In this document: piece after piece, positions 1 to 64,000 of the stretch
Layout: each line of letters begins with the position of its first letter
How positions within the stretch are numbered: position 1 is the first letter of the stretch
NCBI GenBank assembly: GCA_021805565.1
Contig: JAJZFA010000043.1
Span: 186,001 to 250,000 of the forward strand
Reading direction: 5' to 3'
Length of the DNA stretch: 64,000 nt
DNA from: Pseudomonadota bacterium
Lineage (GTDB): Bacteria > Pseudomonadota > Alphaproteobacteria > Acetobacterales > Acetobacteraceae
Position numbers and translations under genes: made by a program
The notes under the pieces: model-generated
Told to the model about the DNA's origin: nothing
Databases searched by the model: none
What the model saw: the letters and a program-made list of their open reading frames with translations, nothing else

Positions 1-201
1 GACCGGTTTGATGACCCACGGCAGGTCGAAGATCGCGACGGCGGCGCTGATCGTCACGGCATTCCAGTGCTGGGTTTCCTTCAGCCAGTGCGACAGGGGT
101 TGCCACATGATGCCGGACCTGGCCTGACCGATGCCTTCCACCGCATAGACGATAGCGAAAAACCACAGGGTGCGGCCGATGGCCGGATCTTCGGTTCGCA
201 T
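1..201 (-). CDS. MFS transporter, N-terminal part (runs off the window)
   Basis: The first 67 codons of a membrane transporter are present; the rest lies left of the window. The ATG at 201-199 is the first start after an in-frame TGA at 207-205. Residues 11-20 begin a hydrophobic helix (TLWFFAIVYA), followed by EGIGQARSGIMWQPLSHWLK and a second helix ending in the motif FDLPWVIKPV (58-67). The pattern 'QG...QPL..WLKE...LPWVIKP' at the first two helices is typical of the BT1/AmpG-like branch of the major facilitator superfamily, which are inner-membrane transporters. The substrate cannot be told from this fragment. It is the last gene of a leftward run of small genes, 65 bases after its neighbour. 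Family assignment is inference from the motif alone. Confidence 0.72.
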   Translation of the reverse strand, partial: MRTEDPAIGRTLWFFAIVYAVEGIGQARSGIMWQPLSHWLKETQHWNAVTISAAVAIFDLPWVIKPV

Positions 202-266
202 CGGTCAGCCGATGAACAAAAGCGATGCCTGCAACGCGACCGCCGTGCCGGACGGAAGCCGTTCTG

Positions 267-470
267 TCAGGTTCCGTGCCACCGGCGTCCGGCGGGCCGT
301 CCGTATGGGTCGGACCCGGCCAGCAAGCGCCGGTCCCTGGCGATCCAGCCCTGGGCGGCGGCCTCGGTTTCGAAGCCGGCGGCGGTTTGCGGCAGAGCGC
401 CGATCCGTTTGATTTCGACGGCGAAGGTATCGTCCGGCTGCCGGACAATCCGGTATGTGCTGTCTGCCAT
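267..470 (-). CDS. Small conserved-looking protein of unknown function
   Basis: This 67-residue protein starts at an ATG (470-468) with GGTGAG just upstream. It begins MADSTYRIVRQPDDTFAVEI and continues with a short segment rich in Ala, Gln and Glu around residues 28-45 (GFETEAAAQGWIARDRR), which reads like a beta-strand pair followed by a helix. No signal peptide or membrane segment is visible. I do not recognise a named family, but the compact fold pattern and normal codon use argue for a real gene. It lies between a 68-residue unknown and the MFS transporter start, all leftward, so the group may be one transcript. The reading frame on the opposite strand here is only a shadow. Confidence 0.55.
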   Translation of the reverse strand: MADSTYRIVRQPDDTFAVEIKRIGALPQTAAGFETEAAAQGWIARDRRLLAGSDPYGRPAGRRWHGT

Positions 471-531
471 TACTCACCATCCACGGGTGGCGGGCGATTG
501 GCCCGCGGCGGCCGAACGGCGCATGGGCGCT

Positions 532-738
532 TCACCGGTCCGCGCGAACCGGTTCGGCATCCCCGGCCTGGGTCGCCAGCGCCGCGGCGCGCTTGTCGCC
601 GATATACTGAAACGAACGGCCCCCGTGGACGGCGGTGGCCGGTTTGACCGCGCGTTGTTTGTCGTGGCAGGCCACGGCATTACGAACGCCGGCCATGCCC
701 AGACCACCGGTCGCGGTCTGGAACGCGATCCAGTTCAC
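532..738 (-). CDS. Small hypothetical protein, GTG start overlapping the upstream stop
   Basis: The main support is the junction: the GTG start (738-736) overlaps the TGA stop (737-735) of the gene before it in a GTGA arrangement, the usual sign of translational coupling. The 68 residues begin (M)NWIAFQTATGGLGMAGVRNA and end in a charged tail. Third codon positions are mostly G or C. No domain, signal or membrane span is clear; residues 12-22 are Gly/Ala-rich. A competing frame at 474-707 on the same strand is Arg/Pro-rich and looks like a shadow. Function unknown; I rate it slightly less likely real than its neighbours. Confidence 0.42.
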   Translation of the reverse strand: MNWIAFQTATGGLGMAGVRNAVACHDKQRAVKPATAVHGGRSFQYIGDKRAAALATQAGDAEPVRADR

Positions 739-1079
739 CGTGCGCCGCGGGAGATCATCAGCTTGATATAATCCGCTCGGCTGGTGCCGTCATACGACAT
801 GCCAAACGGTTTTTTTTCGCTGGCGGGAAGCTTGTTTTCGGGGGCGGCCGGCTTGGCCCGCTTCATCCGGGCGGTGGTCGGCGGCACGATCGATCGGGCG
901 ACGGCGACACTGAGTTCGGTCGCGCTGCGCGCCGATCCATCGGAGCGGCCTTCGCGCCAGGATGCGACGTCCTTGCGCAACTGGTCCTTCATCGCGTCGG
1001 CGGCGGTATCCGCCTGCACGGCGGTATCGTCGTCGACGGCGGTGTCGTCATGCGTCGGCTGATCGTCGGCTATGGTCAT
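735..1079 (-). CDS. Acidic N-terminal, basic C-terminal hypothetical protein
   Basis: This 114-residue protein begins at an ATG (1079-1077) with AAGGAAG about seven bases upstream, which decides the start over longer in-frame extensions. Residues 1-28 are very acidic and Asp/Thr/Ala-rich with repeats of the type DDTAV, followed by a helix (AADAMKDQLRKDVASWREGR). The second half is Lys/Pro/Ala-rich, ending SYDGTSRADYIKLMISRGAR. The layout suggests a partly disordered, cytoplasmic protein. No family is recognised. It is the first gene of a leftward set of three small genes and an MFS transporter; its stop overlaps the next start. Confidence 0.55.
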   Translation of the reverse strand: MTIADDQPTHDDTAVDDDTAVQADTAADAMKDQLRKDVASWREGRSDGSARSATELSVAVARSIVPPTTARMKRAKPAAPENKLPASEKKPFGMSYDGTSRADYIKLMISRGAR

Positions 1080-1378
1080 GCATTGCTTCCTTATCGCGGG
1101 CGATGACGGCGGCATTCCCTGGCGGATCGGGAATTGACAAGCCATGCCGACGGCATGCGGTTATGCCAGCACGCGCGTTGCTGATTGCTTTATGTGCGCA
1201 TGATCGGGCCTAAATGCAAGTCCGCCGGGCGATGCCGCTGGCGGCGGCGGACATTAGGTTGTAACCTTCCCAGGCTGAATTGGCGGCCACAAGCCAACAG
1301 GCGCTGGGTCTGGCAACCCGCTGCGTGGCGCGGTGCCGGAAACCGATGCATGATGCGTCTGGCACAAAGCCGCGGGCA
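1080..1378. other. Intergenic region without a supported gene
   Basis: About 300 bases separate two leftward small genes. The segment presumably carries the promoter of the gene starting at 1079, whose ribosome binding site is at its left edge. A rightward open frame across 1185-1445 has no ribosome binding site, overlaps the next gene antisense, and has a composition unlike a protein. I see no convincing promoter boxes or terminator hairpin. Confidence 0.5.
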
Positions 1379-1627
1379 TCATGTTTCATCGAATGACGGG
1401 GGTAAACGTCCGGCCTTGAAGATGATCGCCGGTTCGTCGTCGTAGTCGCCCAGTTCCGCGTCGCCCGAAGTTGAGAATGCGACGACTCCGGCCCGGGAAG
1501 GGGCCAGGTCTTCCGCTCGCTTGCGGGCGACCTCCACGGATCGGCAGCGAAGCGGCGTATCCGCGGTCAACCGTGTTCCCTTGCCTGCCGTAAATGCCTG
1601 AACAAGATAAAATGTCTCACGCGCCAT
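1379..1627 (-). CDS. Small hypothetical protein (82 aa)
   Basis: The ATG at 1627-1625 has AGGA about nine bases upstream. The protein begins MARETFYLVQAFTAGKGTRL and has a regular pattern: a strand (ETFYLVQAF), a segment with two Arg residues, a helix (SVEVARKRAEDLA), then strands (AGVVAFSTSGD) and an acidic loop (ELGDYDDEPAIIFKAG). This resembles small single-domain proteins common in alphaproteobacteria, but I cannot name the family. It stands alone leftward, divergent from the transglutaminase-like gene 111 bases away, so both promoters must lie in 1628-1738. Confidence 0.6.
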   Translation of the reverse strand: MARETFYLVQAFTAGKGTRLTADTPLRCRSVEVARKRAEDLAPSRAGVVAFSTSGDAELGDYDDEPAIIFKAGRLPPSFDET

Positions 1628-1738
1628 AACGATGGAGTCCTGACCTGACCTGCCGCCTAGGGCCTGGTTTCAACGCATAGCCTTACCGGGGCAGTCTAAC
1701 TGGCTTGCAACCGACACATTTTCCGAACAAGGATCACC

Positions 1739-2557
1739 ATGCAAATCCGCGTTGGCTATGAAATCGTTTACGACTGCGTGCAACCGACTCCGATGGTGTT
1801 GATGCTGCATGTTCATCATTCCCGAGTCGCCGATATCGTGGTCCCGGATCACCTGATGACAGACCCGGCCCTGCCGGTCCATGCCTATCACGATTCGTTC
1901 GGCAACTGGTGCACCCGGCTGGTCGCGCCGGCCGGGCGGACCCGGATCGTCAGCACGGCCGTGGTCAACGATGCCGGATTGCCGGACCCGGTTGTGCCAG
2001 GGGCGGACCAGCATGCGGTCCAGGATCTGCCGGACGACGCCTTGGTGTTCCTGCTGGGCAGCCGGTATTGCGAGACGGATCGGCTGTCGGAGACCGCCTG
2101 GGCAATGTTCGGGCACGGCCCGGCCGGCTGGGCGCGGGTGCAGGCGATTTGCGATTTCGTCCACAATCACATCGTGTTCGACTATCTGGCCGCGCGGTCC
2201 ACCAAGACAGCGTGGGAGGTCTTCAACGAAAAGCGGGGCGTCTGCCGCGACTATGCGCATCTGGCCGTGGCGCTGTGCCGCGCGATGAACATTCCGGCGC
2301 GGTATTGCACCGGCTATCTCAGCGACATCGGCGTACCGCCGCCGCATTCCCTGATGGATTTCGCCGGTTGGTTCGAGGCGTATCTGGGCGGCGCATGGCA
2401 TACGTTCGATCCGCGCAACAACAAGCCGCTGTACGGCCGGGTGCTGATCGCCCGCGGGCGCGATGCGGTGGACGTGCCGATCAGCAACACGTTCGGGCCG
2501 AACACGCTGGTTAGCTTTAAGGTGGTGGCGGACGAGGAAGCGCCCGCGAAGGGATAG
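1739..2557 (+). CDS. Transglutaminase-like (papain-fold) protein
   Basis: This 272-residue protein has a transglutaminase-type N-terminal region (1-110) and a papain-like core (about 135-230). The start is an ATG with AAGGATCACC directly before it. The nucleophile region is [20 protein letters not shown] with Cys169, followed by PARYCTGYL; the third catalytic position fits Asp224 in WHTFDPRNN. Where many family members have His-Ala-Trp, this one has [11 protein letters not shown] (206-216), so the usual His is absent; His221 is nearby but out of register. No signal peptide is seen, so it is probably cytoplasmic. Family proteins act as proteases, peptide amidases or crosslinkers; substrate unknown. 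It precedes thyX by 100 bases without obvious functional link. Confidence 0.85.
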
Positions 2558-2657
2558 CGTCCGCCAGACCGGCGGCCAACCGGGATTGCCCGGCAATCGC
2601 GCTTTGTCGCGAGCCGCCGTCGCTGTATTGACCGGGCTCCGACCGGAGGACGCCGCC

Positions 2658-3590
2658 TTGGCCAACGATTCGCACACACCCGAACAGGCGGCGGCGATCG
2701 CCGACGCCCGCACCCGCGCTGCATCCACCATCCGCCCCACCGTCGCGGCGCTGGAGGCGATGCTGTTCCAGGCGGTTCCGGTGCTCGACCATGGGTTCGT
2801 CCGGGCGATCGACTATATGGGCGACGACGCGGCCATCGTGCAGGCCGCGCGCGTGTCCTATGGGCGCGGCACCAAGCGGGTGCAGGAAGATGCGGGCCTC
2901 ATTCGCTATCTCATGCGCCACCGCCACACCACGCCGTTCGAGATGTGCGAGATCAAGTTCCACGTCAAACTGCCGATCTTCGTTGCCCGCCAATGGATCC
3001 GCCATCGTACCGCCAGCGTGAACGAATACTCGGCGCGGTATTCCATCCTGGATAAGGAATTTTATATCCCGTCGCCCGAACACCTCGCCGCCCAATCGGC
3101 GGTCAACCGGCAGGGCAGGGGCGAGATCCTGGATGGGGCGGAGGCCGCCGAGGTCCTGGATTTGCTGCGCGGCGACGCCGAACGCACCTATACCCATTAT
3201 GCCAGCATGCTGAATGAGGGCGAAGGCGCGGACCCGGCCAAACGCGGGCTTGCCCGCGAACTCGCTCGGATGAACCTGACGCTGAACACCTACACGCAAT
3301 GGTACTGGAAAACCAACCTTCACAACCTGTTCCATTTCCTGTCGCTGCGGGCCGACCCGCACGCCCAGTATGAAATCCGCGTCTATGCGGACGCGATGCT
3401 GGCCATGACCGAGGCCTGGGTTCCGATCGCCGCCGCCGCATTCCGCGATTACCGGCTGGGTGCCGTCACACTGTCCGCCCAGATGGTCGCCGTGGTGAAG
3501 CGAATGCTGGCCGGGGAGGCCGTCACGCAGGACACCAGCGGCCTGAACCGGCGGGAATGGGTTGAATTCGCTGCTTATTTTCAGGCCTGA
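2658..3590 (+). CDS. thyX: Flavin-dependent thymidylate synthase ThyX
   Basis: ThyX makes dTMP from dUMP with methylenetetrahydrofolate and FAD-bound reducing equivalents from NADPH. The diagnostic ThyX motif is intact: [15 protein letters not shown] at about residues 115-129. I place the start at TTG 2658-2660, because GGAGGA lies eight bases upstream and there is no ATG in frame until the conserved region; this gives 310 residues, the usual length in alphaproteobacteria. Upstream in-frame codons overlap the transglutaminase gene in a different frame and have a shadow-like, Arg/Trp-rich composition. No thyA is present in the window; ThyX often replaces ThyA in this group. The kup gene follows after 171 bases in the same direction. 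Confidence 0.93.
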
Positions 3591-3609
3591 GTCCGCCGGC
3601 GGGTCTTGT

Positions 3610-3633
3610 GCGCGCCTGGGGTTCCCGGCGCGC
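3610..3633 (+). promoter_or_regulatory. GC-rich hairpin between thyX and kup
   Basis: The arms GCGCGCC (3610-3616) and GGCGCGC (3627-3633) are perfect, and the inner GGG/CCC can also pair with one bulged T. No U-run follows, so it is not a standard terminator; it may be part of the kup leader or an attenuating structure. The role is inference. Confidence 0.3.
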
Positions 3634-3761
3634 CTCGCGGCAAGGTGCCCGCAACGGTTTGCTTGCCCCGGCCTGGGCGTAAGGGTAAGGGACGCCGCGT
3701 CCGGGACCGCGATCCCGCGGCGAACCGGGACGATTGCAATGCGCCGCATGAGGGTATCGAT

Positions 3762-5651
3762 TTGAGCCACGATCCGGACGCCGGCGAGCACGTCAGGCCA
3801 AAGCCGAACCTGGGTGTGCTGATCGCCGTGCTGGGCATCGTCTATGGCGATATCGGAACCAGCCCGCTGTATGCCTTCAAGGCCAGCCTGCAACTGTTCG
3901 ACGCCGCGAAGACCACGCAGGTGGAGATCATGGGCGTTCTGTCGCTGATCTTCTGGTCGCTGATCGTCATCGTGACGATAAAATACGTGCTTCTGGTGAT
4001 GCGGGCCGACAACCGCGGCGAAGGCGGCATTCTGGCGCTGATGGCCCTGGCGCAGCGCGTGTCGGTCGGCCCCCGCGTCAAGGGCGCCCTCGGACTGGTC
4101 GGGATCGCCGGCGCCTGCCTGTTCTTCGGCGATGGGGTGATCACCCCCGCGATCTCGGTGTTGTCGGCGCTGGAGGGGCTGGAAGTGTCGGCGCCCGACC
4201 TGAAATTCTATGTCCTGCCGATCAGCATCGGCGTGATCGTCGCATTGTTCACCATGCAGTACCACGGCACCGGCGGCGTCGGCAAAGTGTTCGGGCCGGT
4301 CATGGTGGCGTGGTTCTTCATTATCGGCCTGACGGGACTCGCCGAAATCGTGCCGCACCCGTATGTGCTGCTGGCGATTTCCCCCACCTACGCGATCGGC
4401 CTGTGCCTTCAGTATAAAGGCCTGGCGTTCTTCGTGCTGGGCGCCGTCGTGCTGTGCGTCACCGGGGCCGAGGCGCTGTATGCCGACATGGGGCATTTCG
4501 GTGCCAAACCCATCCGCATCACCTGGATGGTGTTCGTGCTGCCCAGCCTGATCCTGAACTATTTCGGCCAGGGCGCGCTGATGATCCGCGACCCGGCGGC
4601 GATCGAGAACCCGTTCTTCCTGCTGGGTCCGGAGTGGATGCGGTTGCCGATGGTCATCCTGGCCACGTTCGCCACGGTGATCGCCAGCCAGGCGGTGATC
4701 TCCGGCGCGTTCTCCATGGCCCGCCAGTGCATGCAACTGGGTTTCCTGCCGCGCATGACCGTGCGCCACACGTCGAATACCGAGGAAGGCCAGATCTACG
4801 TGCCGCAGGTAAACACCGCGCTGGCGGTCGGCGTCGTGCTGCTGGTGCTGGCATTCAAAACGTCGGACAATCTGGCTTCGGCGTACGGAATCGCGGTAAC
4901 CGGCACGTTTCTGTGTACCGCTGTCCTGGCGATGGTGGTGTTCCGCCGCCAGTTCCGCTGGTCGCGCGCGGCGGCGATCTCGGTGTTCGGCGCCTTGTTC
5001 CTGGTCGATACGGTGTTCTTCGCCGCCAACACGGTCAAAATTGTCGAGGGCGGCTGGGTGCCGCTGGTGCTGGGCGTCGCGTTGACCGGCATGATGACCT
5101 CGTGGAAGCGCGGCCGCGACGTGCTGCTGTCGCGCTGGAAACAGTCCAGCATGCCGCTGGCGCCGTTTCTCGCTCGGTTGCCGCAATCGCGGATTATCCG
5201 GGTGCCCGGCCTGGCGGTGTTCATGACCGGCAATCCGGACTACGTGCCGGCGTCGTTGCTGCACAACCTTAAGCACAACAAGGTGCTGCACGAGAACGTG
5301 CTGTTCGTGACCGTGGAAAACGAGGATGTGCCGGAAGTGTCGCAACGCCGCCGGGCCGAGGTGGCGCTGCTGGCACCCGGGATTCACCGGGTGGTTTTGC
5401 GCTATGGCTTCATGGAAAGTCCGAACATTCCGCGTGCGCTGGAGGAACTGACCGAAGCGCTGGAGGTGAAGGCGTCGCAGGCGAGCTATTTCCTGGGGCG
5501 GGAGGTATTGGTGCCGGGTATGGCGCCGAAACTGTCGTGGTGGCGGCGGGGCTTGTTCCTGTTCATGGCGCGCAACGCGGTGCCGGCGACGGAGTTCTTC
5601 CGCATTCCCAGCGACCGGGTGGTGGAACTGGGGGTTCGGATCACGATTTGA
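3762..5651 (+). CDS. kup: KUP-family potassium uptake protein
   Basis: Inner-membrane potassium transporter of the KUP/HAK/KT family, taking up K+ probably with protons. The first helix carries the family signature [15 protein letters not shown] near residue 25, and about twelve hydrophobic segments follow up to residue ~450, then a hydrophilic cytosolic C-terminal domain of about 170 residues ending [11 protein letters not shown] chose the TTG at 3762-3764: GAGGG lies seven bases upstream and the result is 629 residues, close to the 622 of E. coli Kup. The longer in-frame extension back to 3606 is Arg/Pro-rich and starts inside the hairpin. The gene faces the ABC operon end-to-end with 139 bases between. 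Confidence 0.95.
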
Positions 5652-5790
5652 CGTCAGAGGCTGTAGGTTCCGGCTCGTTCGCGGCCGGTGGCCTGCGATA
5701 TCTGGCTTGGATGGGCTTTCAGCGGCGCGCACGACAAGGACGATACCAACGGTCGTTCATCACGGCCGCAGGCATGAGACGTCGGGTTTT

Positions 5791-7290
5791 TCAGTGCACG
5801 GCGGCGTACATAATCTTCTCCTCGGTGGCTTCGTCCATCGAGAATTCCTCCACGATACGGCCCTGGCGGGACACCAGGATGCGATCCGACAGGTTCAAAA
5901 TCTCGGGCAGGTAAGACGAAATCACCGCCACGGCGAGCCCAGAATCCGCCAGATCGTTGATCACGCGGTGTAGTTCGGCGATGGCGCCGACATCGACGCC
6001 GCGGGTTGGTTCGTCGAAAATCACCAGTTTAGGCTGTTGCACCAGCGACCGGGCGATCACCACTTTCTGCTGGTTGCCGCCCGATAGTTCGATCACGCTC
6101 GCCGCGTTGTCGATTGCGCGCACCGCCAGCTTGTCGGTCCAGCGTTTTGCCAGATCGACCATTTCCGTCCGGCTGACGATCATCCCGGCGCCTTGATCGG
6201 AGGCCAGATAGTTGAGGTAGATGTTTTCGGCGATCGACTTGGTTTCAAAAAAACCCTCGATCTTGCGGTCTTCGGTCACATAGACGATCCCGTCCTTCAC
6301 CGCCGGGCGGGGTGTGCGGTAGCGGATCGACTTGCCCTCCAGCCGGGTTTCGCCGCCGTGGAAGAAGTCGCGTTTTACCACTCCGGCAATGATTTTAGCG
6401 GTTTCCGTCCGCCCTGACCCGATCAGCCCGAAAATGCCGGTGATCTGCCCACTGTAGATCGACAGCGATGTATTGCGCACCATCCGTCCCATCGACAGGT
6501 TTTGCACGCTTAGTACCTTGCGCCCGTATGGCCGAGCGGTTCGGGTGGCGCGGGCAGACCCGTAGAGTTCGGCGGACAGCGTGCGCCCGACCATCGCGGC
6601 GATGATCTTGTTACGGTCGAAATTAGCGGCGGCGTCGGTGGCGATATGCCGGCCGTCGCGCAGAATGGTGATGCGGTCGGACACTTCCAGCGCCTCCTCC
6701 AGCGCGTGGGAGATGAATATGATCGACACGCCGTCCAGTTTCAGCCGCTTGATCAGGGCAAAGAAGTGGTATTTTTCTTCCGGCGTTAGTGTGGCGGTCG
6801 GCTCATCGAAGATGATGACTTTCGCCTTATGATGCACCGCGCGGGCGATTTCCACCATCTGCTTCTGTGCCGCGCCCAGTTGCGACACCAGCATGGTCGG
6901 ATCGACATGGAAGTTCAGCGACTGCAGGAACTGCTGCGCGGCGATATAGATACCACGCAGCCGGTTCAGGAATTTCTCGTTGCCCAGGTAGATGTTTTGG
7001 GCCACCGACAGCGATGGCACCAGGCTGGTTTCCTGGAAAACCATCGCGATGCCGTTGCGCAGCGCCTCGGCCGGGTTGGCGAACGACACCGGCTTGCCGT
7101 TCAGCAGCACCTGCCCTTTGGTCGCCTCATACACGCCGGCCATGATTTTGGTCAGCGTCGATTTTCCGGCACCGTTCTCACCAAGCAACGAATGGACCTC
7201 GCCCGGCGCCAGGGTGAAGTTCACCTCGCTCAGCGCGGCGACGCCGTGAAATTCCTTTGTGACGGACTTCAGTTCCAACACCGGCTGCAT
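5791..7290 (-). CDS. Ribose-type ABC importer ATPase (two nucleotide-binding domains)
   Basis: This 499-residue cytoplasmic protein powers the importer encoded by the same operon. It has the RbsA/XylG/MglA layout: domain 1 with P-loop GENGAGKST (37-45), QLGAAQKQMVEIARA signature region and Walker B VIIFDEPTATLT; domain 2 with the degenerate P-loop IFGLIGSGRTETA, signature LSGGNQQKVVIARSL and Walker B LVIFDEPTRGVD. The second-domain P-loop lacks the usual Lys, as is normal in this family. The ATG (7290-7288) shares one base with the stop of the upstream propeller gene (TGATG), so translation is probably coupled. It is the last gene of the operon. Substrate class (sugar, sugar alcohol, autoinducer or purine) cannot be told from the ATPase. 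Confidence 0.93.
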   Translation of the reverse strand: MQPVLELKSVTKEFHGVAALSEVNFTLAPGEVHSLLGENGAGKSTLTKIMAGVYEATKGQVLLNGKPVSFANPAEALRNGIAMVFQETSLVPSLSVAQNIYLGNEKFLNRLRGIYIAAQQFLQSLNFHVDPTMLVSQLGAAQKQMVEIARAVHHKAKVIIFDEPTATLTPEEKYHFFALIKRLKLDGVSIIFISHALEEALEVSDRITILRDGRHIATDAAANFDRNKIIAAMVGRTLSAELYGSARATRTARPYGRKVLSVQNLSMGRMVRNTSLSIYSGQITGIFGLIGSGRTETAKIIAGVVKRDFFHGGETRLEGKSIRYRTPRPAVKDGIVYVTEDRKIEGFFETKSIAENIYLNYLASDQGAGMIVSRTEMVDLAKRWTDKLAVRAIDNAASVIELSGGNQQKVVIARSLVQQPKLVIFDEPTRGVDVGAIAELHRVINDLADSGLAVAVISSYLPEILNLSDRILVSRQGRIVEEFSMDEATEEKIMYAAVH

Positions 7291-8393
7291 CACTTCGTCC
7301 CATCCGCGCCGAGATCGAGCGCGACCACCTGGTCCCCGCCCTTGCTTGCGATCCACAGGACACCGTCCCGCTCCACTGCCGAGGTCACCCCATGCCGCCG
7401 CCCTCCCGCCCGGCTGTGCATGCTGCGAACCGCCTCGAACGTCCCGTTTAGTTCGACGACCAGGCCATACGAGCGGGTCGGTGCCCAGGGCTTGAGGATG
7501 CCCATCTGCTTCAGCGCCCCGCCCTGCATCGGCTCGTGAAACGACATGCCGCTGCGCAGCGCGGGCGCCACCCAATAGGCGGGATCGACCTCGGCCATCA
7601 TCGCGTGGCGGTATGCCGGTTCGCGCATGATGAATTCGATCAACTGGCTGCGCGGCGCGAAGACCGACAGCCAGTAGCCGCCGCGCGCCGACCGCGACAG
7701 GCGCGCGGGATAGCCCGGCAGATCCTCCAGCACCGGTTTGGCGGCCTGCCGGCCAGCGCCGATACGGACCAGCCGCTTGCCCCAGCTTTCGCTGACCACC
7801 ATCTGGCCATCCGGTTCGGCCAGGATCCCGTTCGGAAAGCCCAGCCCGCCGGCAATCCGCGTTGCCCCGCCCGCGCCGATGTCGAACCGCCAGACCGACC
7901 CGCTGTGTCCGCTGCTCAGCAGATCGCGCTGCCAGCCGTCGATGGGATGTTCCGTCGATCCGACGCAGACCAGCAGGGTCCGGTCATCGGCGAAGTCCAT
8001 CGCCGTCACGCAGGACAGCGGCCGGGCGTCGGGGCTGCTCAATGTCCTGCTTGCGCCGCCTTCGTCGTACAGCACGATACCGCCGGCATCCGACGCCACT
8101 GCAAGCAGGCCGGAGGACGCACGCGCCATCGCGGTAACCGAACCCGCCGCGGTCAACACCGCCACCGGTTCGCCGCCATCCGCCGGGTCCAGCCGCAGCA
8201 CCTGGCCGCCGCTGCTAAACATCGGCCCGTTCGGTCCGGCGACGATGTTGTCCGGCGCAGGGACATCGATCGCGACAGAGGCGTTTTCCAGCAAGTTGTT
8301 GGGCTTCAGCGCGCCATCCAGCGGCGGCACCGTCACCGCCGAGGACCCGCGCCCCAACAGCCGGTCGAGGCTGCCGCGCAATGCTGCCATCAT
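7290..8393 (-). CDS. SMP-30/strictosidine-synthase-like beta-propeller protein
   Basis: A 367-residue protein beginning MMAALRGSLDRLLGRGS. It shows the repeating strand pattern of a six-bladed propeller, with landmark motifs GLGFPNGILAEPDGQMVVSE and LEDLPGYPARLSRS, the counterparts of FPNG and LPGYPDN in strictosidine synthase and gluconolactonase/APMAP proteins. Such enzymes are metal-dependent lactonases or esterases. No signal peptide is visible, so it is probably cytoplasmic. The start ATG (8393-8391) overlaps the TGA of the permease-propeller gene (ATGA), and its own stop overlaps the ATPase start, so it is embedded in the transport operon and likely acts on the imported compound. It is clearly diverged from the propeller fused to the permease. 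Substrate unknown. Confidence 0.82.
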   Translation of the reverse strand: MMAALRGSLDRLLGRGSSAVTVPPLDGALKPNNLLENASVAIDVPAPDNIVAGPNGPMFSSGGQVLRLDPADGGEPVAVLTAAGSVTAMARASSGLLAVASDAGGIVLYDEGGASRTLSSPDARPLSCVTAMDFADDRTLLVCVGSTEHPIDGWQRDLLSSGHSGSVWRFDIGAGGATRIAGGLGFPNGILAEPDGQMVVSESWGKRLVRIGAGRQAAKPVLEDLPGYPARLSRSARGGYWLSVFAPRSQLIEFIMREPAYRHAMMAEVDPAYWVAPALRSGMSFHEPMQGGALKQMGILKPWAPTRSYGLVVELNGTFEAVRSMHSRAGGRRHGVTSAVERDGVLWIASKGGDQVVALDLGADGTK

Positions 8394-10543
8394 TGGGCGT
8401 TCCCCCAATAGGCGGTCGCGGCGCTCCAGTCCGGGTCGCCGCTGTTCAGGCGGACGCGGCCGATCCGGTTGTTCGATATGCCGCCCAGGTAGAGCCAGCC
8501 GCGATGTTCGCGCATCGAGGTGATCATCGGATGATTGAGCCCGCCCTGGTCCCACAGCGATTCGATGACGCGGCCCGTGTCGTCGAAGCGGACGACGCAG
8601 CCAGTATTCAGGTTGGGATACAGCCACTGATCCGGGGCGATACGCCGGGCCATGCGGCGGCGGAATCCGGGCATGCGAAGGGCGACGTCCATTGCTGGCG
8701 ACCGCATCCCCAGCAACGCCACCCAATACGTGCCGTCCGATGCTCGGTTGATGTTGTCCGGGTAGCCCGGCAAATCCTCGATCAGGCGTTCGACCTTGCC
8801 CGTCTTCGGGCCGCTGATCCAATAGCGGCTGATGCGGCAGGCCCAGCTTTCGGCGAACAGAATCGACTGGCCGTCGTTGGCGAGGCAGATACCGTTCGGA
8901 AACACCAGATTACGCAAAGCGGTATGGGTGCGTCCGGTGCGGGGATCGTAACAGATGATACGGCCGTTGCCCCGGCTTTCCAGCGCATCGACCGGCCAGT
9001 CGTGCATTTCGTAGCGAATGGTCGCCTCGCTGAAGAAAATCCGCCCGTCTGGCGCGATATCCAGATCGTCGGCCAGCCGCAGGCGCGAATCGTCGATCAC
9101 CGAGAACGGCGAGCGGTTGGTTTCGTCGGTAACCTTGCTGACCGTCCGGTCGCGGGCGATTTTGTACAGCCCCATGCCGCCGACGCAGATCAGCAGGTTG
9201 CGGTCGCGATCGAACGCCATACCCAGCGGGGAGCCGCCGATATGGGCGTACACCTCCCATTTTTTGTAGTCGGGCGGGAAGAAGCGCAGAACATCGCCGT
9301 GGCGGTTGCCGCAGAACAGGTAGTCTTCATCGTCCAGGATCACGTCCTCGGGCGATTCGACTTCTCCCAGGCCTATGATTTCGACGTTTCGAAGCCGGTC
9401 GTTCAGCGCGAAGGCGGTGCCGGAGGCTGCGTCTGTCGAAGCCGGTGGCGGCAGCGTGACATAGGTAGGCGAGACATACACTTTCGACAGCAGTTTATCG
9501 CGGTTCTTCAGCCAGCGGACATCGACGAACACCGCGAACAGCAGCGTCAGGCCCAGCACCATGGGGCCGGAGCCGCTGTTCAGGCCAAGCCTGATCACGC
9601 CGTTGGTCATCAGCAGCACGATCACCGATCCGATCAGTGCCTTGACCACGGACCCGCGCCCGCCGCCCAGGCTGTTGCCGCCCAGCACAGCCGCTGTCAG
9701 CGCCGCGATTTCCAGCCCCATGCCCGTGTCGGTGCCGGCGCCGCCCAGGCGCGCGGCATACAGCAGGCCGGACAGCCCGCACAGCATGCCGGATATGGTG
9801 TAGGATCCGCAGACTGTGCCGCGCACCGACAGACCCATGTTATGTGCGGACCGGCGGGAACCGCCGATCGCCATCGCCCGCCAGCCCGGCCGGCTGCGCG
9901 TCAGGATCACGTGGCCGATCAGCGCCACGACGATCAGCACGACGAAGCTGAACGGCACCCCGGCGATGCCGCCCATGCCGATCAGGTCCCAGATATCGGA
10001 GTCATAGAAACTGACCGACATGTCCTGCGCGTACCGCAGCAGCAGCATATCCACGACGGCACGCACGATGATCAGCGTGACAAGCGTCGTCAGGAACGCC
10101 CGCAACCGGAAGAAGCCGACCAGCACGCCGTTGACGAACCCGACCGCGCCGCACACCAGAATGACCGCCGGCACGACCGCGGCCACCGGCCACCCGGCCA
10201 GATTCAGCAGGGCCAGCGTGGTGAAATTGCCCAGCGCGAAGTTGGAACCGACGCTCAGGTCGATGCCGCCGACGATGATTACCGTCATCATCGCGATGCA
10301 GACCAGACCGAATTCGCCGAGTTGGCGGCTGGTGATCACCAGGATTTGCGGGGCGAAGAAGTCCGGGATCAGAAAGCCGAATGTCGCAATCACGCACAGC
10401 AGGACCGCGAACGGCACCGCGTTGTCGATCCATTTTTTCGACAGCACTTCGCCGACAAGGTGGTCGGGGAAATATCGATATCGTAAGCGGGAAAGAGTTT
10501 CCCGAAGCGGGATTTCGCGCGCGGCGGTTGCTGACGAAGTCAA
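8390..10543 (-). CDS. Fusion: ribose-type ABC permease + strictosidine-synthase-like propeller
   Basis: One uninterrupted 717-residue frame joins two proteins. Residues ~40-345 form an RbsC-type permease with about eight to ten hydrophobic segments and the family motifs VGGIDLSVGSNFALG (91-105) and AVLGGNSLGGGRGSV (285-299). After a linker (~346-385, with a PPP stretch) residues ~386-717 form a six-bladed propeller with LVFPNGICLANDG (546-558), FAESWACRISRYW and DLPGYPDNINRASDG (590-604), the landmarks of strictosidine synthase/APMAP proteins. The permease C-terminus is usually modelled as cytoplasmic, so the propeller would sit under the channel and could hydrolyse the substrate as it enters. 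There is no internal stop, frameshift or ribosome binding site at the join. Both domain calls are firm; the coupled function is inference. Confidence 0.9.
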   Translation of the reverse strand: MTSSATAAREIPLRETLSRLRYRYFPDHLVGEVLSKKWIDNAVPFAVLLCVIATFGFLIPDFFAPQILVITSRQLGEFGLVCIAMMTVIIVGGIDLSVGSNFALGNFTTLALLNLAGWPVAAVVPAVILVCGAVGFVNGVLVGFFRLRAFLTTLVTLIIVRAVVDMLLLRYAQDMSVSFYDSDIWDLIGMGGIAGVPFSFVVLIVVALIGHVILTRSRPGWRAMAIGGSRRSAHNMGLSVRGTVCGSYTISGMLCGLSGLLYAARLGGAGTDTGMGLEIAALTAAVLGGNSLGGGRGSVVKALIGSVIVLLMTNGVIRLGLNSGSGPMVLGLTLLFAVFVDVRWLKNRDKLLSKVYVSPTYVTLPPPASTDAASGTAFALNDRLRNVEIIGLGEVESPEDVILDDEDYLFCGNRHGDVLRFFPPDYKKWEVYAHIGGSPLGMAFDRDRNLLICVGGMGLYKIARDRTVSKVTDETNRSPFSVIDDSRLRLADDLDIAPDGRIFFSEATIRYEMHDWPVDALESRGNGRIICYDPRTGRTHTALRNLVFPNGICLANDGQSILFAESWACRISRYWISGPKTGKVERLIEDLPGYPDNINRASDGTYWVALLGMRSPAMDVALRMPGFRRRMARRIAPDQWLYPNLNTGCVVRFDDTGRVIESLWDQGGLNHPMITSMREHRGWLYLGGISNNRIGRVRLNSGDPDWSAATAYWGNAQ

Positions 10544-10643
10544 GTCGAACCTCTACTTCCGGATCATGCCGGGAAAAACCGCGAAGAAGCGGCTGGAACA
10601 GCGCACGGGACCGCCTGGCAGGACGATCCCGTGATTGGTTCGG

Positions 10644-11669
10644 TTAGCGCAGCAACGCGGCGTAGGCTTGCGGGTCCCAGCATGTGCCGGCTTTGACGTC
10701 GGCCTTGGTCATCACCTGCGTGGGCGAGTAAAGCTGGAACTTGATCGACCCGGCGGGCTGCTTGCTTTGCAGCAGGGCGCTGATCGCGGTGAACGCATCG
10801 CGGCCCATGCCAGGTGCATTGTAGTCGATGACAGCCGAGAATGTGCCGTCCGCGAGACGGTCGCACATGCTTTGCGCGCCGCCGCCGGAGGTCAGGAAGT
10901 AAATCTGCCCTTGCTTGCCGGCCTGCTTTATCGCGGCACCGGTGCCGACGCCCTGGCCATCCCACATATCGGCGATACCGCAAAGATCGGGGTTCTGTTG
11001 CAGCACCGTCTCGGTCACCGCGCGCGCCTTGCTGGCGTCCCAGTCGGCTGCCTGGCTGGACACGACCTTGATCTCGGGATGTGCCTTCAGACCTTCCAAC
11101 AGGCCCTTCACCTGGTAATAGCTGACGCCGCCGGTCAGCACGCCCTGCACGATGGCGATTTTATGCGATGTCTGAGTGTCCTTGCCGCAGGCCTTGGCCA
11201 TCATCTCGGCCTCCTGCTCGCCCATCGAGATGAAATCCGGGCCGACGAAAGCGTCGGTCTGTACCGCGCCCTGCATATTCATCTGGATCACCCGGATACC
11301 CGCCGCGTTGGCCTGCTTCAGCAGACGGGCCAGCGATTGCAGGTCCGGATTCTGGGTGACGATCACGTCCGGATGTTCGGCGATCAGCGACGTCATCGCC
11401 TGCGCCATGGCGTCGGTGCTCCAGTTCGGATCGCGCGCCTTGAACGTCATGCCGTAACGGTCGGCCTGGGTCTTGATCACGCCGCCCCAGGCCTGCGCCA
11501 GATCGAACCCGATGGAGATGGGCAGATACGCGATCGACTTGCCCTTCAGCGCGGCCAGCGCCGGATCCCGATACGGATCGTTCATATTGTCCTGGGCACG
11601 CGCCGCGACACCGCCGACGGTCAGGGCGGCAACCGCGATCGCGGCGAACCGTAGCAAAGCTGATTTCAT
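10644..11669 (-). CDS. Periplasmic sugar-type substrate-binding protein of the ABC importer
   Basis: A 341-residue periplasmic type I binding protein. The start ATG (11669-11667) has GGGAG nine bases upstream and opens a clear Sec signal: MKSALLRFAAIAVAALTVGG then VAARA before QDN. The mature part has the two-lobe alternation of the ribose/galactose-binding family, including IAYLPISIGFDLAQAWGGVI, LIAEHPDVIVTQNPD and GIADMWDGQGVGTGAAIKQA. It should bind the substrate and deliver it to the two permeases. It lies between the stand-alone permease (67 bases upstream) and the fused permease (100 bases downstream). Two Cys residues in AKACGKD and PDLCGIAD could form a disulfide. The ligand is not recognisable from sequence. 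Confidence 0.92.
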   Translation of the reverse strand: MKSALLRFAAIAVAALTVGGVAARAQDNMNDPYRDPALAALKGKSIAYLPISIGFDLAQAWGGVIKTQADRYGMTFKARDPNWSTDAMAQAMTSLIAEHPDVIVTQNPDLQSLARLLKQANAAGIRVIQMNMQGAVQTDAFVGPDFISMGEQEAEMMAKACGKDTQTSHKIAIVQGVLTGGVSYYQVKGLLEGLKAHPEIKVVSSQAADWDASKARAVTETVLQQNPDLCGIADMWDGQGVGTGAAIKQAGKQGQIYFLTSGGGAQSMCDRLADGTFSAVIDYNAPGMGRDAFTAISALLQSKQPAGSIKFQLYSPTQVMTKADVKAGTCWDPQAYAALLR

Positions 11670-11736
11670 TGTTTCCACTCCCTTAATAATTATAAACTGT
11701 CCGGACGATGTGCCTGACGGTTCGTCCGGCGGCGGG

Positions 11737-12723
11737 TCAGATGTCTCCCTGCTGGCCGGTTTGCTCGTCGCGTGGATTGACGATGCTATCCGACACGATC
11801 GCAAACAGCAGGATCAGACTCTTGATGACGTTCTGGACGGTGTACTGCACATCCATGATCGTCATTCCGTTCATCAGCACGCCGATCAGCAGCGTGCCGA
11901 CAATCACGTTGCGAACCCCGCCGCGGCCGCCGCTGAGGCCGACGCCGCCCAGCACCACGACCAGAATCACGTCGTAGATCATGTTGGAATTCACGATGCG
12001 GGTGTTCATCGCACCCACCGAGGTCGCGGTGATCAGCCCCGCCAGGAACGTGGCGCCGCCCGACAGCACGTACTGGAACACCAGCATCGGCCGCACTCCG
12101 ATGCCGCCGATCCGCGCCGCGTTGAAGTTGTCGCCCATCGCGAAGATGAACCGGCCGGGCTTGGTGTATTTCAGAAACAGATACGCCGCGAAGGCCGTTC
12201 CGGCGGCAACGACGATCGGCATCGGAACCCCCGCGACCACACCTTGCCCAAGTTCGACGACCGCCCCCATGTCACGGGGCAAATAAACCACATCCGTTCC
12301 GGTGATCAAATGGGCCCGGCCGAACCCGTAAATGAACGTCGCCATCGCCAGCGTGGCGAACAGCGAGGGGATTTCCGCATAGGCGATCAGGATGCCGCCG
12401 ATCAGGCTCATGCCCAGCGCAAACGCAAGACCGACGCACAGCGCGAGCCAGACCGGCATGCCGCCGGCAATGAGTTGCAGCGCCCAGCCGACCGAGATCG
12501 CCATGTTCGCCACGATCGCCAGATCGATCCCGCGGCCCAGCACCACGACCAGCATCGCCACGCCCAGCATGCCCAGCACCGCGACGCTGCGGACCAATGC
12601 CAGCAGATTGGCCGGGGCGAGGAAGTTATGGAGTTCAATCGCAAACACCGCGAACAACGCAATCGTAATAAGAAAAACGATCCGCTCCTGGCTGAACGAT
12701 CGTTTCGACAGGCTCACCGCCAT
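11737..12723 (-). CDS. Ribose-type ABC permease
   Basis: A 328-residue inner-membrane permease, first gene of the operon. It has about nine hydrophobic segments and the RbsC-family motifs LGRGIDLAIVANMAISVG and VVLGGVGLSGGRGGVRNVIVG; the first is altered from the usual GGIDLSVG. Together with the permease half of the fusion protein it would make a heterodimeric channel served by the double ATPase. The C-terminus (NPRDEQTGQQGDI) is short, so unlike its partner it carries no extra domain. The start ATG follows a 281-base region after mutL that must hold the operon promoter, unless the operon is read from mutL. Confidence 0.92.
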   Translation of the reverse strand: MAVSLSKRSFSQERIVFLITIALFAVFAIELHNFLAPANLLALVRSVAVLGMLGVAMLVVVLGRGIDLAIVANMAISVGWALQLIAGGMPVWLALCVGLAFALGMSLIGGILIAYAEIPSLFATLAMATFIYGFGRAHLITGTDVVYLPRDMGAVVELGQGVVAGVPMPIVVAAGTAFAAYLFLKYTKPGRFIFAMGDNFNAARIGGIGVRPMLVFQYVLSGGATFLAGLITATSVGAMNTRIVNSNMIYDVILVVVLGGVGLSGGRGGVRNVIVGTLLIGVLMNGMTIMDVQYTVQNVIKSLILLFAIVSDSIVNPRDEQTGQQGDI

Positions 12724-13004
12724 GAGGCAAATTCCCGCTCACGGGCCGCCCGCGCGCGGCTGCTATCGGCGCACACGGGATTCATGCCGAAACGGGGCGG
12801 GCAAGGGAACATTGCGGGCGACAACATCGGGTCAACCGCGCCACGGGCGGCAACGCGCCCGGACGATGTGGTTTTGTTTCACGTTCGCTATCCCCAATAG
12901 TTTTTTTATCGTTTACGGCAGGATGATCCGTCGCATAGAGCGAAACAGTCCGGCGCGCCAGCCGCTAACGCATTTTCCACCGGTCAAATTCGACGCCCCC
13001 GCCC
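12724..13004 (-). other. Upstream region of the ABC import operon
   Basis: This region lies between the mutL stop and the first operon gene, both leftward. It contains a short perfect hairpin (CGGGCG 12844-12849 with CGCCCG 12856-12861) and a run of seven or eight A residues on the transcribed strand near 12900-12908. I cannot pick -35/-10 boxes with confidence, nor a recognisable LacI-type operator. No gene is supported here on either strand. Confidence 0.4.
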
Positions 13005-14771
13005 TCACCGTCGCCCGAACATCTTCTCGATATCCGCCTTCGACAGTTTCAGCACCGTCGGGCGCCCGTGGCTACAGGTCGCCGCGCGCGGGGTAGCTTC
13101 CATCTGCCGCAACAGCGCGCCCATTTCGGCCTGCCCGAGTTTGCGGCCGGCCCTGATGCTGCCGTGACAGGCCATGCGGGCGATGACCGCATCCATGCGG
13201 GCGGACAGCACGGTCTCCTCGTCCATGGCCGCGAACTCGTCGGCCAGATCGCGCAGCAGCGGGCCGGGTTCGGTGGCGCCCAGCGCGGCCGGCAAGGCGC
13301 GCACCAGGATCGCGCCAGGACCGAATTCTTCCAGTTCCAGGCCCAGCCGCGCAAGTTCGGCGGCGCGGGCGGACAGGCGGGCCACGCCGGCGGCGGGCAG
13401 ATCGACCACCGCGGGCAGCAGCAGCGGCTGGCCGCGCACGCCGCCGTCCAGCATCTGCGCCCGGATCGCTTCATGCGTCAGGCGTTCATGCGCCGCGTGC
13501 TGATCGACCAGCACCAGCGATCCGTCGGCGGCGACGGCAATGATATACGTGTCCAGCACCTGCGCGACGGGCGCGCCCAGCGGATAGTCCGGCGATGGCG
13601 CCAGCGCCTCGATCTGGCGGGCGGCCGGTCCGCCCAGATAGGGCAGTTGCGCCTCGGCGAGCCCGGCGTGGCCGGCTCCGCCGGTGTGCAAGGCCAGCTG
13701 CGGCGCCCGGCCGGCCGGGGTCGCGCCGTAGGATGGCCAGGACGGCCCGCCGGACGGTCTGTGGTATGGCATCGCGACGACCTGCCCGGTGCCGACGCCC
13801 AGGGCGCGCCGCACCGCCCCGATCGTCAGCGACCGGACGGCGGCGGCGTCGCGGAACCGCAGTTCGGTCTTCGCCGGATGCACGTTCACGTCGAGTTCGT
13901 CCGGCGGCACGTCCAGATACAGCGCCACGATCGCATGCCGTCCGGCGGCGATCACGTCGCGACAGGCCACCTTGACCGCCGTCCGCAGCACCGGATCGGC
14001 GACCGGCCGGTTGTTGACGATCAGCGCCTGCGTCGCCGGTGTCGCTCGGGTCACCGCCGGGGAGCACACATACCCGCCGATCCGCAGCGATCCGCGCTCA
14101 TCGGCGACCGGCAGCAGTACCGCCGCCGCGTCCGGGCCGAACAGCGCGGCGACGCGCGCGAGGCGGTCCTGCGCCGGCGCCTCGAAGGCCACGCGGCCGT
14201 CCAGTTCCAGCCGGAAGGCGACGGCCGGGGCCGACAGCGCCAGGCGGCGCACCGCTGCCTCGGCGTGTTCTGCTTCGATGCGGGGGATTTTCAGGAATTT
14301 CCGCCGAGCCGGGGTGGCGAAGAACAGGTCGCTTACCACGACCCGCGTGCCGGCCGGGCCGGCGGCCGGCGTTACCGGCGAAACATGGCCGCCTTCCACC
14401 GAAATCGCGCAGGCATGATCCGCTGCCGCCGGGCGGGAGACGATTTGCAGCCGCGCCGCCGCGCCGATCGACGGCAAGGCTTCGCCGCGGAAACCCAGCG
14501 TGGCGATCCGCACCAGGGATTCGTCGGTGAGTTTGGAGGTGGCATGGCGCAGCACGCACAGCGCCAGTTCCTCCGGCGTCATGCCGGTGCCGTTGTCGGC
14601 GACCTCCAGCCGGGCGATCCCGCCGTCAACGAGGCTGACGGCGATGCGGGTCGCCCCGGCGTCGAGCGCGTTTTCCACCAGTTCCTTGACCGCGGCGGCC
14701 GGCCGCTCGATCACCTCGCCGGCGGCGATGCGATTGACGGTGGCTTCGGACAGCAGGCGAATGCGCGACAT
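13005..14771 (-). CDS. mutL: DNA mismatch repair protein MutL
   Basis: MutL links MutS mismatch recognition to downstream repair. The 588-residue protein has the GHKL ATPase domain first: NRIAAGEVIERPAAAVKELV (13-32), DNGTGM (59-64), ATLGFRGEALPSI (90-102) and the transducer motif FFATPARRKFLK (150-161). A Pro/Gly-rich linker spans ~335-395. The C-terminal dimerisation domain has DQHAAHERLTHE at 423-434, which fits the endonuclease metal-binding motif DQHA-x2-E-x4-E, so this MutL probably nicks DNA itself, as expected where MutH is missing. The C-terminus ACHGSIRAGRKL...SHGRPT...FGRR is also typical. It stands alone leftward, divergent from sspB. Confidence 0.97.
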   Translation of the reverse strand: MSRIRLLSEATVNRIAAGEVIERPAAAVKELVENALDAGATRIAVSLVDGGIARLEVADNGTGMTPEELALCVLRHATSKLTDESLVRIATLGFRGEALPSIGAAARLQIVSRPAAADHACAISVEGGHVSPVTPAAGPAGTRVVVSDLFFATPARRKFLKIPRIEAEHAEAAVRRLALSAPAVAFRLELDGRVAFEAPAQDRLARVAALFGPDAAAVLLPVADERGSLRIGGYVCSPAVTRATPATQALIVNNRPVADPVLRTAVKVACRDVIAAGRHAIVALYLDVPPDELDVNVHPAKTELRFRDAAAVRSLTIGAVRRALGVGTGQVVAMPYHRPSGGPSWPSYGATPAGRAPQLALHTGGAGHAGLAEAQLPYLGGPAARQIEALAPSPDYPLGAPVAQVLDTYIIAVAADGSLVLVDQHAAHERLTHEAIRAQMLDGGVRGQPLLLPAVVDLPAAGVARLSARAAELARLGLELEEFGPGAILVRALPAALGATEPGPLLRDLADEFAAMDEETVLSARMDAVIARMACHGSIRAGRKLGQAEMGALLRQMEATPRAATCSHGRPTVLKLSKADIEKMFGRR

Positions 14772-14859
14772 CGGCGGAATTGGGTATCCGGTGGTTCGGG
14801 TGTTTCGCGACCGAACAGCAAGCGATCAATCGATACCATGCCGCCGCCGCGCGGCCAAC

Positions 14860-14924
14860 TGGCAGGCGCCATTGGCAGGCGCCATTGGCGGACACCTTTG
14901 GCAGGCGCCTTTGGCGGACACCTC
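14860..14924. repeat. Five tandem copies of a 13-bp repeat between mutL and sspB
   Basis: Units run 14860-14872, 14873-14885, 14886-14898, 14899-14911 and 14912-14924. All start TGGC; types TGGCAGGCGCCAT/TGGCAGGCGCCTT and TGGCGGACACCTT/TGGCGGACACCTC are mixed in the order A, A, B, A, B. A sixth, degenerate unit may follow. The repeat lies about 90 bases from the mutL start and 125 from the sspB start in their shared promoter region. Confidence 0.85.
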
Positions 14925-15050
14925 TGGCAACGGGGCCAGCCGGATCGTCGGGCTGGGTTTCGCGTTCTGGGCAGCGGCCATGCCGGCCAGCCCTCTTTGC
15001 CGCCGGACATGTTCGCGCTATGGGTGGCGGCGAATGACGCGAGGGTACGG

Positions 15051-15584
15051 ATGGAAGACGACCAGCAGCAGCGGCCGGATAGTTTGCTGCCGTATGAGAC
15101 ATGGATCGCCGAATCGCTGCGGCACGTCGTCGCCCGGGCGATCGCCCATGTCGCGACGCACGGCCTGCCGGGCGGTCATCACTTCTATATTACGTTCCGC
15201 ACCGGCGCGCCCGGCGTGGACATTCCGCCGCGCCTTCGGGCGCAATACCCAGGCGAAATGACCATCGTGCTGCAAAATCAGTTCTGGGATCTGGCGTTTA
15301 ACGACGATACCCAGGCCATACAGGTGGGCTTGTCGTTCGGCGGGGTGCCATCGAAGCTGGTTATTCCGCTGGATGCGGTGGTCGAATTCGATGACCCGCA
15401 TATCCGCTATGGCCTGCGATTTCAGCCGCCCGAAGCCGCCGCCGCCGAAGCCCCCGCGTCAAATGGAGCGTCGCCGGCCGGGGCCGAACCAGCCGGGGCT
15501 GAACCAGCCGGAGCGTTGCCGGCGAAAGACGCCGTGCCGGGTCAGGTTGTCAGCCTGGACGCGTTCCGCCGCCGCACACCCTAG
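15051..15584 (+). CDS. sspB: SspB-family ClpXP adaptor
   Basis: SspB tethers ssrA-tagged and other substrates to the ClpXP protease. The 177-residue protein starts at ATG 15051 with GAGGG six bases upstream; another ATG at 15009 is possible but has no such site. The folded domain (about 10-115) includes LPYETWIAESLRHVVARAI, HHFYITFRTGAPGVDIP and MTIVLQNQFWDLAFNDD, characteristic of alphaproteobacterial SspB. A disordered Ala/Pro/Glu tail (120-160) with a repeated AGAEPAGAEPAGA follows, ending GQVVSLDAFRRRTP, which matches the ClpX-docking tail that adaptors of this type carry at the C-terminus. fumarase follows after 66 bases. Confidence 0.93.
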   Translation: MEDDQQQRPDSLLPYETWIAESLRHVVARAIAHVATHGLPGGHHFYITFRTGAPGVDIPPRLRAQYPGEMTIVLQNQFWDLAFNDDTQAIQVGLSFGGVPSKLVIPLDAVVEFDDPHIRYGLRFQPPEAAAAEAPASNGASPAGAEPAGAEPAGALPAKDAVPGQVVSLDAFRRRTP

Positions 15585-15650
15585 CGGCCGGCCTGGGCGC
15601 ATCCGGCCCGGCCGGCCACCGCCGTCAACCAAGGCTGAAAGGACAGTTCC

Positions 15651-17297
15651 GTGGAGTCTCCGACCCAGCGGCCGGCCAATTTCCTGTATTCCCCGGTGTT
15701 CCCGCTGGCGGAAGACGCGGGGCCGTGGCGCAAACTGCCGATCGACGGTGTCCGCACCATCGCCGTCGAAGGCAAGACCCTTCTGCGCATCGCGCCGCAG
15801 GCCCTGAGCGAACTGGCGGTGCGTGCGTTCCGCGACGTGTCGCATCTGCTGCGCCCGGCCCATCTGGCCTCGCTGCGGGCCATTCTGGACGATCCGGACG
15901 CGTCGGCGAACGACCGGTTCGTGGCGCTGGATCTGCTGAAAAACGCCAATATCGCGGCTGGCGGGGTGCTGCCGATGTGTCAGGACACCGGCACCGCCAT
16001 CGTGTTCGGCAAGAAGGGCCAGCGCGTCTGGGTCGATGGCGACGAGGAGGAGGCGCTGTCGTGGGGGGTGCATCGCACCTTTACCGAAACCAATCTGCGC
16101 TATTCGCAAATGGCGCCGCTGTCGATGTACGAGGAGGTCAACACCGGCAACAACCTGCCGGTGCAGTTCGACATCATGGCCGCGCCGGGCGAGCATCATG
16201 CCGCCGAATTCCATCTGATGTTCGTCGCCAAGGGCGGCGGCAGTGCCAACAAGACCTTCCTGTTCCAGGAAACCCGCGCGATTCTGTCGCCGGCGGCGCT
16301 GGCGACGTTCCTTGAAACCAAGATGAAGACGCTGGGGACCTCGGCGTGCCCGCCGTACCACCTGGCGATCGTCATTGGCGGCACGTCGGCGGAAATGACG
16401 TTGAAGACCGTCAAGCTGGCCTCGACGAAATGGCTCGACACGCTGCCGGTCAAGGGCAGCAAGGCGGGGCACGCCTTCCGCGATATCGAACTGGAACAGC
16501 AAGTGCTGGAGATTTCCCGCAACACCGGCATCGGCGCGCAGTTCGGCGGTAAATACTTCTGTCACGATGTCCGTGTGGTCCGCCTGCCACGCCATGGCGC
16601 GTCGCTGCCGGTGGGGATCGGCGTGTCGTGCAGCGCGGACCGGCAGATCAAGGCGAAGATCACGCCGGACGGGGTGTTCCTGGAGCAGCTCGAAACCGAT
16701 CCGGCGAAGTATCTGCCGGAGGCAACGGACGCGAATCTGGGCGGCGATGCGGTGGCGATCGACCTGAACCGGCCGATGGCGGCGATCCGAACGGACCTGA
16801 CCCGCTATCCGGTGAAGACGCGCCTGTCGCTGACCGGCACCATGGTGGTGGCGCGCGATATCGCTCACGCCAGGTTACAGGAACGGCTGGATAATGGAGT
16901 GCCGTTGCCGGATTATCTGAAGAACCACCCGGTCTATTACGCCGGGCCGGCGAAGACCCCCGCTGGCATGGCGACCGGCAGTTTCGGCCCGACCACGGCG
17001 GGCCGCATGGACAGTTACGTCGCCGCCTTCCAGGCCGCCGGCGGATCCATGATCATGCTGGCGAAGGGCAACCGGTCGAAAGCCGTCAGGGACGCCTGCA
17101 AGGCGCATGGCGGTTTCTACCTCGGCAGCGTGGGCGGCCCCGCCGCGCGGCTGGCGCAGGACTGCATCCGCAAGGTGGAGGTGCTGGAATTCCCCGAACT
17201 CGGCATGGAGGCGATCTGGCGGATCGAGGTGGAGAACTTTCCCGCGTTCGTCGTTATAGACGATAAGGGCAACGATTTTTACGAAGGGCTGGGATAA
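15651..17297 (+). CDS. fumA: Class I (iron-sulfur) fumarate hydratase
   Basis: Converts fumarate to malate in the TCA cycle, cytoplasmic, with an oxygen-sensitive [4Fe-4S] cluster. The 548-residue length equals that of E. coli FumA/FumB. The three cluster cysteines are visible: Cys110 in LPMCQDTGT, Cys233 in TSACPPYHL and Cys327 in GVSCSADRQ; the last two have the same spacing as in FumA. The C-terminal beta domain holds [15 protein letters not shown] and [13 protein letters not shown]. The start is a GTG (15651-15653) with AAAGGA seven bases upstream. The stop shares one base with the ATG of the VOC gene. Class I tartrate dehydratase is a distant alternative, but single-chain length and the close FumA layout favour fumarase. 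Confidence 0.95.
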
Positions 17298-17698
17298 TGC
17301 GCTTCACTATCGACCGGATCGATCACGTGGTCCTGAACGTCGCGAACGTGGAACTGAGCGCCGCGTGGTATCAGCGCGTGTTGGGCATGGAGCGGGAGGA
17401 TTTCGGCCCGCAAAACCGCACGGCGCTGAAATTCGGCGGCCAGAAAATCAATCTGCGGCCAATCGACGCCGATGTGCGGTCCTGGCCGACGGGCCTGTGC
17501 GCCGATCCGGGCGCGGGCGACCTTTGCTTCATCACGGCGGTGCCGCCGGACGAGGTCGTCGGGCATCTGCACGACAATGGCGTGCCGATCGTGCAGGGGC
17601 CGGTGGAACGGGCGGGCGCGCTGGGGCCGATCCTGTCGGTCTATTGCCGCGATCCGGACGGCAATCTGGTCGAGATATCGTCGTATCAGCCACGCTAG
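17297..17698 (+). CDS. VOC-family (glyoxalase/dioxygenase-fold) protein
   Basis: A 133-residue protein with two beta-alpha-beta-beta-beta modules of the vicinal oxygen chelate superfamily. The metal-binding positions fit His10 in DRIDHVVLNV, His or Glu in the middle, and Glu126 in DPDGNLVEISS near the C-terminus. It begins [20 protein letters not shown] and ends SSYQPR. The start ATG overlaps the fumarase TAA by one base (TAATG), so the two are probably translated together. VOC members include glyoxalases, dioxygenases, epimerases and resistance proteins; the reaction cannot be chosen from sequence. queA follows after 15 bases. Confidence 0.88.
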   Translation: MRFTIDRIDHVVLNVANVELSAAWYQRVLGMEREDFGPQNRTALKFGGQKINLRPIDADVRSWPTGLCADPGAGDLCFITAVPPDEVVGHLHDNGVPIVQGPVERAGALGPILSVYCRDPDGNLVEISSYQPR

Positions 17699-17713
17699 GT
17701 AGCCGCGCCAGAC

Positions 17714-18769
17714 ATGTCCGGCGATCCAGGGCCGCTGCTGGCCGACTTCGACTACGATCTGCCGCAAGACCGGATCGCGCATGAACCGGTTCGGCCGCGC
17801 GATGCGGCGCGCATGCTGCATGTTCGCGACAACGGGCTGACCGACCTGACGATCCGCGACCTGCCGTCGCTGCTGCGCCCCGGCGACATCCTGGTGGCGA
17901 ACGACACGCGCGTCTTTCCGGCCCAGTTGCGCGCCATACGCGGCGATGCCCGGATCGGCATCACCCTGGACCGCCCCCTGGCCGACGGTTCCTGGACGGC
18001 TCTGGCCCGTAACGGACGGCGTTTACGCGTGGGCGACACGCTGGCCATCGAGGGTGCCGGCGCGCTGGTCGCCCGTGTCGCGGAAAAACACCCCGATGGC
18101 AGCATCGGCCTGATATTCAGCCTGGACGGCGAGGCCCTGATGGAGGCGTTCGGTCTCGCCGGGGCGTTGGCCCTGCCGCCTTACATCCACCGGCCGGATG
18201 GTCCGACCGAGGCCGACGCCGCCGATTACCAGACGGTGTTCGCCCGCCGCCGCGGGGCGGTCGCGGCGCCGACGGCCGGGCTGCATTTCACCCCCGCACT
18301 GTTGGCGGACCTGGATGCCGCCGGGGTCAGCCGGGTCACGGTCACGCTGCATGTCGGGATCGGCACATTCCTGCCGGTGCGGGTGGACAGGGTGGCGGAT
18401 CACCGCATGCACGCCGAGCGCGGCGAGATCGGCGCCGGGGCGGCCGCGGCGATTAACCGGGTGCGTCGCAACGGTGGGCGGGCGATCGCGGTGGGCACCA
18501 CCAGCCTGCGCCTGCTGGAAAGCGCCGCGCTGCCGGACGGCACGGTGCAGCCGTTCGTCGGAGAAACATCGCTGTTCATCCTGCCCGGCTACCGGTTCAA
18601 GGCAGTTGACCGTCTGGTGACGAATTTTCATTTGCCGCGCTCGACCCTGCTGATGCTGGTGTCGGCATTCAGCGGACGCGAACGGATGCTGGCGGCCTAC
18701 GCGCACGCGGTGGCCGCTGGATACCGGTTTCACTCCTATGGCGATGCCTGCTATCTCGAACCGGCCTGA
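17714..18769 (+). CDS. queA: QueA, tRNA ribosyltransferase-isomerase (queuosine synthesis)
   Basis: QueA transfers and rearranges the ribosyl part of S-adenosylmethionine onto 7-aminomethyl-7-deazaguanine at tRNA position 34, the step before queuosine. The 351-residue protein has the family landmarks [12 protein letters not shown] (11-22), [68 protein letters not shown] and [19 protein letters not shown], ending [15 protein letters not shown]. Length is normal. It follows the VOC gene by 15 bases on the same strand, so a fumarase-VOC-queA transcript is likely. No other queuosine gene is in the window. Confidence 0.97.
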
Positions 18770-18807
18770 TTGCCAGCCACGCCCAACCGGACGGGACGGC
18801 GAATAGC

Positions 18808-18838
18808 TTGACATTCCCCCTGTGCCACCCCTTATGTT
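18808..18838 (+). promoter_or_regulatory. Sigma-70-like promoter of the DUF1127 gene
   Basis: A perfect -35 box TTGACA lies at 18808-18813, and a -10-like TTATGT/TATGTT at 18832-18838 (spacing 18-19). Transcription should start near 18845, giving a leader of about 65 bases before the ATG at 18910. It is one of the clearest promoters in the window. Confidence 0.6.
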
Positions 18839-18861
18839 GCATTGCACCATGAGGGGAACGT

Positions 18862-18900
18862 CCTTCACCCCACGGCCGGCAACGCCGGTTAGTGTGAAGG
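18862..18900 (+). promoter_or_regulatory. Nested hairpin in the leader of the DUF1127 gene, covering its ribosome binding site
   Basis: Outer arms CCTTCAC (18862-18868) and GTGAAGG (18894-18900) are perfectly complementary; inner arms CCGGC (18876-18880) and GCCGG (18884-18888) close on a three-base loop, with two further G-U pairs possible. The 3' outer arm contains AAGG of the ribosome binding site AAGGAA, eight bases before the ATG. Folding would therefore hide the site and limit translation. The pairing is seen in the sequence; its regulatory use is inference. Confidence 0.55.
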
Positions 18901-18909
18901 AATTGCAAC

Positions 18910-19155
18910 ATGAACTTATCAGAACATACCTGGCCCACCGCATCCGGTCAGGGCCGTACAGCCGATCCGTCCCATACCGTGGCGGCCAGGATTCAGGCCT
19001 GGATCGGTCACGCCGCCGCGGCCAGGAAGGTCCGCCGGCAACGGGCACACGAAGCCGCGGCGCTCTATGCTTCTACCGACCGGGAATTGTGGGATATGGG
19101 CTTCAGCCGATCCGACATTCCCAGCATTCTGGACGGCACGTACCGTCAGGAATAA
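18910..19155 (+). CDS. DUF1127 (YjiS-like) small protein
   Basis: An 81-residue protein whose C-terminal half has the DUF1127 pattern: a basic helix AAAARKVRRQRAHEAAALYAS followed by DRELWDMGFSRSDIP (58-72). The N-terminal 25 residues are polar and variable. Members are small, Arg-rich and often bind RNA; in several alphaproteobacteria they affect phosphate, carbon or RNA metabolism, and their genes are often stress-induced. Start and ribosome binding site are clear. It is a single-gene unit with its own promoter and a structured leader. The downstream gene is convergent. Exact role here is unknown. Confidence 0.88.
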   Translation: MNLSEHTWPTASGQGRTADPSHTVAARIQAWIGHAAAARKVRRQRAHEAAALYASTDRELWDMGFSRSDIPSILDGTYRQE

Positions 19156-19178
19156 GCTCCGTCGGTTGGAACCCCGGC

Positions 19179-19697
19179 CTACTTCATCCCCAGTGCCGCG
19201 AGTCCGGCTTTCGCCGTGACCGCGTCCTGGGAGAAGATGCCGCCGCTGGCGCCGATCGCCCCGATCAGCTTGCCGTCGATCACGATGGGAAAGCCGCCTT
19301 CGCTGGCTACGCCGCCGCTTAACGCCAGCAGGCTGAGCGTGGATGGCGATCCGCCGGTGTTGACCCCCGCCTGGAATACACCGGATGGGCGGCGGAACAT
19401 CGCCGAGGTGCGCGCCTTTGCCTGAGCGATGGCGATCGAGGCGTATTGCGTGCCGTCCATCGTTGCGAGAGCGATGGTATTGCCCGCCGGATCGACGACG
19501 GCGATGGCCATTTTCCAGTTATGCCGCCTGGCTTCGGCCTCGGCGGCGGCGATCGCTGTCTGCGCGTGCTCCAGATTGACCGGCGTGCCATAGGGAATAT
19601 CGAACGGCATGGTTTCGGGCACCGGTGCCGGGGGCTGTGCATGCGCCATGGACAGGGCAGACAGGCTAATGGCGGCAATCGCCGCGGCGGTGCGCAT
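19179..19697 (-). CDS. Secreted GlcG/HbpS-like heme-binding-family protein
   Basis: The 172-residue protein begins with a Sec signal, MRTAAAIAAISLSALSMAHA, probably cleaved before QPPAP, so it is periplasmic. The rest is one GlcG/HbpS domain: LEHAQTAIAAAEAEARRHNW, MAIAVVDPAGNTIALATMDG, and the Gly-rich end GGVASEGGFPIVIDGKLIGA IGASGG. The start ATG (19697-19695) has GGAG about ten bases upstream; in-frame codons further upstream overlap the divergent reductase gene and are shadow-like. HbpS binds heme in Streptomyces, while GlcG in glycolate operons has no settled role; neither is proven here. It is convergent with the DUF1127 gene and divergent from the aldo/keto reductase. Confidence 0.87.
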   Translation of the reverse strand: MRTAAAIAAISLSALSMAHAQPPAPVPETMPFDIPYGTPVNLEHAQTAIAAAEAEARRHNWKMAIAVVDPAGNTIALATMDGTQYASIAIAQAKARTSAMFRRPSGVFQAGVNTGGSPSTLSLLALSGGVASEGGFPIVIDGKLIGAIGASGGIFSQDAVTAKAGLAALGMK

Positions 19698-19935
19698 GGG
19701 TGCGGTCTCCGTTGAACGGACGGCTCGATGTCGATCCGGCTGTCGTACTGGCGAACCCGCGCCCCGGCAAGACGCACCGTACAGTTCACCCGCCAGACGC
19801 CCGCTCGGCCAGCGACGGGATTCCCGCCCGCCGGCAAACCGGGTCGCGGGCCTCGACGCCGCCCGGCCACGGCTGTACAGAGTCGCATCCGGCTGGCGCG
19901 TGTCCGGCCACCGTAACGGATCAGGAGACCGATTC

Positions 19936-20889
19936 ATGGAAAAGCGCAGGCTGGGTGAATCGTCTTTGCACGTCTCGCCGATCGCGTTCGGGTGCAACGT
20001 GTTCGGCTGGACCGCCGATGAGGCCACATCGTTCGCGCTGCTGGATGCCTGGGTGGATGCCGGGTTCAATTTCCTCGACACCGCCGACGTGTATTCGCGC
20101 TGGCATACCGGTAACAGCGGCGGCGAATCCGAAACGATCATCGGCAAATGGCTGAAGGCCCGCGGCAATCGCGATAAAGTGATTATCGCAACGAAATTCG
20201 GAATTGAAATGGCACCGGACAGGAAAGGCCTGTCGCGGGCCTACATGCAGGCGGCGGTGGACGATTCGTTGCGGCGGCTGCAAACCGATTATATCGATCT
20301 GTATCAGTCGCACCGCGACGATCCGGATACGCCGGTCGAGGAAACACTGGCGTCGTATCGCGATCTGATCGAACAGGGGAAGATACGGGAAATCGGCGCG
20401 TCGAATTTCACCGCCGAACGGTTGGCCGAGTCTTTGAAGCTGAGCGCGGACAAGGGGCTGCCCCGCTACCAAAGCCTGCAGCCGCAATACAACCTGATGG
20501 AACGGACGGGGTTCGAGGGCGAGCTGGAAAACCTGTGTCTGGCGGAGAACGTCGGCGTTATCGGCTTTTACTCGCTGGCGAGCGGGTTTCTGACCGGCAA
20601 ATACCGGACGCCCGCCGATACGGCGGGCCGGGCGCGCGGTCCTGGCGTGGCGAAGTATCTGAACGATCGGGGGTTGCGGGTGCTGGCCGCGCTGGACGAG
20701 GTGGCGAAGCGCTACCACGCAAGGCCCGGTCAGATTGCCCTGGCGTGGCTGATTGCCCGCCCCAGCGTGACCGCGCCGATCGTCAGTGCGACCAGCCTGG
20801 AGCAACTGGCGGAACTGGCCGAAGCGGCGGAGATCGATCTCGACGCAGATTCGGTTCAACGCATCGATGCGGCGAGCCAGCCCGACTGA
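19936..20889 (+). CDS. Aldo/keto reductase
   Basis: A 317-residue NADPH-dependent oxidoreductase with the (beta/alpha)8 fold. The catalytic tetrad is visible: Asp48 and Tyr53 in FLDTADVYSR, Lys87 in IATKFG and His126 in LYQSHRDD. The cofactor-binding end includes REIGASNFTAERL and GFYSLASGFLTGKYR, then IVSATSLEQL. It belongs to the group of YajO/Tas-like reductases, which reduce aldehydes of broad range. The ATG at 19936 has AGGAGA eight bases upstream. The physiological substrate is unknown. The gene is monocistronic and faces the CoA-transferase gene end-to-end. Confidence 0.93.
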   Translation: MEKRRLGESSLHVSPIAFGCNVFGWTADEATSFALLDAWVDAGFNFLDTADVYSRWHTGNSGGESETIIGKWLKARGNRDKVIIATKFGIEMAPDRKGLSRAYMQAAVDDSLRRLQTDYIDLYQSHRDDPDTPVEETLASYRDLIEQGKIREIGASNFTAERLAESLKLSADKGLPRYQSLQPQYNLMERTGFEGELENLCLAENVGVIGFYSLASGFLTGKYRTPADTAGRARGPGVAKYLNDRGLRVLAALDEVAKRYHARPGQIALAWLIARPSVTAPIVSATSLEQLAELAEAAEIDLDADSVQRIDAASQPD

Positions 20890-21025
20890 TACCGTCGCCC
20901 AGCCTGCCAATGCTGCCGCCGGTGTCCCGGTTCGCAATGGTCGTTATCGTGCGGCAGGACACCGGTTCTTTATTTTCAGTGGCCTGCCGATTCACGCAAT
21001 GAGTAGGCATTTCCCGGGCAGGGCA

Positions 21026-22228
21026 CTAGCCGGCAATCGTGCCCTGTTCGATGAACCGGGCGACTTCGGCGGCGGTAAAGCCCGCTTGCGTCAGCACCTC
21101 GGCGGAATGCTCGCCAAGCCGGGGCGGTTGACGCACGATGCCAGGCCGATCGCGTCCCGGTCCGAACTCGACGGGCAGCGCGGGCAGCCCCACTTTCGTG
21201 CCCGCGCTGCCGCCGAGGCGCGAAATATAGACATCCAGCAGCCCGCCGGTCGCCATCAGATGGGGATCGGTAAACAGATCGCCGGGCCGGCCGACTGGCG
21301 CCCACGATACATTGGCCCGTTCGCAGCGCGCCTCGGCCTCGGCCTGCGGAATCTCCGCCAGAATTTGTTGCAATGCCGGGATCAGCCACGCGCGTTCCTG
21401 TAACCGCATCAGATTGGTGGCGAGGCGCGGGTCGGCGGCCAGGTCCTGAAGCGCGAATTCCTCGGTAAATCGCGTCCATTGCCGGTCGGACGTAACGCCG
21501 ATGAACAACTGGCCGTCCTCGGCGGTCTCGAACACCTCATAAATGGCCCAGGCGCCGCGCCGGGCGGGCATCGGCAACGCGTCCAGGCCGGTCGCCGCCA
21601 TTCCGGCCATGTGGGTGCTCATCAGGAACGCGGCGCTTTCGAACAATGCGCTGCCGACGCGCTGTCCCATGCCGGTCCGGTCCCGTTCGCGCAGCGCGGC
21701 CTGGGCGGCGACCACGCCGAACACCGCGCCCAGGATATCGACCACCGACGCGCCGGCCCGCAGCGGCTGGCCGGGCGGGCCGGTCATGAAAGCGAGGCCG
21801 GTCTGGAATTGCACCACCTCATCCAGCGCGGGCCGGTGTTCGTAGGGGCCGGCCAGATAGCCTTTCAGCGCGAGATAGATCAGCCGGGGATTCAACGGCG
21901 CAAGCTGGTCGTATCCGCACCCCAGGCGCTCCATCGTGTTCGGGCCGTAATTTTCCAGCACCAGATCGGTGGCCGGAATCAGGCGGTGGACGATCGTCCG
22001 GCCCTCGGGCTGCTTTAAATCCACTGCCAGGCTGCGTTTGTTGCGGTTGAACGCGGCGAAGAATCCGGCGGCGAACCCGCCGAGGCCACGTGTGTGGTCG
22101 CCCATTGGCGCCGGTTCCACCTTGATCACGTCGGCGCCAAGTTCGGCAAAGATTAGGCCGGCGGTCGGGCCCATCACCGTATGGCTGAATTCAAGCACAC
22201 GCAGGCCCGCCAGCGGCCGCGCGGTCAT
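21026..22228 (-). CDS. Family III CoA-transferase (CaiB/BaiF type)
   Basis: A 400-residue enzyme that moves CoA between carboxylic acids. The N-terminus has GLRVLEFSHTVMGPTAGLIF, then GADVIKVEPAPMGDHTRGLG, and the core has HRPALDEVVQFQTGLAFMTG with Asp136 in the place of the catalytic Asp that forms the acyl-aspartyl intermediate. The motif DLKQPEGRTIVHRLIPATDLV is also typical. The start ATG overlaps the stop of the flavin monooxygenase gene (ATGA), so the two are one unit. The likely role is activation of a carboxylate produced by, or fed to, that monooxygenase; the acid is unknown. A second, clearly different member lies at 46247-47374. Confidence 0.93.
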   Translation of the reverse strand: MTARPLAGLRVLEFSHTVMGPTAGLIFAELGADVIKVEPAPMGDHTRGLGGFAAGFFAAFNRNKRSLAVDLKQPEGRTIVHRLIPATDLVLENYGPNTMERLGCGYDQLAPLNPRLIYLALKGYLAGPYEHRPALDEVVQFQTGLAFMTGPPGQPLRAGASVVDILGAVFGVVAAQAALRERDRTGMGQRVGSALFESAAFLMSTHMAGMAATGLDALPMPARRGAWAIYEVFETAEDGQLFIGVTSDRQWTRFTEEFALQDLAADPRLATNLMRLQERAWLIPALQQILAEIPQAEAEARCERANVSWAPVGRPGDLFTDPHLMATGGLLDVYISRLGGSAGTKVGLPALPVEFGPGRDRPGIVRQPPRLGEHSAEVLTQAGFTAAEVARFIEQGTIAG

Positions 22229-23580
22229 TGGGCATTGCCATCGGGGAAGAACCGGTTGGCCGGTCTTGGCAGTCCGAGGTTCTCCCGCAGGGTCCGGCCT
22301 TCGTACTCCGTGCGGAACAGACCGCGGCGTTGCAGTTCGGGAACCACCTTATCGACAAAATCGTCCAGGCCGCCGGGCACGTAAGGGAACATGATGTTGA
22401 AACCGTCGCAGGCGTCGCTCAACAGCCATTCTTCCATCTCATTGGCGATGGTCTCGGGCGTGCCGGTGAACGACAGCCCGCCGTAGCCTCCGGCGATCTG
22501 AGCAAGCTGCCGCACGGTCAGATTGTCGCGCCTGGCCCGGTCTATGACGCGTTGCCGGCCGCTTTTGCTTTGGTTGGTTTCGGGGATGTCCGGCAGCGGC
22601 CCGTCGAGATCGAATGCCGAGGCGTCGCAACCGAGTGCGATGGACAAGGACCCAAGGCCGCTGTCGGGGTGAACGAGACTGTCCAGCAAATCGCGCTTTT
22701 GCTTGGCTTCGGCGGCGGTTTCGCCCACCACCACCAGCGCGCCGGGCAGGATTTTCAGGTGGTCGCGGTTGCGGCCCAGGGCTTCGGTCCGGCCCTTTAC
22801 GTCGGCGTAAAATCGCTGGGCGTCGGCCATCGCCCCGCCGGCGGCGAAAATCATTTCGGCGGTTTCGGCCGCGATCTGCCGTCCGGCCTCCGACGCGCCG
22901 GCCTGCACGATCACCGGCCAGCCCTGCACCGGGCGGGCGATATTCAGCGGGCCGCGCACCGCATAATGCGGACCCTTGTGGTTCAGCACGTGCATCCGTT
23001 CCGGGTCGAAATAAATTCCCGTTTCCACATCCCGGATGAACGCGTCGTCCGCCCAACTGTCCCACAGCCCGGTGACCACGTCGTAAAATTCGCGCGCCTT
23101 GCGATAGCGGGCGCCATGTTCCAGATGCTCCTCCAGGCCGAAATTGAGCGCCGCTTCGGGGTTCGATGTCGTTACCAGATTCCACCCGGCGCGGCCCTCG
23201 CTGATGTGGTCCAGCGAGGCGAATTTGCGCGCGATATGATACGGATCGTTGAAGGTGGTGGACGCGGTGGCGATCAGGCCGATGCGTTCGGTGACGGCGG
23301 CGAGGGCGGGAAGCAGCGTGAGCGGATCGAAGGATGTGGCGGTCGCGCTGCGTTGCAAGGCGTTCATCGGCATGTTCAGCATGGCAAGGTGGTCGGCCAT
23401 GAAGAACGCGTCGAATTTGCCGCGTTCCAGGGTTTGCGCGAAGCGGACGATATGGCGAAAGTTGAAGTTGGCATCGGCATAAGCGCCCGGATAGCGCCAC
23501 CATGCGGTGTGGATGCTGACGGGACGCATGAATGCCCCCAGCCGGAGTTGCCGCCGTTCGGTCATATCTGTGTTTCCCAT
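22225..23580 (-). CDS. Flavin-dependent monooxygenase, NtaA/SnaA/DszA type
   Basis: A 451-residue luciferase-like monooxygenase that needs FMNH2 from a separate reductase. Family landmarks are GAYADANFNFRHIVRFAQ, FDAFFMADHLA, FDPLTLLPALAAVTERIGL, ATASTTFNDPYHIARKFASL and the long conserved GRAGWNLVTTSNPEAALNFG. Members oxidise chelators (nitrilotriacetate, EDTA), dibenzothiophene sulfone, pristinamycin IIB or alkyl compounds. The second half has PVIVQAGASEAGRQIAAETA and ends PANRFFPDGNAQ. It is the first gene of a two-gene unit with the CoA-transferase. No flavin reductase is adjacent. An alternative start at the sixth residue is possible. Confidence 0.93.
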   Translation of the reverse strand: MGNTDMTERRQLRLGAFMRPVSIHTAWWRYPGAYADANFNFRHIVRFAQTLERGKFDAFFMADHLAMLNMPMNALQRSATATSFDPLTLLPALAAVTERIGLIATASTTFNDPYHIARKFASLDHISEGRAGWNLVTTSNPEAALNFGLEEHLEHGARYRKAREFYDVVTGLWDSWADDAFIRDVETGIYFDPERMHVLNHKGPHYAVRGPLNIARPVQGWPVIVQAGASEAGRQIAAETAEMIFAAGGAMADAQRFYADVKGRTEALGRNRDHLKILPGALVVVGETAAEAKQKRDLLDSLVHPDSGLGSLSIALGCDASAFDLDGPLPDIPETNQSKSGRQRVIDRARRDNLTVRQLAQIAGGYGGLSFTGTPETIANEMEEWLLSDACDGFNIMFPYVPGGLDDFVDKVVPELQRRGLFRTEYEGRTLRENLGLPRPANRFFPDGNAQ

Positions 23581-23670
23581 GCCATGCGCGCTAAGCTAAC
23601 GGCTTGCCACGCGGTTTCAAAGCAGGTGCGTCCTCGCCCCGCGCCCATCCCGTATCCGGAGCGACTGCCG

Positions 23671-24417
23671 ATGGACCAGGACCTGAAAGACCTTGCCGCC
23701 CTGATCGATGCGGCGCAGCGGATCGTGCTGTTCACCGGCGCGGGGATCAGTACGGAGTCCGGCATTCCCGATTTTCGCAGCCCCGGCGGGCTTTGGACGA
23801 AGCAGACCCCGATCGACTTCGCGGATTTCCTGCGCTCCGACGACGCGAGGCGGGAAACCTGGCGGCGCCGGTTCGCGATGGAGCCGATTTTGCGACAGGC
23901 GGCGCCAAATCGCGGGCATCGCGCCGTCGCGGCGCTGATCCGCACCGGAAAGGCTGCCGCCGTCATCACCCAGAACATCGACGGGCTGCATCGGGCGTCC
24001 GGCGTTCCCGGCGACAAGACGATCGAACTGCACGGCAACACCACCTATGCGCATTGCCTGACATGCGGCTCGCGATATGAAATCGATGCGCTGCGCGTCG
24101 ATTTCGAAAGCGACGGGATCGTGCCGTGTTGCGCCTGCGGCGGCTGGGTCAAGACCGCGACCGTGTCGTTCGGCCAGCCGATGCCGGCGAACGAAATGCG
24201 GCGCGCGGAGCAGGAAACGCTGCTGGCCGACGTTTTCATCGCGATCGGTTCCTCGCTGACGGTGTATCCCGCCGCCGCGTTTCCGGAACTGGCCAAGCGC
24301 AACGGCGCGATTTTGGCGATCGTCAATCTGCAGCCGACGGGGCTGGACGGTATCGCCGATCTGGTCGTCCGCCGGCCGATCGGCGATACCTTGGGCGCGG
24401 CCGCGGGCGTGCAATAG
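23671..24417 (+). CDS. cobB: Sir2-family NAD-dependent protein deacylase
   Basis: A 248-residue sirtuin that removes acyl groups from lysines using NAD+. Motifs in order: VLFTGAGISTESGIPDFRS (20-38), ITQNIDGLHRASG, the catalytic His in IELHGNTTYAHC, the zinc pairs CLTCG and CCACGG, FIAIGSSLTVYPAA and IVNLQPTGLD. All key residues are present. I chose the ATG at 23671, with GGAG nine bases upstream; a longer in-frame form would start inside the leader. The zinc-site spacing fits a class II/III bacterial CobB. The gene is divergent from the monooxygenase unit and nearly touches the convergent mnmE (eight bases apart). Confidence 0.94.
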   Translation: MDQDLKDLAALIDAAQRIVLFTGAGISTESGIPDFRSPGGLWTKQTPIDFADFLRSDDARRETWRRRFAMEPILRQAAPNRGHRAVAALIRTGKAAAVITQNIDGLHRASGVPGDKTIELHGNTTYAHCLTCGSRYEIDALRVDFESDGIVPCCACGGWVKTATVSFGQPMPANEMRRAEQETLLADVFIAIGSSLTVYPAAAFPELAKRNGAILAIVNLQPTGLDGIADLVVRRPIGDTLGAAAGVQ

Positions 24418-24425
24418 CCGAATCG

Positions 24426-25712
24426 CTACTTGCCAATACAGAATTGCGAAAACACCGAACCGAGGATATCCTCCACCCCGACATGACCGGTGATCCGGCC
24501 CAGCGCCCGCATCGCCAACCGCAGATCTTCTCCGCGCAGCTCTGGCAGATCGGCCCGTTCGGCCGCTTCCAGGAACCCATGCGCCTCCAGCAGCGCGGCG
24601 CGATGGCGTGCCCGGGTCAGCGGCGGCGCCCCCCTGGATTCGGTCATTCGCGTGGCGGCCTGAGCCAGACTGTCGCGCAGCGCGTCCATGCCCGCTCCGG
24701 TCTTGACACTGATCCGCAGGGCGCCCTCCGGGCCGGCCAGGCCGAGGTCGGCTTTGTTGGCGACCAGCAGCGCGGTCTGCCCGGCCGGACGCGGCGACCC
24801 CGCCTCCACCAGCGTAATGACCAGATCGGCGTCCCGCGCGCGTGCAATGGCTCGGCGGACGCCTTCGGCTTCGATGCTATCGTCGGTTTCGCGCAGACCG
24901 GCGGTATCGACCAGCGTTACCGGCACGCCACCCAGGACGATGCGGGTTTCCAGTACGTCCCGCGTGGTGCCGGGGCGATCCGAAACGATGGCCACGTCCC
25001 GTTCCGCCAAAGCATTGATCAACGAGGATTTGCCGACGTTTGGCGCGCCGGCGATGGCGAAGAACAGGCCTTCACGCAGTTTCTCGCCGCGCCCGGCGTC
25101 GTCCAGGTGTGTCCGGATTTCGGCGCGTACGGTCCCTAACGCGGCCATCAGTTGCGTTTCCACCGCCGGCGGCAGGTCTTCGTCGGGAAAGTCGATCAGG
25201 GCTTCCTGATAGGCTAAAATTCCCTGCAATCGCTCTGCCCAATCGCGATACAGGGCTCCGAGGACTCCGTCCAACTGGCGCAGGGCCTGAATGCGCTGGG
25301 CCTCGGTTTCGGCCGCGATCAGGTCGTGAACGGCCTCGGCCTCCACCAGATCCATCCGCCCGTTGAGAAACGCCCGGCGGGTGAACTCCCCCGGTTCGGC
25401 GGGCCGCAGCCCGGCTTCTGTCAGTGCGGCGGCAACCCCGTCGATGACAGCCCGGCCGCCATGCAGGTTGAGTTCGGCGCAATCCTCGCCGGTATAGGTG
25501 CCAGGACCAGGCATCCACAACACCAATGCCCTGTCCAGCGTCGTGCCGGACACGTCGCGCAAACGGCGGAGCGAGGCGTGGCGGGGTTCGGGCAGAGTAC
25601 CCCCGCATAATGCGGCCACCGCCGCACCGGCCCGCGGCCCGCTGATCCGCATCACCGCGATGGCGGCGCGGGCCGAACCGGAGGCAAGCGCAAAAATGGT
25701 ATTGCCGGACAT
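24426..25712 (-). CDS. mnmE: tRNA modification GTPase MnmE (TrmE)
   Basis: MnmE with MnmG installs the carboxymethylaminomethyl group at uridine 34 of certain tRNAs. The 428-residue protein has the folate-binding N-terminal domain (TIFALASGSARAAIAVMRIS), a helical domain, and an inserted G domain with GAPNVGKSSLINAL, DRPGTTRDV, DTAGLRET and LLVANKADLG. The C-terminus FSQFCIGK is the absolutely conserved MnmE end, with the functional Cys. Length is slightly short (E. coli 454). The upstream palindrome CTGAC-tac-GTCAG (25718-25730) lies just before the start; no strong ribosome binding site is seen. mnmG is not in the window, although the two are often neighbours. Confidence 0.97.
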   Translation of the reverse strand: MSGNTIFALASGSARAAIAVMRISGPRAGAAVAALCGGTLPEPRHASLRRLRDVSGTTLDRALVLWMPGPGTYTGEDCAELNLHGGRAVIDGVAAALTEAGLRPAEPGEFTRRAFLNGRMDLVEAEAVHDLIAAETEAQRIQALRQLDGVLGALYRDWAERLQGILAYQEALIDFPDEDLPPAVETQLMAALGTVRAEIRTHLDDAGRGEKLREGLFFAIAGAPNVGKSSLINALAERDVAIVSDRPGTTRDVLETRIVLGGVPVTLVDTAGLRETDDSIEAEGVRRAIARARDADLVITLVEAGSPRPAGQTALLVANKADLGLAGPEGALRISVKTGAGMDALRDSLAQAATRMTESRGAPPLTRARHRAALLEAHGFLEAAERADLPELRGEDLRLAMRALGRITGHVGVEDILGSVFSQFCIGK

Positions 25713-26082
25713 GGCGTCTGACTACGTCAGGCCATGACGGCGGGCAACCGAACCCTGGCCGGAGCCCGGAAAAGACCTGAACCATCATCGAGGTGGTCGG
25801 ATCGCGCGCGATCGTCCGGCCTTGTGCCCGCGGCGATAACGAATGACCGTCGGTTTGATGCATCGCGTGTGTCACGGACGGATCGCAGCGGGTCCCGGAC
25901 AGGTCAACGCAAGCACCGCGGCCAAGGCGTTCGGTCAGGCCGTTAGAACGCGACGGTATTCGGACTGTTAATTCCCCGGATCGGGCCAGATTAGGATATT
26001 GACATATTTCCTAGTAATCTCTAAGAATCAAGGAATGTAAACCTCATCCCCGCCGAACCCTTCCATCCACCTCCTCACCGCG
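25713..26082. other. Intergenic region between mnmE and an unknown gene, AT-rich at its end
   Basis: The first 270 bases are GC-rich with no supported gene. The last 60 (about 25985-26040) are unusually AT-rich for this genome and hold promoter-like boxes. The region should contain the promoter of leftward mnmE and of the rightward gene at 26083. Small open frames here have no ribosome binding sites and poor composition. Confidence 0.45.
25999..26027 (+). promoter_or_regulatory. Promoter-like sequence before the unknown gene at 26083
   Basis: A perfect -35 box TTGACA (25999-26004) is followed, with 17-base spacing, by TAAGAA (26022-26027) as a weak -10. Transcription would start near 26034, almost on the ATG at 26035, which is followed at once by TAA. 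The coding frame proper starts later at a GTG. Confidence 0.42.
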
Positions 26083-26880
26083 GTGTACCACCAGCTCGTC
26101 CATACCCTGATCGAGGTGCTGCCGCCGCCGCGCGGCGACACGCCCGTTGGGATGGAGGCCCGGAAACTATCCGCCATCGGCAAGATCGCGGCACTGGCGC
26201 CGCTGAACGCCGATGAGGCCGATCTCGCCGCCCATTGCATCGCCGCCCGAGCGCAGGCGGATGAGATGTTGCGGCTGGCCCGCCTGAATGAGCATGACCC
26301 CGCGTTGGCCGCGCGGCTGAGCGCGGAGTACCGATCGACAATGCGCCTGTGGCTGGCGGTGTACACAAGGCTGAAGCGGGTGCAGGCCGAGCGCCGCAAG
26401 CGCGATGCGAATGCCGAGACGGCGAACGAGGACGCATGGGCGCGCCATATCGCCGAACGGTCGATGTTGGCGGTGTTGGAGGCACAGCCAGACGCCGACC
26501 CGACCGAGGCCGCAGCGACCGAACCGGTGCGGCGGCAACAGGCGCCGGTTTCCGCGCCGATCGTGGCTCCGGTCGCTGGGCCGATTGTCCGCCCGGCGAC
26601 AGCATCGGCGGAAATAATATCGAAAAATGAGATAAATTCTCATCGTATGGCTTTTGAGACGCGCTTGAGCGAACAGGCCGCGATCTTTGGGTCCGGCGAA
26701 CCGGGTGAAGAGGCAATGAGCCAGTTGCTGCACATCGCGGCACGTCCGTCCGGCCATGAGCCTGGAACGGGACACCAGCCGGGCGTAGCGGGTCAAATGC
26801 TGCAACGGCCAAATGCGAAACAGGGAAAAGGGAAGGCCAGGCGCCACCATTCAGGGCGTTACGGCAACGCTGGCAAATAA
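26083..26880 (+). CDS. Uncharacterised protein, probably Acetobacteraceae-specific
   Basis: A 265-residue protein of unknown function, given here from the GTG at 26083. Residues 1-110 are helical (VYHQLVHTLIEVLPPPRGD; DEADLAAHCIAARAQADEMLRL; STMRLWLAVYTRLKRVQAE), ending in an Arg/Lys-rich segment QAERRKRDANAETANEDAWA. The rest is Pro/Ala-rich and low in order, with a basic tail (KQGKGKARRHHSGRYGNAGK). The pattern 'YHQLVHTLIE.LPPP...' followed by a charged helix recalls hypothetical proteins that are numerous in Acetobacteraceae genomes. The frame upstream still looks coding (NPSIHLLTA) back to a TAA at 26038-26040, which directly follows an in-frame ATG at 26035, so the gene may have lost its original start. 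No domain or catalytic motif is seen. Confidence 0.6.
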   Translation: MYHQLVHTLIEVLPPPRGDTPVGMEARKLSAIGKIAALAPLNADEADLAAHCIAARAQADEMLRLARLNEHDPALAARLSAEYRSTMRLWLAVYTRLKRVQAERRKRDANAETANEDAWARHIAERSMLAVLEAQPDADPTEAAATEPVRRQQAPVSAPIVAPVAGPIVRPATASAEIISKNEINSHRMAFETRLSEQAAIFGSGEPGEEAMSQLLHIAARPSGHEPGTGHQPGVAGQMLQRPNAKQGKGKARRHHSGRYGNAGK

Positions 26881-26972
26881 GTGGGTCGGCACGCCAGCAA
26901 AGTTGTCGTGCAAAACACGAGCTCAGGCTTGGTTCGGCTCCGCAACTCATAGCGACAGCGGTTGAACCGGCC

Positions 26973-28625
26973 CTAACCGTCCAACAGGCCCGGACCGCCG
27001 AACTGGAACACGCTGGCTGGCTCGTCTGCAAAGTGCCACGACCGGTTCAGGTGGCCCACCATGGCGTCCACAAACGGAGCGGTGGCGCAAAGTTGTTCGA
27101 AGTGCCGTTCCGGGACGATCAGGCCGCGGCGCTTGCACAGCACGGCGATTTCATCGCGTCGCATACGGCCGATTTCCGCCTTCGCCGGTTCCGGAACCGG
27201 CGGCGCCGGCAACGGAGCGGCGCCGGCTTCCAGCACCGGGCGGCGGTTGCGCCAGGGCGTGGCCTCCTCGTACGCCTGGGCCACCCGCAGCACCATGGCA
27301 TCGGCGAACGGACGCCCAACCACCTGCATCGACAGCGGCAAACCATCATCAGTGAAGCCGATGCACTGCACCAGGGCGGGGCCGCCGGTCACGTTGAATG
27401 GCGTCGTCACCGAGTTGTTGCGCCAGAAATCGATCGTTCGCCAGGACTCCAGGCGAGCGGCAGGGCCGGGGCCGGCGGTGACCAGAACGTCGTATTTCGC
27501 ATACAGCGGCGCCATTTCCGCGATCATCGCCCGGCGCTGTCGCGATGCCTGCACATAGTCGGCCCCGCCGATCAGCAGCGCCCCAAGCGCCCGGCCCAGG
27601 AAATCAGCACCGAATTCGTTCAGCCGTGTCCGTAGCTCGGGCTCGTGGACTGCGAACAACTCGCTTTCCGCCCCGGCGATCTTAACGGCGTGGTAATCCG
27701 CGGCTGGTCGAATGCGCGCATCTTCGATACTGGCGCCAAGGCCGCGCAGAATGCCGTAAGCCTGTTCCAGCGCGTCTTTCAGTGCCGACGAAACCGGCAC
27801 GTCCTCCTCGTACAGGTGTCGCAGGACACCGATGCGCAATCCCTTCGCCCCGGCCCGCAGGTTCGTTCGGTAATCGGGCACCGGCCGGCCGGCACTGGCG
27901 GGATCCTTCGGATCGTGACCGGCGATGGCCTGAAGCAGAATCGCGCAATCCTCCACGGTCCAGGTCATGGGGCCGACGTGGTCGTAACTGAAACTGTTGG
28001 TGTAAACCCCGGATCGGCTGACCAGTCCGTAGGTCGGTTTCAATCCCACCAGACCGCACAGCGCGGATGGGTTGCGGATCGATCCGCCGGTATCGGACCC
28101 CAGCGCCGCGGGGGTAAGCCCTGCCGCTACGCCGGCGCCCGACCCGCTGGACGATCCGCCGGTGACGTACGCGCGATTCCATGGATTGCGGGCGGCTGGC
28201 CAGGGCAGATCGAAAGACGGCCCGCCATGGGCGAATTCGTGGGTGGACAGCTTGCCCAGCAGGATCGCGCCGCTGTCGTATAGTCTCGTCACGGCGGTTG
28301 CGTCGAAATCCGGCACATAATCGCGGCGGGTGCGGGAATGGCAGGTCGTCGGGATTCCGGCGGTGCAGAAAATGTCCTTCAGCGCGAACGGGATGCCGTG
28401 CATCGGCCCGCGATAGCGGCCGGCGGCGATTTCAGCCTCGGCCGACCGAGCGGCCTTCAAGGCATGCCCGGCGGTGACGGTCAGAAAGGCGTTCAATTGC
28501 GGATCATGGGTTTCGATGCGGTCGAGGTAGGCCTGGGTCAGTTCCACGGGCGACAGGCGGCGCTGTTCGATAAGGCTCGCGGCTTCGGCGATGGAGATGC
28601 GGTGCAGGCTGGCGGTATCGGGCAT
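26973..28625 (-). CDS. Amidase-signature enzyme with C-terminal GatC/AtzG-like tail
   Basis: A 550-residue amidase. The Ser-Ser-Lys triad is complete: Lys83 in FALKDIF, Ser158 in VTGGSSSGSG and Ser182 in GSDTGGSIRNPS; the 24-residue gap between the serines is standard. The amidase part ends near residue 460 (VLRVAQAYEEATPWRNRRP). After a Pro/Ala linker, residues ~485-550 (RMRRDEIAVLCKRRGLIVPE, FVDAMVGHLNRSW, FADEPASVFQF) resemble AtzG/HpxX, a small GatC-like partner of some amidases, here apparently fused. Likely substrates are aryl or aliphatic amides or carbamates; not determinable. It is monocistronic, with no signal peptide. The tail assignment is by pattern and less sure than the amidase call. 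Confidence 0.9.
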   Translation of the reverse strand: MPDTASLHRISIAEAASLIEQRRLSPVELTQAYLDRIETHDPQLNAFLTVTAGHALKAARSAEAEIAAGRYRGPMHGIPFALKDIFCTAGIPTTCHSRTRRDYVPDFDATAVTRLYDSGAILLGKLSTHEFAHGGPSFDLPWPAARNPWNRAYVTGGSSSGSGAGVAAGLTPAALGSDTGGSIRNPSALCGLVGLKPTYGLVSRSGVYTNSFSYDHVGPMTWTVEDCAILLQAIAGHDPKDPASAGRPVPDYRTNLRAGAKGLRIGVLRHLYEEDVPVSSALKDALEQAYGILRGLGASIEDARIRPAADYHAVKIAGAESELFAVHEPELRTRLNEFGADFLGRALGALLIGGADYVQASRQRRAMIAEMAPLYAKYDVLVTAGPGPAARLESWRTIDFWRNNSVTTPFNVTGGPALVQCIGFTDDGLPLSMQVVGRPFADAMVLRVAQAYEEATPWRNRRPVLEAGAAPLPAPPVPEPAKAEIGRMRRDEIAVLCKRRGLIVPERHFEQLCATAPFVDAMVGHLNRSWHFADEPASVFQFGGPGLLDG

Positions 28626-28874
28626 GGTCGAGGTCTCCGCACGGGTTCAGGTACGGCGCTTCCCCTTGGCGGTCGTTGCCGCACTAAAATCCAGTTTCAC
28701 CGGCGGCGGGATAAACGCAAGGGCGCCCCTCTGCTTGGGGGCGGACCTATAACGGCGAGGACCCGGTGTGTGACGGCCGGGGTGTGCGACGGTCACATTG
28801 CCGTAGAACGCGGTGTTCAGGCGGGCCGGTCATCGCGTAGAAGCTTCGGTTCAACGTTTGGTCAGGGCGGTATC

Positions 28875-29345
28875 GTGCGGCGACAAACCATCATGGCGAT
28901 ATGGATTGGCGGCCTCGTGCTCGCGGCGATCCTCTACGCCATCGGCCCGGATCGGTTTTTCGGTGCTTGCCTGGATCTGGTCGCCGGGATCGACACCTGG
29001 TTCCGCGGCGTTGTGGCGGCGCTGGGTGCACAGGCCTACGGGGTCGTCCGGGCGCTTGCGATTGCGATCTATCTGGTGTTCGCGGTGCTGGCGTTCGCCG
29101 GGTCGCATCGGGGGTATCGCGGCATGGGCGCCCTGATTGCCGTAACGGTGGTGTTTCTGGCGCTGGTCTGGCGTCCGTACGACGTTTGGCCGGTGCCCAT
29201 CGGCCGGTGGATGGCGGCCTTGATCCTGTCGGTCGTGGGTGCTGTCGTCATGTCGCAACGCCTGTCCGGGACACACCCGCTGACGGGTACACCATCCGGG
29301 CGATCCGACCGGCCGCCGCCTTATCCGCCCGGTGGCCGTCCATGA
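28875..29345 (+). CDS. Small integral membrane protein of unknown function
   Basis: A 156-residue protein with four predicted membrane helices: WIGGLVLAAILYAIG, VVRALAIAIYLVFAVLAFAG, GALIAVTVVFLALVW and WMAALILSVVGAVVMS. The tail is Pro/Arg-rich and cytosolic. I place the start at GTG 28875 with AGGG eight bases upstream; an ATG at 28893 is the alternative. Its stop overlaps the ATG of the AI-2E family transporter (ATGA), so the two are co-translated. No family is recognised; it may be an accessory subunit of that transporter, which is inference from the overlap only. Confidence 0.65.
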   Translation: MRRQTIMAIWIGGLVLAAILYAIGPDRFFGACLDLVAGIDTWFRGVVAALGAQAYGVVRALAIAIYLVFAVLAFAGSHRGYRGMGALIAVTVVFLALVWRPYDVWPVPIGRWMAALILSVVGAVVMSQRLSGTHPLTGTPSGRSDRPPPYPPGGRP

Positions 29346-30421
29346 TGACCGGACCGGACGGTGCGTCCCGTCCGCAACAGGTAATGAAAGCGGCGCTGGC
29401 GCTGCTGCTGACGGCACTGGGGGTGTGGACGCTGCACGGCTACCTGCCGGCACTGATCTGGGCCGGTATTCTGGCGATCGCGGTATGGCCGCTGTATCAG
29501 CGCGCGTCGCGCCGCTGGCCGCCGGGGTCGCACAACGTCGTGCTGCCGGCCCTGTTCACCGTGGCGACCGGACTGATTTTCATAGCACCGCTGATCCTGG
29601 TCGCGGTGCAGGTCGGCCGCGAGGTCCACACCCTGTACGAAGACATCGCCGACGCCCGCACCGAAGGCATTCCCGCGCCGGCCTGGCTGGACCGCTTGCC
29701 GTTGGCGGGTCAGATGGCGACCGGCTGGTGGCAGAAAAATCTGGCGGACCCGGATTCCGCCCAGGCGTTGCTGGCGCGTGCGCGGAAATCCGAGTTCGTG
29801 TCGAACAGCGGCGAACTGGGCGCGGAGGTCGTTCACCGGACGGTGCTGTTCGGATTTACCCTGCTGACCTTGTTTTTCCTGTTCAAGGACGGCGACACAC
29901 TGGGTGCCCAGTTGCGGCGCGCCAGCGAGCGAGCCTTCGGACCGGCGGGGGGACGCATCGGACGGCAGATGATTGCCTCGGTGCATGGCACGGTCGATGG
30001 GCTGGTGCTGGTTGGGCTGGGCGAGGGGTTGATCCTGGGCATCGTGTATGAGCTGACTGGGGTGCCGCATCCGACCCTGTTCGGGCTGTTCACCGCCATC
30101 GCGGCGATGGTGCCCTTTGGCGCCCCGTTGGTGTTCGGTGTGGCGGCGCTGGTCGTGCTGACGCAAGGTTCGACCGTGCCGGCGATCGTCATTGCCGCGC
30201 TGGGGTTCGTCGTGACGTTCGCCGCCGATCATTTTATCCGGCCAACGCTGATCGGCAACGCGACCCGGTTGCCGTTTTTATGGGTGCTCCTCGGCATACT
30301 GGGCGGTGTCGAAACCTGGGGCCTCCTCGGGTTGTTCCTCGGGCCGGCGATCATGGCGGCGCTGATGCTGCTGTGGCGGGAATGGACGGGCCGGGACGAC
30401 GGCGGAGGCGAACACATCTAA
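29342..30421 (+). CDS. AI-2E family (UPF0118) transporter
   Basis: A 359-residue inner-membrane protein of the UPF0118 family, whose members export autoinducer-2 or act as sodium/proton antiporters. It has about seven to eight membrane helices in the usual arrangement: three near the N-terminus, a soluble middle region (about 80-160, EDIADARTEGIPAPAWLDRL), then FGFTLLTLFFLFKDG and a cluster including GLGEGLILGIVYELTGVP, AMVPFGAPLVFGVAALVVL and FLWVLLGILGGVETWGLLGL. GPxI near the end (LGPAIMAALMLLW) is typical. Function in this organism is unproven. It is cotranscribed with the small membrane protein before it and converges on the DUF3293/rodA genes. Confidence 0.9.
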   Translation: MMTGPDGASRPQQVMKAALALLLTALGVWTLHGYLPALIWAGILAIAVWPLYQRASRRWPPGSHNVVLPALFTVATGLIFIAPLILVAVQVGREVHTLYEDIADARTEGIPAPAWLDRLPLAGQMATGWWQKNLADPDSAQALLARARKSEFVSNSGELGAEVVHRTVLFGFTLLTLFFLFKDGDTLGAQLRRASERAFGPAGGRIGRQMIASVHGTVDGLVLVGLGEGLILGIVYELTGVPHPTLFGLFTAIAAMVPFGAPLVFGVAALVVLTQGSTVPAIVIAALGFVVTFAADHFIRPTLIGNATRLPFLWVLLGILGGVETWGLLGLFLGPAIMAALMLLWREWTGRDDGGGEHI

Positions 30422-30548
30422 CCGGCGGCCCCTGGTATGCGCCGGGTTGACCCACAGCAGCGCGCGGAACCAGGACGATACCGGACGCCCTTCCCTGGAC
30501 GGTGGTATCGCGCGCCGGGTTGGAGGGCGGCGGCGCGCCAAAACAAGA

Positions 30549-30609
30549 CTGATACCAAGCCGCGCCGACCCATTCTTTATGGGTCGGCCTTTAAGCGGGT
30601 TGGTATCAG
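30549..30609. repeat. Nested inverted repeat between convergent genes
   Basis: Outer arms CTGATACCAA (30549-30558) and TTGGTATCAG (30600-30609) are perfect 10-mers. Inner arms CCGACCCAT (30565-30573) and ATGGGTCGG (30579-30587) are perfect 9-mers around a five-base loop. CCGC/GCGG between them can pair too. The right arm includes the stop codon of the DUF3293 gene. No U-run follows on either strand. It may serve as a bidirectional terminator, or be a small mobile palindromic element. Confidence 0.7.
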
Positions 30610-30989
30610 ACCAGGATTGCCAGCCGGATGGGGTGCCGGAGCCGAACGACCACCACCGCGTTTTGCCGGAATCGCATGGCCATCCGGCGGATCGGGCGCG
30701 GATCGCCGAACACCAGGGCATGCGCTTCGGACCAGCGCCGCCAGCGTCCGTTGCCCGGCAACACCCGCCGCCGCCGTAGCGCTTCGGCCAGCCGAGCCTG
30801 CATTCGCCGGTTCCAGCCGGGCGGCATGGCGCGCGAAAGCGGATTGAACGCGGTCACGAAGACGGCCTGGCGCACGCCATGCTCAACCAACAGCCGGTCC
30901 ATGGCATCGGTTCGGCGCCCGATGCGGCATTCGATCCCGGCGGCGCGATAGACGGTGTTGCGGTAAGCGGTCAGCAGCGCGGGACGCAC
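30606..30989 (-). CDS. DUF3293-family protein
   Basis: A 127-residue protein starting at a GTG (30989-30987) that follows the rodA stop TAG without a gap. The landmarks TAYRNTVYRAAG, RIGRRTDAMDRLLVEHGVRQ, FVTAFNPLSR (44-53) and NGRWRRWSEAHALVFGDPRP match the short DUF3293 family, which is of unknown function and often found in proteobacteria. It is cytoplasmic, basic and has no signal. It is the last gene of the mre/rod operon by position, but a cell-shape role is not implied by sequence. Its stop lies in a nested inverted repeat. Confidence 0.78.
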   Translation of the reverse strand: MRPALLTAYRNTVYRAAGIECRIGRRTDAMDRLLVEHGVRQAVFVTAFNPLSRAMPPGWNRRMQARLAEALRRRRVLPGNGRWRRWSEAHALVFGDPRPIRRMAMRFRQNAVVVVRLRHPIRLAILV

Positions 30990-32132
30990 CTAGCGGTCGT
31001 CGCGCCGCGATGGAAATTCCACGTCGCGATGCACATGCACCGACATCAGCACGCCGAACCCGGCCATGACCGTCAGCATGGCCGATCCGCCGTGCGACAC
31101 CAGCGGCAACGGCACCCCGCCCACCGGAATCGCACCCATGACCATCGCGATATTGACGAACACATACAGAAAGAAGTTGCAGGCGATACCCAGCGCCACG
31201 AGCCGGCCGAATTGATGACGGCAGCGCAATGCGATCAGCATGCCGCCCACGATGATTAGCGCCAGCAGACCCATCACGGCCAAGCTGCCGACGAAGCCGA
31301 ACTCCTCGCCGATCATCGTGAAGATAAAATCGGTTTGCTTCTCCGGCAGAAAGTCCAGGTGACCCTGCGTGCCCTGCAGGAACCCTTTGCCCCACATCCC
31401 GCCAGACCCCAGCGCGATTTTCGACTGGATGATGTTGTAACCGGCGCCCAGCGGGTCGCTCTCGGGGTTCAGGAATGTGTCGATCCGGGCGCGCTGATAG
31501 TCGTGCAGATGTGCATAGGCGAATTGGCCCAGCAACGGGATCGGCAGCGCCACCAACAGAAACTTCCACCACCGCACCCCGGCGGCGAAGAAGATCGAGG
31601 CGCCCAGCATCGCCGTGATCGCCGCGGTGCCCAGGTTCGGTTCCTTCAAAATCAGCCCGACCGGTATCAGCACCGCAAGCACCGGAGGGATGAGAAACAG
31701 CGGATTGCCCATCCGCTCCCAGGATGCGCGATGGAACCAGGACGCCAGCGCAAGCACTAGCGCCAGTTTCATCAGCTCCGACGGCTGCAACTGCAAACCG
31801 CCGAGTTCCAGCCACCGTTGCGCGCCCTTGCCCATGTGGCCCATGCGCAGCACCAGGATCAACAGGACGACGCCGCCGAACCAGGCCGGCCACGCCAGTT
31901 TGGCGATGAACCGGATATCCACCATGCCGATCGCCAGCATGATGACCAGACCGGTCGCGAAGCGGATGGCATGGCGCGTGGCATACGGTTCGGGTGCGCC
32001 GCCGGCCGCGCTGTAAAGCGCCACGTATCCCACACCGGCCAGACCGCACAGCAACAGGACGTACAGCCAGTTGACCTGGTACACCTTGCCCATCAGGTCG
32101 AACGACGGTTCGCGCCACAACCGGCGATCCAT
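30990..32132 (-). CDS. rodA: RodA, peptidoglycan glycosyltransferase of the elongasome
   Basis: RodA (MrdB) is the SEDS-family polymerase of lateral-wall peptidoglycan, working with PBP2. The 380-residue protein has about ten membrane helices and the SEDS motifs GKGAQRWLELGGLQLQPSEL and LKEPNLGTA (in the first half), YNIIQSKIALGSGGMWGKGF and FLPEKQTDFIFTMIGEEFGF (with the conserved Glu-Asp pairs of the active site), and MGAIPVGGVPLPLVSHGGS at the end. All are intact. It follows mrdA by 25 bases and is followed directly by a DUF3293 gene. Confidence 0.97.
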   Translation of the reverse strand: MDRRLWREPSFDLMGKVYQVNWLYVLLLCGLAGVGYVALYSAAGGAPEPYATRHAIRFATGLVIMLAIGMVDIRFIAKLAWPAWFGGVVLLILVLRMGHMGKGAQRWLELGGLQLQPSELMKLALVLALASWFHRASWERMGNPLFLIPPVLAVLIPVGLILKEPNLGTAAITAMLGASIFFAAGVRWWKFLLVALPIPLLGQFAYAHLHDYQRARIDTFLNPESDPLGAGYNIIQSKIALGSGGMWGKGFLQGTQGHLDFLPEKQTDFIFTMIGEEFGFVGSLAVMGLLALIIVGGMLIALRCRHQFGRLVALGIACNFFLYVFVNIAMVMGAIPVGGVPLPLVSHGGSAMLTVMAGFGVLMSVHVHRDVEFPSRRDDR

Positions 32133-32157
32133 TATGCGGATCCTTTGCCGGGCGCGG

Positions 32158-34023
32158 TCACCGGGCGCTGTCCGCCACTTGCGCGGGGGGCGCCTCGTTG
32201 CGATTGGCCGGGTCGCGGCGCAGCGTTTCGATCATGATCTCCCGCGCCATCGGCGCCGCGGCGGCGGCACCGGCGTTGCCATGCTCGATCACCACCGACA
32301 CGGCATAGCGCGGTGCATCATACGGGGCGTAGCACACGAACAATGCGTGCGGGCGATACTCCCAGGGCAGCTTCTCGCTGTCGAAATGCCCGCTTTCGCG
32401 CAATTCGCGCGATACGCGCCGCACCTGCGCCGAACCGGTCTTGCCTGCCAGTTGCACCTGCGGATCGGGCAGCCGGGCGAGCGGGGCGGTGCCGCCGGCT
32501 TCGTTGACGACGGCCCACATGCCTTCCCGGACATGGGCCAGAACCTTGTCGGACATGCCCAGCACCGGCCAGTCGTCCGGTAGCACGCCGGGTTGTAGCA
32601 CGCCGGCCAGCTTGCGGGTCAGATGCGGCTGCACCAGACGCCCGCTGGCGATGCGGGACGCATAGGTTGCAAGCTGCAACGGCGTCACCTGAATAAAACC
32701 CTGCCCGATGCCGCTGACGATGGTATCGCCGATGTTCCAGGCATGCCCGTGCGCGATCCGCCATTCCCGTGTCGGTATCAGGCCGCTGCGCTGACCGGGC
32801 AGGTCCAGTTCGAGTTCCATGCCCAGTCCCAACCGGTTGGCCATGGCGGCGATATGGTCGATTCCGGTGCGGCGCGCCACCTCATAGAAATACACGTCGC
32901 AACTGTTCTTCAGGCCGCCGCGCATATCCATCATCCCATGGCCACCCTTGCGCCAGCAGTGGAACCGCGTGTCGCCCAGGTCGAGGAAGCCGGGACACTC
33001 GATCCGGTCACCGGGCGCGATTGCCCTGGATTCGAGCCCCGCCAGCGCCACCGCCATCTTGAAGGTCGAACCAGGCGCGTATAACCCCGACGTTGCCTTG
33101 TCGATCAGCGGCGTGCGGCGGTCGCGGGTCCATTCCAGCCACTGCGACTGCGACACGCCGGCGTTGAACAAGGACGGATCGAACGACGGGTTGCTGGCCA
33201 TCGCCAGTACCTCGCCGTTACGGCAATCCATCACCACGGCGCTGGCGCTTTCGTCGCCAAGGAGGTTCAGCACCGATAGGTGCAGGCCGGTGTCGATGGT
33301 CAGCCCGGCATCCTCGCCCTGAATGCCTTCCTGGCGGTCCAACTCGCGGATCACCCGGCCAACCGCATTGACTTCCAACTGCACCGAACCCGCTCGGCCG
33401 CGCAGGCCCAGATCGTGGAATTTTTCCATTCCCGCGCGGCCGATCCGCAGACCGGGCAAGCCCAGCAGCGGGTCGTCGGCCACGTCGGCCTCATTCGGCG
33501 GCGCGACGTAGCCGACGATATGGGCCAGCTTGGGGCCATACGGATAATACCGGCTGGTCCCAACATCGACGGCAATGCCCGGTAATGCCGGAGCATTGAC
33601 CTCGATCGCCGCCATCTCGTCCCAGGTCAGGAATTCCTTGATCAGCACAGGAATGAACTTGCGCCGCCGATGCAGTTCGCGGTCGATGCGTGCCCGTTCG
33701 TATTCGCTCAGGGGCAGCAGAGCGGAAAACGCATCCAGCGTCGCGGACACGTTATCCGCCTGTTCGGCCACCAACACGGCCCGCCAGTTAGTGATGTTGC
33801 CGGCGACCGGCGCGCCGAACCGGTCCAGGATTCGCCCGCGCGGCGGCGCGATCATGCGGGCACTGATACGGTTTTCATCCGCCAGCGTGGTATAACGGGC
33901 GCCATCGCGCACCTGAACCTGATACAGCCGTGCGCCCAGCGTCCCCAGCACGGCCATCTGACCGCCCATCAGCAGCAGGGCCCGTTTGGTGAAGACACTG
34001 AGGCGCTCGCCGTCTTTCTTCAT
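32158..34023 (-). CDS. mrdA: Penicillin-binding protein 2 (elongasome transpeptidase)
   Basis: PBP2 crosslinks new peptidoglycan in elongation; it spans the inner membrane once with a periplasmic catalytic domain. The 621-residue protein has an N-terminal anchor (ALLLMGGQMAVLGTLGARLY, 15-34), the pedestal domain (PPRGRILDRFGAPVAGN), and the transpeptidase motifs SxxK (GSTFK, Ser319-Lys322), the second motif Ser374-Cys375-Asp376 and KTG 528-530. SCD in place of SxN is normal for PBP2. It is encoded between mreD (two bases upstream) and rodA. Confidence 0.97.
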   Translation of the reverse strand: MKKDGERLSVFTKRALLLMGGQMAVLGTLGARLYQVQVRDGARYTTLADENRISARMIAPPRGRILDRFGAPVAGNITNWRAVLVAEQADNVSATLDAFSALLPLSEYERARIDRELHRRRKFIPVLIKEFLTWDEMAAIEVNAPALPGIAVDVGTSRYYPYGPKLAHIVGYVAPPNEADVADDPLLGLPGLRIGRAGMEKFHDLGLRGRAGSVQLEVNAVGRVIRELDRQEGIQGEDAGLTIDTGLHLSVLNLLGDESASAVVMDCRNGEVLAMASNPSFDPSLFNAGVSQSQWLEWTRDRRTPLIDKATSGLYAPGSTFKMAVALAGLESRAIAPGDRIECPGFLDLGDTRFHCWRKGGHGMMDMRGGLKNSCDVYFYEVARRTGIDHIAAMANRLGLGMELELDLPGQRSGLIPTREWRIAHGHAWNIGDTIVSGIGQGFIQVTPLQLATYASRIASGRLVQPHLTRKLAGVLQPGVLPDDWPVLGMSDKVLAHVREGMWAVVNEAGGTAPLARLPDPQVQLAGKTGSAQVRRVSRELRESGHFDSEKLPWEYRPHALFVCYAPYDAPRYAVSVVIEHGNAGAAAAAPMAREIMIETLRRDPANRNEAPPAQVADSAR

Positions 34024-34025
34024 GA

Positions 34026-34583
34026 TTATGCGCGCTCAGGATCGGCGATCGTCCGGTGCGCGGCGGCGAACGGCACGGCCAGAAGCGGGAAGATCGCAAT
34101 GGTCACGATCGCGGTGAAAATCGCCGGATACGGTGGCAGAAGCCGGAATGACAGTAGCATGACCAGCAGCCAGATCGTCAGGGACGCCGCGGTCGCCGCA
34201 CCGGCGAACACGATCCAGACCCAGGTAAAGCCGCCGCGCGACAGCGACCGGCGCATTGCCGTCGCGATGCCATGGACCGCCAACAGGGTGAACGCGCCAA
34301 CGCCCAGCGGCAAGTAGCCCATCAGGTCCATCGCCAGTCCGATCGGGAACACAACCAGCGGCGGCAGCGCGCCGGGCCGGTACACCGACCAGAACCAAAC
34401 GCATCCCAGCGCCACGGCCGGCAGCAACGCCGCCTGGCCGGGCAATTGCAGCGGCATCTGGGTCAACAGCATGAGCACGACGGTGATGCAGGCCGGAAAG
34501 CTGGCTCTGGCGGCCATATCCAGGCGCCGGCCCATACTGGCCCTTGGCCGGATGCCCGGACGCCGGTCGATATGGGCCATCAA
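34026..34583 (-). CDS. mreD: MreD, rod-shape determining membrane protein
   Basis: A 185-residue inner-membrane protein with about five helices (CITVVLMLLTQMPLQL, LLPAVALGCVWFWSVYRPG, LPPLVVFPIGLAMDLMGYLP, FTLLAVHGIATA, and others). The motif GLAMDLMGYLPLGVGAF is the conserved MreD core. The N-terminus is basic and cytosolic. MreD is part of the elongasome with MreB, MreC, RodA and PBP2. Its ATG overlaps the mreC TGA (ATGA), so the two are coupled. Confidence 0.93.
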   Translation of the reverse strand: MMAHIDRRPGIRPRASMGRRLDMAARASFPACITVVLMLLTQMPLQLPGQAALLPAVALGCVWFWSVYRPGALPPLVVFPIGLAMDLMGYLPLGVGAFTLLAVHGIATAMRRSLSRGGFTWVWIVFAGAATAASLTIWLLVMLLSFRLLPPYPAIFTAIVTIAIFPLLAVPFAAAHRTIADPERA

Positions 34584-35431
34584 TGCCGTCCCGGCGTCGG
34601 ATGGTCAGGAGCGGTCACCCCGGTCAGGCCGTAGTCGAATATTCGCACGACCTCGAGCTTTTGCAGCATCGCGGCGGGTTCGACCTCGGCCGCACCGCTG
34701 CTGGAATAATGCACGGTGCCGACTGGCAGATTTGCTGGAAAGGCATTGGCCTCGGCACTGGTGACGATCCGTTCGCCTTCCTGCGGTACCACCCCTTCGG
34801 GCCAGTATTGCAGCCGGGGTCGCAAACCGTTGGTCCCTACCAGGATCGCATGGGCCCGGGAGGTTTCCAGCGTAACCGGTATGCGGCTGTTGAGGTCGGT
34901 AATCAGCAATACGCGAGCGGTACGGTTGCCCACTTCGGTCACGCGCCCGATCAGCCCGCGTTCATCGACCGCGATTTCCCCCTTGCGGATGCCGTTGTTG
35001 GGCCCGGCGGACAGCAGCACCGCTTTGGCATAAACCCCTCCGGCATCGGCAACGACGCGCGCGGTGACGAAAGACGCATCGGGATCGGGGATCCAGCGCA
35101 GGCTGGCCTTCAGCCGCTGGTTTTCGCTATCCAAGGCCAGCGCGATCGATTGCCAGCGCCGCAGCTTTTCATTTTCGGCACGCAACCGGGCGTTTTCGTC
35201 GCGCATGTCCCACAGCGCGGCGGTCTCGGCGACGCCGGCGTGAATACGGCCCAGCGGGCCCAACAGCACGACGTAAATGGGCGCCAACCCGTCGGCGAGC
35301 GCGGTGCGGGCGCGTTCCGCCAGCAGCGCATCGGCCTTGCCCAGCAGCATGAAGCCGAACGACGCGACAATCAGAACCGGCAGGGTCAGCCGGATCAGCG
35401 CCTGTCGTGCCTGGATGGAAAGGCGGATCAT
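34580..35431 (-). CDS. mreC: MreC, rod-shape determining protein
   Basis: MreC joins the MreB filament to the periplasmic synthases. The 283-residue protein has one membrane helix (LPVLIVASFGFMLLGKA, 16-34), a periplasmic coiled coil (about 70-105, MRDENARLRAENEKLRRWQ) and the two-barrel MreC core with VTARVVADAGGVYAKAVLL, GIRKGEIAVDERGLIGRV and RVLLITDLNSRIPV. The C-terminus HPTPGRH is short. It follows mreB by 72 bases and overlaps mreD. Confidence 0.95.
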   Translation of the reverse strand: MIRLSIQARQALIRLTLPVLIVASFGFMLLGKADALLAERARTALADGLAPIYVVLLGPLGRIHAGVAETAALWDMRDENARLRAENEKLRRWQSIALALDSENQRLKASLRWIPDPDASFVTARVVADAGGVYAKAVLLSAGPNNGIRKGEIAVDERGLIGRVTEVGNRTARVLLITDLNSRIPVTLETSRAHAILVGTNGLRPRLQYWPEGVVPQEGERIVTSAEANAFPANLPVGTVHYSSSGAAEVEPAAMLQKLEVVRIFDYGLTGVTAPDHPTPGRH

Positions 35432-35503
35432 GGGGTCCTTCAGCAGGCGACCGGGCGACTGTCCGGGACAACGCGACGGCGTCGTACCACGGACAATGCG
35501 CGT

Positions 35504-36791
<1,288 letters not shown>

Positions 36792-36930
36792 GGCCCGCCG
36801 GGGTGGGCTGTTTAGCGCGCGAGGCGATCCTTACGCAAGCCCGGATCGGCCGTCCGCTCAACGATCTGTTCGTGCGCGGTGCAACGGCCGCGGGTGCTGA
36901 ATTCGGTCCAGGCGACGGGACCGGACCGGA

Positions 36931-37200
36931 TCAGTCCAACTGAAAAAAGCCGGGTGTCTCTGGCGCGTCCGCGAGATCTTCGCCGATCGACGAGACTTCG
37001 GCCATGCGCGGGCCGCGGCGGCACAGCCGGGACATTTCCTCCACCGAAGCGGTATCGCCGGCGATCAACGCCTCCACCGAGCCGTCCGGGCGGTTGCGGA
37101 CCCAGCCCGACACGCCAAGTTCCGTCGCCTTGCGAACCATCCACGCGCGGTAGCCGACCCCGTGGACCCGGCCCGCTATCGTCAGCCGCTTTGCGTTCAC
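36931..37200 (-). CDS. acyP: Acylphosphatase
   Basis: A small enzyme (89 residues) that hydrolyses acyl phosphates such as carbamoyl- and 1,3-bisphosphoglycerate. The signature loop is VHGVGYRAW with the phosphate-binding Arg18, and Asn36 lies in WVRNRPDGSVEA; both catalytic residues are in place. The start ATG overlaps the stop of the ATP12 gene (ATGA), and it is the last gene of the rluC-asmA-atp12 operon. Length is typical. Confidence 0.93.
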   Translation of the reverse strand: MNAKRLTIAGRVHGVGYRAWMVRKATELGVSGWVRNRPDGSVEALIAGDTASVEEMSRLCRRGPRMAEVSSIGEDLADAPETPGFFQLD

Positions 37201-37910
37201 CCTTCCCTCCGCGTCAGGCCGATATACCGCGCCGCCAGCACGATGTCGGCCAGCATGTTCTGGCGCCGGTCAACGGCTTCATAATCGTCGCCCCATTGTT
37301 CTGCCTGGAACAATTCGTCCAGGGCACTCAACGCATAGGCGGTCCCGGCATCGAGTTGTCCTGCCGTCAGAGCCAGGCCGAGGACCAGGCTACCGAGCGC
37401 TGGGACGGCGATTGCAAGACCGGCCAATGCGTGAGCGTCCAGCGCCGCCACCGCCCGCCGCAGGGCCGCGACGCTGTCATGGTGTTGCGCGATATAGGTG
37501 GTGCCCGCCGTTGTGCGCAGTGGGGCATCGCAGGTCAGAGCCGCCCAATCCAGCCAGGGTTGCCATTGCCGGTGCTGCCGTTCCGCCAGTTCCCGCGGCG
37601 ATTCCGCGCGATAGCACAACAAATCGGTTTCGCCGTACCGGGCCATGGCGTCGATCGTGGGCGCCGGGTCTGGGGCGATCCGCTCTTGCACCGTGCCGGC
37701 CAGGCGGGTCAGCGGCGTGTCCTTGAACGACATCTCGCCGCCCTTGGCGCCCCCGGCGGCCAGCCATTCGTCCGCGATGGCGTGCGCCAAACGGGCTGGT
37801 CCGACCACCAGCGGCGGCCCCGCCGGCAGGCGCATCGGTTTTCCGTCCAGCAGGATCGAATGACCGTTTTCGGCCAGATGAACGGATGCGGTGTTCCAGA
37901 AACGCTTCAC
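37197..37910 (-). CDS. ATP12-family F1-ATPase assembly chaperone
   Basis: A 237-residue protein of the ATP12 family, which in mitochondria and alphaproteobacteria helps assemble the F1 alpha subunit. Landmarks: KRFWNTASVHLAENGHSILL, LDGKPMRLPAGPPLVV, KGGEMSFKDTPLTRLAGTV, the DLLCYRAESP motif and, near the C-terminus, LDELFQAEQWGDDYEAVDRR. No signal or membrane span. The family is nearly confined to alphaproteobacteria and eukaryotes, which supports the taxonomic placement. It sits 10 bases after the AsmA-like gene and overlaps acyP. Confidence 0.93.
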   Translation of the reverse strand: MKRFWNTASVHLAENGHSILLDGKPMRLPAGPPLVVGPARLAHAIADEWLAAGGAKGGEMSFKDTPLTRLAGTVQERIAPDPAPTIDAMARYGETDLLCYRAESPRELAERQHRQWQPWLDWAALTCDAPLRTTAGTTYIAQHHDSVAALRRAVAALDAHALAGLAIAVPALGSLVLGLALTAGQLDAGTAYALSALDELFQAEQWGDDYEAVDRRQNMLADIVLAARYIGLTRREG

Positions 37911-37920
37911 CGGAGGGTTC

Positions 37921-40419
37921 TCATCGAAACAGTTTTTTCAGGAGCGCCGCCGGATCGGGGGCACCGGACGGCGCGGCTTTGGATGGCGCGGGTTCCGGCA
38001 CCGGCAGACCGCGCGCCGCCGCGAGGGCAGGGGGGCAGACATCGGCGCGGTCGCCATTCAGGATGCCGGCGGCGATCGCGGCGCCGGCCTCCGCCGTGGT
38101 GAGTTCGCTGACCTTCGCCGCCGGTTCCCGGATCGGGCCCGACAGGGCAACGGGGATGACAACGCCGGTGCCGCCGATCCGCACCCGCGGGCGCAGCGTC
38201 ATGGCCAGGGTTTCGGCGCCGAGATCGACCGTTCCGCCGCCGGTCATCGTCAACAGCGAGGAACTGAGCGCCAGCGCCTGCAGTGTGCCGGTTCCGTTAT
38301 GGGCTTCCGCCCGCAGGCCGAAGCACCGCACCGATGTGGTGCCTCCGTTTCTGACGAGATCCAGCGCGCTCAATGAGGGATTTACCGTTCCGAGGAGACT
38401 GCCCAGCAGGCGGTTATCCAAGGTGCCTGCGGTCACGGCCAGGCCGAGGAAGCCGTCGAGGGACGCGGCGATGGCATGCGGCGTGGTGCCGGTGCCCCCG
38501 AGATCGGCGTACACCTCCATCGTTCCCGTGGCATAGGGCGGCTGTTGAGCGGCGGCGAGGATGGTCTTCAACGCCAGCCCCGGCGCGCGCAGGGTGAGGT
38601 GGACCGGTGGTTCGGCGGTCGCGGCATCCGCCGACAGGGTGGCGGTCAGGTGACCGCCCGGCAGTTCGGCGGCAAACGGATCGACGGTTAGTTTGCCGCC
38701 AGACAGGACCGCGTGGGCATCGATGGATTTGTAATCCGCGCCGTCCGAGCGGATGACGGCGATCTTCAGCGACAGATCGGCATCGGCGGTGCGCAGCAGA
38801 TCGAACGGCAGGGGATCGGTGGAAAACAGGCGCGTTCCGCCATGCCGGACCGCCGGTTGGGGGGGGGGCGTGGCGCCCGGCGACGCATCCGGCGCGGCGG
38901 TTTGCGTCCGGTTCAATGCGCCGGCAATGGCGTCGAGATCGATGCGCGTGGATACGATTGCGGCGGTCAGGGACGGTCGCGGGCCGAAACCCAGCCGGAC
39001 ATCGCCGGACACATCGCCATCCGGGCCGGCCAGGGTAAGCCCGGACAGTGCGACGCCATGCTGGAAACCACCGTCCGGATCGGATAGGGCGGCGTGAAAG
39101 GCCAGCGATTTCAGGTCCGGCAAAGGGTGCCGCGCCAGGCGTGACAAGGCGGATAAATTCGGAACTTGCGCCGCGACGGTCAGCTTTGCGCCCGTCATCG
39201 CCCGGATATCGGCGATTGTTCCGGTTGCGGTGGCGGCTGCTCCGCCCGCCTGCATCTTCAGGTCCACCGGAAACGGTGCCATTTTGGCATACGGCATCAG
39301 CAGCGTCGGCGATCCCAGCGTGCCGGCGATGGTTATTGGGGTATCGGCGGCCTTCGCGGCGGCGGCAATCTTCATCGGCTGGTCCGCCCCGGGGGCGTCG
39401 ATGTCGAGCGCGATCAGAGTAAGGCCGGCGACATAGGCATTCAGGTCCTGCGCCCCGGCATGCAGAACCAGCGCGGAGATGGCCAGCGGAGCGCTGCCTG
39501 TGCCGGCGATCCTGGCGGAGAAGGTGACGTCATGCAGCGGCGGCAAGGCATATCCTTGCATCAACAGCGTCAGGATGGCGGTATCTGGCACGTTGCCGGC
39601 GACCGCAAGATCGTAGCCCGTGGGCTGCAACGGATGGCTGACCGATCCATCGGCCGTCAGTTTCGCGGTTCCGGCGGTCAATGCCAGCCTGACCGGCCAC
39701 GGCGCGGCGGCGGATTGATCGATCGACCCGGTCAGGCTGCCGGTCGTGGCGGCAACATTGAAGGCAGTGCCATTAAAAATTGCGTCCGCATCCAGTTGTA
39801 TCGCTGAATCCGGGGTCGCGGCGCTGGCCTTTAGCTGCGAAATGGCAAACGTGGCGCTCTTGCCGGCGGCGTCGTCGCGATAGGCGATCATGCCATCCTG
39901 GATAACCAACGTGTCGATGGCGATGGTTGTCGCGATCCGACCGAACCGATGTTCCGTCCGGGGCGTCGTTGGCACGACGCTGGGCGCGATTTGCGCGCGG
40001 GGGGCGGTGTGGGCCGGCACGGTTCGCCAGTTGGCGTTTCCCGACGCGGTGGTTTCCAGCCGGATGTCGGGCCGGATCAGGATCAACCGGTCGATCCGTA
40101 TCTGGCCGGACAGCAGCGGCAAAAGGCCGATCTGAACGTCCATGGACTGAACCGTGGCCATGTCCGGACGCGAAAAACCCGGCGGATTGGCGAAAGCGAC
40201 GTCCGTTGCCCGGAACCCCGGCCGCGGCGAAAACTTCAGGCGGATCGGCCCGTTCAACGCAAGATCGCGCCCCGTGGCTTGCCTGACGGCCTCGATCAGC
40301 GCGGGCTTAAGGCTGTCCGGGTCGAAGCGAATCGCAAAAACGGCCCCGCCCGCCACCGCCAGGGCCAGGACGGCCGTAAGGACGATCGATCCGATACGAA
40401 GTGGCCGGGGCAGGGTCAT
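37921..40419 (-). CDS. AsmA-family protein
   Basis: An 832-residue protein with one N-terminal membrane helix (IGSIVLTAVLALAVAGGAVF, 9-28) and a long periplasmic beta-rich part. The N-terminal AsmA domain is clear: LIEAVRQATGRDLALNG, PIRLKFSPRPGFRATDVAFA and QIRIDRLILIRPDIRLETTA. The C-terminal AsmA region holds ELPGGHLTATLSADAATAEP and TLDNRLLGSLLGTVNPSLSA, ending SGAPDPAALLKKLFR. AsmA-like proteins of this size act at the cell envelope in phospholipid traffic or outer-membrane assembly. The start overlaps the rluC-like stop (ATGA). Confidence 0.92.
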   Translation of the reverse strand: MTLPRPLRIGSIVLTAVLALAVAGGAVFAIRFDPDSLKPALIEAVRQATGRDLALNGPIRLKFSPRPGFRATDVAFANPPGFSRPDMATVQSMDVQIGLLPLLSGQIRIDRLILIRPDIRLETTASGNANWRTVPAHTAPRAQIAPSVVPTTPRTEHRFGRIATTIAIDTLVIQDGMIAYRDDAAGKSATFAISQLKASAATPDSAIQLDADAIFNGTAFNVAATTGSLTGSIDQSAAAPWPVRLALTAGTAKLTADGSVSHPLQPTGYDLAVAGNVPDTAILTLLMQGYALPPLHDVTFSARIAGTGSAPLAISALVLHAGAQDLNAYVAGLTLIALDIDAPGADQPMKIAAAAKAADTPITIAGTLGSPTLLMPYAKMAPFPVDLKMQAGGAAATATGTIADIRAMTGAKLTVAAQVPNLSALSRLARHPLPDLKSLAFHAALSDPDGGFQHGVALSGLTLAGPDGDVSGDVRLGFGPRPSLTAAIVSTRIDLDAIAGALNRTQTAAPDASPGATPPPQPAVRHGGTRLFSTDPLPFDLLRTADADLSLKIAVIRSDGADYKSIDAHAVLSGGKLTVDPFAAELPGGHLTATLSADAATAEPPVHLTLRAPGLALKTILAAAQQPPYATGTMEVYADLGGTGTTPHAIAASLDGFLGLAVTAGTLDNRLLGSLLGTVNPSLSALDLVRNGGTTSVRCFGLRAEAHNGTGTLQALALSSSLLTMTGGGTVDLGAETLAMTLRPRVRIGGTGVVIPVALSGPIREPAAKVSELTTAEAGAAIAAGILNGDRADVCPPALAAARGLPVPEPAPSKAAPSGAPDPAALLKKLFR

Positions 40420-41405
40420 CGCCGCCTTTCAGGAGGTTTAGCCGGCGGGGCGTGGAAACCCAGCGTTTTGAAGGTCGCCCTCATATGGGGTGGCAGATTG
40501 GCTTCCACAGCCAGCGTGCCGCCCGCCGGGTGCGGCAGAACAAGCCGTCTGGCGTGAAGGTGAAGGTCGCTCGACAGGCCCTCGATCAGCGCGGAAAAAG
40601 CCAGGTTCTGGTCCGGTTCCTCATATTTTTCGTCGCCGAGGATTGGGGCCTTGATGGCCACGCAGTGAACCCGAAGCTGATGCGTGCGGCCAGTCAACGG
40701 TTTCAGTTCCAGCCACGCCAGCTTCTGGGCCGCATTGTCCAATGTCTGGTAATCGGTGATCGCCCTGGCGCCGTCGGGATCGTCGCGTTCGGCGGGGGCG
40801 GTGCGTTCGCCGCGGCTTCCGCCCACCTTCTTCAACGGCATATCGATGCGGCCTTCCACCGGGACGGGACGGCCGGCGACAACGGCCCAGTAGGTTTTGT
40901 CGATGTCGCGGCCGCGAAACAGTGCGGCGAGCTTGCCGGCGGTGCCCGGCGTACGAGCCAGCAGCAGACAGCCGGTGGTGTCGCGGTCCAGGCGATGAAC
41001 CAGACGGGGGCGGTGTTCGGCGCCGAATCGCAGGGCGTCCAGCATGCCATCCAGATGGCGGACGATGCCCGGACCGCCTTGCACCGGCAGGCCATAGGGC
41101 TTGTCGATCACCAAAATCTGGTCGTCCTGGTAGATCACGGCCTGTTGCAGGTCTTTCGCATCGTGCGGATCGACGCGGCTGATCGGTTTGGGTTCGGCGG
41201 GGGCGTCCATTTCCGGCAACCGGACGGACTGGCCGGCCGACAGGCGCGTGTCGGTGCCGGCCTTGGCGCCATCAAGGCGGATCTGACCGGTGCGGCACCA
41301 CTTCTGTATCAGGCTTTGCTGGGTGCCGGGGAAATGGCGGCGAACCCAGCGATCGAGGCGGGTGCCGGCCTCATCGTCCGTGACAGTGCGGGTTTTGTTG
41401 GTCAT
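40416..41405 (-). CDS. rluC: RluA/RluC-family 23S rRNA pseudouridine synthase
   Basis: A 329-residue enzyme that converts selected uridines of 23S rRNA to pseudouridine. It has an N-terminal S4-type RNA-binding domain (DEAGTRLDRWVRRHFPGTQQ), then the catalytic domain with IDKPYGLPVQGGPGI, the active-site motif RLVHRLDRDTTG (with the catalytic Asp), and LELKPLTGRTHQLRVHCVAI. The start ATG at 41405 gives the usual length; upstream in-frame codons are a Pro/Arg-rich shadow. RluC versus RluD cannot be fully separated from sequence; the short linker favours RluC. It is the first gene of the operon that runs through asmA, atp12 and acyP. Confidence 0.93.
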   Translation of the reverse strand: MTNKTRTVTDDEAGTRLDRWVRRHFPGTQQSLIQKWCRTGQIRLDGAKAGTDTRLSAGQSVRLPEMDAPAEPKPISRVDPHDAKDLQQAVIYQDDQILVIDKPYGLPVQGGPGIVRHLDGMLDALRFGAEHRPRLVHRLDRDTTGCLLLARTPGTAGKLAALFRGRDIDKTYWAVVAGRPVPVEGRIDMPLKKVGGSRGERTAPAERDDPDGARAITDYQTLDNAAQKLAWLELKPLTGRTHQLRVHCVAIKAPILGDEKYEEPDQNLAFSALIEGLSSDLHLHARRLVLPHPAGGTLAVEANLPPHMRATFKTLGFHAPPAKPPERRR

Positions 41406-41814
41406 GCGCGGGGTTTGGGACGTTGGGTGGGGTGGGTCAAGTCGGGACGCGATTATGGCAGCCAGATCGGCGGCGGCGGTTAACGGGAACCGCGGCTGGC
41501 GATCCCTGAACAGCGACCGACACCGCCCGGATCCGGTGCCGGTTCGGTTGCCTGGAAACCGGATTGACGGCGACGGCAAACAACACGACCGGAGTGCCCA
41601 AGGGCAGTCGTTTCGATAGACGTCATGTAGTAAACCCGCACAACCATAAGGGTATTTTTGGCATCCAGGTTAAAGATATATTTCGATTTAATTAAATTCA
41701 CCTATAGTGAAAATATTGATGTTTCGATGCGCCGCGACACTAGAACGCAAATTAAATCCGCTCCATGCAGCCGCCGTTCCTCGAAACGGCTTCACCGCCC
41801 TGATGGAGTTCTCG
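41406..41814. other. Divergent promoter region of rluC and the TonB-dependent receptor gene
   Basis: The left half is GC-rich and belongs to the rluC upstream. From about 41640 to 41760 the sequence is strongly AT-rich compared with its surroundings, as expected for a regulated promoter of the receptor gene. An inverted repeat at 41697-41711 contains a -10-like TATAGT (41703-41708). Short open frames in this region have no support. The leader before the receptor ATG is about 100 bases. Confidence 0.5.
41697..41711 (+). promoter_or_regulatory. Operator-like palindrome over the receptor promoter
   Basis: TTCAC (41697-41701), five bases, then GTGAA (41707-41711) form a perfect inverted repeat, and the -10-like TATAGT lies within it, so a protein bound here would block the promoter. 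The site is seen; the regulator is unknown. It does not match a classical Fur box. Confidence 0.4.
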
Positions 41815-44181
41815 ATGCCTCACGCAGTAAAACCCGTTAAGTCTATTGCCTTCACAACGATCCTGTTATCGGGCGTTGCCAGTGCCGCGTTCGCGCAATC
41901 GACCGGCGGCACGGTCAACGCCGGCGAGGTCAGTGCCGCCGGCGGCGGAGCGGGGGGCGGCAATACCGTGGGAACACAGGTGCCGACCCCGCAACAAGTG
42001 TTTCAAACCCCAACAACCGAGCGGGTGACCGATCAGGCACAGCTTCAGACGCTCGGTCCGGCGGCCGGCGCGGCGCAGGCCTTTGGACTGACTCCGGGCG
42101 CCTATGTAAACGGGTACGGCGCCACCGGTGCCACCAAATACACCATCGCGCTGGACGGCATCGGCCAGGGCTGGGGCGGTTATGGCGGCTACACCGGCGG
42201 CGCGTCGCTGATGATCACGCTGGATGGCGTGCCGATGGTCGATCCGGGCACCGGGCTGTGGGCGTCCGCATCGTTGCCCGCCCTGTCGATGTTTCAGGCC
42301 CAGCAGGTTAGTTACGGTCCGGGCGACGCGGCCAACCGCTGGTATGATAATATCGGCGGCAGCGTCGAGTTTACTCCGATTCAGCCGACCAAGACGGCCG
42401 GCGGCACGGTGAACGTGACCTATGGCAGCTATAACACCAAGATCGTCGATTTTTCGTTGCGGACAGGCGAGTATAACGGCTGGTCCACGATCCTGTCGGG
42501 CAGCGTGGGCGGTGGCGACAGCTTCCGCACCGGGCCGGATGGCTTTAGCAACTCCAGCAGCGATTATGCCCTGTTCGGCAAGACCGTGAAAACGTTCGAT
42601 GGCGGCGATATCAGCTTCGGCGGGTATCTGAGCAGCGCGTCGGGCTATCGTCCGCAGGTTATTCCCACGTCGCCCAATCCGCAGATTGGCATCAACGGCA
42701 TATCGCCGGCCGGCGCGGTCAATCCAGGCCCGCTGTATAGCCAGAAAACGACCGGCTATTATTCCACGCCTGCTTACGCCAACTATGGAAAATTCGACGT
42801 CAACCAGCTTTGGACGGTTTACAACAAGATCAATTTCGCCATCGACGATACGACCGCATTCCACAATCTGTTATACTACGTGCGCGAGGACCGGTTGCAC
42901 CAACGGTTCAACGATTCGTTCCCGCAAGGCGCGGGCAATCAGCAGGAGTACAACAACCCGTATTCTTACTGGTACGGCGATAAGGCGTCGATCACCAAGA
43001 CCTGGTGGATCAATACGTTCGACGCTGGCGCCTTCGTGCAGAACTCGCTGTACAATACGCAGAACGCCTTCTTCAATCCCGCGCCGCCGTTCAACGGCAG
43101 CGCCGCCGTCCCGAACGCCAAGTATCGCAGCGGCCTGTTCAATCAGATCGATACGGCGGTCTATTTCCAGGACGATATCCATCCGATCAGCAACCTGCAC
43201 ATCGTTCCTGGCATCCGGGTGGCCAGCTTTCTGACCAGCTATACCGACAATGCGGCATCCGCGTTTCCCAATGCCACCGGCACCAATCAAGGCGCGCTCG
43301 GCAACGGCCTGCCGCCGGGCCAGTCGCGCAGCTTCACGGCCCCGGAACCCTCGCTCGAAATCTCGTATCAGGCGCTGCCATGGCTCAATCTTTATGGCAG
43401 CTACGAGGAATCTTATAAAACGCCGCAGGTGGGCGGCGGCGGCGGGCTGTATCAGTCGATCGGTTCGCAATACGCGGAACTGGCGCATGCGCGGGAGTAC
43501 CAGGCCGGCTTCAAGATGCTGACCGACAAGCCGGAATACGCCCTGCATAACTTCGACTTCGGTGCCAACTACTTCTATCTGACCTATGGCAACCAGACGA
43601 TCACAACGACCAACGCTGTCGGCACCGCCAGCACCGCGTTCGGCACGTCGAATTACCAGGGTATCAATATCTTCGTCGATGACAACCCGTTGACCAACCT
43701 GCACACGTTCGCGAACGCCAGTATCGTGAAGGCAGTGTATTCCAATTACGTGACCGGAAGCTTCGCCGCGCCTGTCAGCTATAACGGCAGTCACGTGCCG
43801 TACACCCCCACGGCAACGCTGAATGTCGGCGGGGATTACAAATTCGTGGTGGGCGGAGTGCTTGTCAATCCGTACGCGATCTACCAGTTCACCGGCGACC
43901 AGTACATCTTCAACAATGTGACGGGTGCGCCCAGCGGACAGACGCTGGCAGCTTACGGGACGTTGAATGTCGGTGTGAATACGCAAGTCCCGGTTACGAT
44001 CGACAACAAGGTGCGCACAATCAATCTGTCGCTGTCGGTGCTGAATGCAACCGACAACCGCTATAACTCCTATCTGTACCTCAGCAGCGGCGGTTACTTC
44101 GGCACGACCAACAGCGGCTATGGGCTGGCCTATCCCGGTGCGCCAATGACCATTTACGCCAGTGTCGGAGTCAGCTTCTGA
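41815..44181 (+). CDS. TonB-dependent outer-membrane receptor
   Basis: A 788-residue outer-membrane receptor. The ATG at 41815 with GGAG six bases upstream opens a signal peptide: MPHAVKPVKSIAFTTILLSG then VASAAFA before QSTGG; longer in-frame forms back to 41707 lack a ribosome binding site. Residues ~60-220 form the plug (with the family-like LMITLDGVPMVDPGTGLWAS and NRWYDNIGGSVEFTPI), and the rest is a 22-strand barrel rich in aromatic residues, ending with TIYASVGVSF, a normal C-terminal outer-membrane signal. Many long loops contain YNNPYSYWY and YGNQTITTTN. The ligand is unknown. It lies upstream of its own exbB-exbD-tonB, suggesting a dedicated energy system. Confidence 0.92.
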   Translation: MPHAVKPVKSIAFTTILLSGVASAAFAQSTGGTVNAGEVSAAGGGAGGGNTVGTQVPTPQQVFQTPTTERVTDQAQLQTLGPAAGAAQAFGLTPGAYVNGYGATGATKYTIALDGIGQGWGGYGGYTGGASLMITLDGVPMVDPGTGLWASASLPALSMFQAQQVSYGPGDAANRWYDNIGGSVEFTPIQPTKTAGGTVNVTYGSYNTKIVDFSLRTGEYNGWSTILSGSVGGGDSFRTGPDGFSNSSSDYALFGKTVKTFDGGDISFGGYLSSASGYRPQVIPTSPNPQIGINGISPAGAVNPGPLYSQKTTGYYSTPAYANYGKFDVNQLWTVYNKINFAIDDTTAFHNLLYYVREDRLHQRFNDSFPQGAGNQQEYNNPYSYWYGDKASITKTWWINTFDAGAFVQNSLYNTQNAFFNPAPPFNGSAAVPNAKYRSGLFNQIDTAVYFQDDIHPISNLHIVPGIRVASFLTSYTDNAASAFPNATGTNQGALGNGLPPGQSRSFTAPEPSLEISYQALPWLNLYGSYEESYKTPQVGGGGGLYQSIGSQYAELAHAREYQAGFKMLTDKPEYALHNFDFGANYFYLTYGNQTITTTNAVGTASTAFGTSNYQGINIFVDDNPLTNLHTFANASIVKAVYSNYVTGSFAAPVSYNGSHVPYTPTATLNVGGDYKFVVGGVLVNPYAIYQFTGDQYIFNNVTGAPSGQTLAAYGTLNVGVNTQVPVTIDNKVRTINLSLSVLNATDNRYNSYLYLSSGGYFGTTNSGYGLAYPGAPMTIYASVGVSF

Positions 44182-44274
44182 CGCGACAATAAACCTTCAC
44201 CGATCTGTCATACACGAACCGATAGCGGGACTGTAACACGGTCCTGCTATTGTTGCGCGATTGGAACCGAACAC

Positions 44275-44931
44275 ATGAGCTTTCAGGGTATTATCGATAT
44301 CGCCAACTATTCCGACGGCGTGCTGTACGCTTTGGCATTGCTGCAATTGATGGCAATGGCGGTAATTATCGACCGGGCATGGTATCTGCGCCGCACCATC
44401 GCCGGCGGGGCTCGGCTGGTGGCCGCCGTCGCCCGGCACGACCGCTTGCGCGACAACGAACTGGTGGCGCTGCGCGACGGTTCGGCCCGCTTGCCCGAGG
44501 CGATGGTGTTCGACGCGGTTTTACAATCCAAGGGTACATTTTCCCGCACCGAATTGGAGAACCGGATGGAGGAGGCGATCATGCTGACCGCTCCGCGCCT
44601 GGACCGGCGGCTGTGGATACTGGACACAATTATTACTCTGGCGCCGCTTCTTGGCTTGTTCGGCACTATCCTTGGGATGTTCCGGGCGTTCGCGGTGCTG
44701 GCGACGCCAGGTGGCGCGCCGACCGCGGTAACGGGCGGCGTCGCGAACGCGCTGATCACCACGGCGGCCGGCATCTTCGTCGCCATGGTGGGACTGCTTG
44801 CTTATAACGGCTTGTCGAATTCCGTGCGGCTGGTTCTGCATCAGATGGAGACGCTGCGGACGCTGCTGCTGAACCGGGTGGCAATCGGCCGGCCGGTGGC
44901 CGATCGCGCCCCGGCATTCGCGGCGGAATAG
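44275..44931 (+). CDS. exbB: ExbB/TolQ-family proton-channel protein
   Basis: A 218-residue inner-membrane protein that with ExbD converts proton flow into TonB motion. Three helices are visible: LYALALLQLMAMAVIIDRAW (17-36), WILDTIITLAPLLGLFGTIL (~113-132) and GVANALITTAAGIFVAMVGL (~154-173). The second carries the TolQ/ExbB motif APLLGLFGTILGM, and the third has the conserved Thr/Ala pattern NALITTAAG. It follows the receptor by 93 bases and precedes exbD by four. Confidence 0.92.
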   Translation: MSFQGIIDIANYSDGVLYALALLQLMAMAVIIDRAWYLRRTIAGGARLVAAVARHDRLRDNELVALRDGSARLPEAMVFDAVLQSKGTFSRTELENRMEEAIMLTAPRLDRRLWILDTIITLAPLLGLFGTILGMFRAFAVLATPGGAPTAVTGGVANALITTAAGIFVAMVGLLAYNGLSNSVRLVLHQMETLRTLLLNRVAIGRPVADRAPAFAAE

Positions 44932-44935
44932 GCCG

Positions 44936-45394
44936 ATGGCAAGCCGCCGGATGAGCTATTTCGACGCCAAACGCGGCCGCGTCGAGATCATTCCGATGAT
45001 CGATGTGATGCTGTTTTTGCTGGTGTTTTTTATCATCGTCACGTTGCAGATGATCCCGGACGCCGGAGTTGCGTTGCAACTGCCGAGTTCGGCGCAGACG
45101 GAGCATCTGGAACACGCCAAGATCACGGTAAACGTGGACAAGGACGGTATTATGTCCGTCAAGGGCGAGACCGTTACTCAGGCGGAACTTGTCGGCTTGC
45201 TGCGCGGCACGCCGGACGCGTCGCAAACGCAGGTGACGATCGCCGCGTCCAAGGATGCCGCGTTTCAGCAGTTTATTCATGCGCTGGATGCGTGCCGGGA
45301 GGCGGGTGTGACAGATGTGGGTGTCGCGGCGCAGCCGTCGGCCGATCCGGACGCGAAGACCGGTGCGTCGCCCGCGGCGCCGCCAGCGCGTTGA
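44936..45394 (+). CDS. exbD: ExbD/TolR-family protein
   Basis: A 152-residue partner of ExbB. It has one helix near the N-terminus, IIPMIDVMLFLLVFFIIVTL (about 18-37), with the essential Asp of the PMIDVMLFLLVFF motif facing the proton path, then a periplasmic domain with AKITVNVDKDGIMSVKGETV and VTIAASKDAAFQQFIHALDA. The C-terminal 20 residues are Pro/Ala-rich and probably disordered. Gaps to exbB and tonB are four and three bases. Confidence 0.93.
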   Translation: MASRRMSYFDAKRGRVEIIPMIDVMLFLLVFFIIVTLQMIPDAGVALQLPSSAQTEHLEHAKITVNVDKDGIMSVKGETVTQAELVGLLRGTPDASQTQVTIAASKDAAFQQFIHALDACREAGVTDVGVAAQPSADPDAKTGASPAAPPAR

Positions 45395-45397
45395 CCG

Positions 45398-46231
45398 ATG
45401 GTTTCCGTTGTGAGCGATAACTACCAGCGCGCTGTCGCGCCGGACCGGGGCGGCTTCGGCGTCGCGCTGGCGCTGGCGCTGGTTTTGGAAGTCGTGGCCG
45501 TGCTGGCTTTGGGCATTTTGCCGCAACCGGCGCCGCCGATGCCGCCCGCGGCCAAGCCGGTGCAGATTCATGCGGTGACGTTGCCGCCTCCGCCGGAAGT
45601 TCCGCCGCCGCCGCCGGAAGTTCCGCCGCCGCCGCCGCCGCCCGAACCGCCGCCTCCTCCGCCGGAGCCGGCGCCGCCGCCACCCGAGACGCCGCCCCCG
45701 CCGCCGGAACCTGTGCCCCCGCCGCCCGAACCGCCGCCTCCGCCGGTGCCGGAGCCGCCGCCACCGGAGCCGCCTCCGCCCGAACCGCCGCCGCCACCAA
45801 AGCCGGCGGTCTCCAACCGCGTGACGCCGCCGCGCCGAATCCCGCCGCCGATCCCGCGGCCCGCCGCGCCGGCTCAGGCCGCTCCGGCCGTAGAGACGCC
45901 GCCCCAAGCTGTGGCCGCGCCGGCTGTTAGCGCGGCGGCGCAGGCCAGCGTGACTGCGGTCTATGCCGCGGCTTTGCGCGCCAGGGTGCAGGCGAATTTG
46001 GTGGTTCCGACGGCGGTCCGGCTACTGGGGTCGAGCGGGGTTAGCCGCGTTGCCATTCAGTTGGCGCCCAGCGGGGCGCTGCTGAGCGTGACGCTGATAA
46101 AATCCAGCGGCAGTTCCGATATCGACGAAGCGGCGCTGCGGAGTGTCCGGGGCAGCCAGTTTCAGCCGTTCCCGGCCGAGATGCCTCAGCAGGCCACGAC
46201 TTTTGCGCTGACCGTGCGGATTTCGCCCTGA
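45398..46231 (+). CDS. tonB: TonB energy-transducing protein
   Basis: A 277-residue TonB. One N-terminal helix (GFGVALALALVLEVVAVLAL, about 18-37) anchors it in the inner membrane; the next 110 residues are a Pro/Glu/Pro-rich rod with PPPPEVPPPPPEV-like repeats, which spans the periplasm; a TonB C-terminal domain follows with VTAVYAAALRARVQANLVVP, LLSVTLIKSSGSSDIDEAAL and RSVRGSQFQPFPAEMPQQ. The rod is unusually dense in proline and its DNA is low in complexity. It ends the receptor-exbB-exbD-tonB unit and converges with a CoA-transferase gene. Confidence 0.92.
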   Translation: MVSVVSDNYQRAVAPDRGGFGVALALALVLEVVAVLALGILPQPAPPMPPAAKPVQIHAVTLPPPPEVPPPPPEVPPPPPPPEPPPPPPEPAPPPPETPPPPPEPVPPPPEPPPPPVPEPPPPEPPPPEPPPPPKPAVSNRVTPPRRIPPPIPRPAAPAQAAPAVETPPQAVAAPAVSAAAQASVTAVYAAALRARVQANLVVPTAVRLLGSSGVSRVAIQLAPSGALLSVTLIKSSGSSDIDEAALRSVRGSQFQPFPAEMPQQATTFALTVRISP

Positions 46232-46246
46232 TCGGAAGCGTCTGCG

Positions 46247-47374
46247 CTAATCGGCAAAGGCCGCCCGGATCGCGGCGCTGTTCTGTCCGATGGATGGAAC
46301 AGCGCCCAGGTTCAGCGTCTCGCCCACGCGGATAACCGCTGGAGCGATAATCTCCGCCACGCCGCCGTCCGGCAGCGCCACCTTCGTCCGTCGCAGCGCC
46401 GGGTGATCGCGCAGCGCGGCCAGATCGTTGACGAATCCATAAGCGGTGTTGGACTTACGCAATTTCGCCGCCGCCTGGTCGCGGGTCAGTCCGGCGAACA
46501 TCTGTCCGACCCGTTCGTCCACCATTGTTCGGTTGGCAACGCGGATCGTGTTGGTTTCGAATCCAGGTTGACGCGGCAGATCGGGCGCATCGAGGAACGC
46601 CGAACAAAACGCGGCCCATTCGCGTTCGTTTTGGATGGAGATCAACACCAGCGCGCCATCGGCGGTGGCGAACGCGCCGTATGGACAGATCGACGGGTGC
46701 GCCAGCCCGAGTCTTTGGGGCGCCTGACCGGTGCCCTCGAAATACAGCAGCGGCACGTTCATCCAGTCGGCCACGGCATCGAACAGGCTGACTTTCAGCC
46801 CCTTGCCGCGTCCGGTCCGGGATCGTTCGATCAATGCTTCCAGGACACCTGTATAGGCGTTCATGCCGCAGCCCACGTCGGCGATCGACACGCCCACGCG
46901 GCCCGGTCCGGCCGGGTGTCCGGTGACCATGGCAAGCCCGGATTCCGCCTGGATCAGCAGATCGTACGCCTTCATCGAGGCGTATTCGCCGGTTTCGCCA
47001 TAGCCGGAAATATCGACGGTTATCAGCCGTTCGTGGCGCGCCCGCAATGTATCCGATCCGAATCCGGATCGTATCGCCGCGCCTGGCGCGAGGTTTTGGA
47101 CGAACACATCGGCCTTGGCGATCAGCCGGTGCAGCAGGGCCGCGTCGTCCGGATTTTTGATGTCCGAGACAAGGCTTTCCTTGCCGCGGTTCAGCCAGAC
47201 GAAGTAGCTGGACAGGCCCAAAACCGAGCGGTCGTAGGCGCGGGCGAAATCGCCTTCGGGGCGCTCGATTTTGATGACACGGGCGCCGGCGTCGGCGAGG
47301 CGGGCGGAACAATACGGGGCGGCAACGGCTTGTTCCAGCGAAACGATCAACAGGCCTTCCAGCGGTTTGGTCAT
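46247..47374 (-). CDS. Family III CoA-transferase (CaiB/BaiF type)
   Basis: A 375-residue enzyme that moves CoA between acids. It has LLIVSLEQAVAAPYCSARLA, ADAGARVIKIERPEGDFAR and KAYDLLIQAESGLAMVTGHP with the catalytic Asp at Tyr-Asp. The start ATG (47374) has AAGGA nine bases upstream; the longer in-frame extension covers the divergent hydrolase remnant and is Pro/Arg-rich shadow. It is only distantly similar to the enzyme at 21026-22228. The neighbouring divergent hydrolase fragments suggest that this locus once held a small catabolic cluster for an organic acid. Confidence 0.92.
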   Translation of the reverse strand: MTKPLEGLLIVSLEQAVAAPYCSARLADAGARVIKIERPEGDFARAYDRSVLGLSSYFVWLNRGKESLVSDIKNPDDAALLHRLIAKADVFVQNLAPGAAIRSGFGSDTLRARHERLITVDISGYGETGEYASMKAYDLLIQAESGLAMVTGHPAGPGRVGVSIADVGCGMNAYTGVLEALIERSRTGRGKGLKVSLFDAVADWMNVPLLYFEGTGQAPQRLGLAHPSICPYGAFATADGALVLISIQNEREWAAFCSAFLDAPDLPRQPGFETNTIRVANRTMVDERVGQMFAGLTRDQAAAKLRKSNTAYGFVNDLAALRDHPALRRTKVALPDGGVAEIIAPAVIRVGETLNLGAVPSIGQNSAAIRAAFAD

Positions 47375-47479
47375 GGTCCGGTTTCCTTGTCGGTGGGCAG
47401 AACAGGACCACGCGCGGAGCGGTCTGGGCAAGGGCCGGGCGGGTAAATTGCGGTCAACGATACCGAGAGAGGAAACGGC

Positions 47480-47742
47480 ATGAGCCGCCACATAACCATC
47501 GCTGGCGCCGATCTGGAGATCGAAGACAGAGGGCAGGGGCGTCCGGTCCTGTTCCTGCATCCCGGCGAGGGGCTGCAACCGGATCGTCCCTGGCTGGACC
47601 AGTTGGCGCTGACCCATCGCGTGATCGCGCCGCATCATCCCGGTTTCGGCGGGTCCGCACTGCCGGACTGGATCGGCACCGTGGACGATTTGGGCTATCT
47701 GTATCTCGATCTCGCGGCGGCGCCGCGGCCGATCGAACCGGG
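47480..47742 (+). pseudogene. Alpha/beta hydrolase remnant (5' part only)
   Basis: The start ATG has GAGAGGAAAC upstream and the first 80 codons are a normal alpha/beta hydrolase N-terminus: DLEIEDRGQGRPVLFLHPGE (oxyanion region HPGE), LTHRVIAPHHPGFGGSALPD and VDDLGYLYLDLAA. Homologues continue for another 180 residues with the catalytic Ser and His; here the frame changes at about 47715-47745 into the end of a different gene and stops at 47770. All three catalytic residues are lost. A deletion that fused this gene to the next is the simplest reading. Confidence 0.72.
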
Positions 47743-48111
47743 GTGTTCGCGGCCTGGAAATCCGGGATGACGGCGTTGGCGAAACGTCCCAACGTAACGG
47801 TAAAACTGGGCGCGCTGCCGATCCGGTTACCGAACCCCGGCGCCCCGCCGCGCGACAGGCCACCGGCGTCGGAGGGAGTGGCGGCAGCGTGGCGTCCATG
47901 GCTGGAAACCAGCATCGACGGGTTCGGTGCCGGCCGCTGCATGTTCGAGCGCAATTTTCCGGTGCAGAAGCGTTGGAGGTCCTATGCCGTGACGTGGAAT
48001 GCGTTCAAACGGATCGCGGCCGGCGCTTCGGCCGCGGAGAAAACCGCGTTATTCGCCGGAACGGCCGTTCGGATTTATGGCGTTCCGCCGTGTTGGCGCG
48101 CCGCGGGGTAA
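47740..48111 (+). pseudogene. Amidohydrolase remnant (3' part only)
   Basis: About 120 codons match the C-terminal third of an amidohydrolase_2 (TIM-barrel) enzyme: FAAWKSGMTALAKRPNVTVK, LGALPIRLP, WRPWLETSIDGFGAGRCMFE and WNAFKRIAAGASAAEKTALF. The N-terminal two thirds, with the metal ligands, are missing, and the segment NFPVD of the family reads NFPVQ here. The frame differs from the hydrolase remnant before it. There is no start site of its own. It is the right-hand half of a deletion scar. Confidence 0.72.
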
Positions 48112-48301
48112 GATTTGGTGGACAGACCGGCGCGGGTCAGCCTAGCGTCATCGCCTGAGCGCAATGGGAAACGGGTGCGAATGAAAATCGCGGTGGCGAT
48201 TTCGCTGCATTGTGGGAACAGTCCTTGAGTGGCGGGCAATCAGCGGGCACAGTCCCCCTGAATGAACGAGCCCTTTTATCGCCTTCGCGGAGCCTGTTTG
48301 T
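48112..48301 (+). promoter_or_regulatory. Upstream region of the lipoprotein gene with a small hairpin
   Basis: The hairpin AAATCGC (48185-48191) / GCGATTT (48196-48202) has a four-base loop. Two copies of ACAGTCC occur between 48210 and 48260. No gene is supported. The promoter of the lipoprotein gene and possibly a terminator of the amidohydrolase remnant should be here; I cannot define boxes. Confidence 0.35.
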
Positions 48302-48808
48302 ATGAAGCGTATCGCCTCGCTGACCCTGGTGCTGATGCTCAGCGCGTGTGGGTACAAAACCTGGTGGAATCCGCCGTTTGTCGAGGGGTTCAATCCCAAC
48401 TTGCCGGCAACCGACAGCGAGAACATGCGGCGTGTTCAAGGGCTGGAACCGTCCGAACCGGTCCTTACGACCGAAGAGGGGGATATCTGGCCCGGCCCGC
48501 TTAAACCGCCGCCCACCCTGCAAGATATGGAAGCCGGCGTTACATCGCAGCCGGAAGCCCCGAAACTGGGTTCGCCGCTTAGCCGGCGCGGGCAGACATC
48601 CGATTCGGGAGCGGCCGGTTCGGCGGGTGGCCAGCCTGCGTCCACGAACGGTTCGCCAGCTTCGAAGCCTGGCGGCCAAAGCGGTTCGGTCGGCCAGGGA
48701 ACCGCCAATACCCCAGGCGGGCAGTCGATTGTCGTGCCCAACGGAAACGGAACCAGTACCGTGATTCACGCCGATGGCCGGGTTGAAACGGTCCCCACGG
48801 CACCCTGA
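48302..48808 (+). CDS. Putative lipoprotein
   Basis: A 168-residue protein with a lipoprotein signal: MKRIASLTLVLMLSACGYKT, lipobox LSAC with Cys at residue 16, so it is probably lipid-anchored (residue +2 is Gly, so outer membrane). Residues 17-65 are ordered (WWNPPFVEGFNPNLPATDSE; EEGDIWPGPLKPPPTLQDME), the rest is Ser/Gly/Gln-rich and disordered, ending STVIHADGRVETVPTAP. I do not recognise a family; the pattern 'IWP...PPPTLQDME' is seen in uncharacterised alphaproteobacterial lipoproteins. Its stop shares one base with the ATG of moaD, so the two are coupled. Confidence 0.8.
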   Translation: MKRIASLTLVLMLSACGYKTWWNPPFVEGFNPNLPATDSENMRRVQGLEPSEPVLTTEEGDIWPGPLKPPPTLQDMEAGVTSQPEAPKLGSPLSRRGQTSDSGAAGSAGGQPASTNGSPASKPGGQSGSVGQGTANTPGGQSIVVPNGNGTSTVIHADGRVETVPTAP

Positions 48809-49089
48809 TGGCCAGTCAGGAAACGCCCGGCAAATCATTGACCGTATTGTATTTTGCGTGGCTGCGGGAGCGGACGGGCATGTTAGGGGAGCAGATCGTT
48901 TTGCCGGACGAGGTTACAACGGTCGCGGGTCTTATCGACCATCTGGCGGGACGCGGACCCGGCCATGCGGCGGCATTTCGCAATCGGACGGCGATCCGTT
49001 GTGCCGTCAATCAGGAATTCGCCGCTGCCGACGGGGCCGTTCGTCCGGGTGACGAGGTAGCCTTTTTTCCCCCGGTGACCGGCGGTTAG
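48808..49089 (+). CDS. moaD: MoaD-like molybdopterin synthase small subunit
   Basis: A 93-residue ubiquitin-fold protein that carries the thiocarboxylate sulfur for molybdopterin. The C-terminus FFPPVTGG ends in the required Gly-Gly, and the body has LTVLYFAWLRERTGMLGEQI and DGAVRPGDEVAFFPPVTGG. It begins MASQETPGKSLTVLYFAW. moaE is not adjacent; in many alphaproteobacteria pgsA-moaD-moaE are grouped, so this one may be separated. ThiS and other small sulfur carriers are possible but the length and RERTG region fit MoaD. Confidence 0.88.
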   Translation: MASQETPGKSLTVLYFAWLRERTGMLGEQIVLPDEVTTVAGLIDHLAGRGPGHAAAFRNRTAIRCAVNQEFAAADGAVRPGDEVAFFPPVTGG

Positions 49090-49223
49090 CGGCGGCTGGA
49101 TCCACCCGTGGGCAAACATCCACAGACACCCCTCGGACAAGGTGGTTCGGCTGGCCGGCTTGGGTTCGATGGTGTGCCCCACACCGCACTCCGAAGCGAG
49201 GGTGGCCGAGCATCGGGCATACT

Positions 49224-52200
49224 CTAAATACTGGATATCGGCCCGCCATGCGGATCGGGCACCACAGGCTGCGCCGCCGCTCCGGCCGGGGCCGCGGCGC
49301 GCGACAAAAGCACGGCCGCGTGTTTCGTCAGGTCTTCGGCGGCGATGGGCTTACGCAAAAGGATCGTTGCGTCATCGCTGCCCGAATCGATTTCCAGTTG
49401 AAGGGTCGGATCGGCATAGCCCGTTAACAACAGTGCCGGAATATCTGGCATGCGAAGGCGGACTTCATAAATCAGCAGCAGCCCATTCATGCCAGGCATG
49501 GACATATCGGTTATCAGCAAATCGAACGGCTCGCCGGCATCGGTCAACGCCAGTGCGGCCAAGCCGTCGGATGCAGCGGTCACACGGTAACCCTGGTCTG
49601 CCAGTTGTCCGGCCAACGCCTCGCGTACGAACGCATCGTCATCGACCAGCAGCACGCGGGGAGACCGCGGAGCGGCAAGCGCGGACGATTGCGGAAGGGC
49701 TGCATCGGCCGGGTCCGCCGCGGCCGGTGCCACGGGAAACCACAGGCTTATGGTCGTGCCCTGTCCGGGAGCGCTGTCGATGGAGAAGGCGCCACCGGAC
49801 TGCTGGGCGAACCCGCGCGCCATCGCCAGCCCAAGGCCGGTCCCCTGGCCGGCCGGCTTGGTTGTAAAGAATGGCTCCGAAGCCCGAACCAGGGTTGCGG
49901 CATCCATACCGGTGCCGGTGTCGGTGACATCCAGCCGCACATAGTCGCCGTTGCGCAAAGCCGCCGGGTAATCCGGCAAACCGGGAACCGTTTGACCCCG
50001 GGCCGCCAGAATAAGGATACCGCCACCCGGCATCGCGTCGCGCGCGTTAACGGCGAGATTGATCAGCACCGTTTCCAGTTGCGCCTTGTCGGCCATCAAC
50101 GGCGATGCATCCGCCTCGGCCTGTATCCGCACCGAAATGCCGGCTCCTAAGGTGGATCCCAGGATCTCCCGCAGGCTTTCCAGCAGCGTTGCCGGCGGAA
50201 CCTGAACCGCCCGCAATTCGCCGCGCCGGGAAAAAGCCAGCAATCGGCCGGTGATCGCCGCGCCGCGCGCCGATGCATCGCCCGCCATGCGTGCGAGCCG
50301 GGCAACCGCGACTGGGTCGGCGGAGCGCCTCTCGATCAGCGACAGGCCGCCGGACACTGCTTGCAAAACATTGTTGAAGTCGTGCGCGATGCCACCCGCT
50401 AGCTGGCCCAGCGCTTCCATTCGCTGCGCCTCCGCCAACTGTGCTTGCACCTGTACGCGGGTCGCGGTTTCCTCGGCCACGCGCGCCTCCAATTGTTCGT
50501 TCAGGCGCCGCAGGCCTTCCTGATTCGTGCGCAGCGCCGTTTCGGTCGCGATCTGTTCGCTGACGTCCACATTGCTGCCGAACCAGCGAACGATCGCGCC
50601 GCCGGCATCGCGAACCGGCACGATGCGCGTCAGAAACGGACGGAACACGCCATCGGCGCCCCGCAATGGGAATGTCATGTCGAACACCGCGCCGGTCGCC
50701 AGGCAGGCCTGCCAGCGCTCCGTTACCTCCGCCAGCATGTCTGGGTGGTGTACGGACTGCCAGCCCCAGCCCTCCAGGTCGAGCGATGTCGCGCCGGTGT
50801 AATCGTACCAGCGCTTATTGTACCAATAAATCCAGCCGGTCGCGTCCGCCATCCAGCAAAGATGCGGTTGTTGCTCTCCCAAGGCGCGAAATTCCTCTTC
50901 GGATTGCCGCAGCTTGTCTTCGGCCTGCTTGCGGGCCGTGATATCGATGGCCGTGCAAATCGCGCCGGTCACCGTCCCGGCATAATCGAGCAGCCCGACC
51001 GCCTGCATGTAAAGCGTAACAGACGTGCCGTCGGTAAAGACAATATCGAGTTCCTCTGGCGCGACCTCTTCCCCGCGTGCCGCCCGCTGCAACGGAAGAC
51101 GGTCAGGCGGAACCTCGGCGCCATCCTTCAACACACGAAAGTTGTTGGGAACGTTTTCCGGGGCGCCTGTCATCGAAGGGTTAGCCGACGCCGGCAAACG
51201 CAACAACGCGGCGGCATGGCGATTGCCGGTTACTCTCTCGGCGTTCCGGTCGTCGGTGAACCAAACCGCCGCCGGCACGGTGTCGATCACCGCGCGCAGT
51301 TGCGCCCGTTGCGCATTGAAGGCGGCCTCGCCGTGCCTGCGTTCGGTCAGGTCGCGCGTAACCGAACCATAGCCGGTCACCGAACCCCGCGGATCGCGGA
51401 TCTCGAACAGATTGTAGTGAACGGGGATGCTCGCGCCGGTTTGGAAATGCCGGAAATGCAGTTCCCCGCTCCAGCGCCCGAGCGCCTCGATCGCCGGCAA
51501 GACGGTGGCCCGCACGATCGTCTGGCTGTCGGGCGTGAAATAATCCACGACGGCGGACTCGCGCACCGCGGCGAGATCCGGCAATCCGACCAGCCGCAGC
51601 CCGGCGTCGTTGACAAAAAACGGCCGCATCGCGGTATCCGCGAAACCGATGAAATCCCCCGACTGATCGGCGATGGCGGCCAGACGGCCGCGCTCTTTAT
51701 CCGCTTCCCGTTCGGCGGTGATATCGATGTGTACACCCACCCACTCGCCGATCGAACCGTTGCCGGACAATACCGGGACCGCCCGGACAGAGCAGTGTCG
51801 CCACGCGCCGTCGTGACGCCTGACGCGGTGTTCGAAGAGAAACGGGTGGCGTTCGGCGACCGCTGCTTGCCATGCCTCCACCGTGGCGCGAGCGTCGTCG
51901 GGGTGTATGGCGGCGGTCCAGCCGTAACCCCGATAATCGGCCGCTGATTGGCCGGTAAATGCCGTCCAGCCGGGCTGTTCCCCCTCCATCTCGCCCGCGG
52001 CGTTGTTGGTCCACAGAATGCCTTGCACGGCCTCGATCGCTGCCCGGAAGCGCCGTTCGCTTTCCGCGACTGCCTGTGTCGCGTCGCGACGCAGTCGAGC
52101 CAGCGACAGGTTGGCCCGCACGCGCGCCTGAAGTTCCCGCGCGGAGAACGGTTTCAACACGTAGTCGTCCGCGCCTGCTTCCAGCCCGTCGCTTCTGTCC

Positions 52201-54335
52201 ACCTCGCCGGCACGGGCCGACAGAAGGATAATGGGCAGATCGTGCAGCCCGGCCTCGGCCCGCAGTGCCCGGACCAGACCGATACCGTCCAGGCGCGGCA
52301 TCATGATGTCAGCCAGCACAAGGTCCGGGCGGCGCTTCCGGATCGACTCCAGGGCCGCCTGCCCGTCGGACACCGCCTCGACGTCCCACCACGCGGACAG
52401 CAGGCGTTGCACATAGGCGCGCATATCCGCATTGTCGTCGGCGAGCAAAATGCGCGGGCGATCCACGCTGTCCGGCAACGCGCCGGTCTCGGCAGGCCCG
52501 GTTTCCGCGTCGTCTAAACTGTCGGGCAACCAGGCTTCCGATTGTCCACCGTAAGAACGCGCCCGAACCGGCGTTCCGGCGCTCGGTTCCGGTGCGCCGC
52601 GGCCGTCCGCCACGGCCGCGGCGCCGAAGGGAAGCGTCACCGTGAAAATTGTCCCCGCCCCCGCCTCGCTCGCGGCTGCGACGGTGCCTCCGTGCAGTTC
52701 CACCAGATCCCGGACCAGGGCCAACCCGATGCCGGTGCCTTCGTGGGACCGGCTGCGCTGTCCCTCGATCCGGTGGAAGCGTTCGAACAGGCGCGGCAGT
52801 TCGGCGGCGGGAATGCCCACACCGGTATCCTCGACCTCCAGCATCGCACAGGCCCCATTGGCAAGCAGCCGCACCGCGATTTCGCCCTGGAAGGTGAACT
52901 TGATGGCGTTGGACAAAAGATTGAGGACGATCTTTTCCCACATGTCCCGGTCCACGAACGCCGGCTGACCCAAAGGCGGACAGTCCACAACCAGGCGCAG
53001 CCCCGCGCGTTCGCACGCCGACCGGAACCCCGACGCCAGATCCGCGGTCAACTCAGCAAGGTCCACCGGTTCCCGCACGGGCCGGGCGCGTCCCGCTTCA
53101 ATGCGGGAAAAATCCAGCAGCGTATTGACCAGTTTCCGCAGCCGCAGGGCGTTGCGGTGAGCCATGGCGAATTCGTCGCGAAGCCGGGGTGCCACGTCCG
53201 CCGCATCGGCCGCGAGCGCGTCTTCCAGCGGACCGAGCAGAAGCGTCAAAGGAGTTCGGAATTCGTGGCTGACATTGTCGAAAAACGCCGTCTTGGCACG
53301 ATCGATTTCCGCCAGGGCCTCGGCTCGGCGGCGTTCGGCTTCATAGGCGAGCGAATTGCCGATCGCGGTCGCGACCTGACGCGCGACAAGGTCCGCGAAG
53401 CCGCATACTTCCGCCACCGGCCGGTATGGATTAAGCCCGGCCACCATCAACCCCAGCGGTTTGGCAGTTCCGGAATGGAGCGGAATCACCGCTACCTGAT
53501 TCGGCGGTATTTCCCATGCACCGCGGGGAAGATTTTCGATGCCGGCAACGTCGGCATACCGCACTTCGCCGCCGGCCCAGGCTTCGGCGAATGGCAGCGG
53601 ATGCGGGGAATCGCCATCGAGGCGAACCGTTTCCGGACAGTATCTGGCACCGCGTTCGCAACCGGCGGCGCCGGCCAGGCGGAGGGTACGCGACTGCTCA
53701 TCCGGCACTGTGTAGAATGCCACGAACGGCAGATCCCGCGATGCTTCCCCGGCAAGACATGCCGCGAAGAAGGAGCAGACGGCATCCGGATGACCGGTCG
53801 TTGCGGCGTTTTCCGCCAGGCGCCGGAGCAATTGAAGGCGGCGCTCTCCGATCACCCGTTGCGTTGTCTCGATGACCGGGCAAAAAACGCCGCCGACGGC
53901 TCCGCTTTCATCCCGGATGGGGCTGTAGGAGAAACTGAAATAGCACTCCTCGGGGTAGCCGTTACGGTGCAAAGATAATAGCAGGTCCTCGGCTCGCGTT
54001 GCCACGCCATCCTTGAGAACGCCATTCAGCATCGGATCGATCAGAGTCCAGATCTCCGGCCATACGAGTCGTCCTGGCCGTCCCAGCGCGGCGGGATGCT
54101 TCGTGCCCAGGATCGACGAATACGCATCGTTGTATAGCATCGCGAGGTCCGGTCCCCACCACAACAGGATCGGGAACGCGCAGTTCAGGCAGGTGCTGAC
54201 CGATGTGCGAAGGCTTTGCGGCCAGTTTTCGGGTGCCCCGAGCGGTGTGGCCGTCCAATCCAGCGCGCGCATCGCGGCGCCGAGTTCGTTTCCGCCGGCG
54301 AGAAAGTCGAAGGTTCCGCGGGTTGCCGATGTCAT
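49224..54335 (-). CDS. Giant hybrid sensor protein with two histidine-kinase cores and two receivers
   Basis: A 1703-residue cytoplasmic sensor, counted from the ATG at 54335 (GGGA six bases upstream; a TTG 18 bases earlier is less likely). Order: PAS-like domain (~20-160), GAF domain (~175-335), first kinase with dimerisation motif SHEFRTPL (phospho-His357), N-box NLLSNAIKF and GTGIGLALVRDL (to ~570); receiver 1 with LLADDN and phospho-Asp676 in LADIMMP (~627-745); PAS domains at ~760-875, ~885-1000, ~1010-1135 and ~1145-1265; a coiled segment; second kinase with GGIAHDFNNVLQ (His1318), INLAVNARDAMP and GTGLGLAMARG; receiver 2 with VDDD and Asp1610 in ITDMSMP. No membrane helix is seen. The order means a phosphorelay within one chain; the input is unknown. 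Confidence 0.93.
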   Translation of the reverse strand: MTSATRGTFDFLAGGNELGAAMRALDWTATPLGAPENWPQSLRTSVSTCLNCAFPILLWWGPDLAMLYNDAYSSILGTKHPAALGRPGRLVWPEIWTLIDPMLNGVLKDGVATRAEDLLLSLHRNGYPEECYFSFSYSPIRDESGAVGGVFCPVIETTQRVIGERRLQLLRRLAENAATTGHPDAVCSFFAACLAGEASRDLPFVAFYTVPDEQSRTLRLAGAAGCERGARYCPETVRLDGDSPHPLPFAEAWAGGEVRYADVAGIENLPRGAWEIPPNQVAVIPLHSGTAKPLGLMVAGLNPYRPVAEVCGFADLVARQVATAIGNSLAYEAERRRAEALAEIDRAKTAFFDNVSHEFRTPLTLLLGPLEDALAADAADVAPRLRDEFAMAHRNALRLRKLVNTLLDFSRIEAGRARPVREPVDLAELTADLASGFRSACERAGLRLVVDCPPLGQPAFVDRDMWEKIVLNLLSNAIKFTFQGEIAVRLLANGACAMLEVEDTGVGIPAAELPRLFERFHRIEGQRSRSHEGTGIGLALVRDLVELHGGTVAAASEAGAGTIFTVTLPFGAAAVADGRGAPEPSAGTPVRARSYGGQSEAWLPDSLDDAETGPAETGALPDSVDRPRILLADDNADMRAYVQRLLSAWWDVEAVSDGQAALESIRKRRPDLVLADIMMPRLDGIGLVRALRAEAGLHDLPIILLSARAGEVDRSDGLEAGADDYVLKPFSARELQARVRANLSLARLRRDATQAVAESERRFRAAIEAVQGILWTNNAAGEMEGEQPGWTAFTGQSAADYRGYGWTAAIHPDDARATVEAWQAAVAERHPFLFEHRVRRHDGAWRHCSVRAVPVLSGNGSIGEWVGVHIDITAEREADKERGRLAAIADQSGDFIGFADTAMRPFFVNDAGLRLVGLPDLAAVRESAVVDYFTPDSQTIVRATVLPAIEALGRWSGELHFRHFQTGASIPVHYNLFEIRDPRGSVTGYGSVTRDLTERRHGEAAFNAQRAQLRAVIDTVPAAVWFTDDRNAERVTGNRHAAALLRLPASANPSMTGAPENVPNNFRVLKDGAEVPPDRLPLQRAARGEEVAPEELDIVFTDGTSVTLYMQAVGLLDYAGTVTGAICTAIDITARKQAEDKLRQSEEEFRALGEQQPHLCWMADATGWIYWYNKRWYDYTGATSLDLEGWGWQSVHHPDMLAEVTERWQACLATGAVFDMTFPLRGADGVFRPFLTRIVPVRDAGGAIVRWFGSNVDVSEQIATETALRTNQEGLRRLNEQLEARVAEETATRVQVQAQLAEAQRMEALGQLAGGIAHDFNNVLQAVSGGLSLIERRSADPVAVARLARMAGDASARGAAITGRLLAFSRRGELRAVQVPPATLLESLREILGSTLGAGISVRIQAEADASPLMADKAQLETVLINLAVNARDAMPGGGILILAARGQTVPGLPDYPAALRNGDYVRLDVTDTGTGMDAATLVRASEPFFTTKPAGQGTGLGLAMARGFAQQSGGAFSIDSAPGQGTTISLWFPVAPAAADPADAALPQSSALAAPRSPRVLLVDDDAFVREALAGQLADQGYRVTAASDGLAALALTDAGEPFDLLITDMSMPGMNGLLLIYEVRLRMPDIPALLLTGYADPTLQLEIDSGSDDATILLRKPIAAEDLTKHAAVLLSRAAAPAGAAAQPVVPDPHGGPISSI

Positions 54336-54502
54336 TGCGATCCCGGTTGTCAAAAAGGGGTCATGGCACGCCCGCGATCGGCGAACATGGGCGGATGGAA
54401 GCGGATGGCGCGGTATTCACGCGCCGCCACTCATCCGGACGTGGCGCTTCGGGCGCGTGCATCCGGAAAGATCATACATATCTATTTCGTAACAGAAGAC
54501 CG

Positions 54503-54534
54503 ACCGGACGTCCAAATTGCATGCTCCGTCCGGT
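54503..54534 (+). terminator. Inverted repeat with T-run
   Basis: An 8-bp perfect stem (ACCGGACG/CGTCCGGT) with a 16-base loop is followed by TTTT on the plus strand. That direction has no gene to terminate, so it may instead be an operator or a leader structure of the sensor gene. The loop is long for a terminator. Confidence 0.3.
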
Positions 54535-54831
54535 TTTCGATCGCGGGTCGGCACAAACCATACCTGTGGCGCTCGAGTCCACGCCCCGCGCAATGCAGAA
54601 AGCCGGCACGCGCGACGATCGCGTCCGTCAGCATGTCTGTGTGGCGACAACGCGCCGCGGCAGAACTGAACAATACTATCACCCTCCCGCGTCTGGTCGA
54701 TCAGGACAAGGGTCATAGACCGGCGAGGGATTTTGGTTGCGATCACAATTTCGTGCTGCTGGTCCGTTGGCCAGCGGCGACGTCGCGAAGAACCGACCCG
54801 GCGTTATATCGGCCGACCGGCCGCGGCACGG

Positions 54832-54846
54832 ACGGTATGATACCGT
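54832..54846. promoter_or_regulatory. Perfect 15-bp palindrome (operator-like)
   Basis: ACGGTAT (54832-54838) and ATACCGT (54840-54846) are exact inverted repeats around one G. It lies about 155 bases beyond the sulfotransferase stop and 500 upstream of the sensor start. This is the size of a regulator binding site; the protein is unknown. Confidence 0.35.
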
Positions 54847-55002
54847 AACGGGGAGCGATAAAGGCACGTCGTTCGGCGAAACAGGCCGAGGCCGGCACGC
54901 GGTGCCGCCGCGGCGCCCTCGGCAGCGTCGGGCAAGCCATAAGCTCATGTTTTGCAGGGCAGCTTTATCGGCGTGCTGACGCACGTATGGCCGATGCTGC
55001 CG

Positions 55003-56289
55003 TTACCCTGGCAGCGTTGGTTCCGCCGAGCGGGACGCCTGTTCCACCGCCGGAGCGCCCCGCCGAACCGGAGATGCCTCCGGTGTAACGCCGAAACGAA
55101 CCATGTATGGCCGGAACTTGCTCCGTTCCGCCTGCTCGTTCAGACCGTGATCGTCGAAATGATAGTTGTGCGCGCCGTAGCCGCCTTGCGGCTTATCGGC
55201 GACATAGGCCTGTATCGCCGGCCCCATTGCCGGCGGCACCTGCATGCCGAAATGACGGTACACGCCCTCCACCGTATGGACTGGGTCGGTGATCAAATCC
55301 AGGTGATGCACATGGCAAACCGCCTCGGGGAATCCGGCGTCGTCGCCGACCGCCATCATCCGCCGGGTGCCATCCAGCCAGCGGCGGCTTTCGTTTGGAC
55401 CCAGCGTTTGCGGGTCGAGGTGGCGGGTAAACGGGCGCCGCAACACCTCGGTAAGTTGAGCTTGCGACAACAGCACCTTCACGGGATCCCGGTGAACGAA
55501 TATCAGCCGGGCATCCGGATACACCGATCGTATCGCGTGTAACGCAAACACGTGTTCGGGACATTTCAGCACCCAACGCGGCTGAGTCTGTCCGCCAAAC
55601 TGCAGGAACCGCAGGAATCGCTTGTGGAACCGGTAAGCCGGCAGGTGCCGCAGGACATCGGCGTCGAGCCAGCGACGATAGGACGGAATATGATAATTCG
55701 TATCGAAACGCAGACTGCGAAATACATGCGCGGTGATCTCGCTGCATTCCTGTGGCGATTCCGCATCCAGTGGATGCAAAGCCTGGAAATCCGGTGCGAT
55801 CCACTCGAATGCTTTTAATTGACGGGCCACCTTGGCGATCCGTTCGTCGCGCGTTCCCGCCATCGCGGACGGATAGATCGTTTCCCACACGGCCGGGGCA
55901 CGGTTTGCCGGATCGGTCAGCATCAGCCGATGCAGGAACGTGGTGCCGCTGCGCGGCAATCCGGTGATGAAAACCGGTTGCCGGATGGGCGCCTGTTCCA
56001 TCGCGGGGTTGCGAGCGGATTCGGCCTGTATCAGCAGCAGGTTGGTCAAAAAGCGGAGAATATCCCATTTGGTCGCACTGCGGCCGATGAGTCCGAGCGC
56101 GGATTCCCTGGAACACGAATCCAGCAGCCGCGCCAGGGGGTCGATGAACGCGGATTCACCGAAATCGGTCAGCCCGGTCTGACGGCGCGCGAGTCCGATC
56201 AGCTGATCGGGGTCGATCGGACCATCCAAAAGACCCAGATGTCCCGCGACGGTATCGGATAGCCGCAGGGCCATGGTGGTTATCGTCAA
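55003..56289 (-). CDS. Sulfotransferase-family protein
   Basis: A 428-residue enzyme that would transfer sulfate from PAPS. The PAPS 5'-phosphosulfate loop is GLPRSGTTFLHRL (about 110-122) and the 3'-phosphate region is LIFVHRDPVKVLLSQ, with the Arg and Ser in the expected spacing. I place the start at TTG 56289 (GGGAG eight bases upstream); an ATG at 56274 is a close alternative with no proper site. The N-terminal 100 residues are an extra helical part (LIGLARRQTGLTDFGESAFI) common in this group. Related bacterial proteins sulfate lipids, hopanoids or steroids; the substrate is unknown. It is divergent from the MlaC-like gene. Confidence 0.9.
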   Translation of the reverse strand: MTITTMALRLSDTVAGHLGLLDGPIDPDQLIGLARRQTGLTDFGESAFIDPLARLLDSCSRESALGLIGRSATKWDILRFLTNLLLIQAESARNPAMEQAPIRQPVFITGLPRSGTTFLHRLMLTDPANRAPAVWETIYPSAMAGTRDERIAKVARQLKAFEWIAPDFQALHPLDAESPQECSEITAHVFRSLRFDTNYHIPSYRRWLDADVLRHLPAYRFHKRFLRFLQFGGQTQPRWVLKCPEHVFALHAIRSVYPDARLIFVHRDPVKVLLSQAQLTEVLRRPFTRHLDPQTLGPNESRRWLDGTRRMMAVGDDAGFPEAVCHVHHLDLITDPVHTVEGVYRHFGMQVPPAMGPAIQAYVADKPQGGYGAHNYHFDDHGLNEQAERSKFRPYMVRFGVTPEASPVRRGAPAVEQASRSAEPTLPG

Positions 56290-56491
56290 GCCTCGATCTC
56301 CCGCTTCTGCCGCTCCGTGTTCGGCGGCCGGCCGATCCATTGTGGCGCCAGCGCCACATCGCTAACATCGATCATGAGCCGGACCCGCCCTCATCGATGC
56401 AGGACAACATCCGATATGTATCTGCATGATGTCCGTTGCTACCCCATATGGCGAGTGCGCCAAACGATGACATGGTCTGAAGGATGGGTGG

Positions 56492-57115
56492 ATGTCCAAT
56501 TTAGAAGCTCGTCGCCGCGATGTGTTCGCGGCTGTCGCGGCTTTCGGCGTGTGTGTGTCCCTGCGCGCCAGGGCCGCGGACGATCGGGGGCCGGTGGCGC
56601 CTGTCGAGGCGCTTGTCGATGGCCTGTTGGGCGTGATGAAGGCGGGCAAGCAGACGCCGTTCGCGCAACGCTATGACATGCTTGCACCGGTTATCGACAA
56701 GACATTCAACCTGCAGGCCATTCTGGAGGAATCTGTTGGCACATCCTGGGCGACGCTGCCGCCGGATCAGCAGACCATGCTGGAGAAAGCGTTCCGGCGC
56801 TACACCGTGTCGTCGTATGTCAACAGCTTCCATTCGTTCGACGGCACCCGTTTCGAGGTGAAGCCGGAAACACGCGCCGTGGGCACCGAACAGGTTGTGG
56901 AGTCGTTGATTTTGCCGAAATCGGGCGACTCGCACGAGCTCGACTATGTGATGCGAGAAGGCGATTCCGGCTGGCGGGTCGTGGACGTGCTGGCGGATGG
57001 TTCGATCAGCCGGGTCGCCGTCCAGCGTTCGGATTTCCGCAGGCTGCTCAGCCGTGGCGGCCCGCAAGCTCTCGCGGACAGCCTTCGCGCTAAATCAAGC
57101 GATCTTTCCGGTTGA
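56492..57115 (+). CDS. MlaC/Ttg2D-family periplasmic lipid carrier (HpnM-like)
   Basis: A 207-residue exported protein. The N-terminus LEARRRDVFAAVAAFGVCVS then LRARA resembles a Tat signal (Arg-Arg-x-x-Phe, hydrophobic part of low strength). The mature protein fits the MlaC fold: PVEALVDGLLGVMKAGKQTP, FAQRYDMLAPVIDKTFNLQA, YTVSSYVNSFHSFDG and GWRVVDVLADGSISRVAVQR. MlaC proteins ferry phospholipids across the periplasm; close relatives in hopanoid makers are called HpnM. No mlaABDEF or hopanoid genes are adjacent, so the role is open. Its ribosome binding site is AAGGATG. It converges with the TauD-like gene. Confidence 0.87.
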   Translation: MSNLEARRRDVFAAVAAFGVCVSLRARAADDRGPVAPVEALVDGLLGVMKAGKQTPFAQRYDMLAPVIDKTFNLQAILEESVGTSWATLPPDQQTMLEKAFRRYTVSSYVNSFHSFDGTRFEVKPETRAVGTEQVVESLILPKSGDSHELDYVMREGDSGWRVVDVLADGSISRVAVQRSDFRRLLSRGGPQALADSLRAKSSDLSG

Positions 57116-57132
57116 TCCGTGCCTGAACACGC

Positions 57133-58017
57133 CTATGCGGCCAACTGCGCCGCGGTCATGCTGTCGCCGGCTACCGTGGTCCGGCGCATATCGCGCACTT
57201 GGGTTTCGTCGAACCGCCTGACCCGGTGCATGGTGGACCGGTTGTCCCACATCACCAGATCGAATGGCCGCCATGTGTGCGCGTAAGTAAAGCGCGGTTG
57301 GACGGCGTGTTCGGTCAGATCGCGGATGAACGCCCGTGCTTCCGGCACCGGCCAGCCGGCGATGGTGCCGATGTGCGATGACAGATACAGCGATTTGCGT
57401 CCGGTGACCGGATGCACCCGCACCAGGCTCTGCCGCACCGGTCTGAACATTTGTTTTTCTTCGTCCGACAGGTCGCTGAATCCCAGCGTGCCGCGCGAGT
57501 AGAGCAAGGAATGCTCGCAGACCAGACCTGCGATTTCCGCTTTCGCCGCGTCATCCAGCGCATCGTACGCGGCCCGCATGTCGGCGAATTCGGTATTTCC
57601 CCCCGATTCCGCAACGATGCGTCCCGACAGCAGCGAATACTTCGCCGGAATCGCCCGGAACGAACTGTCGGAGTGCCACAACCGGTTCCCCAGATTGAAC
57701 AGCCGCCGCCGGTCGTCGCGCGCCAGCGGCTTATGGTCCACCCCGAGGTTCGACACATCGGCCATGTACGGGTCCAGCCGGCGGTCGGCGGCCTTGGTGA
57801 CATTGCCTCCTACGGCTTGTTCCAGGGCGCCGAAACACAGGCTGAACGCTTTTTGCTGTTCGTCCGTCAGCCGCTGATCGCGATAGACCAGCACCGCATA
57901 GCGATCCATGCCGGCCTCGATGGCCGAGACCTGAGCCGCGGTCAGCGGCCGGGTCGTGTCGATGCCCGATACCTCGCCAACGAATCCGGGCGTCAGGGCT
58001 TCGATGGTCACGCTCAT
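57133..58017 (-). CDS. TauD/TfdA-family 2-oxoglutarate dioxygenase
   Basis: A 294-residue non-heme iron dioxygenase. The iron triad is visible: His115 and Asp117 in LWHSDSSF, and the distal His264 in NRSTMHRVRRFD; the Arg cluster 275-279 (RDMRR) binds 2-oxoglutarate. N-terminal SGIDTTRPLTAAQ is the family start. Length fits TfdA-like 2,4-D or alkyl-sulfatase relatives. The start ATG has a strong GGAGGA site. Upstream lies a remnant of a related gene, with its reading frame ending in an ATGA overlap here, so this gene was probably the second of a tandem pair. The true substrate is unknown. Confidence 0.92.
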   Translation of the reverse strand: MSVTIEALTPGFVGEVSGIDTTRPLTAAQVSAIEAGMDRYAVLVYRDQRLTDEQQKAFSLCFGALEQAVGGNVTKAADRRLDPYMADVSNLGVDHKPLARDDRRRLFNLGNRLWHSDSSFRAIPAKYSLLSGRIVAESGGNTEFADMRAAYDALDDAAKAEIAGLVCEHSLLYSRGTLGFSDLSDEEKQMFRPVRQSLVRVHPVTGRKSLYLSSHIGTIAGWPVPEARAFIRDLTEHAVQPRFTYAHTWRPFDLVMWDNRSTMHRVRRFDETQVRDMRRTTVAGDSMTAAQLAA

Positions 58018-58032
58018 TGGATAACTCCTCCG

Positions 58033-58214
58033 TTATGCCGCCGCATGCTGGGGCGCCGCGATGCGGTCGCCGCGAACCTTGGTCCGGTGCGGACCGAGCG
58101 CCCGGGTTTTGTCGCGACAGCACCGGCCGCGGCCTGCGACGGGGTCAGCGGCCGGGTCAGGTCAAGTCCGGTTACGGTCGCGGCACAGCCGGACTCGACA
58201 GGGGTTATGTCCAC
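58033..58214 (-). pseudogene. Remnant of a second TauD-type dioxygenase gene
   Basis: A GTG (58214-58212) with a strong GGGAGGA site opens (M)DITPVESGCAATVTGLDLT and RPLTPSQ, the family N-terminus. After about 35 codons the family match stops. In another frame the last 18 codons before TAA (58035-58033) read HRTKVRGDRIAAPQHAAA, a family-like C-terminus comparable to RRTTVAGDSMTAAQLAA of the intact neighbour. So roughly 230-240 codons, including the iron ligands, were lost by internal deletion, which also broke the frame. The open frame continues to a TGA overlapping the neighbour start. Confidence 0.75.
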
Positions 58215-58316
58215 CGACGTTCCTCCCACGGAAACTGGCGTGCGAACTATCCGCGCTCGGGACAGAATGGGCAATACCGGCGCCGGTCTGGCAGGCCGTT
58301 CGCAGCCTTGAGGGGA

Positions 58317-59690
58317 TTACCCGCCATCGCCGACCAAATCCGCCTCGAACCGGTCGCGCCAGCGCTCCAGGCTGTTGGTCCGCATAACGGTCAACATAGC
58401 CTGATGGCGGTCCTGGCGTTCTTCCAACGGCATCGACAATGCCTGTTCGATGGCTTGCGCCATCCCGGCCTCGTCGTAGGGGTTGATCAGCAGCGCCGCG
58501 TCCAGTTCGCGCGCCGCGCCGGCGAACTCCGACAAAATCAACACGCCGGGGTCTTCCGGATCCTGCGCGGCGACGTATTCCTTGGCGACAAGATTCATAC
58601 CGTCGCGCAGCGGAGTGACCAGACATGCCTGGGCCTCGGCATACAGCGGCATCAGCACATTCCGCGGAAAACTTCGGTTCAGATATCGCAATGGCACCCA
58701 ATCGACCTCGGCGAACCGGCCATTGATGCGGCCGGCCTCGCCTTCCAGTTCCCGCCTGATCCGCTGATACGTCTCGATATCGGATCGGGACGGCGGGGCG
58801 ATCTGCATGAACGTGACCAGTCCGTGCCGGGCGGGATTGTCCGCCAGAAACCGCTCGAACGCGGCGAAGCGTTGCCGCAACCCCTTGGAGTAATCCAGCC
58901 GGTCCACGCTCAGGATCAGGCCTTCCAGCAGGTTGGCGCGCATGCGTGTTGCCTGACGGCGGTTGATCGGCGTTTCCGCCTGTGCCCGAACGTCTTCCAC
59001 ATGCACGCCAATGGGATAGACCCCCGTGCGCACCACGCGCCCGAACACCGCGACCGCGTCATCGATGGCGGTGGGGACGCCATTGGCATGACGCACCACG
59101 TAATCGATGAACGCGGTCCGGTCGGTCTCGGTCTGGAATCCCAGCAGATCGTAGGCGCACATCGCCTGGATCAGGCTGGCATGGGACGGAATGGTCATAA
59201 AGACATCGGGGGCCGGGAACGGGGTGTGCAGGAACAATCCGATGCGGTTGGACACCCCGTTGGCCCGCAAAGCACCGGCCAGGCACAGCAAGTGATAATC
59301 ATGCACCCAGATCAGGTCGTCAGGCCGGATCAATGGCGTCAGCGCGGCCGCGAACAGTCCGTTGACCCGGCGATAGCCTTCGAACTCCGCCCATTCGAAA
59401 CGCCCCAGCCCGATCTGGTAGTGCAGAACCGGCCACAATGTGCCGTTGGCGAAGCCGCGGTAGAATTCATCGTAATCCTGGCGCGACAAATCGATGGTGA
59501 ACAGCGAGATCGGGCCGACGGTTCGTTCCGGTTTGGGTTCTAGACCGGCGGAAATTTCGCCGCTCCAGCCGAACCACAGGCCGCCTTTTTGCTTCAGCGC
59601 GTCGAGCACCCCGGCCGCCAGGCCGCCGGCGGTGGCCTCGCCTTCCTGAATCGGGGCCACGCGATTGGACACAACGACAAGCCGCGACAT
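58317..59690 (-). CDS. otsA: Trehalose-6-phosphate synthase
   Basis: OtsA joins UDP-glucose and glucose-6-phosphate to trehalose-6-phosphate, a step in making the osmoprotectant trehalose. The 457-residue protein begins MSRLVVVSNRVAPIQEGEAT and carries GT20 motifs: LIWVHDYHLLCLAGAL, FLHTPFPAPDVF, GFQTETDRTAFI, ILSVDRLDYSKGLRQRF and TPLRDGMNLVAKEYVAAQD. All sugar and phosphate contacts seem present. The ATG at 59690 gives the family length; in-frame upstream codons are shadow. No otsB phosphatase gene is adjacent, so it must be elsewhere. The gene is divergent from the methyltransferase-like gene. Confidence 0.95.
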   Translation of the reverse strand: MSRLVVVSNRVAPIQEGEATAGGLAAGVLDALKQKGGLWFGWSGEISAGLEPKPERTVGPISLFTIDLSRQDYDEFYRGFANGTLWPVLHYQIGLGRFEWAEFEGYRRVNGLFAAALTPLIRPDDLIWVHDYHLLCLAGALRANGVSNRIGLFLHTPFPAPDVFMTIPSHASLIQAMCAYDLLGFQTETDRTAFIDYVVRHANGVPTAIDDAVAVFGRVVRTGVYPIGVHVEDVRAQAETPINRRQATRMRANLLEGLILSVDRLDYSKGLRQRFAAFERFLADNPARHGLVTFMQIAPPSRSDIETYQRIRRELEGEAGRINGRFAEVDWVPLRYLNRSFPRNVLMPLYAEAQACLVTPLRDGMNLVAKEYVAAQDPEDPGVLILSEFAGAARELDAALLINPYDEAGMAQAIEQALSMPLEERQDRHQAMLTVMRTNSLERWRDRFEADLVGDGG

Positions 59691-59898
59691 GAATGGATCG
59701 ATCTCCGCACCAACGCCGGATGGCTGGTCCAGCCTAGGCGGAAAGGCACCCTGTTGCCACCCGTCGCCCGTCGGCGGCAAAGACGCATGGCGCCGGCCAA
59801 CGTCCACGGGTTAAAATAAACTCGCGTCAGGGGCATTGTGGTTGTCCCGAGTCGCAGCCCGCGCATGCCTGACACCGTAACCCACCGGGACAAGCCCC

Positions 59899-60570
59899 AT
59901 GCCAGTCCAATCCAGCCTGACACTTGCTGACACCGGCCCGGTCCCGTCATGGGACACACCCTCCGGTCCGTCTCTCGCCCGGCCAATCCACTTTTCCGGC
60001 TATGAACGTAAGAGCAGGGATTTTTACGCGACGCCGGCGCCGGTGACCCAGGCGTTGCTGCGTCATATCCGGTTTCGCTGCCCGGTCTGGGAACCGTGCT
60101 GCGGCGACGGGGCGATGTCGTCGGTGCTGGCCGGAAACGGCTACGACGTGGTCTCCACCGATCTGGTGGATCGCGGATTCGGAACCTCCGGCGTCGATTT
60201 CCTGGCCTGCCAGAGCGTGCCGGATGGCTGTAGAAGCATCGTGACCAACCCACCCTATGGCGATACCGGCTCGCAGGCCGGCCAGTCGCGATCGTCCCTG
60301 GCGATGATCGGATTTTTGCGTCACGCGCTGGCGTTGACCGAGTCGGTACAAGGGCAGCTCGCGCTGCTGGTGCGGCTGCAGTGGATCGCCGGCAAGCGCG
60401 TGGCCGACGTCATGTCGGCTGCCCCGTTTTCGGCCGTTGTCGTGCTGACCAACCGTATCCGCTGGTTCGATAAGGGCGAACACACCAACGGGGCGCAACA
60501 TCATCACGCCTGGGTCGTGTTCGACCACGCCCATCCGCCCGGTCAGCCGCCCGCGCTGTTGTATGGCTGA
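59899..60570 (+). CDS. DNA-methyltransferase-like protein with NPPY motif
   Basis: A 223-residue class I methyltransferase. It has the SAM motif WEPCCGDGAMSSVL (motif I) and TNPPYGDTG (motif IV, NPPY), the order and residues of N6-adenine or N4-cytosine DNA methyltransferases, preceded by SGYERKSRDFYATPAPVTQA with the conserved YATP. No target-recognition domain is visible, so it may act as a stand-alone, phage-type or regulatory methylase, or on another substrate. The sequence includes AGA codons, rare in this genome, perhaps a sign of transfer. Neighbours are otsA (divergent) and a PLP enzyme gene 124 bases downstream. Confidence 0.8.
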   Translation: MPVQSSLTLADTGPVPSWDTPSGPSLARPIHFSGYERKSRDFYATPAPVTQALLRHIRFRCPVWEPCCGDGAMSSVLAGNGYDVVSTDLVDRGFGTSGVDFLACQSVPDGCRSIVTNPPYGDTGSQAGQSRSSLAMIGFLRHALALTESVQGQLALLVRLQWIAGKRVADVMSAAPFSAVVVLTNRIRWFDKGEHTNGAQHHHAWVVFDHAHPPGQPPALLYG

Positions 60571-60694
60571 ACCGGCCCGGCGGCGGCGGTGGCGGTGGCA
60601 ATACAATCGCGGTCGATGAACACCCTGGCATTCATGTTTTATTAACGTTTGTCGTGCAGAACCCGTGCACCGCCGAAGGTCACGGGGAATAGCC

Positions 60695-62050
60695 ATGACG
60701 ATGCTACGCGAACGAATGGACTCGGCCGCGGACTGTGGTCCCGCACCCTGGCGACAAACCGGTCCAGGCGCCGTTCATTGTCCGGGCGAATGCGTCGCCG
60801 CCGCGCTGATAACGGGCGGGGACAGCCGGCTGGACCTGGGCCGCTTGTCCGGCGTCAACAAATATCTTTGTCCGCCGGTCCCCGCGCCCGATCTGGTCTG
60901 TGTATCGTCTTGCACCGCCTCGCCGGTCTCGGTCCAGGGCTTCCGGGCGGCCGCCGATGCCTATGTTAGCCTGAACGGGCGCGCCCCTGCCCGGCGGTTG
61001 GACCAGGCCGCGGGCGATGCCGCCGATCGCCTGCTTCGCTATTGCGGTGCGGCGGGTCTCGCCACGGCCATTCTATGCCCCTCCGGCACCGATGCGCTGA
61101 TGGCCGCCACTCGCCTTCTGGCGCTGGAACGGCCTGGCATGCCCATAACGGCAATCCTGCCGCAGGCGTCCGAAACCGGGTCGGGCGTGCCGCTCGCGGT
61201 GGCGGGGCAGTGGTTCGATGGCGAGCCCCCCTCCGGTTGGCGGCGTCCAGGCTACGAAGCGCACACGATCGCAATTCCATTGCGCGGTGCCGATGGCGTT
61301 CCGCTCGCCGACGAAGACGTGTCCGATGCCTACGCCGCCGCCGCCGCCGCACCCGGCCGGGCCATCGTGTATCTGACGCATGGCACGAAGACCGGACTGA
61401 TCGCGCCGGTCGCGCTGCCCGCCGGCGACGATGTCGTTGTCGATGCCTGCCAGGGCCGCATCGAGCCGGAGATCGTCGTGGCCTATCTGCGGCGAGGCTG
61501 GCCGGTCGTCATCACCGGCTCCAAATTTTTTGGCGGGCCGGCTTTCTCCGGGGCGGTTCTGTTCCCGGTCTCGCGATTGACGCAGGTACACGCGCGCCAT
61601 CGTCCGGTGTGCGAGCGGCCGACCCTCGGGTCGCTGCTGCGTTGGATCGCCGCCCTTGAATCGATCGAGGCGTTTGCCCCGCTGGCGGCGGCGATGCCCG
61701 CGTTCGTACAGGCCAGATCCGCACTGATCGAGCAGGGTCTGGCCGCCAACCCGGCGCTGATATCCGTCCGCGGCCGGATGCCGGGCGGATCGGGCTGGGC
61801 CGGCCTTCCAGGCATCTTCACCTTCGCGGTGCGCGATCCGGCCGATCGCCGGCGGCTGCTGACCGCGGCGGCGCTGCGCCCGCTATACGAGCGGCTGGCG
61901 CGCGAGGAGATCCTGCTTGGTCAGCCGGTCGATCTGGGACGGTTCGGCGGCCTTCGCATTGCCATCGGTGCCAGGGATATCAGGTCGGGGGCGCTGGCCG
62001 GCGATGGCCTGCAGCGGCTGTTCTCGTTTCTCGGCCATGCGACCGCGTGA
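60695..62050 (+). CDS. Divergent PLP-dependent (fold type I) aminotransferase-like protein
   Basis: A 451-residue protein with a fold type I aminotransferase pattern. The probable Schiff-base lysine is Lys277 in VVITGSKFFGG, the Asp250 in VVVDACQGRI would hold the PLP ring, and LCPSGTDALMAATRLLALER (residues ~128-147) contacts the phosphate. Similarity is closest to the class V/cysteine-desulfurase group, but the N-terminal 60 residues are unusual and Cys-rich (ECVAAALITGG; KYLCPPVPAPDLVCVSSCTA). I do not recognise a named enzyme. The ATG at 60695 has GGGGA six bases upstream. It lies between a methyltransferase-like gene and the Rieske oxygenase, all rightward, but the operator at 62120 separates it from the latter. 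Confidence 0.75.
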   Translation: MTMLRERMDSAADCGPAPWRQTGPGAVHCPGECVAAALITGGDSRLDLGRLSGVNKYLCPPVPAPDLVCVSSCTASPVSVQGFRAAADAYVSLNGRAPARRLDQAAGDAADRLLRYCGAAGLATAILCPSGTDALMAATRLLALERPGMPITAILPQASETGSGVPLAVAGQWFDGEPPSGWRRPGYEAHTIAIPLRGADGVPLADEDVSDAYAAAAAAPGRAIVYLTHGTKTGLIAPVALPAGDDVVVDACQGRIEPEIVVAYLRRGWPVVITGSKFFGGPAFSGAVLFPVSRLTQVHARHRPVCERPTLGSLLRWIAALESIEAFAPLAAAMPAFVQARSALIEQGLAANPALISVRGRMPGGSGWAGLPGIFTFAVRDPADRRRLLTAAALRPLYERLAREEILLGQPVDLGRFGGLRIAIGARDIRSGALAGDGLQRLFSFLGHATA

Positions 62051-62119
62051 TGAGTCCAACGGCCCCGCACCGCTCCAGACGGCAATGACCGCGCGCCTTG
62101 CCGGACGACGTGTTGCCGA

Positions 62120-62150
62120 GACAATTAGTATGTGTTACATACTAATTGTC
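62120..62150 (+). promoter_or_regulatory. Perfect 31-bp palindrome, probable MarR operator
   Basis: The arms GACAATTAGTATGT (62120-62133) and ACATACTAATTGTC (62137-62150) are exact inverted repeats around GTT. It begins about 26 bases before the Rieske gene's start and covers the probable promoter. The sequence is AT-rich in a GC-rich setting. The MarR gene two genes along is the natural ligand, by analogy with other MarR systems; this is inference. Confidence 0.75.
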
Positions 62151-62176
62151 CAGAACATGAAACGGGGAGAGCGCAC

Positions 62177-63214
62177 ATGCCGGCCACATGGCCTGTCAAT
62201 CGGTGGTATGCCGCCGGCTGGGATTTCGAGATCGACCGGACGCCGCTGGCCCGCACGATTTGCGGCCAATCCGTCATGCTGTATCGCCGCTTCGACCGGT
62301 CGGTCGTCGCGATGCGCGATGCCTGTCCGCACCGGATGCTGCCGCTGTCGATGGGCATCAAGGAAGGCGATAACATCCGCTGCCGCTATCATGGCCTGCT
62401 GATCGACAGCCAGGGTCGCGGCGTGGAAATGCCGCTGAAGCAGGATCCGGTGGCCCGTACCGCCTGCGTGCAGACCTATCCAGCGGTGGAACGGCATCGT
62501 TTCGCCTGGATCTGGATCGGGCAGGCCGAACAGGCCGATCCAGCACTGATCCCCGATTTCTGGCCCTGCTCCGATCCGGCCTGGACCTTCGATGGGGGCT
62601 ATTATCGCATTGGGTGCGATTATCGCCTCGCCATCGATAACCTGATGGACCTGACGCATGAAACCCATGTCCATGCCGGTTCCATCGGCCAGCCGGAATT
62701 GATGGAAACCCCGATGGAAACCACATCCGAAGGCAATAACGTATTCGTCAAACGCTGGATGCCCGGTATCGAGGCGCCGCCGTTCTGGCGCGATGCGCTC
62801 AAGCAGGAAGGACCAGTCGATCGCTGGCAAATCTGCCAGTTCATTCCGCCATCCTCGGTGATTATCGACGTCGGGGTCGCGCCGGCCGGGGCAGGGGCCA
62901 CGATCGAGCGTCACGACCAGGGCGTGCGCGGCTTCGTGATCGACGCACTGACGCCGGAAACGGCCACGTCCAGCCATTACTTCTGGGGTATGGCCCGGAA
63001 TTTCGACATCGCCGACAGCGGCTTCACCGCGCGCTTCAAGGCGCAGCAGGGCGGCGTGTTCCTGGAAGACGTGGCGATCCTGGAAGCGCAACAGGCTTCG
63101 ATCGAGCGCAACCCCGATCTGAGGCTGCGCGCCTATAACATCGACAGCGGCGGCGTGCGGGCCAGGCTGGCGATCGGCCGGCTGATCGAGGAAGCGGGTT
63201 CGGCCGGTGCCTGA
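62177..63214 (+). CDS. Rieske non-heme iron oxygenase, vanillate-demethylase-like (VanA)
   Basis: A 345-residue oxygenase component. The [2Fe-2S] ligands are Cys50-x-His52 (CPH) and Cys69-x2-His72 (CRYH), and the mononuclear iron site has Asp158-x2-His161-x4-His166 in DLTHETHVH. It starts MPATWPVNRWYAAGWDFEID, with GGGGAGA six bases upstream. The length and the PATWPVNRWYAAGWD start resemble vanillate O-demethylase oxygenase, but related enzymes act on other aromatic ethers or acids, so I leave the symbol open. No reductase partner (VanB) is adjacent. It overlaps the MarR gene by eight bases, which suggests joint control by the palindrome upstream. Confidence 0.9.
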   Translation: MPATWPVNRWYAAGWDFEIDRTPLARTICGQSVMLYRRFDRSVVAMRDACPHRMLPLSMGIKEGDNIRCRYHGLLIDSQGRGVEMPLKQDPVARTACVQTYPAVERHRFAWIWIGQAEQADPALIPDFWPCSDPAWTFDGGYYRIGCDYRLAIDNLMDLTHETHVHAGSIGQPELMETPMETTSEGNNVFVKRWMPGIEAPPFWRDALKQEGPVDRWQICQFIPPSSVIIDVGVAPAGAGATIERHDQGVRGFVIDALTPETATSSHYFWGMARNFDIADSGFTARFKAQQGGVFLEDVAILEAQQASIERNPDLRLRAYNIDSGGVRARLAIGRLIEEAGSAGA

Positions 63215-63632
63215 TGTCCCGCACGAGCTGGATGGCATTCTGGGATTCCACATCCGGCTGGCGCATGGCGCGGTCTATCGGCATTTCAATGAAACGTCCG
63301 GTTCGGCGGGCCTGACGCAAAAGCAGACTTCGGTGCTGTGGCTGGTCGGCGACGAGCCGGGTATTTCGCAAACCGATATTGCCCGCCGCCTGCACATCGA
63401 CCGGGCCACCACGATGGCGATTATCAATACGCTAACGATGCGGGATTATCTGGAGCGGCGGTCGTCATCGACGGATCGCAGGCGCCAGGCCCTGCACCTG
63501 ACGCCGGCCGGACAAGCTGCGCTTACCATCGCGCGGGCCGCTGTCGCTGCCCATGAAGCGTGGCTCGTCGCCCGGTTCAAACCCGCAGAGGTGACTCAGT
63601 TGATTGCACTGCTCCGGCGGATCCATGACTAG
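63207..63632 (+). CDS. MarR-family transcriptional regulator
   Basis: A 141-residue winged-helix dimeric repressor. The helix-turn-helix region is GISQTDIARRLHIDRATTMA and the wing contains RRSSSTDRRRQALHLTPAG, typical of MarR. The start is a GTG (63207) inside the Rieske gene; no ATG in frame is close. Such regulators usually release DNA on binding an aromatic acid, fitting control of an aromatic-ring oxygenase. It should bind the palindrome at 62120-62150 and repress both genes. Its 3' end overlaps the convergent GGDEF gene by 56 bases. Confidence 0.93.
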   Translation: MPDVPHELDGILGFHIRLAHGAVYRHFNETSGSAGLTQKQTSVLWLVGDEPGISQTDIARRLHIDRATTMAIINTLTMRDYLERRSSSTDRRRQALHLTPAGQAALTIARAAVAAHEAWLVARFKPAEVTQLIALLRRIHD

Positions 63633-64000
63633 GGCCGCAATCGCCGGCCGCATGGATGCGGTTGCGCCCGGCCCGTTTGGCCGCATACAGCGCGGCATCC
63701 GCGTGCATCGCAAGCTGAGCCGGGGCGGTGCCCTGTACGGGCATCAGGCAGGCCACCCCGATACTGACGGTGACCTGCCCGCTGTCGCTGGCATCGTGCG
63801 GAATCTCGGCGGCGCGGATCGCTTCGCAGATCGCCTGAGCGATCGTTGCCGCGCCGTCCAGCTTGGTGTTGGGCAGGATAACGGCGAATTCCTCGCCGCC
63901 GTAGCGTGCCACGGCATCGCCCGGCCGGCCGGCGACGGACGAGACGATCGCCGCGATCGTGCAAAGGCAGGTATCGCCCGCCGGGTGTCCGTAGAAATCG
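63577..64000 (-). CDS. Diguanylate cyclase, C-terminal part (runs off the window)
   Basis: The last ~140 codons of a GGDEF-domain protein are present. The active-site motif is ARYGGEEFAVILP (GGEEF), preceded by DFYGHPAGDTCLCTIAAIV and followed by VTVSIGVACLMP and ADAALYAAKRAGRNRIHAAG. All positions needed for c-di-GMP synthesis are present in this part; an inhibitory RxxD site upstream cannot be judged. The tail after residue ~120 is unstructured. It overlaps the convergent MarR gene by 56 bases. Confidence 0.9.
   Translation of the reverse strand, partial: DFYGHPAGDTCLCTIAAIVSSVAGRPGDAVARYGGEEFAVILPNTKLDGAATIAQAICEAIRAAEIPHDASDSGQVTVSIGVACLMPVQGTAPAQLAMHADAALYAAKRAGRNRIHAAGDCGPSHGSAGAVQSTESPLRV

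Follow-up and report, generated by a model that had tools for sequence, protein, structure and literature searches.

A single intact reading frame in the window (the whole stretch of 64,000 nucleotides analysed here) joins an RbsC-type ABC permease to a six-bladed propeller, and this permease-propeller arrangement is a genuine, intact feature that many bacteria have conserved. The structural observation made in the first-pass annotation of this DNA is thereby confirmed, and it proved more general than that annotation had stated. Its functional idea, a coupling of uptake to hydrolysis, is plausible and partly supported.

The fusion gene and its operon

The fusion gene is one unbroken frame of 717 aa without an internal stop, as read from the open reading frames, and lies on the minus strand in an operon with the order permease, binding protein, fusion, second propeller and ATPase. 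The features are as follows.

11737..12723, minus strand: companion RbsC-type permease, 328 aa, without an extra domain; gene 1 of the operon by position (Pfam BPD_transp_2, 8.1e-21)
10644..11669, minus strand: periplasmic sugar-type binding protein (Peripla_BP_4), 341 aa (Pfam, 9.3e-48)
8390..10543, minus strand: fusion gene, permease plus strictosidine-synthase-like propeller, 717 aa; gene 3 of the operon (ORF, Pfam, AlphaFold2)
9512..10429, minus strand: permease domain of the fusion, residues 39-344, about 10 membrane segments (Pfam, model helices, charge topology)
9416..9511, minus strand: conserved linker, residues 345-376, with a basic start (K+R count, identity comparison)
8393..9415, minus strand: fused six-bladed propeller, residues 377-717 (Pfam, AlphaFold2)
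9347-9349, 9065-9067, 8894-8896 and 8756-8758, minus strand: predicted metal ligands E399, D493, N550 and D596, respectively
7290..8393, minus strand: second, unfused propeller, 367 aa, metal-site residues lost (alignments, model)
5791..7290, minus strand: RbsA-type double ATPase with its start at 7290 (Pfam ABC_tran twice)

The permease half of the fusion matched BPD_transp_2 (PF02653, RbsC-type permeases) at residues 79-337 (6.9e-32, 111 bits against a cut-off of 26.8), and its tail matched SSL_N (377-421), SGL (429-612) and Str_synth (492-579, 1.4e-20). In the AlphaFold2 model (mean pLDDT 86), the final membrane helix ends at residue 356 and the propeller strands span 388-698, giving the six-bladed fold of the N6P hydrolases. 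When the permease half alone was searched against PDB sequences, no match was obtained at 0.01.

The operon holds a binding protein, permeases and a double ATPase, the components of an RbsC-type importer. The N-terminus of the binding protein was judged by eye to resemble a signal peptide, and the closest NCBIfam models of the ATPase were AraG, XylG-type and RbsA-type sugar importer ATPases, all below their cut-offs. The stop codon of the fusion and the start of the second propeller overlap by 4 bases, an overlap found in 77 of 100 such pairs, some genes being counted there in more than one view. The operon is flanked by MutL upstream and a KUP-type K+ transporter downstream. No promoter was found by a scan upstream of the operon, where one terminator-like site was detected, about the same number as in shuffled sequences. 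Elsewhere in the window, a frame of 1709 aa (49227-54353, minus strand) carries a histidine-kinase, two receiver and several PAS domains.

Distribution of the fusion across genomes

The fusion recurs in its own genome, where a paralogue 49% identical to it lies inside a second copy of the whole operon (contig C3:216-7200, locus L181). Behind this second operon lie an AMP-binding acyl-CoA ligase-type gene, encoded on the opposite strand (8361-10076), and two short-chain dehydrogenases. Matches were found in 7 of 40 near genomes (at 1e-70), 10 of 385 genomes of the class sample and 13 of 398 of the phylum sample, its own genome being included each time. Two of the 13 are stand-alone propellers, 42% identical, near which no match to the companion permease, binding protein or ATPase occurred within approximately 9 kb. 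Furthermore, a peptide-pattern scan of named genomes revealed 294 stretches encoding a relative, and the fusion bearers among the best 80 of these 294 include Bradyrhizobium, Mesorhizobium, Rhizobium, Variovorax and Alcanivorax. Fifteen plasmids carry the fusion, one of them in Pantoea. The hosts found are alpha-, beta- and a few gammaproteobacteria, and phages gave no match at 1e-20. Ten of the 12 plasmid records that annotate the fusion call it 'SMP-30/gluconolactonase/LRE family protein', a label that conceals the permease half.

According to a script, the exact five-gene order is kept in 67 of 80 fetched loci; the remaining 13 comprise 10 with a missing or cut component, several at contig ends. 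The second operon of locus L072 includes the second propeller. A stop or frameshift in the fusion frame was looked for and none was found: at least 680 aa are encoded in 102 of 108 fusion frames (some loci being overlapping views of one gene), and the six shorter ones end at a locus or contig border. The two halves were also searched separately against 372 class genomes. With the permease half, 17 matches were obtained at 1e-45, all of them fused, in frames of at least 559 aa, the shortest of which (559 aa) is truncated by its contig. The propeller half found the same 17 places (49-100% identity) plus 12 stand-alone propellers (34-39% identity) in frames of 358-417 aa, one with a stop codon within the match. 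No close unfused relative was therefore present among the 17 permease matches in these 372 genomes, with at most five candidates scored per genome, a depth at which remoter split forms may escape. Since the permease matches are all fused and the stand-alone propellers are only 34-39% identical, the sequences indicate that the fusion is a stable trait of the lineage, and it may well be old.

Topology, putative metal site and the second propeller

For residue-level comparisons, the window's fusion was aligned with 58 others that together stand for 100 of the 108 frames (680-760 aa, reduced at 88% identity). Topology was assigned by counting lysines and arginines on the loops between the helices of the AlphaFold2 model. 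In all 59 proteins, the inside-assigned loops sum to at least 12 basic residues (mean 14.3) and the outside-assigned loops to at most 3. Linker residues 345-360 hold on average 3.9 across the 59 fusions, and three to four basic residues directly follow the final membrane segment. As the stretch past this segment is basic, the fused propeller is predicted to be cytoplasmic, the location that the first-pass annotation had considered as a condition of its idea. One inside-assigned loop (91-97) is devoid of basic residues and segments 8 and 9 were divided by hand (model helix 277-287, the next at 298-318), so that the predicted topology rests mainly on the basic N-terminus, loop 217-239 and the C-terminal stretch. 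The linker is about as similar to that of the window as the permease part is (identity 0.588 and 0.576, respectively).

By hhalign equivalence to DFPase, the 59 representative fused propellers all keep the four positions at which the lactonase/DFPase/paraoxonase superfamily has its metal ligands, with Asp where DFPase has Asn120; at the sequence level, the fused propeller thus carries the four conserved ligands of N6P hydrolases. The position aligned to Glu309, which we take to be the catalytic residue of Rauvolfia serpentina strictosidine synthase and whose place in the structure chain was worked out from the chain's length and range, is an invariant Thr675. A strictosidine synthase function was rejected, the catalytic Glu being absent and metal-ligand residues being present instead. 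Because the four ligand positions are kept and this Glu is absent, the fused propeller is likelier to be a metal-dependent hydrolase. The description of the tail as strictosidine-synthase-like hence holds for its Pfam name and fails for its residues, and the Pfam label is misleading.

The second propeller, noted in the first-pass annotation as a diverged gene of the same operon (8393-7290), has retained no more than one of these ligands in all 80 representatives (of 98, reduced at 85%), its positions being mapped via the fused propeller (hhalign, probability 100) rather than by direct DFPase alignment. A hydrophobic N-terminal stretch was found in none of the 80. Given the loss of metal-site residues, it looks like a pseudoenzyme, probably a cytoplasmic partner. 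Residues approximately 276-312 form a loop with invariant K301, W303, P305 and G310, where model confidence is very low at 292-305; this loop is possibly a partner-binding segment. An asymmetric heterodimer with one propeller had been proposed: the companion permease indeed lacks the domain, but the complex may hold two propellers because the operon encodes a second, unfused one.

We compared the conservation of the components in 70 operons, i.e., the 80 loci minus the 10 with a missing or cut component, of which 67 keep the five-gene order. Median pairwise identity was 0.686 for the fused propeller and 0.672 for the ATPase, followed by 0.579 for the companion permease (a median slightly affected by two misassigned entries, L057 and L077, in which the 'companion permease' is the fusion's own permease half), 0.542 for the fused permease part, 0.48 for the binding protein and 0.43 for the second propeller. 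Among pairs with binding proteins less than 40% identical (71 pairs), the propeller still reached 0.682. As propeller identity holds at this level while the binding proteins diverge, the propeller ligand is probably common to systems that bind different cargo; either a chemical group that these cargoes share, for instance a lactone ring, or a ligand with a regulatory function would fit. Because the propeller is more conserved than the binding protein, it may have a regulatory role.

Proposed mechanism, alternatives and related systems

The reading we favour, to which we give an even chance, is an RbsABC-type importer with a metal-dependent propeller hydrolase that opens lactone-type cargo at the channel exit. 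The transmembrane pair would consist of a plain permease and a permease bearing the six-bladed propeller hydrolase on its cytoplasmic face. The binding protein would hand over a small polar compound, probably lactone-type (or ester-like), and the channel would free it next to the propeller, where its ring would be opened. The product, a charged hydroxy acid, would be trapped without leaking back and would enter downstream oxidation and CoA-dependent catabolism. The second propeller, made probably by coupled translation, would be a paralogue without catalytic activity, with a structural or regulatory role that it most likely exerts by binding the fused propeller or the ATPase. With somewhat lower confidence, the same may hold for a whole group of primary active importers, in which a tethered metal-dependent lactonase would convert neutral, leak-prone lactones into trapped hydroxy acids under regulation by a pseudoenzyme propeller.

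Some neighbouring genes fit lactone opening and hydroxy-acid trapping. Each neighbour cluster takes its name from a single representative, and contig borders cut off many of the loci. The catabolic neighbours largely track the fusion tree, whose group labels were assigned by hand, with 30 rows ungrouped and the window placed in the first group despite its own lack of such neighbours. Most members of the clade nearest the window have a Zn-alcohol dehydrogenase, an aldehyde dehydrogenase, a CoA-transferase III and LysR, and sometimes an acyl-CoA dehydrogenase, a FAS1-like hydratase, MmgE/PrpD and an HpcH lyase, the last being nearest, though below cut-off, to RipC of itaconate degradation. In a second clade, the neighbours are AraC and an AMP-ligase accompanied by an enoyl-CoA hydratase; at L068:14721-17411, right after the transporter operon, acyl-CoA ligase and enoyl-CoA hydratase form one chain, and a similar frame occurs in L053. 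A third set, not confined to one clade, comprises SDR, MmgE, a 3-hydroxyisobutyrate dehydrogenase-like gene and, in some loci, a metallo-beta-lactamase.

A degradative HMG-CoA reductase lies upstream of the fusion operon in L112, L054 and L168, a distribution that needs three changes on the tree; L054 and L168 share the order HMG-CoA reductase, CoA-transferase, enoyl-CoA hydratase, permease. As the trio of HMG-CoA reductase, CoA-transferase III and enoyl-CoA hydratase is also present without the fusion in L167 and L177, it is a cassette independent of the fusion, perhaps serving mevalonate use. The fusion lies within approximately 9 kb in one of 14 phylum-sample genomes with HMG-CoA reductase (four stretches ending early at contig ends) and occurs on one of 37 plasmids with HMG-CoA reductase.

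Beside the window operon itself no catabolic neighbours were found, and two typical neighbours searched for in its genome have no close homologue there (best 44% and 37%). Of nine typical neighbours sought in the window, CoA-transferase alone matched (53% at 46268-47380; 29% at 21095-22213), and these matches were not taken as linked to the operon. They fall in two CoA-transferase family III genes (21029-22228 and 46250-47899, both minus strand). From the nearest clade, our best guess for the substrate of the window importer is a lactone of five or six carbons, or the corresponding hydroxy acid.

Against this lactone-opening model, the propeller equals the ATPase in conservation, where an enzyme specific for its substrate should diverge alongside the binding protein; neighbour pathways also vary by clade, and neither AMP-ligase/enoyl-CoA hydratase nor SDR/MmgE requires a lactone. 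The lack of catabolic neighbours at the window operon and the rarity of the fusion beside HMG-CoA reductase count against it as well. The conservation of the propeller would suit a sensor or gate, in which the imported compound, its product or a metal would bind to the fused propeller in the cytoplasm and so set transporter activity (trans-inhibition), with the second propeller as co-regulator and without any need for cargo catalysis. Regulatory domains at the C-terminus have precedents among ABC importers, the second propeller keeps its fixed order in 67 of 80 loci and the 4-base overlap suggests a fixed stoichiometry. We nevertheless regard this as unlikely, though the most serious rival, since a domain that only binds would presumably not need all four metal-ligand positions, which are kept in every one of the 59 fusions and lost in the unfused paralogue.

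Less probable again is a cytoplasmic lactonase tethered by chance, the tether's sole role being stoichiometry. Lactonases and ABC importers often share operons and the linker, about 30 residues long, might be flexible, but it is as conserved as the permease, and the permease matches include no unfused form at up to five scored candidates per genome. A scaffold or assembly role of both propellers for the heterodimeric permease would account for strong conservation across differing neighbour pathways; it is quite improbable, as the four predicted metal ligands are all among the invariant residues. An assembly or frameshift error merging two genes was rejected as having a negligible chance: nothing was found in its favour, and the fusion is conserved at full length across genomes, in named isolates, complete chromosomes and plasmids.

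The first-pass annotation knew of no characterised transporter built in this way, and none appeared among the matches listed in the open-licence literature. If the propeller acts on the cargo, the system would be an ABC importer that contains its own first catabolic enzyme, and the fusion offers a testable case both of a physical coupling between uptake and hydrolysis and of a transporter bearing an enzyme together with a pseudoenzyme. With RbsABC, YtfQRT-YjfF and LsrABCD it shares the binding protein, the double ATPase and PF02653 permeases, and YtfT-YjfF and LsrC-LsrD likewise use two different permease genes; the window system differs in the enzyme-like propeller at the C-terminus of one permease and in the extra propeller gene within the operon. 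DFPase, SMP-30/gluconolactonase, paraoxonase and the RPA3624 lactonase (N6P) have the six-bladed propeller and four metal-ligand positions in common with it, but N6P hydrolases are normally free-standing (soluble, secreted or single-anchor), whereas the window propeller is joined to an ABC channel. Strictosidine synthase and strictosidine synthase-like proteins (PF03088, PF20067) are closest by sequence and fold (8kg3, 2fp8), yet the aligned synthases lack the metal-ligand residues at N550 and D596 that the window propeller keeps. LplT-Aas also places transport and the next step in one chain, but there a secondary carrier is combined with an acyltransferase, whereas here an ABC importer is combined with a hydrolase-like domain. 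Read as coupled import and conversion, the fusion would be the ABC counterpart of the coupling between uptake and modification in phosphotransferase systems.
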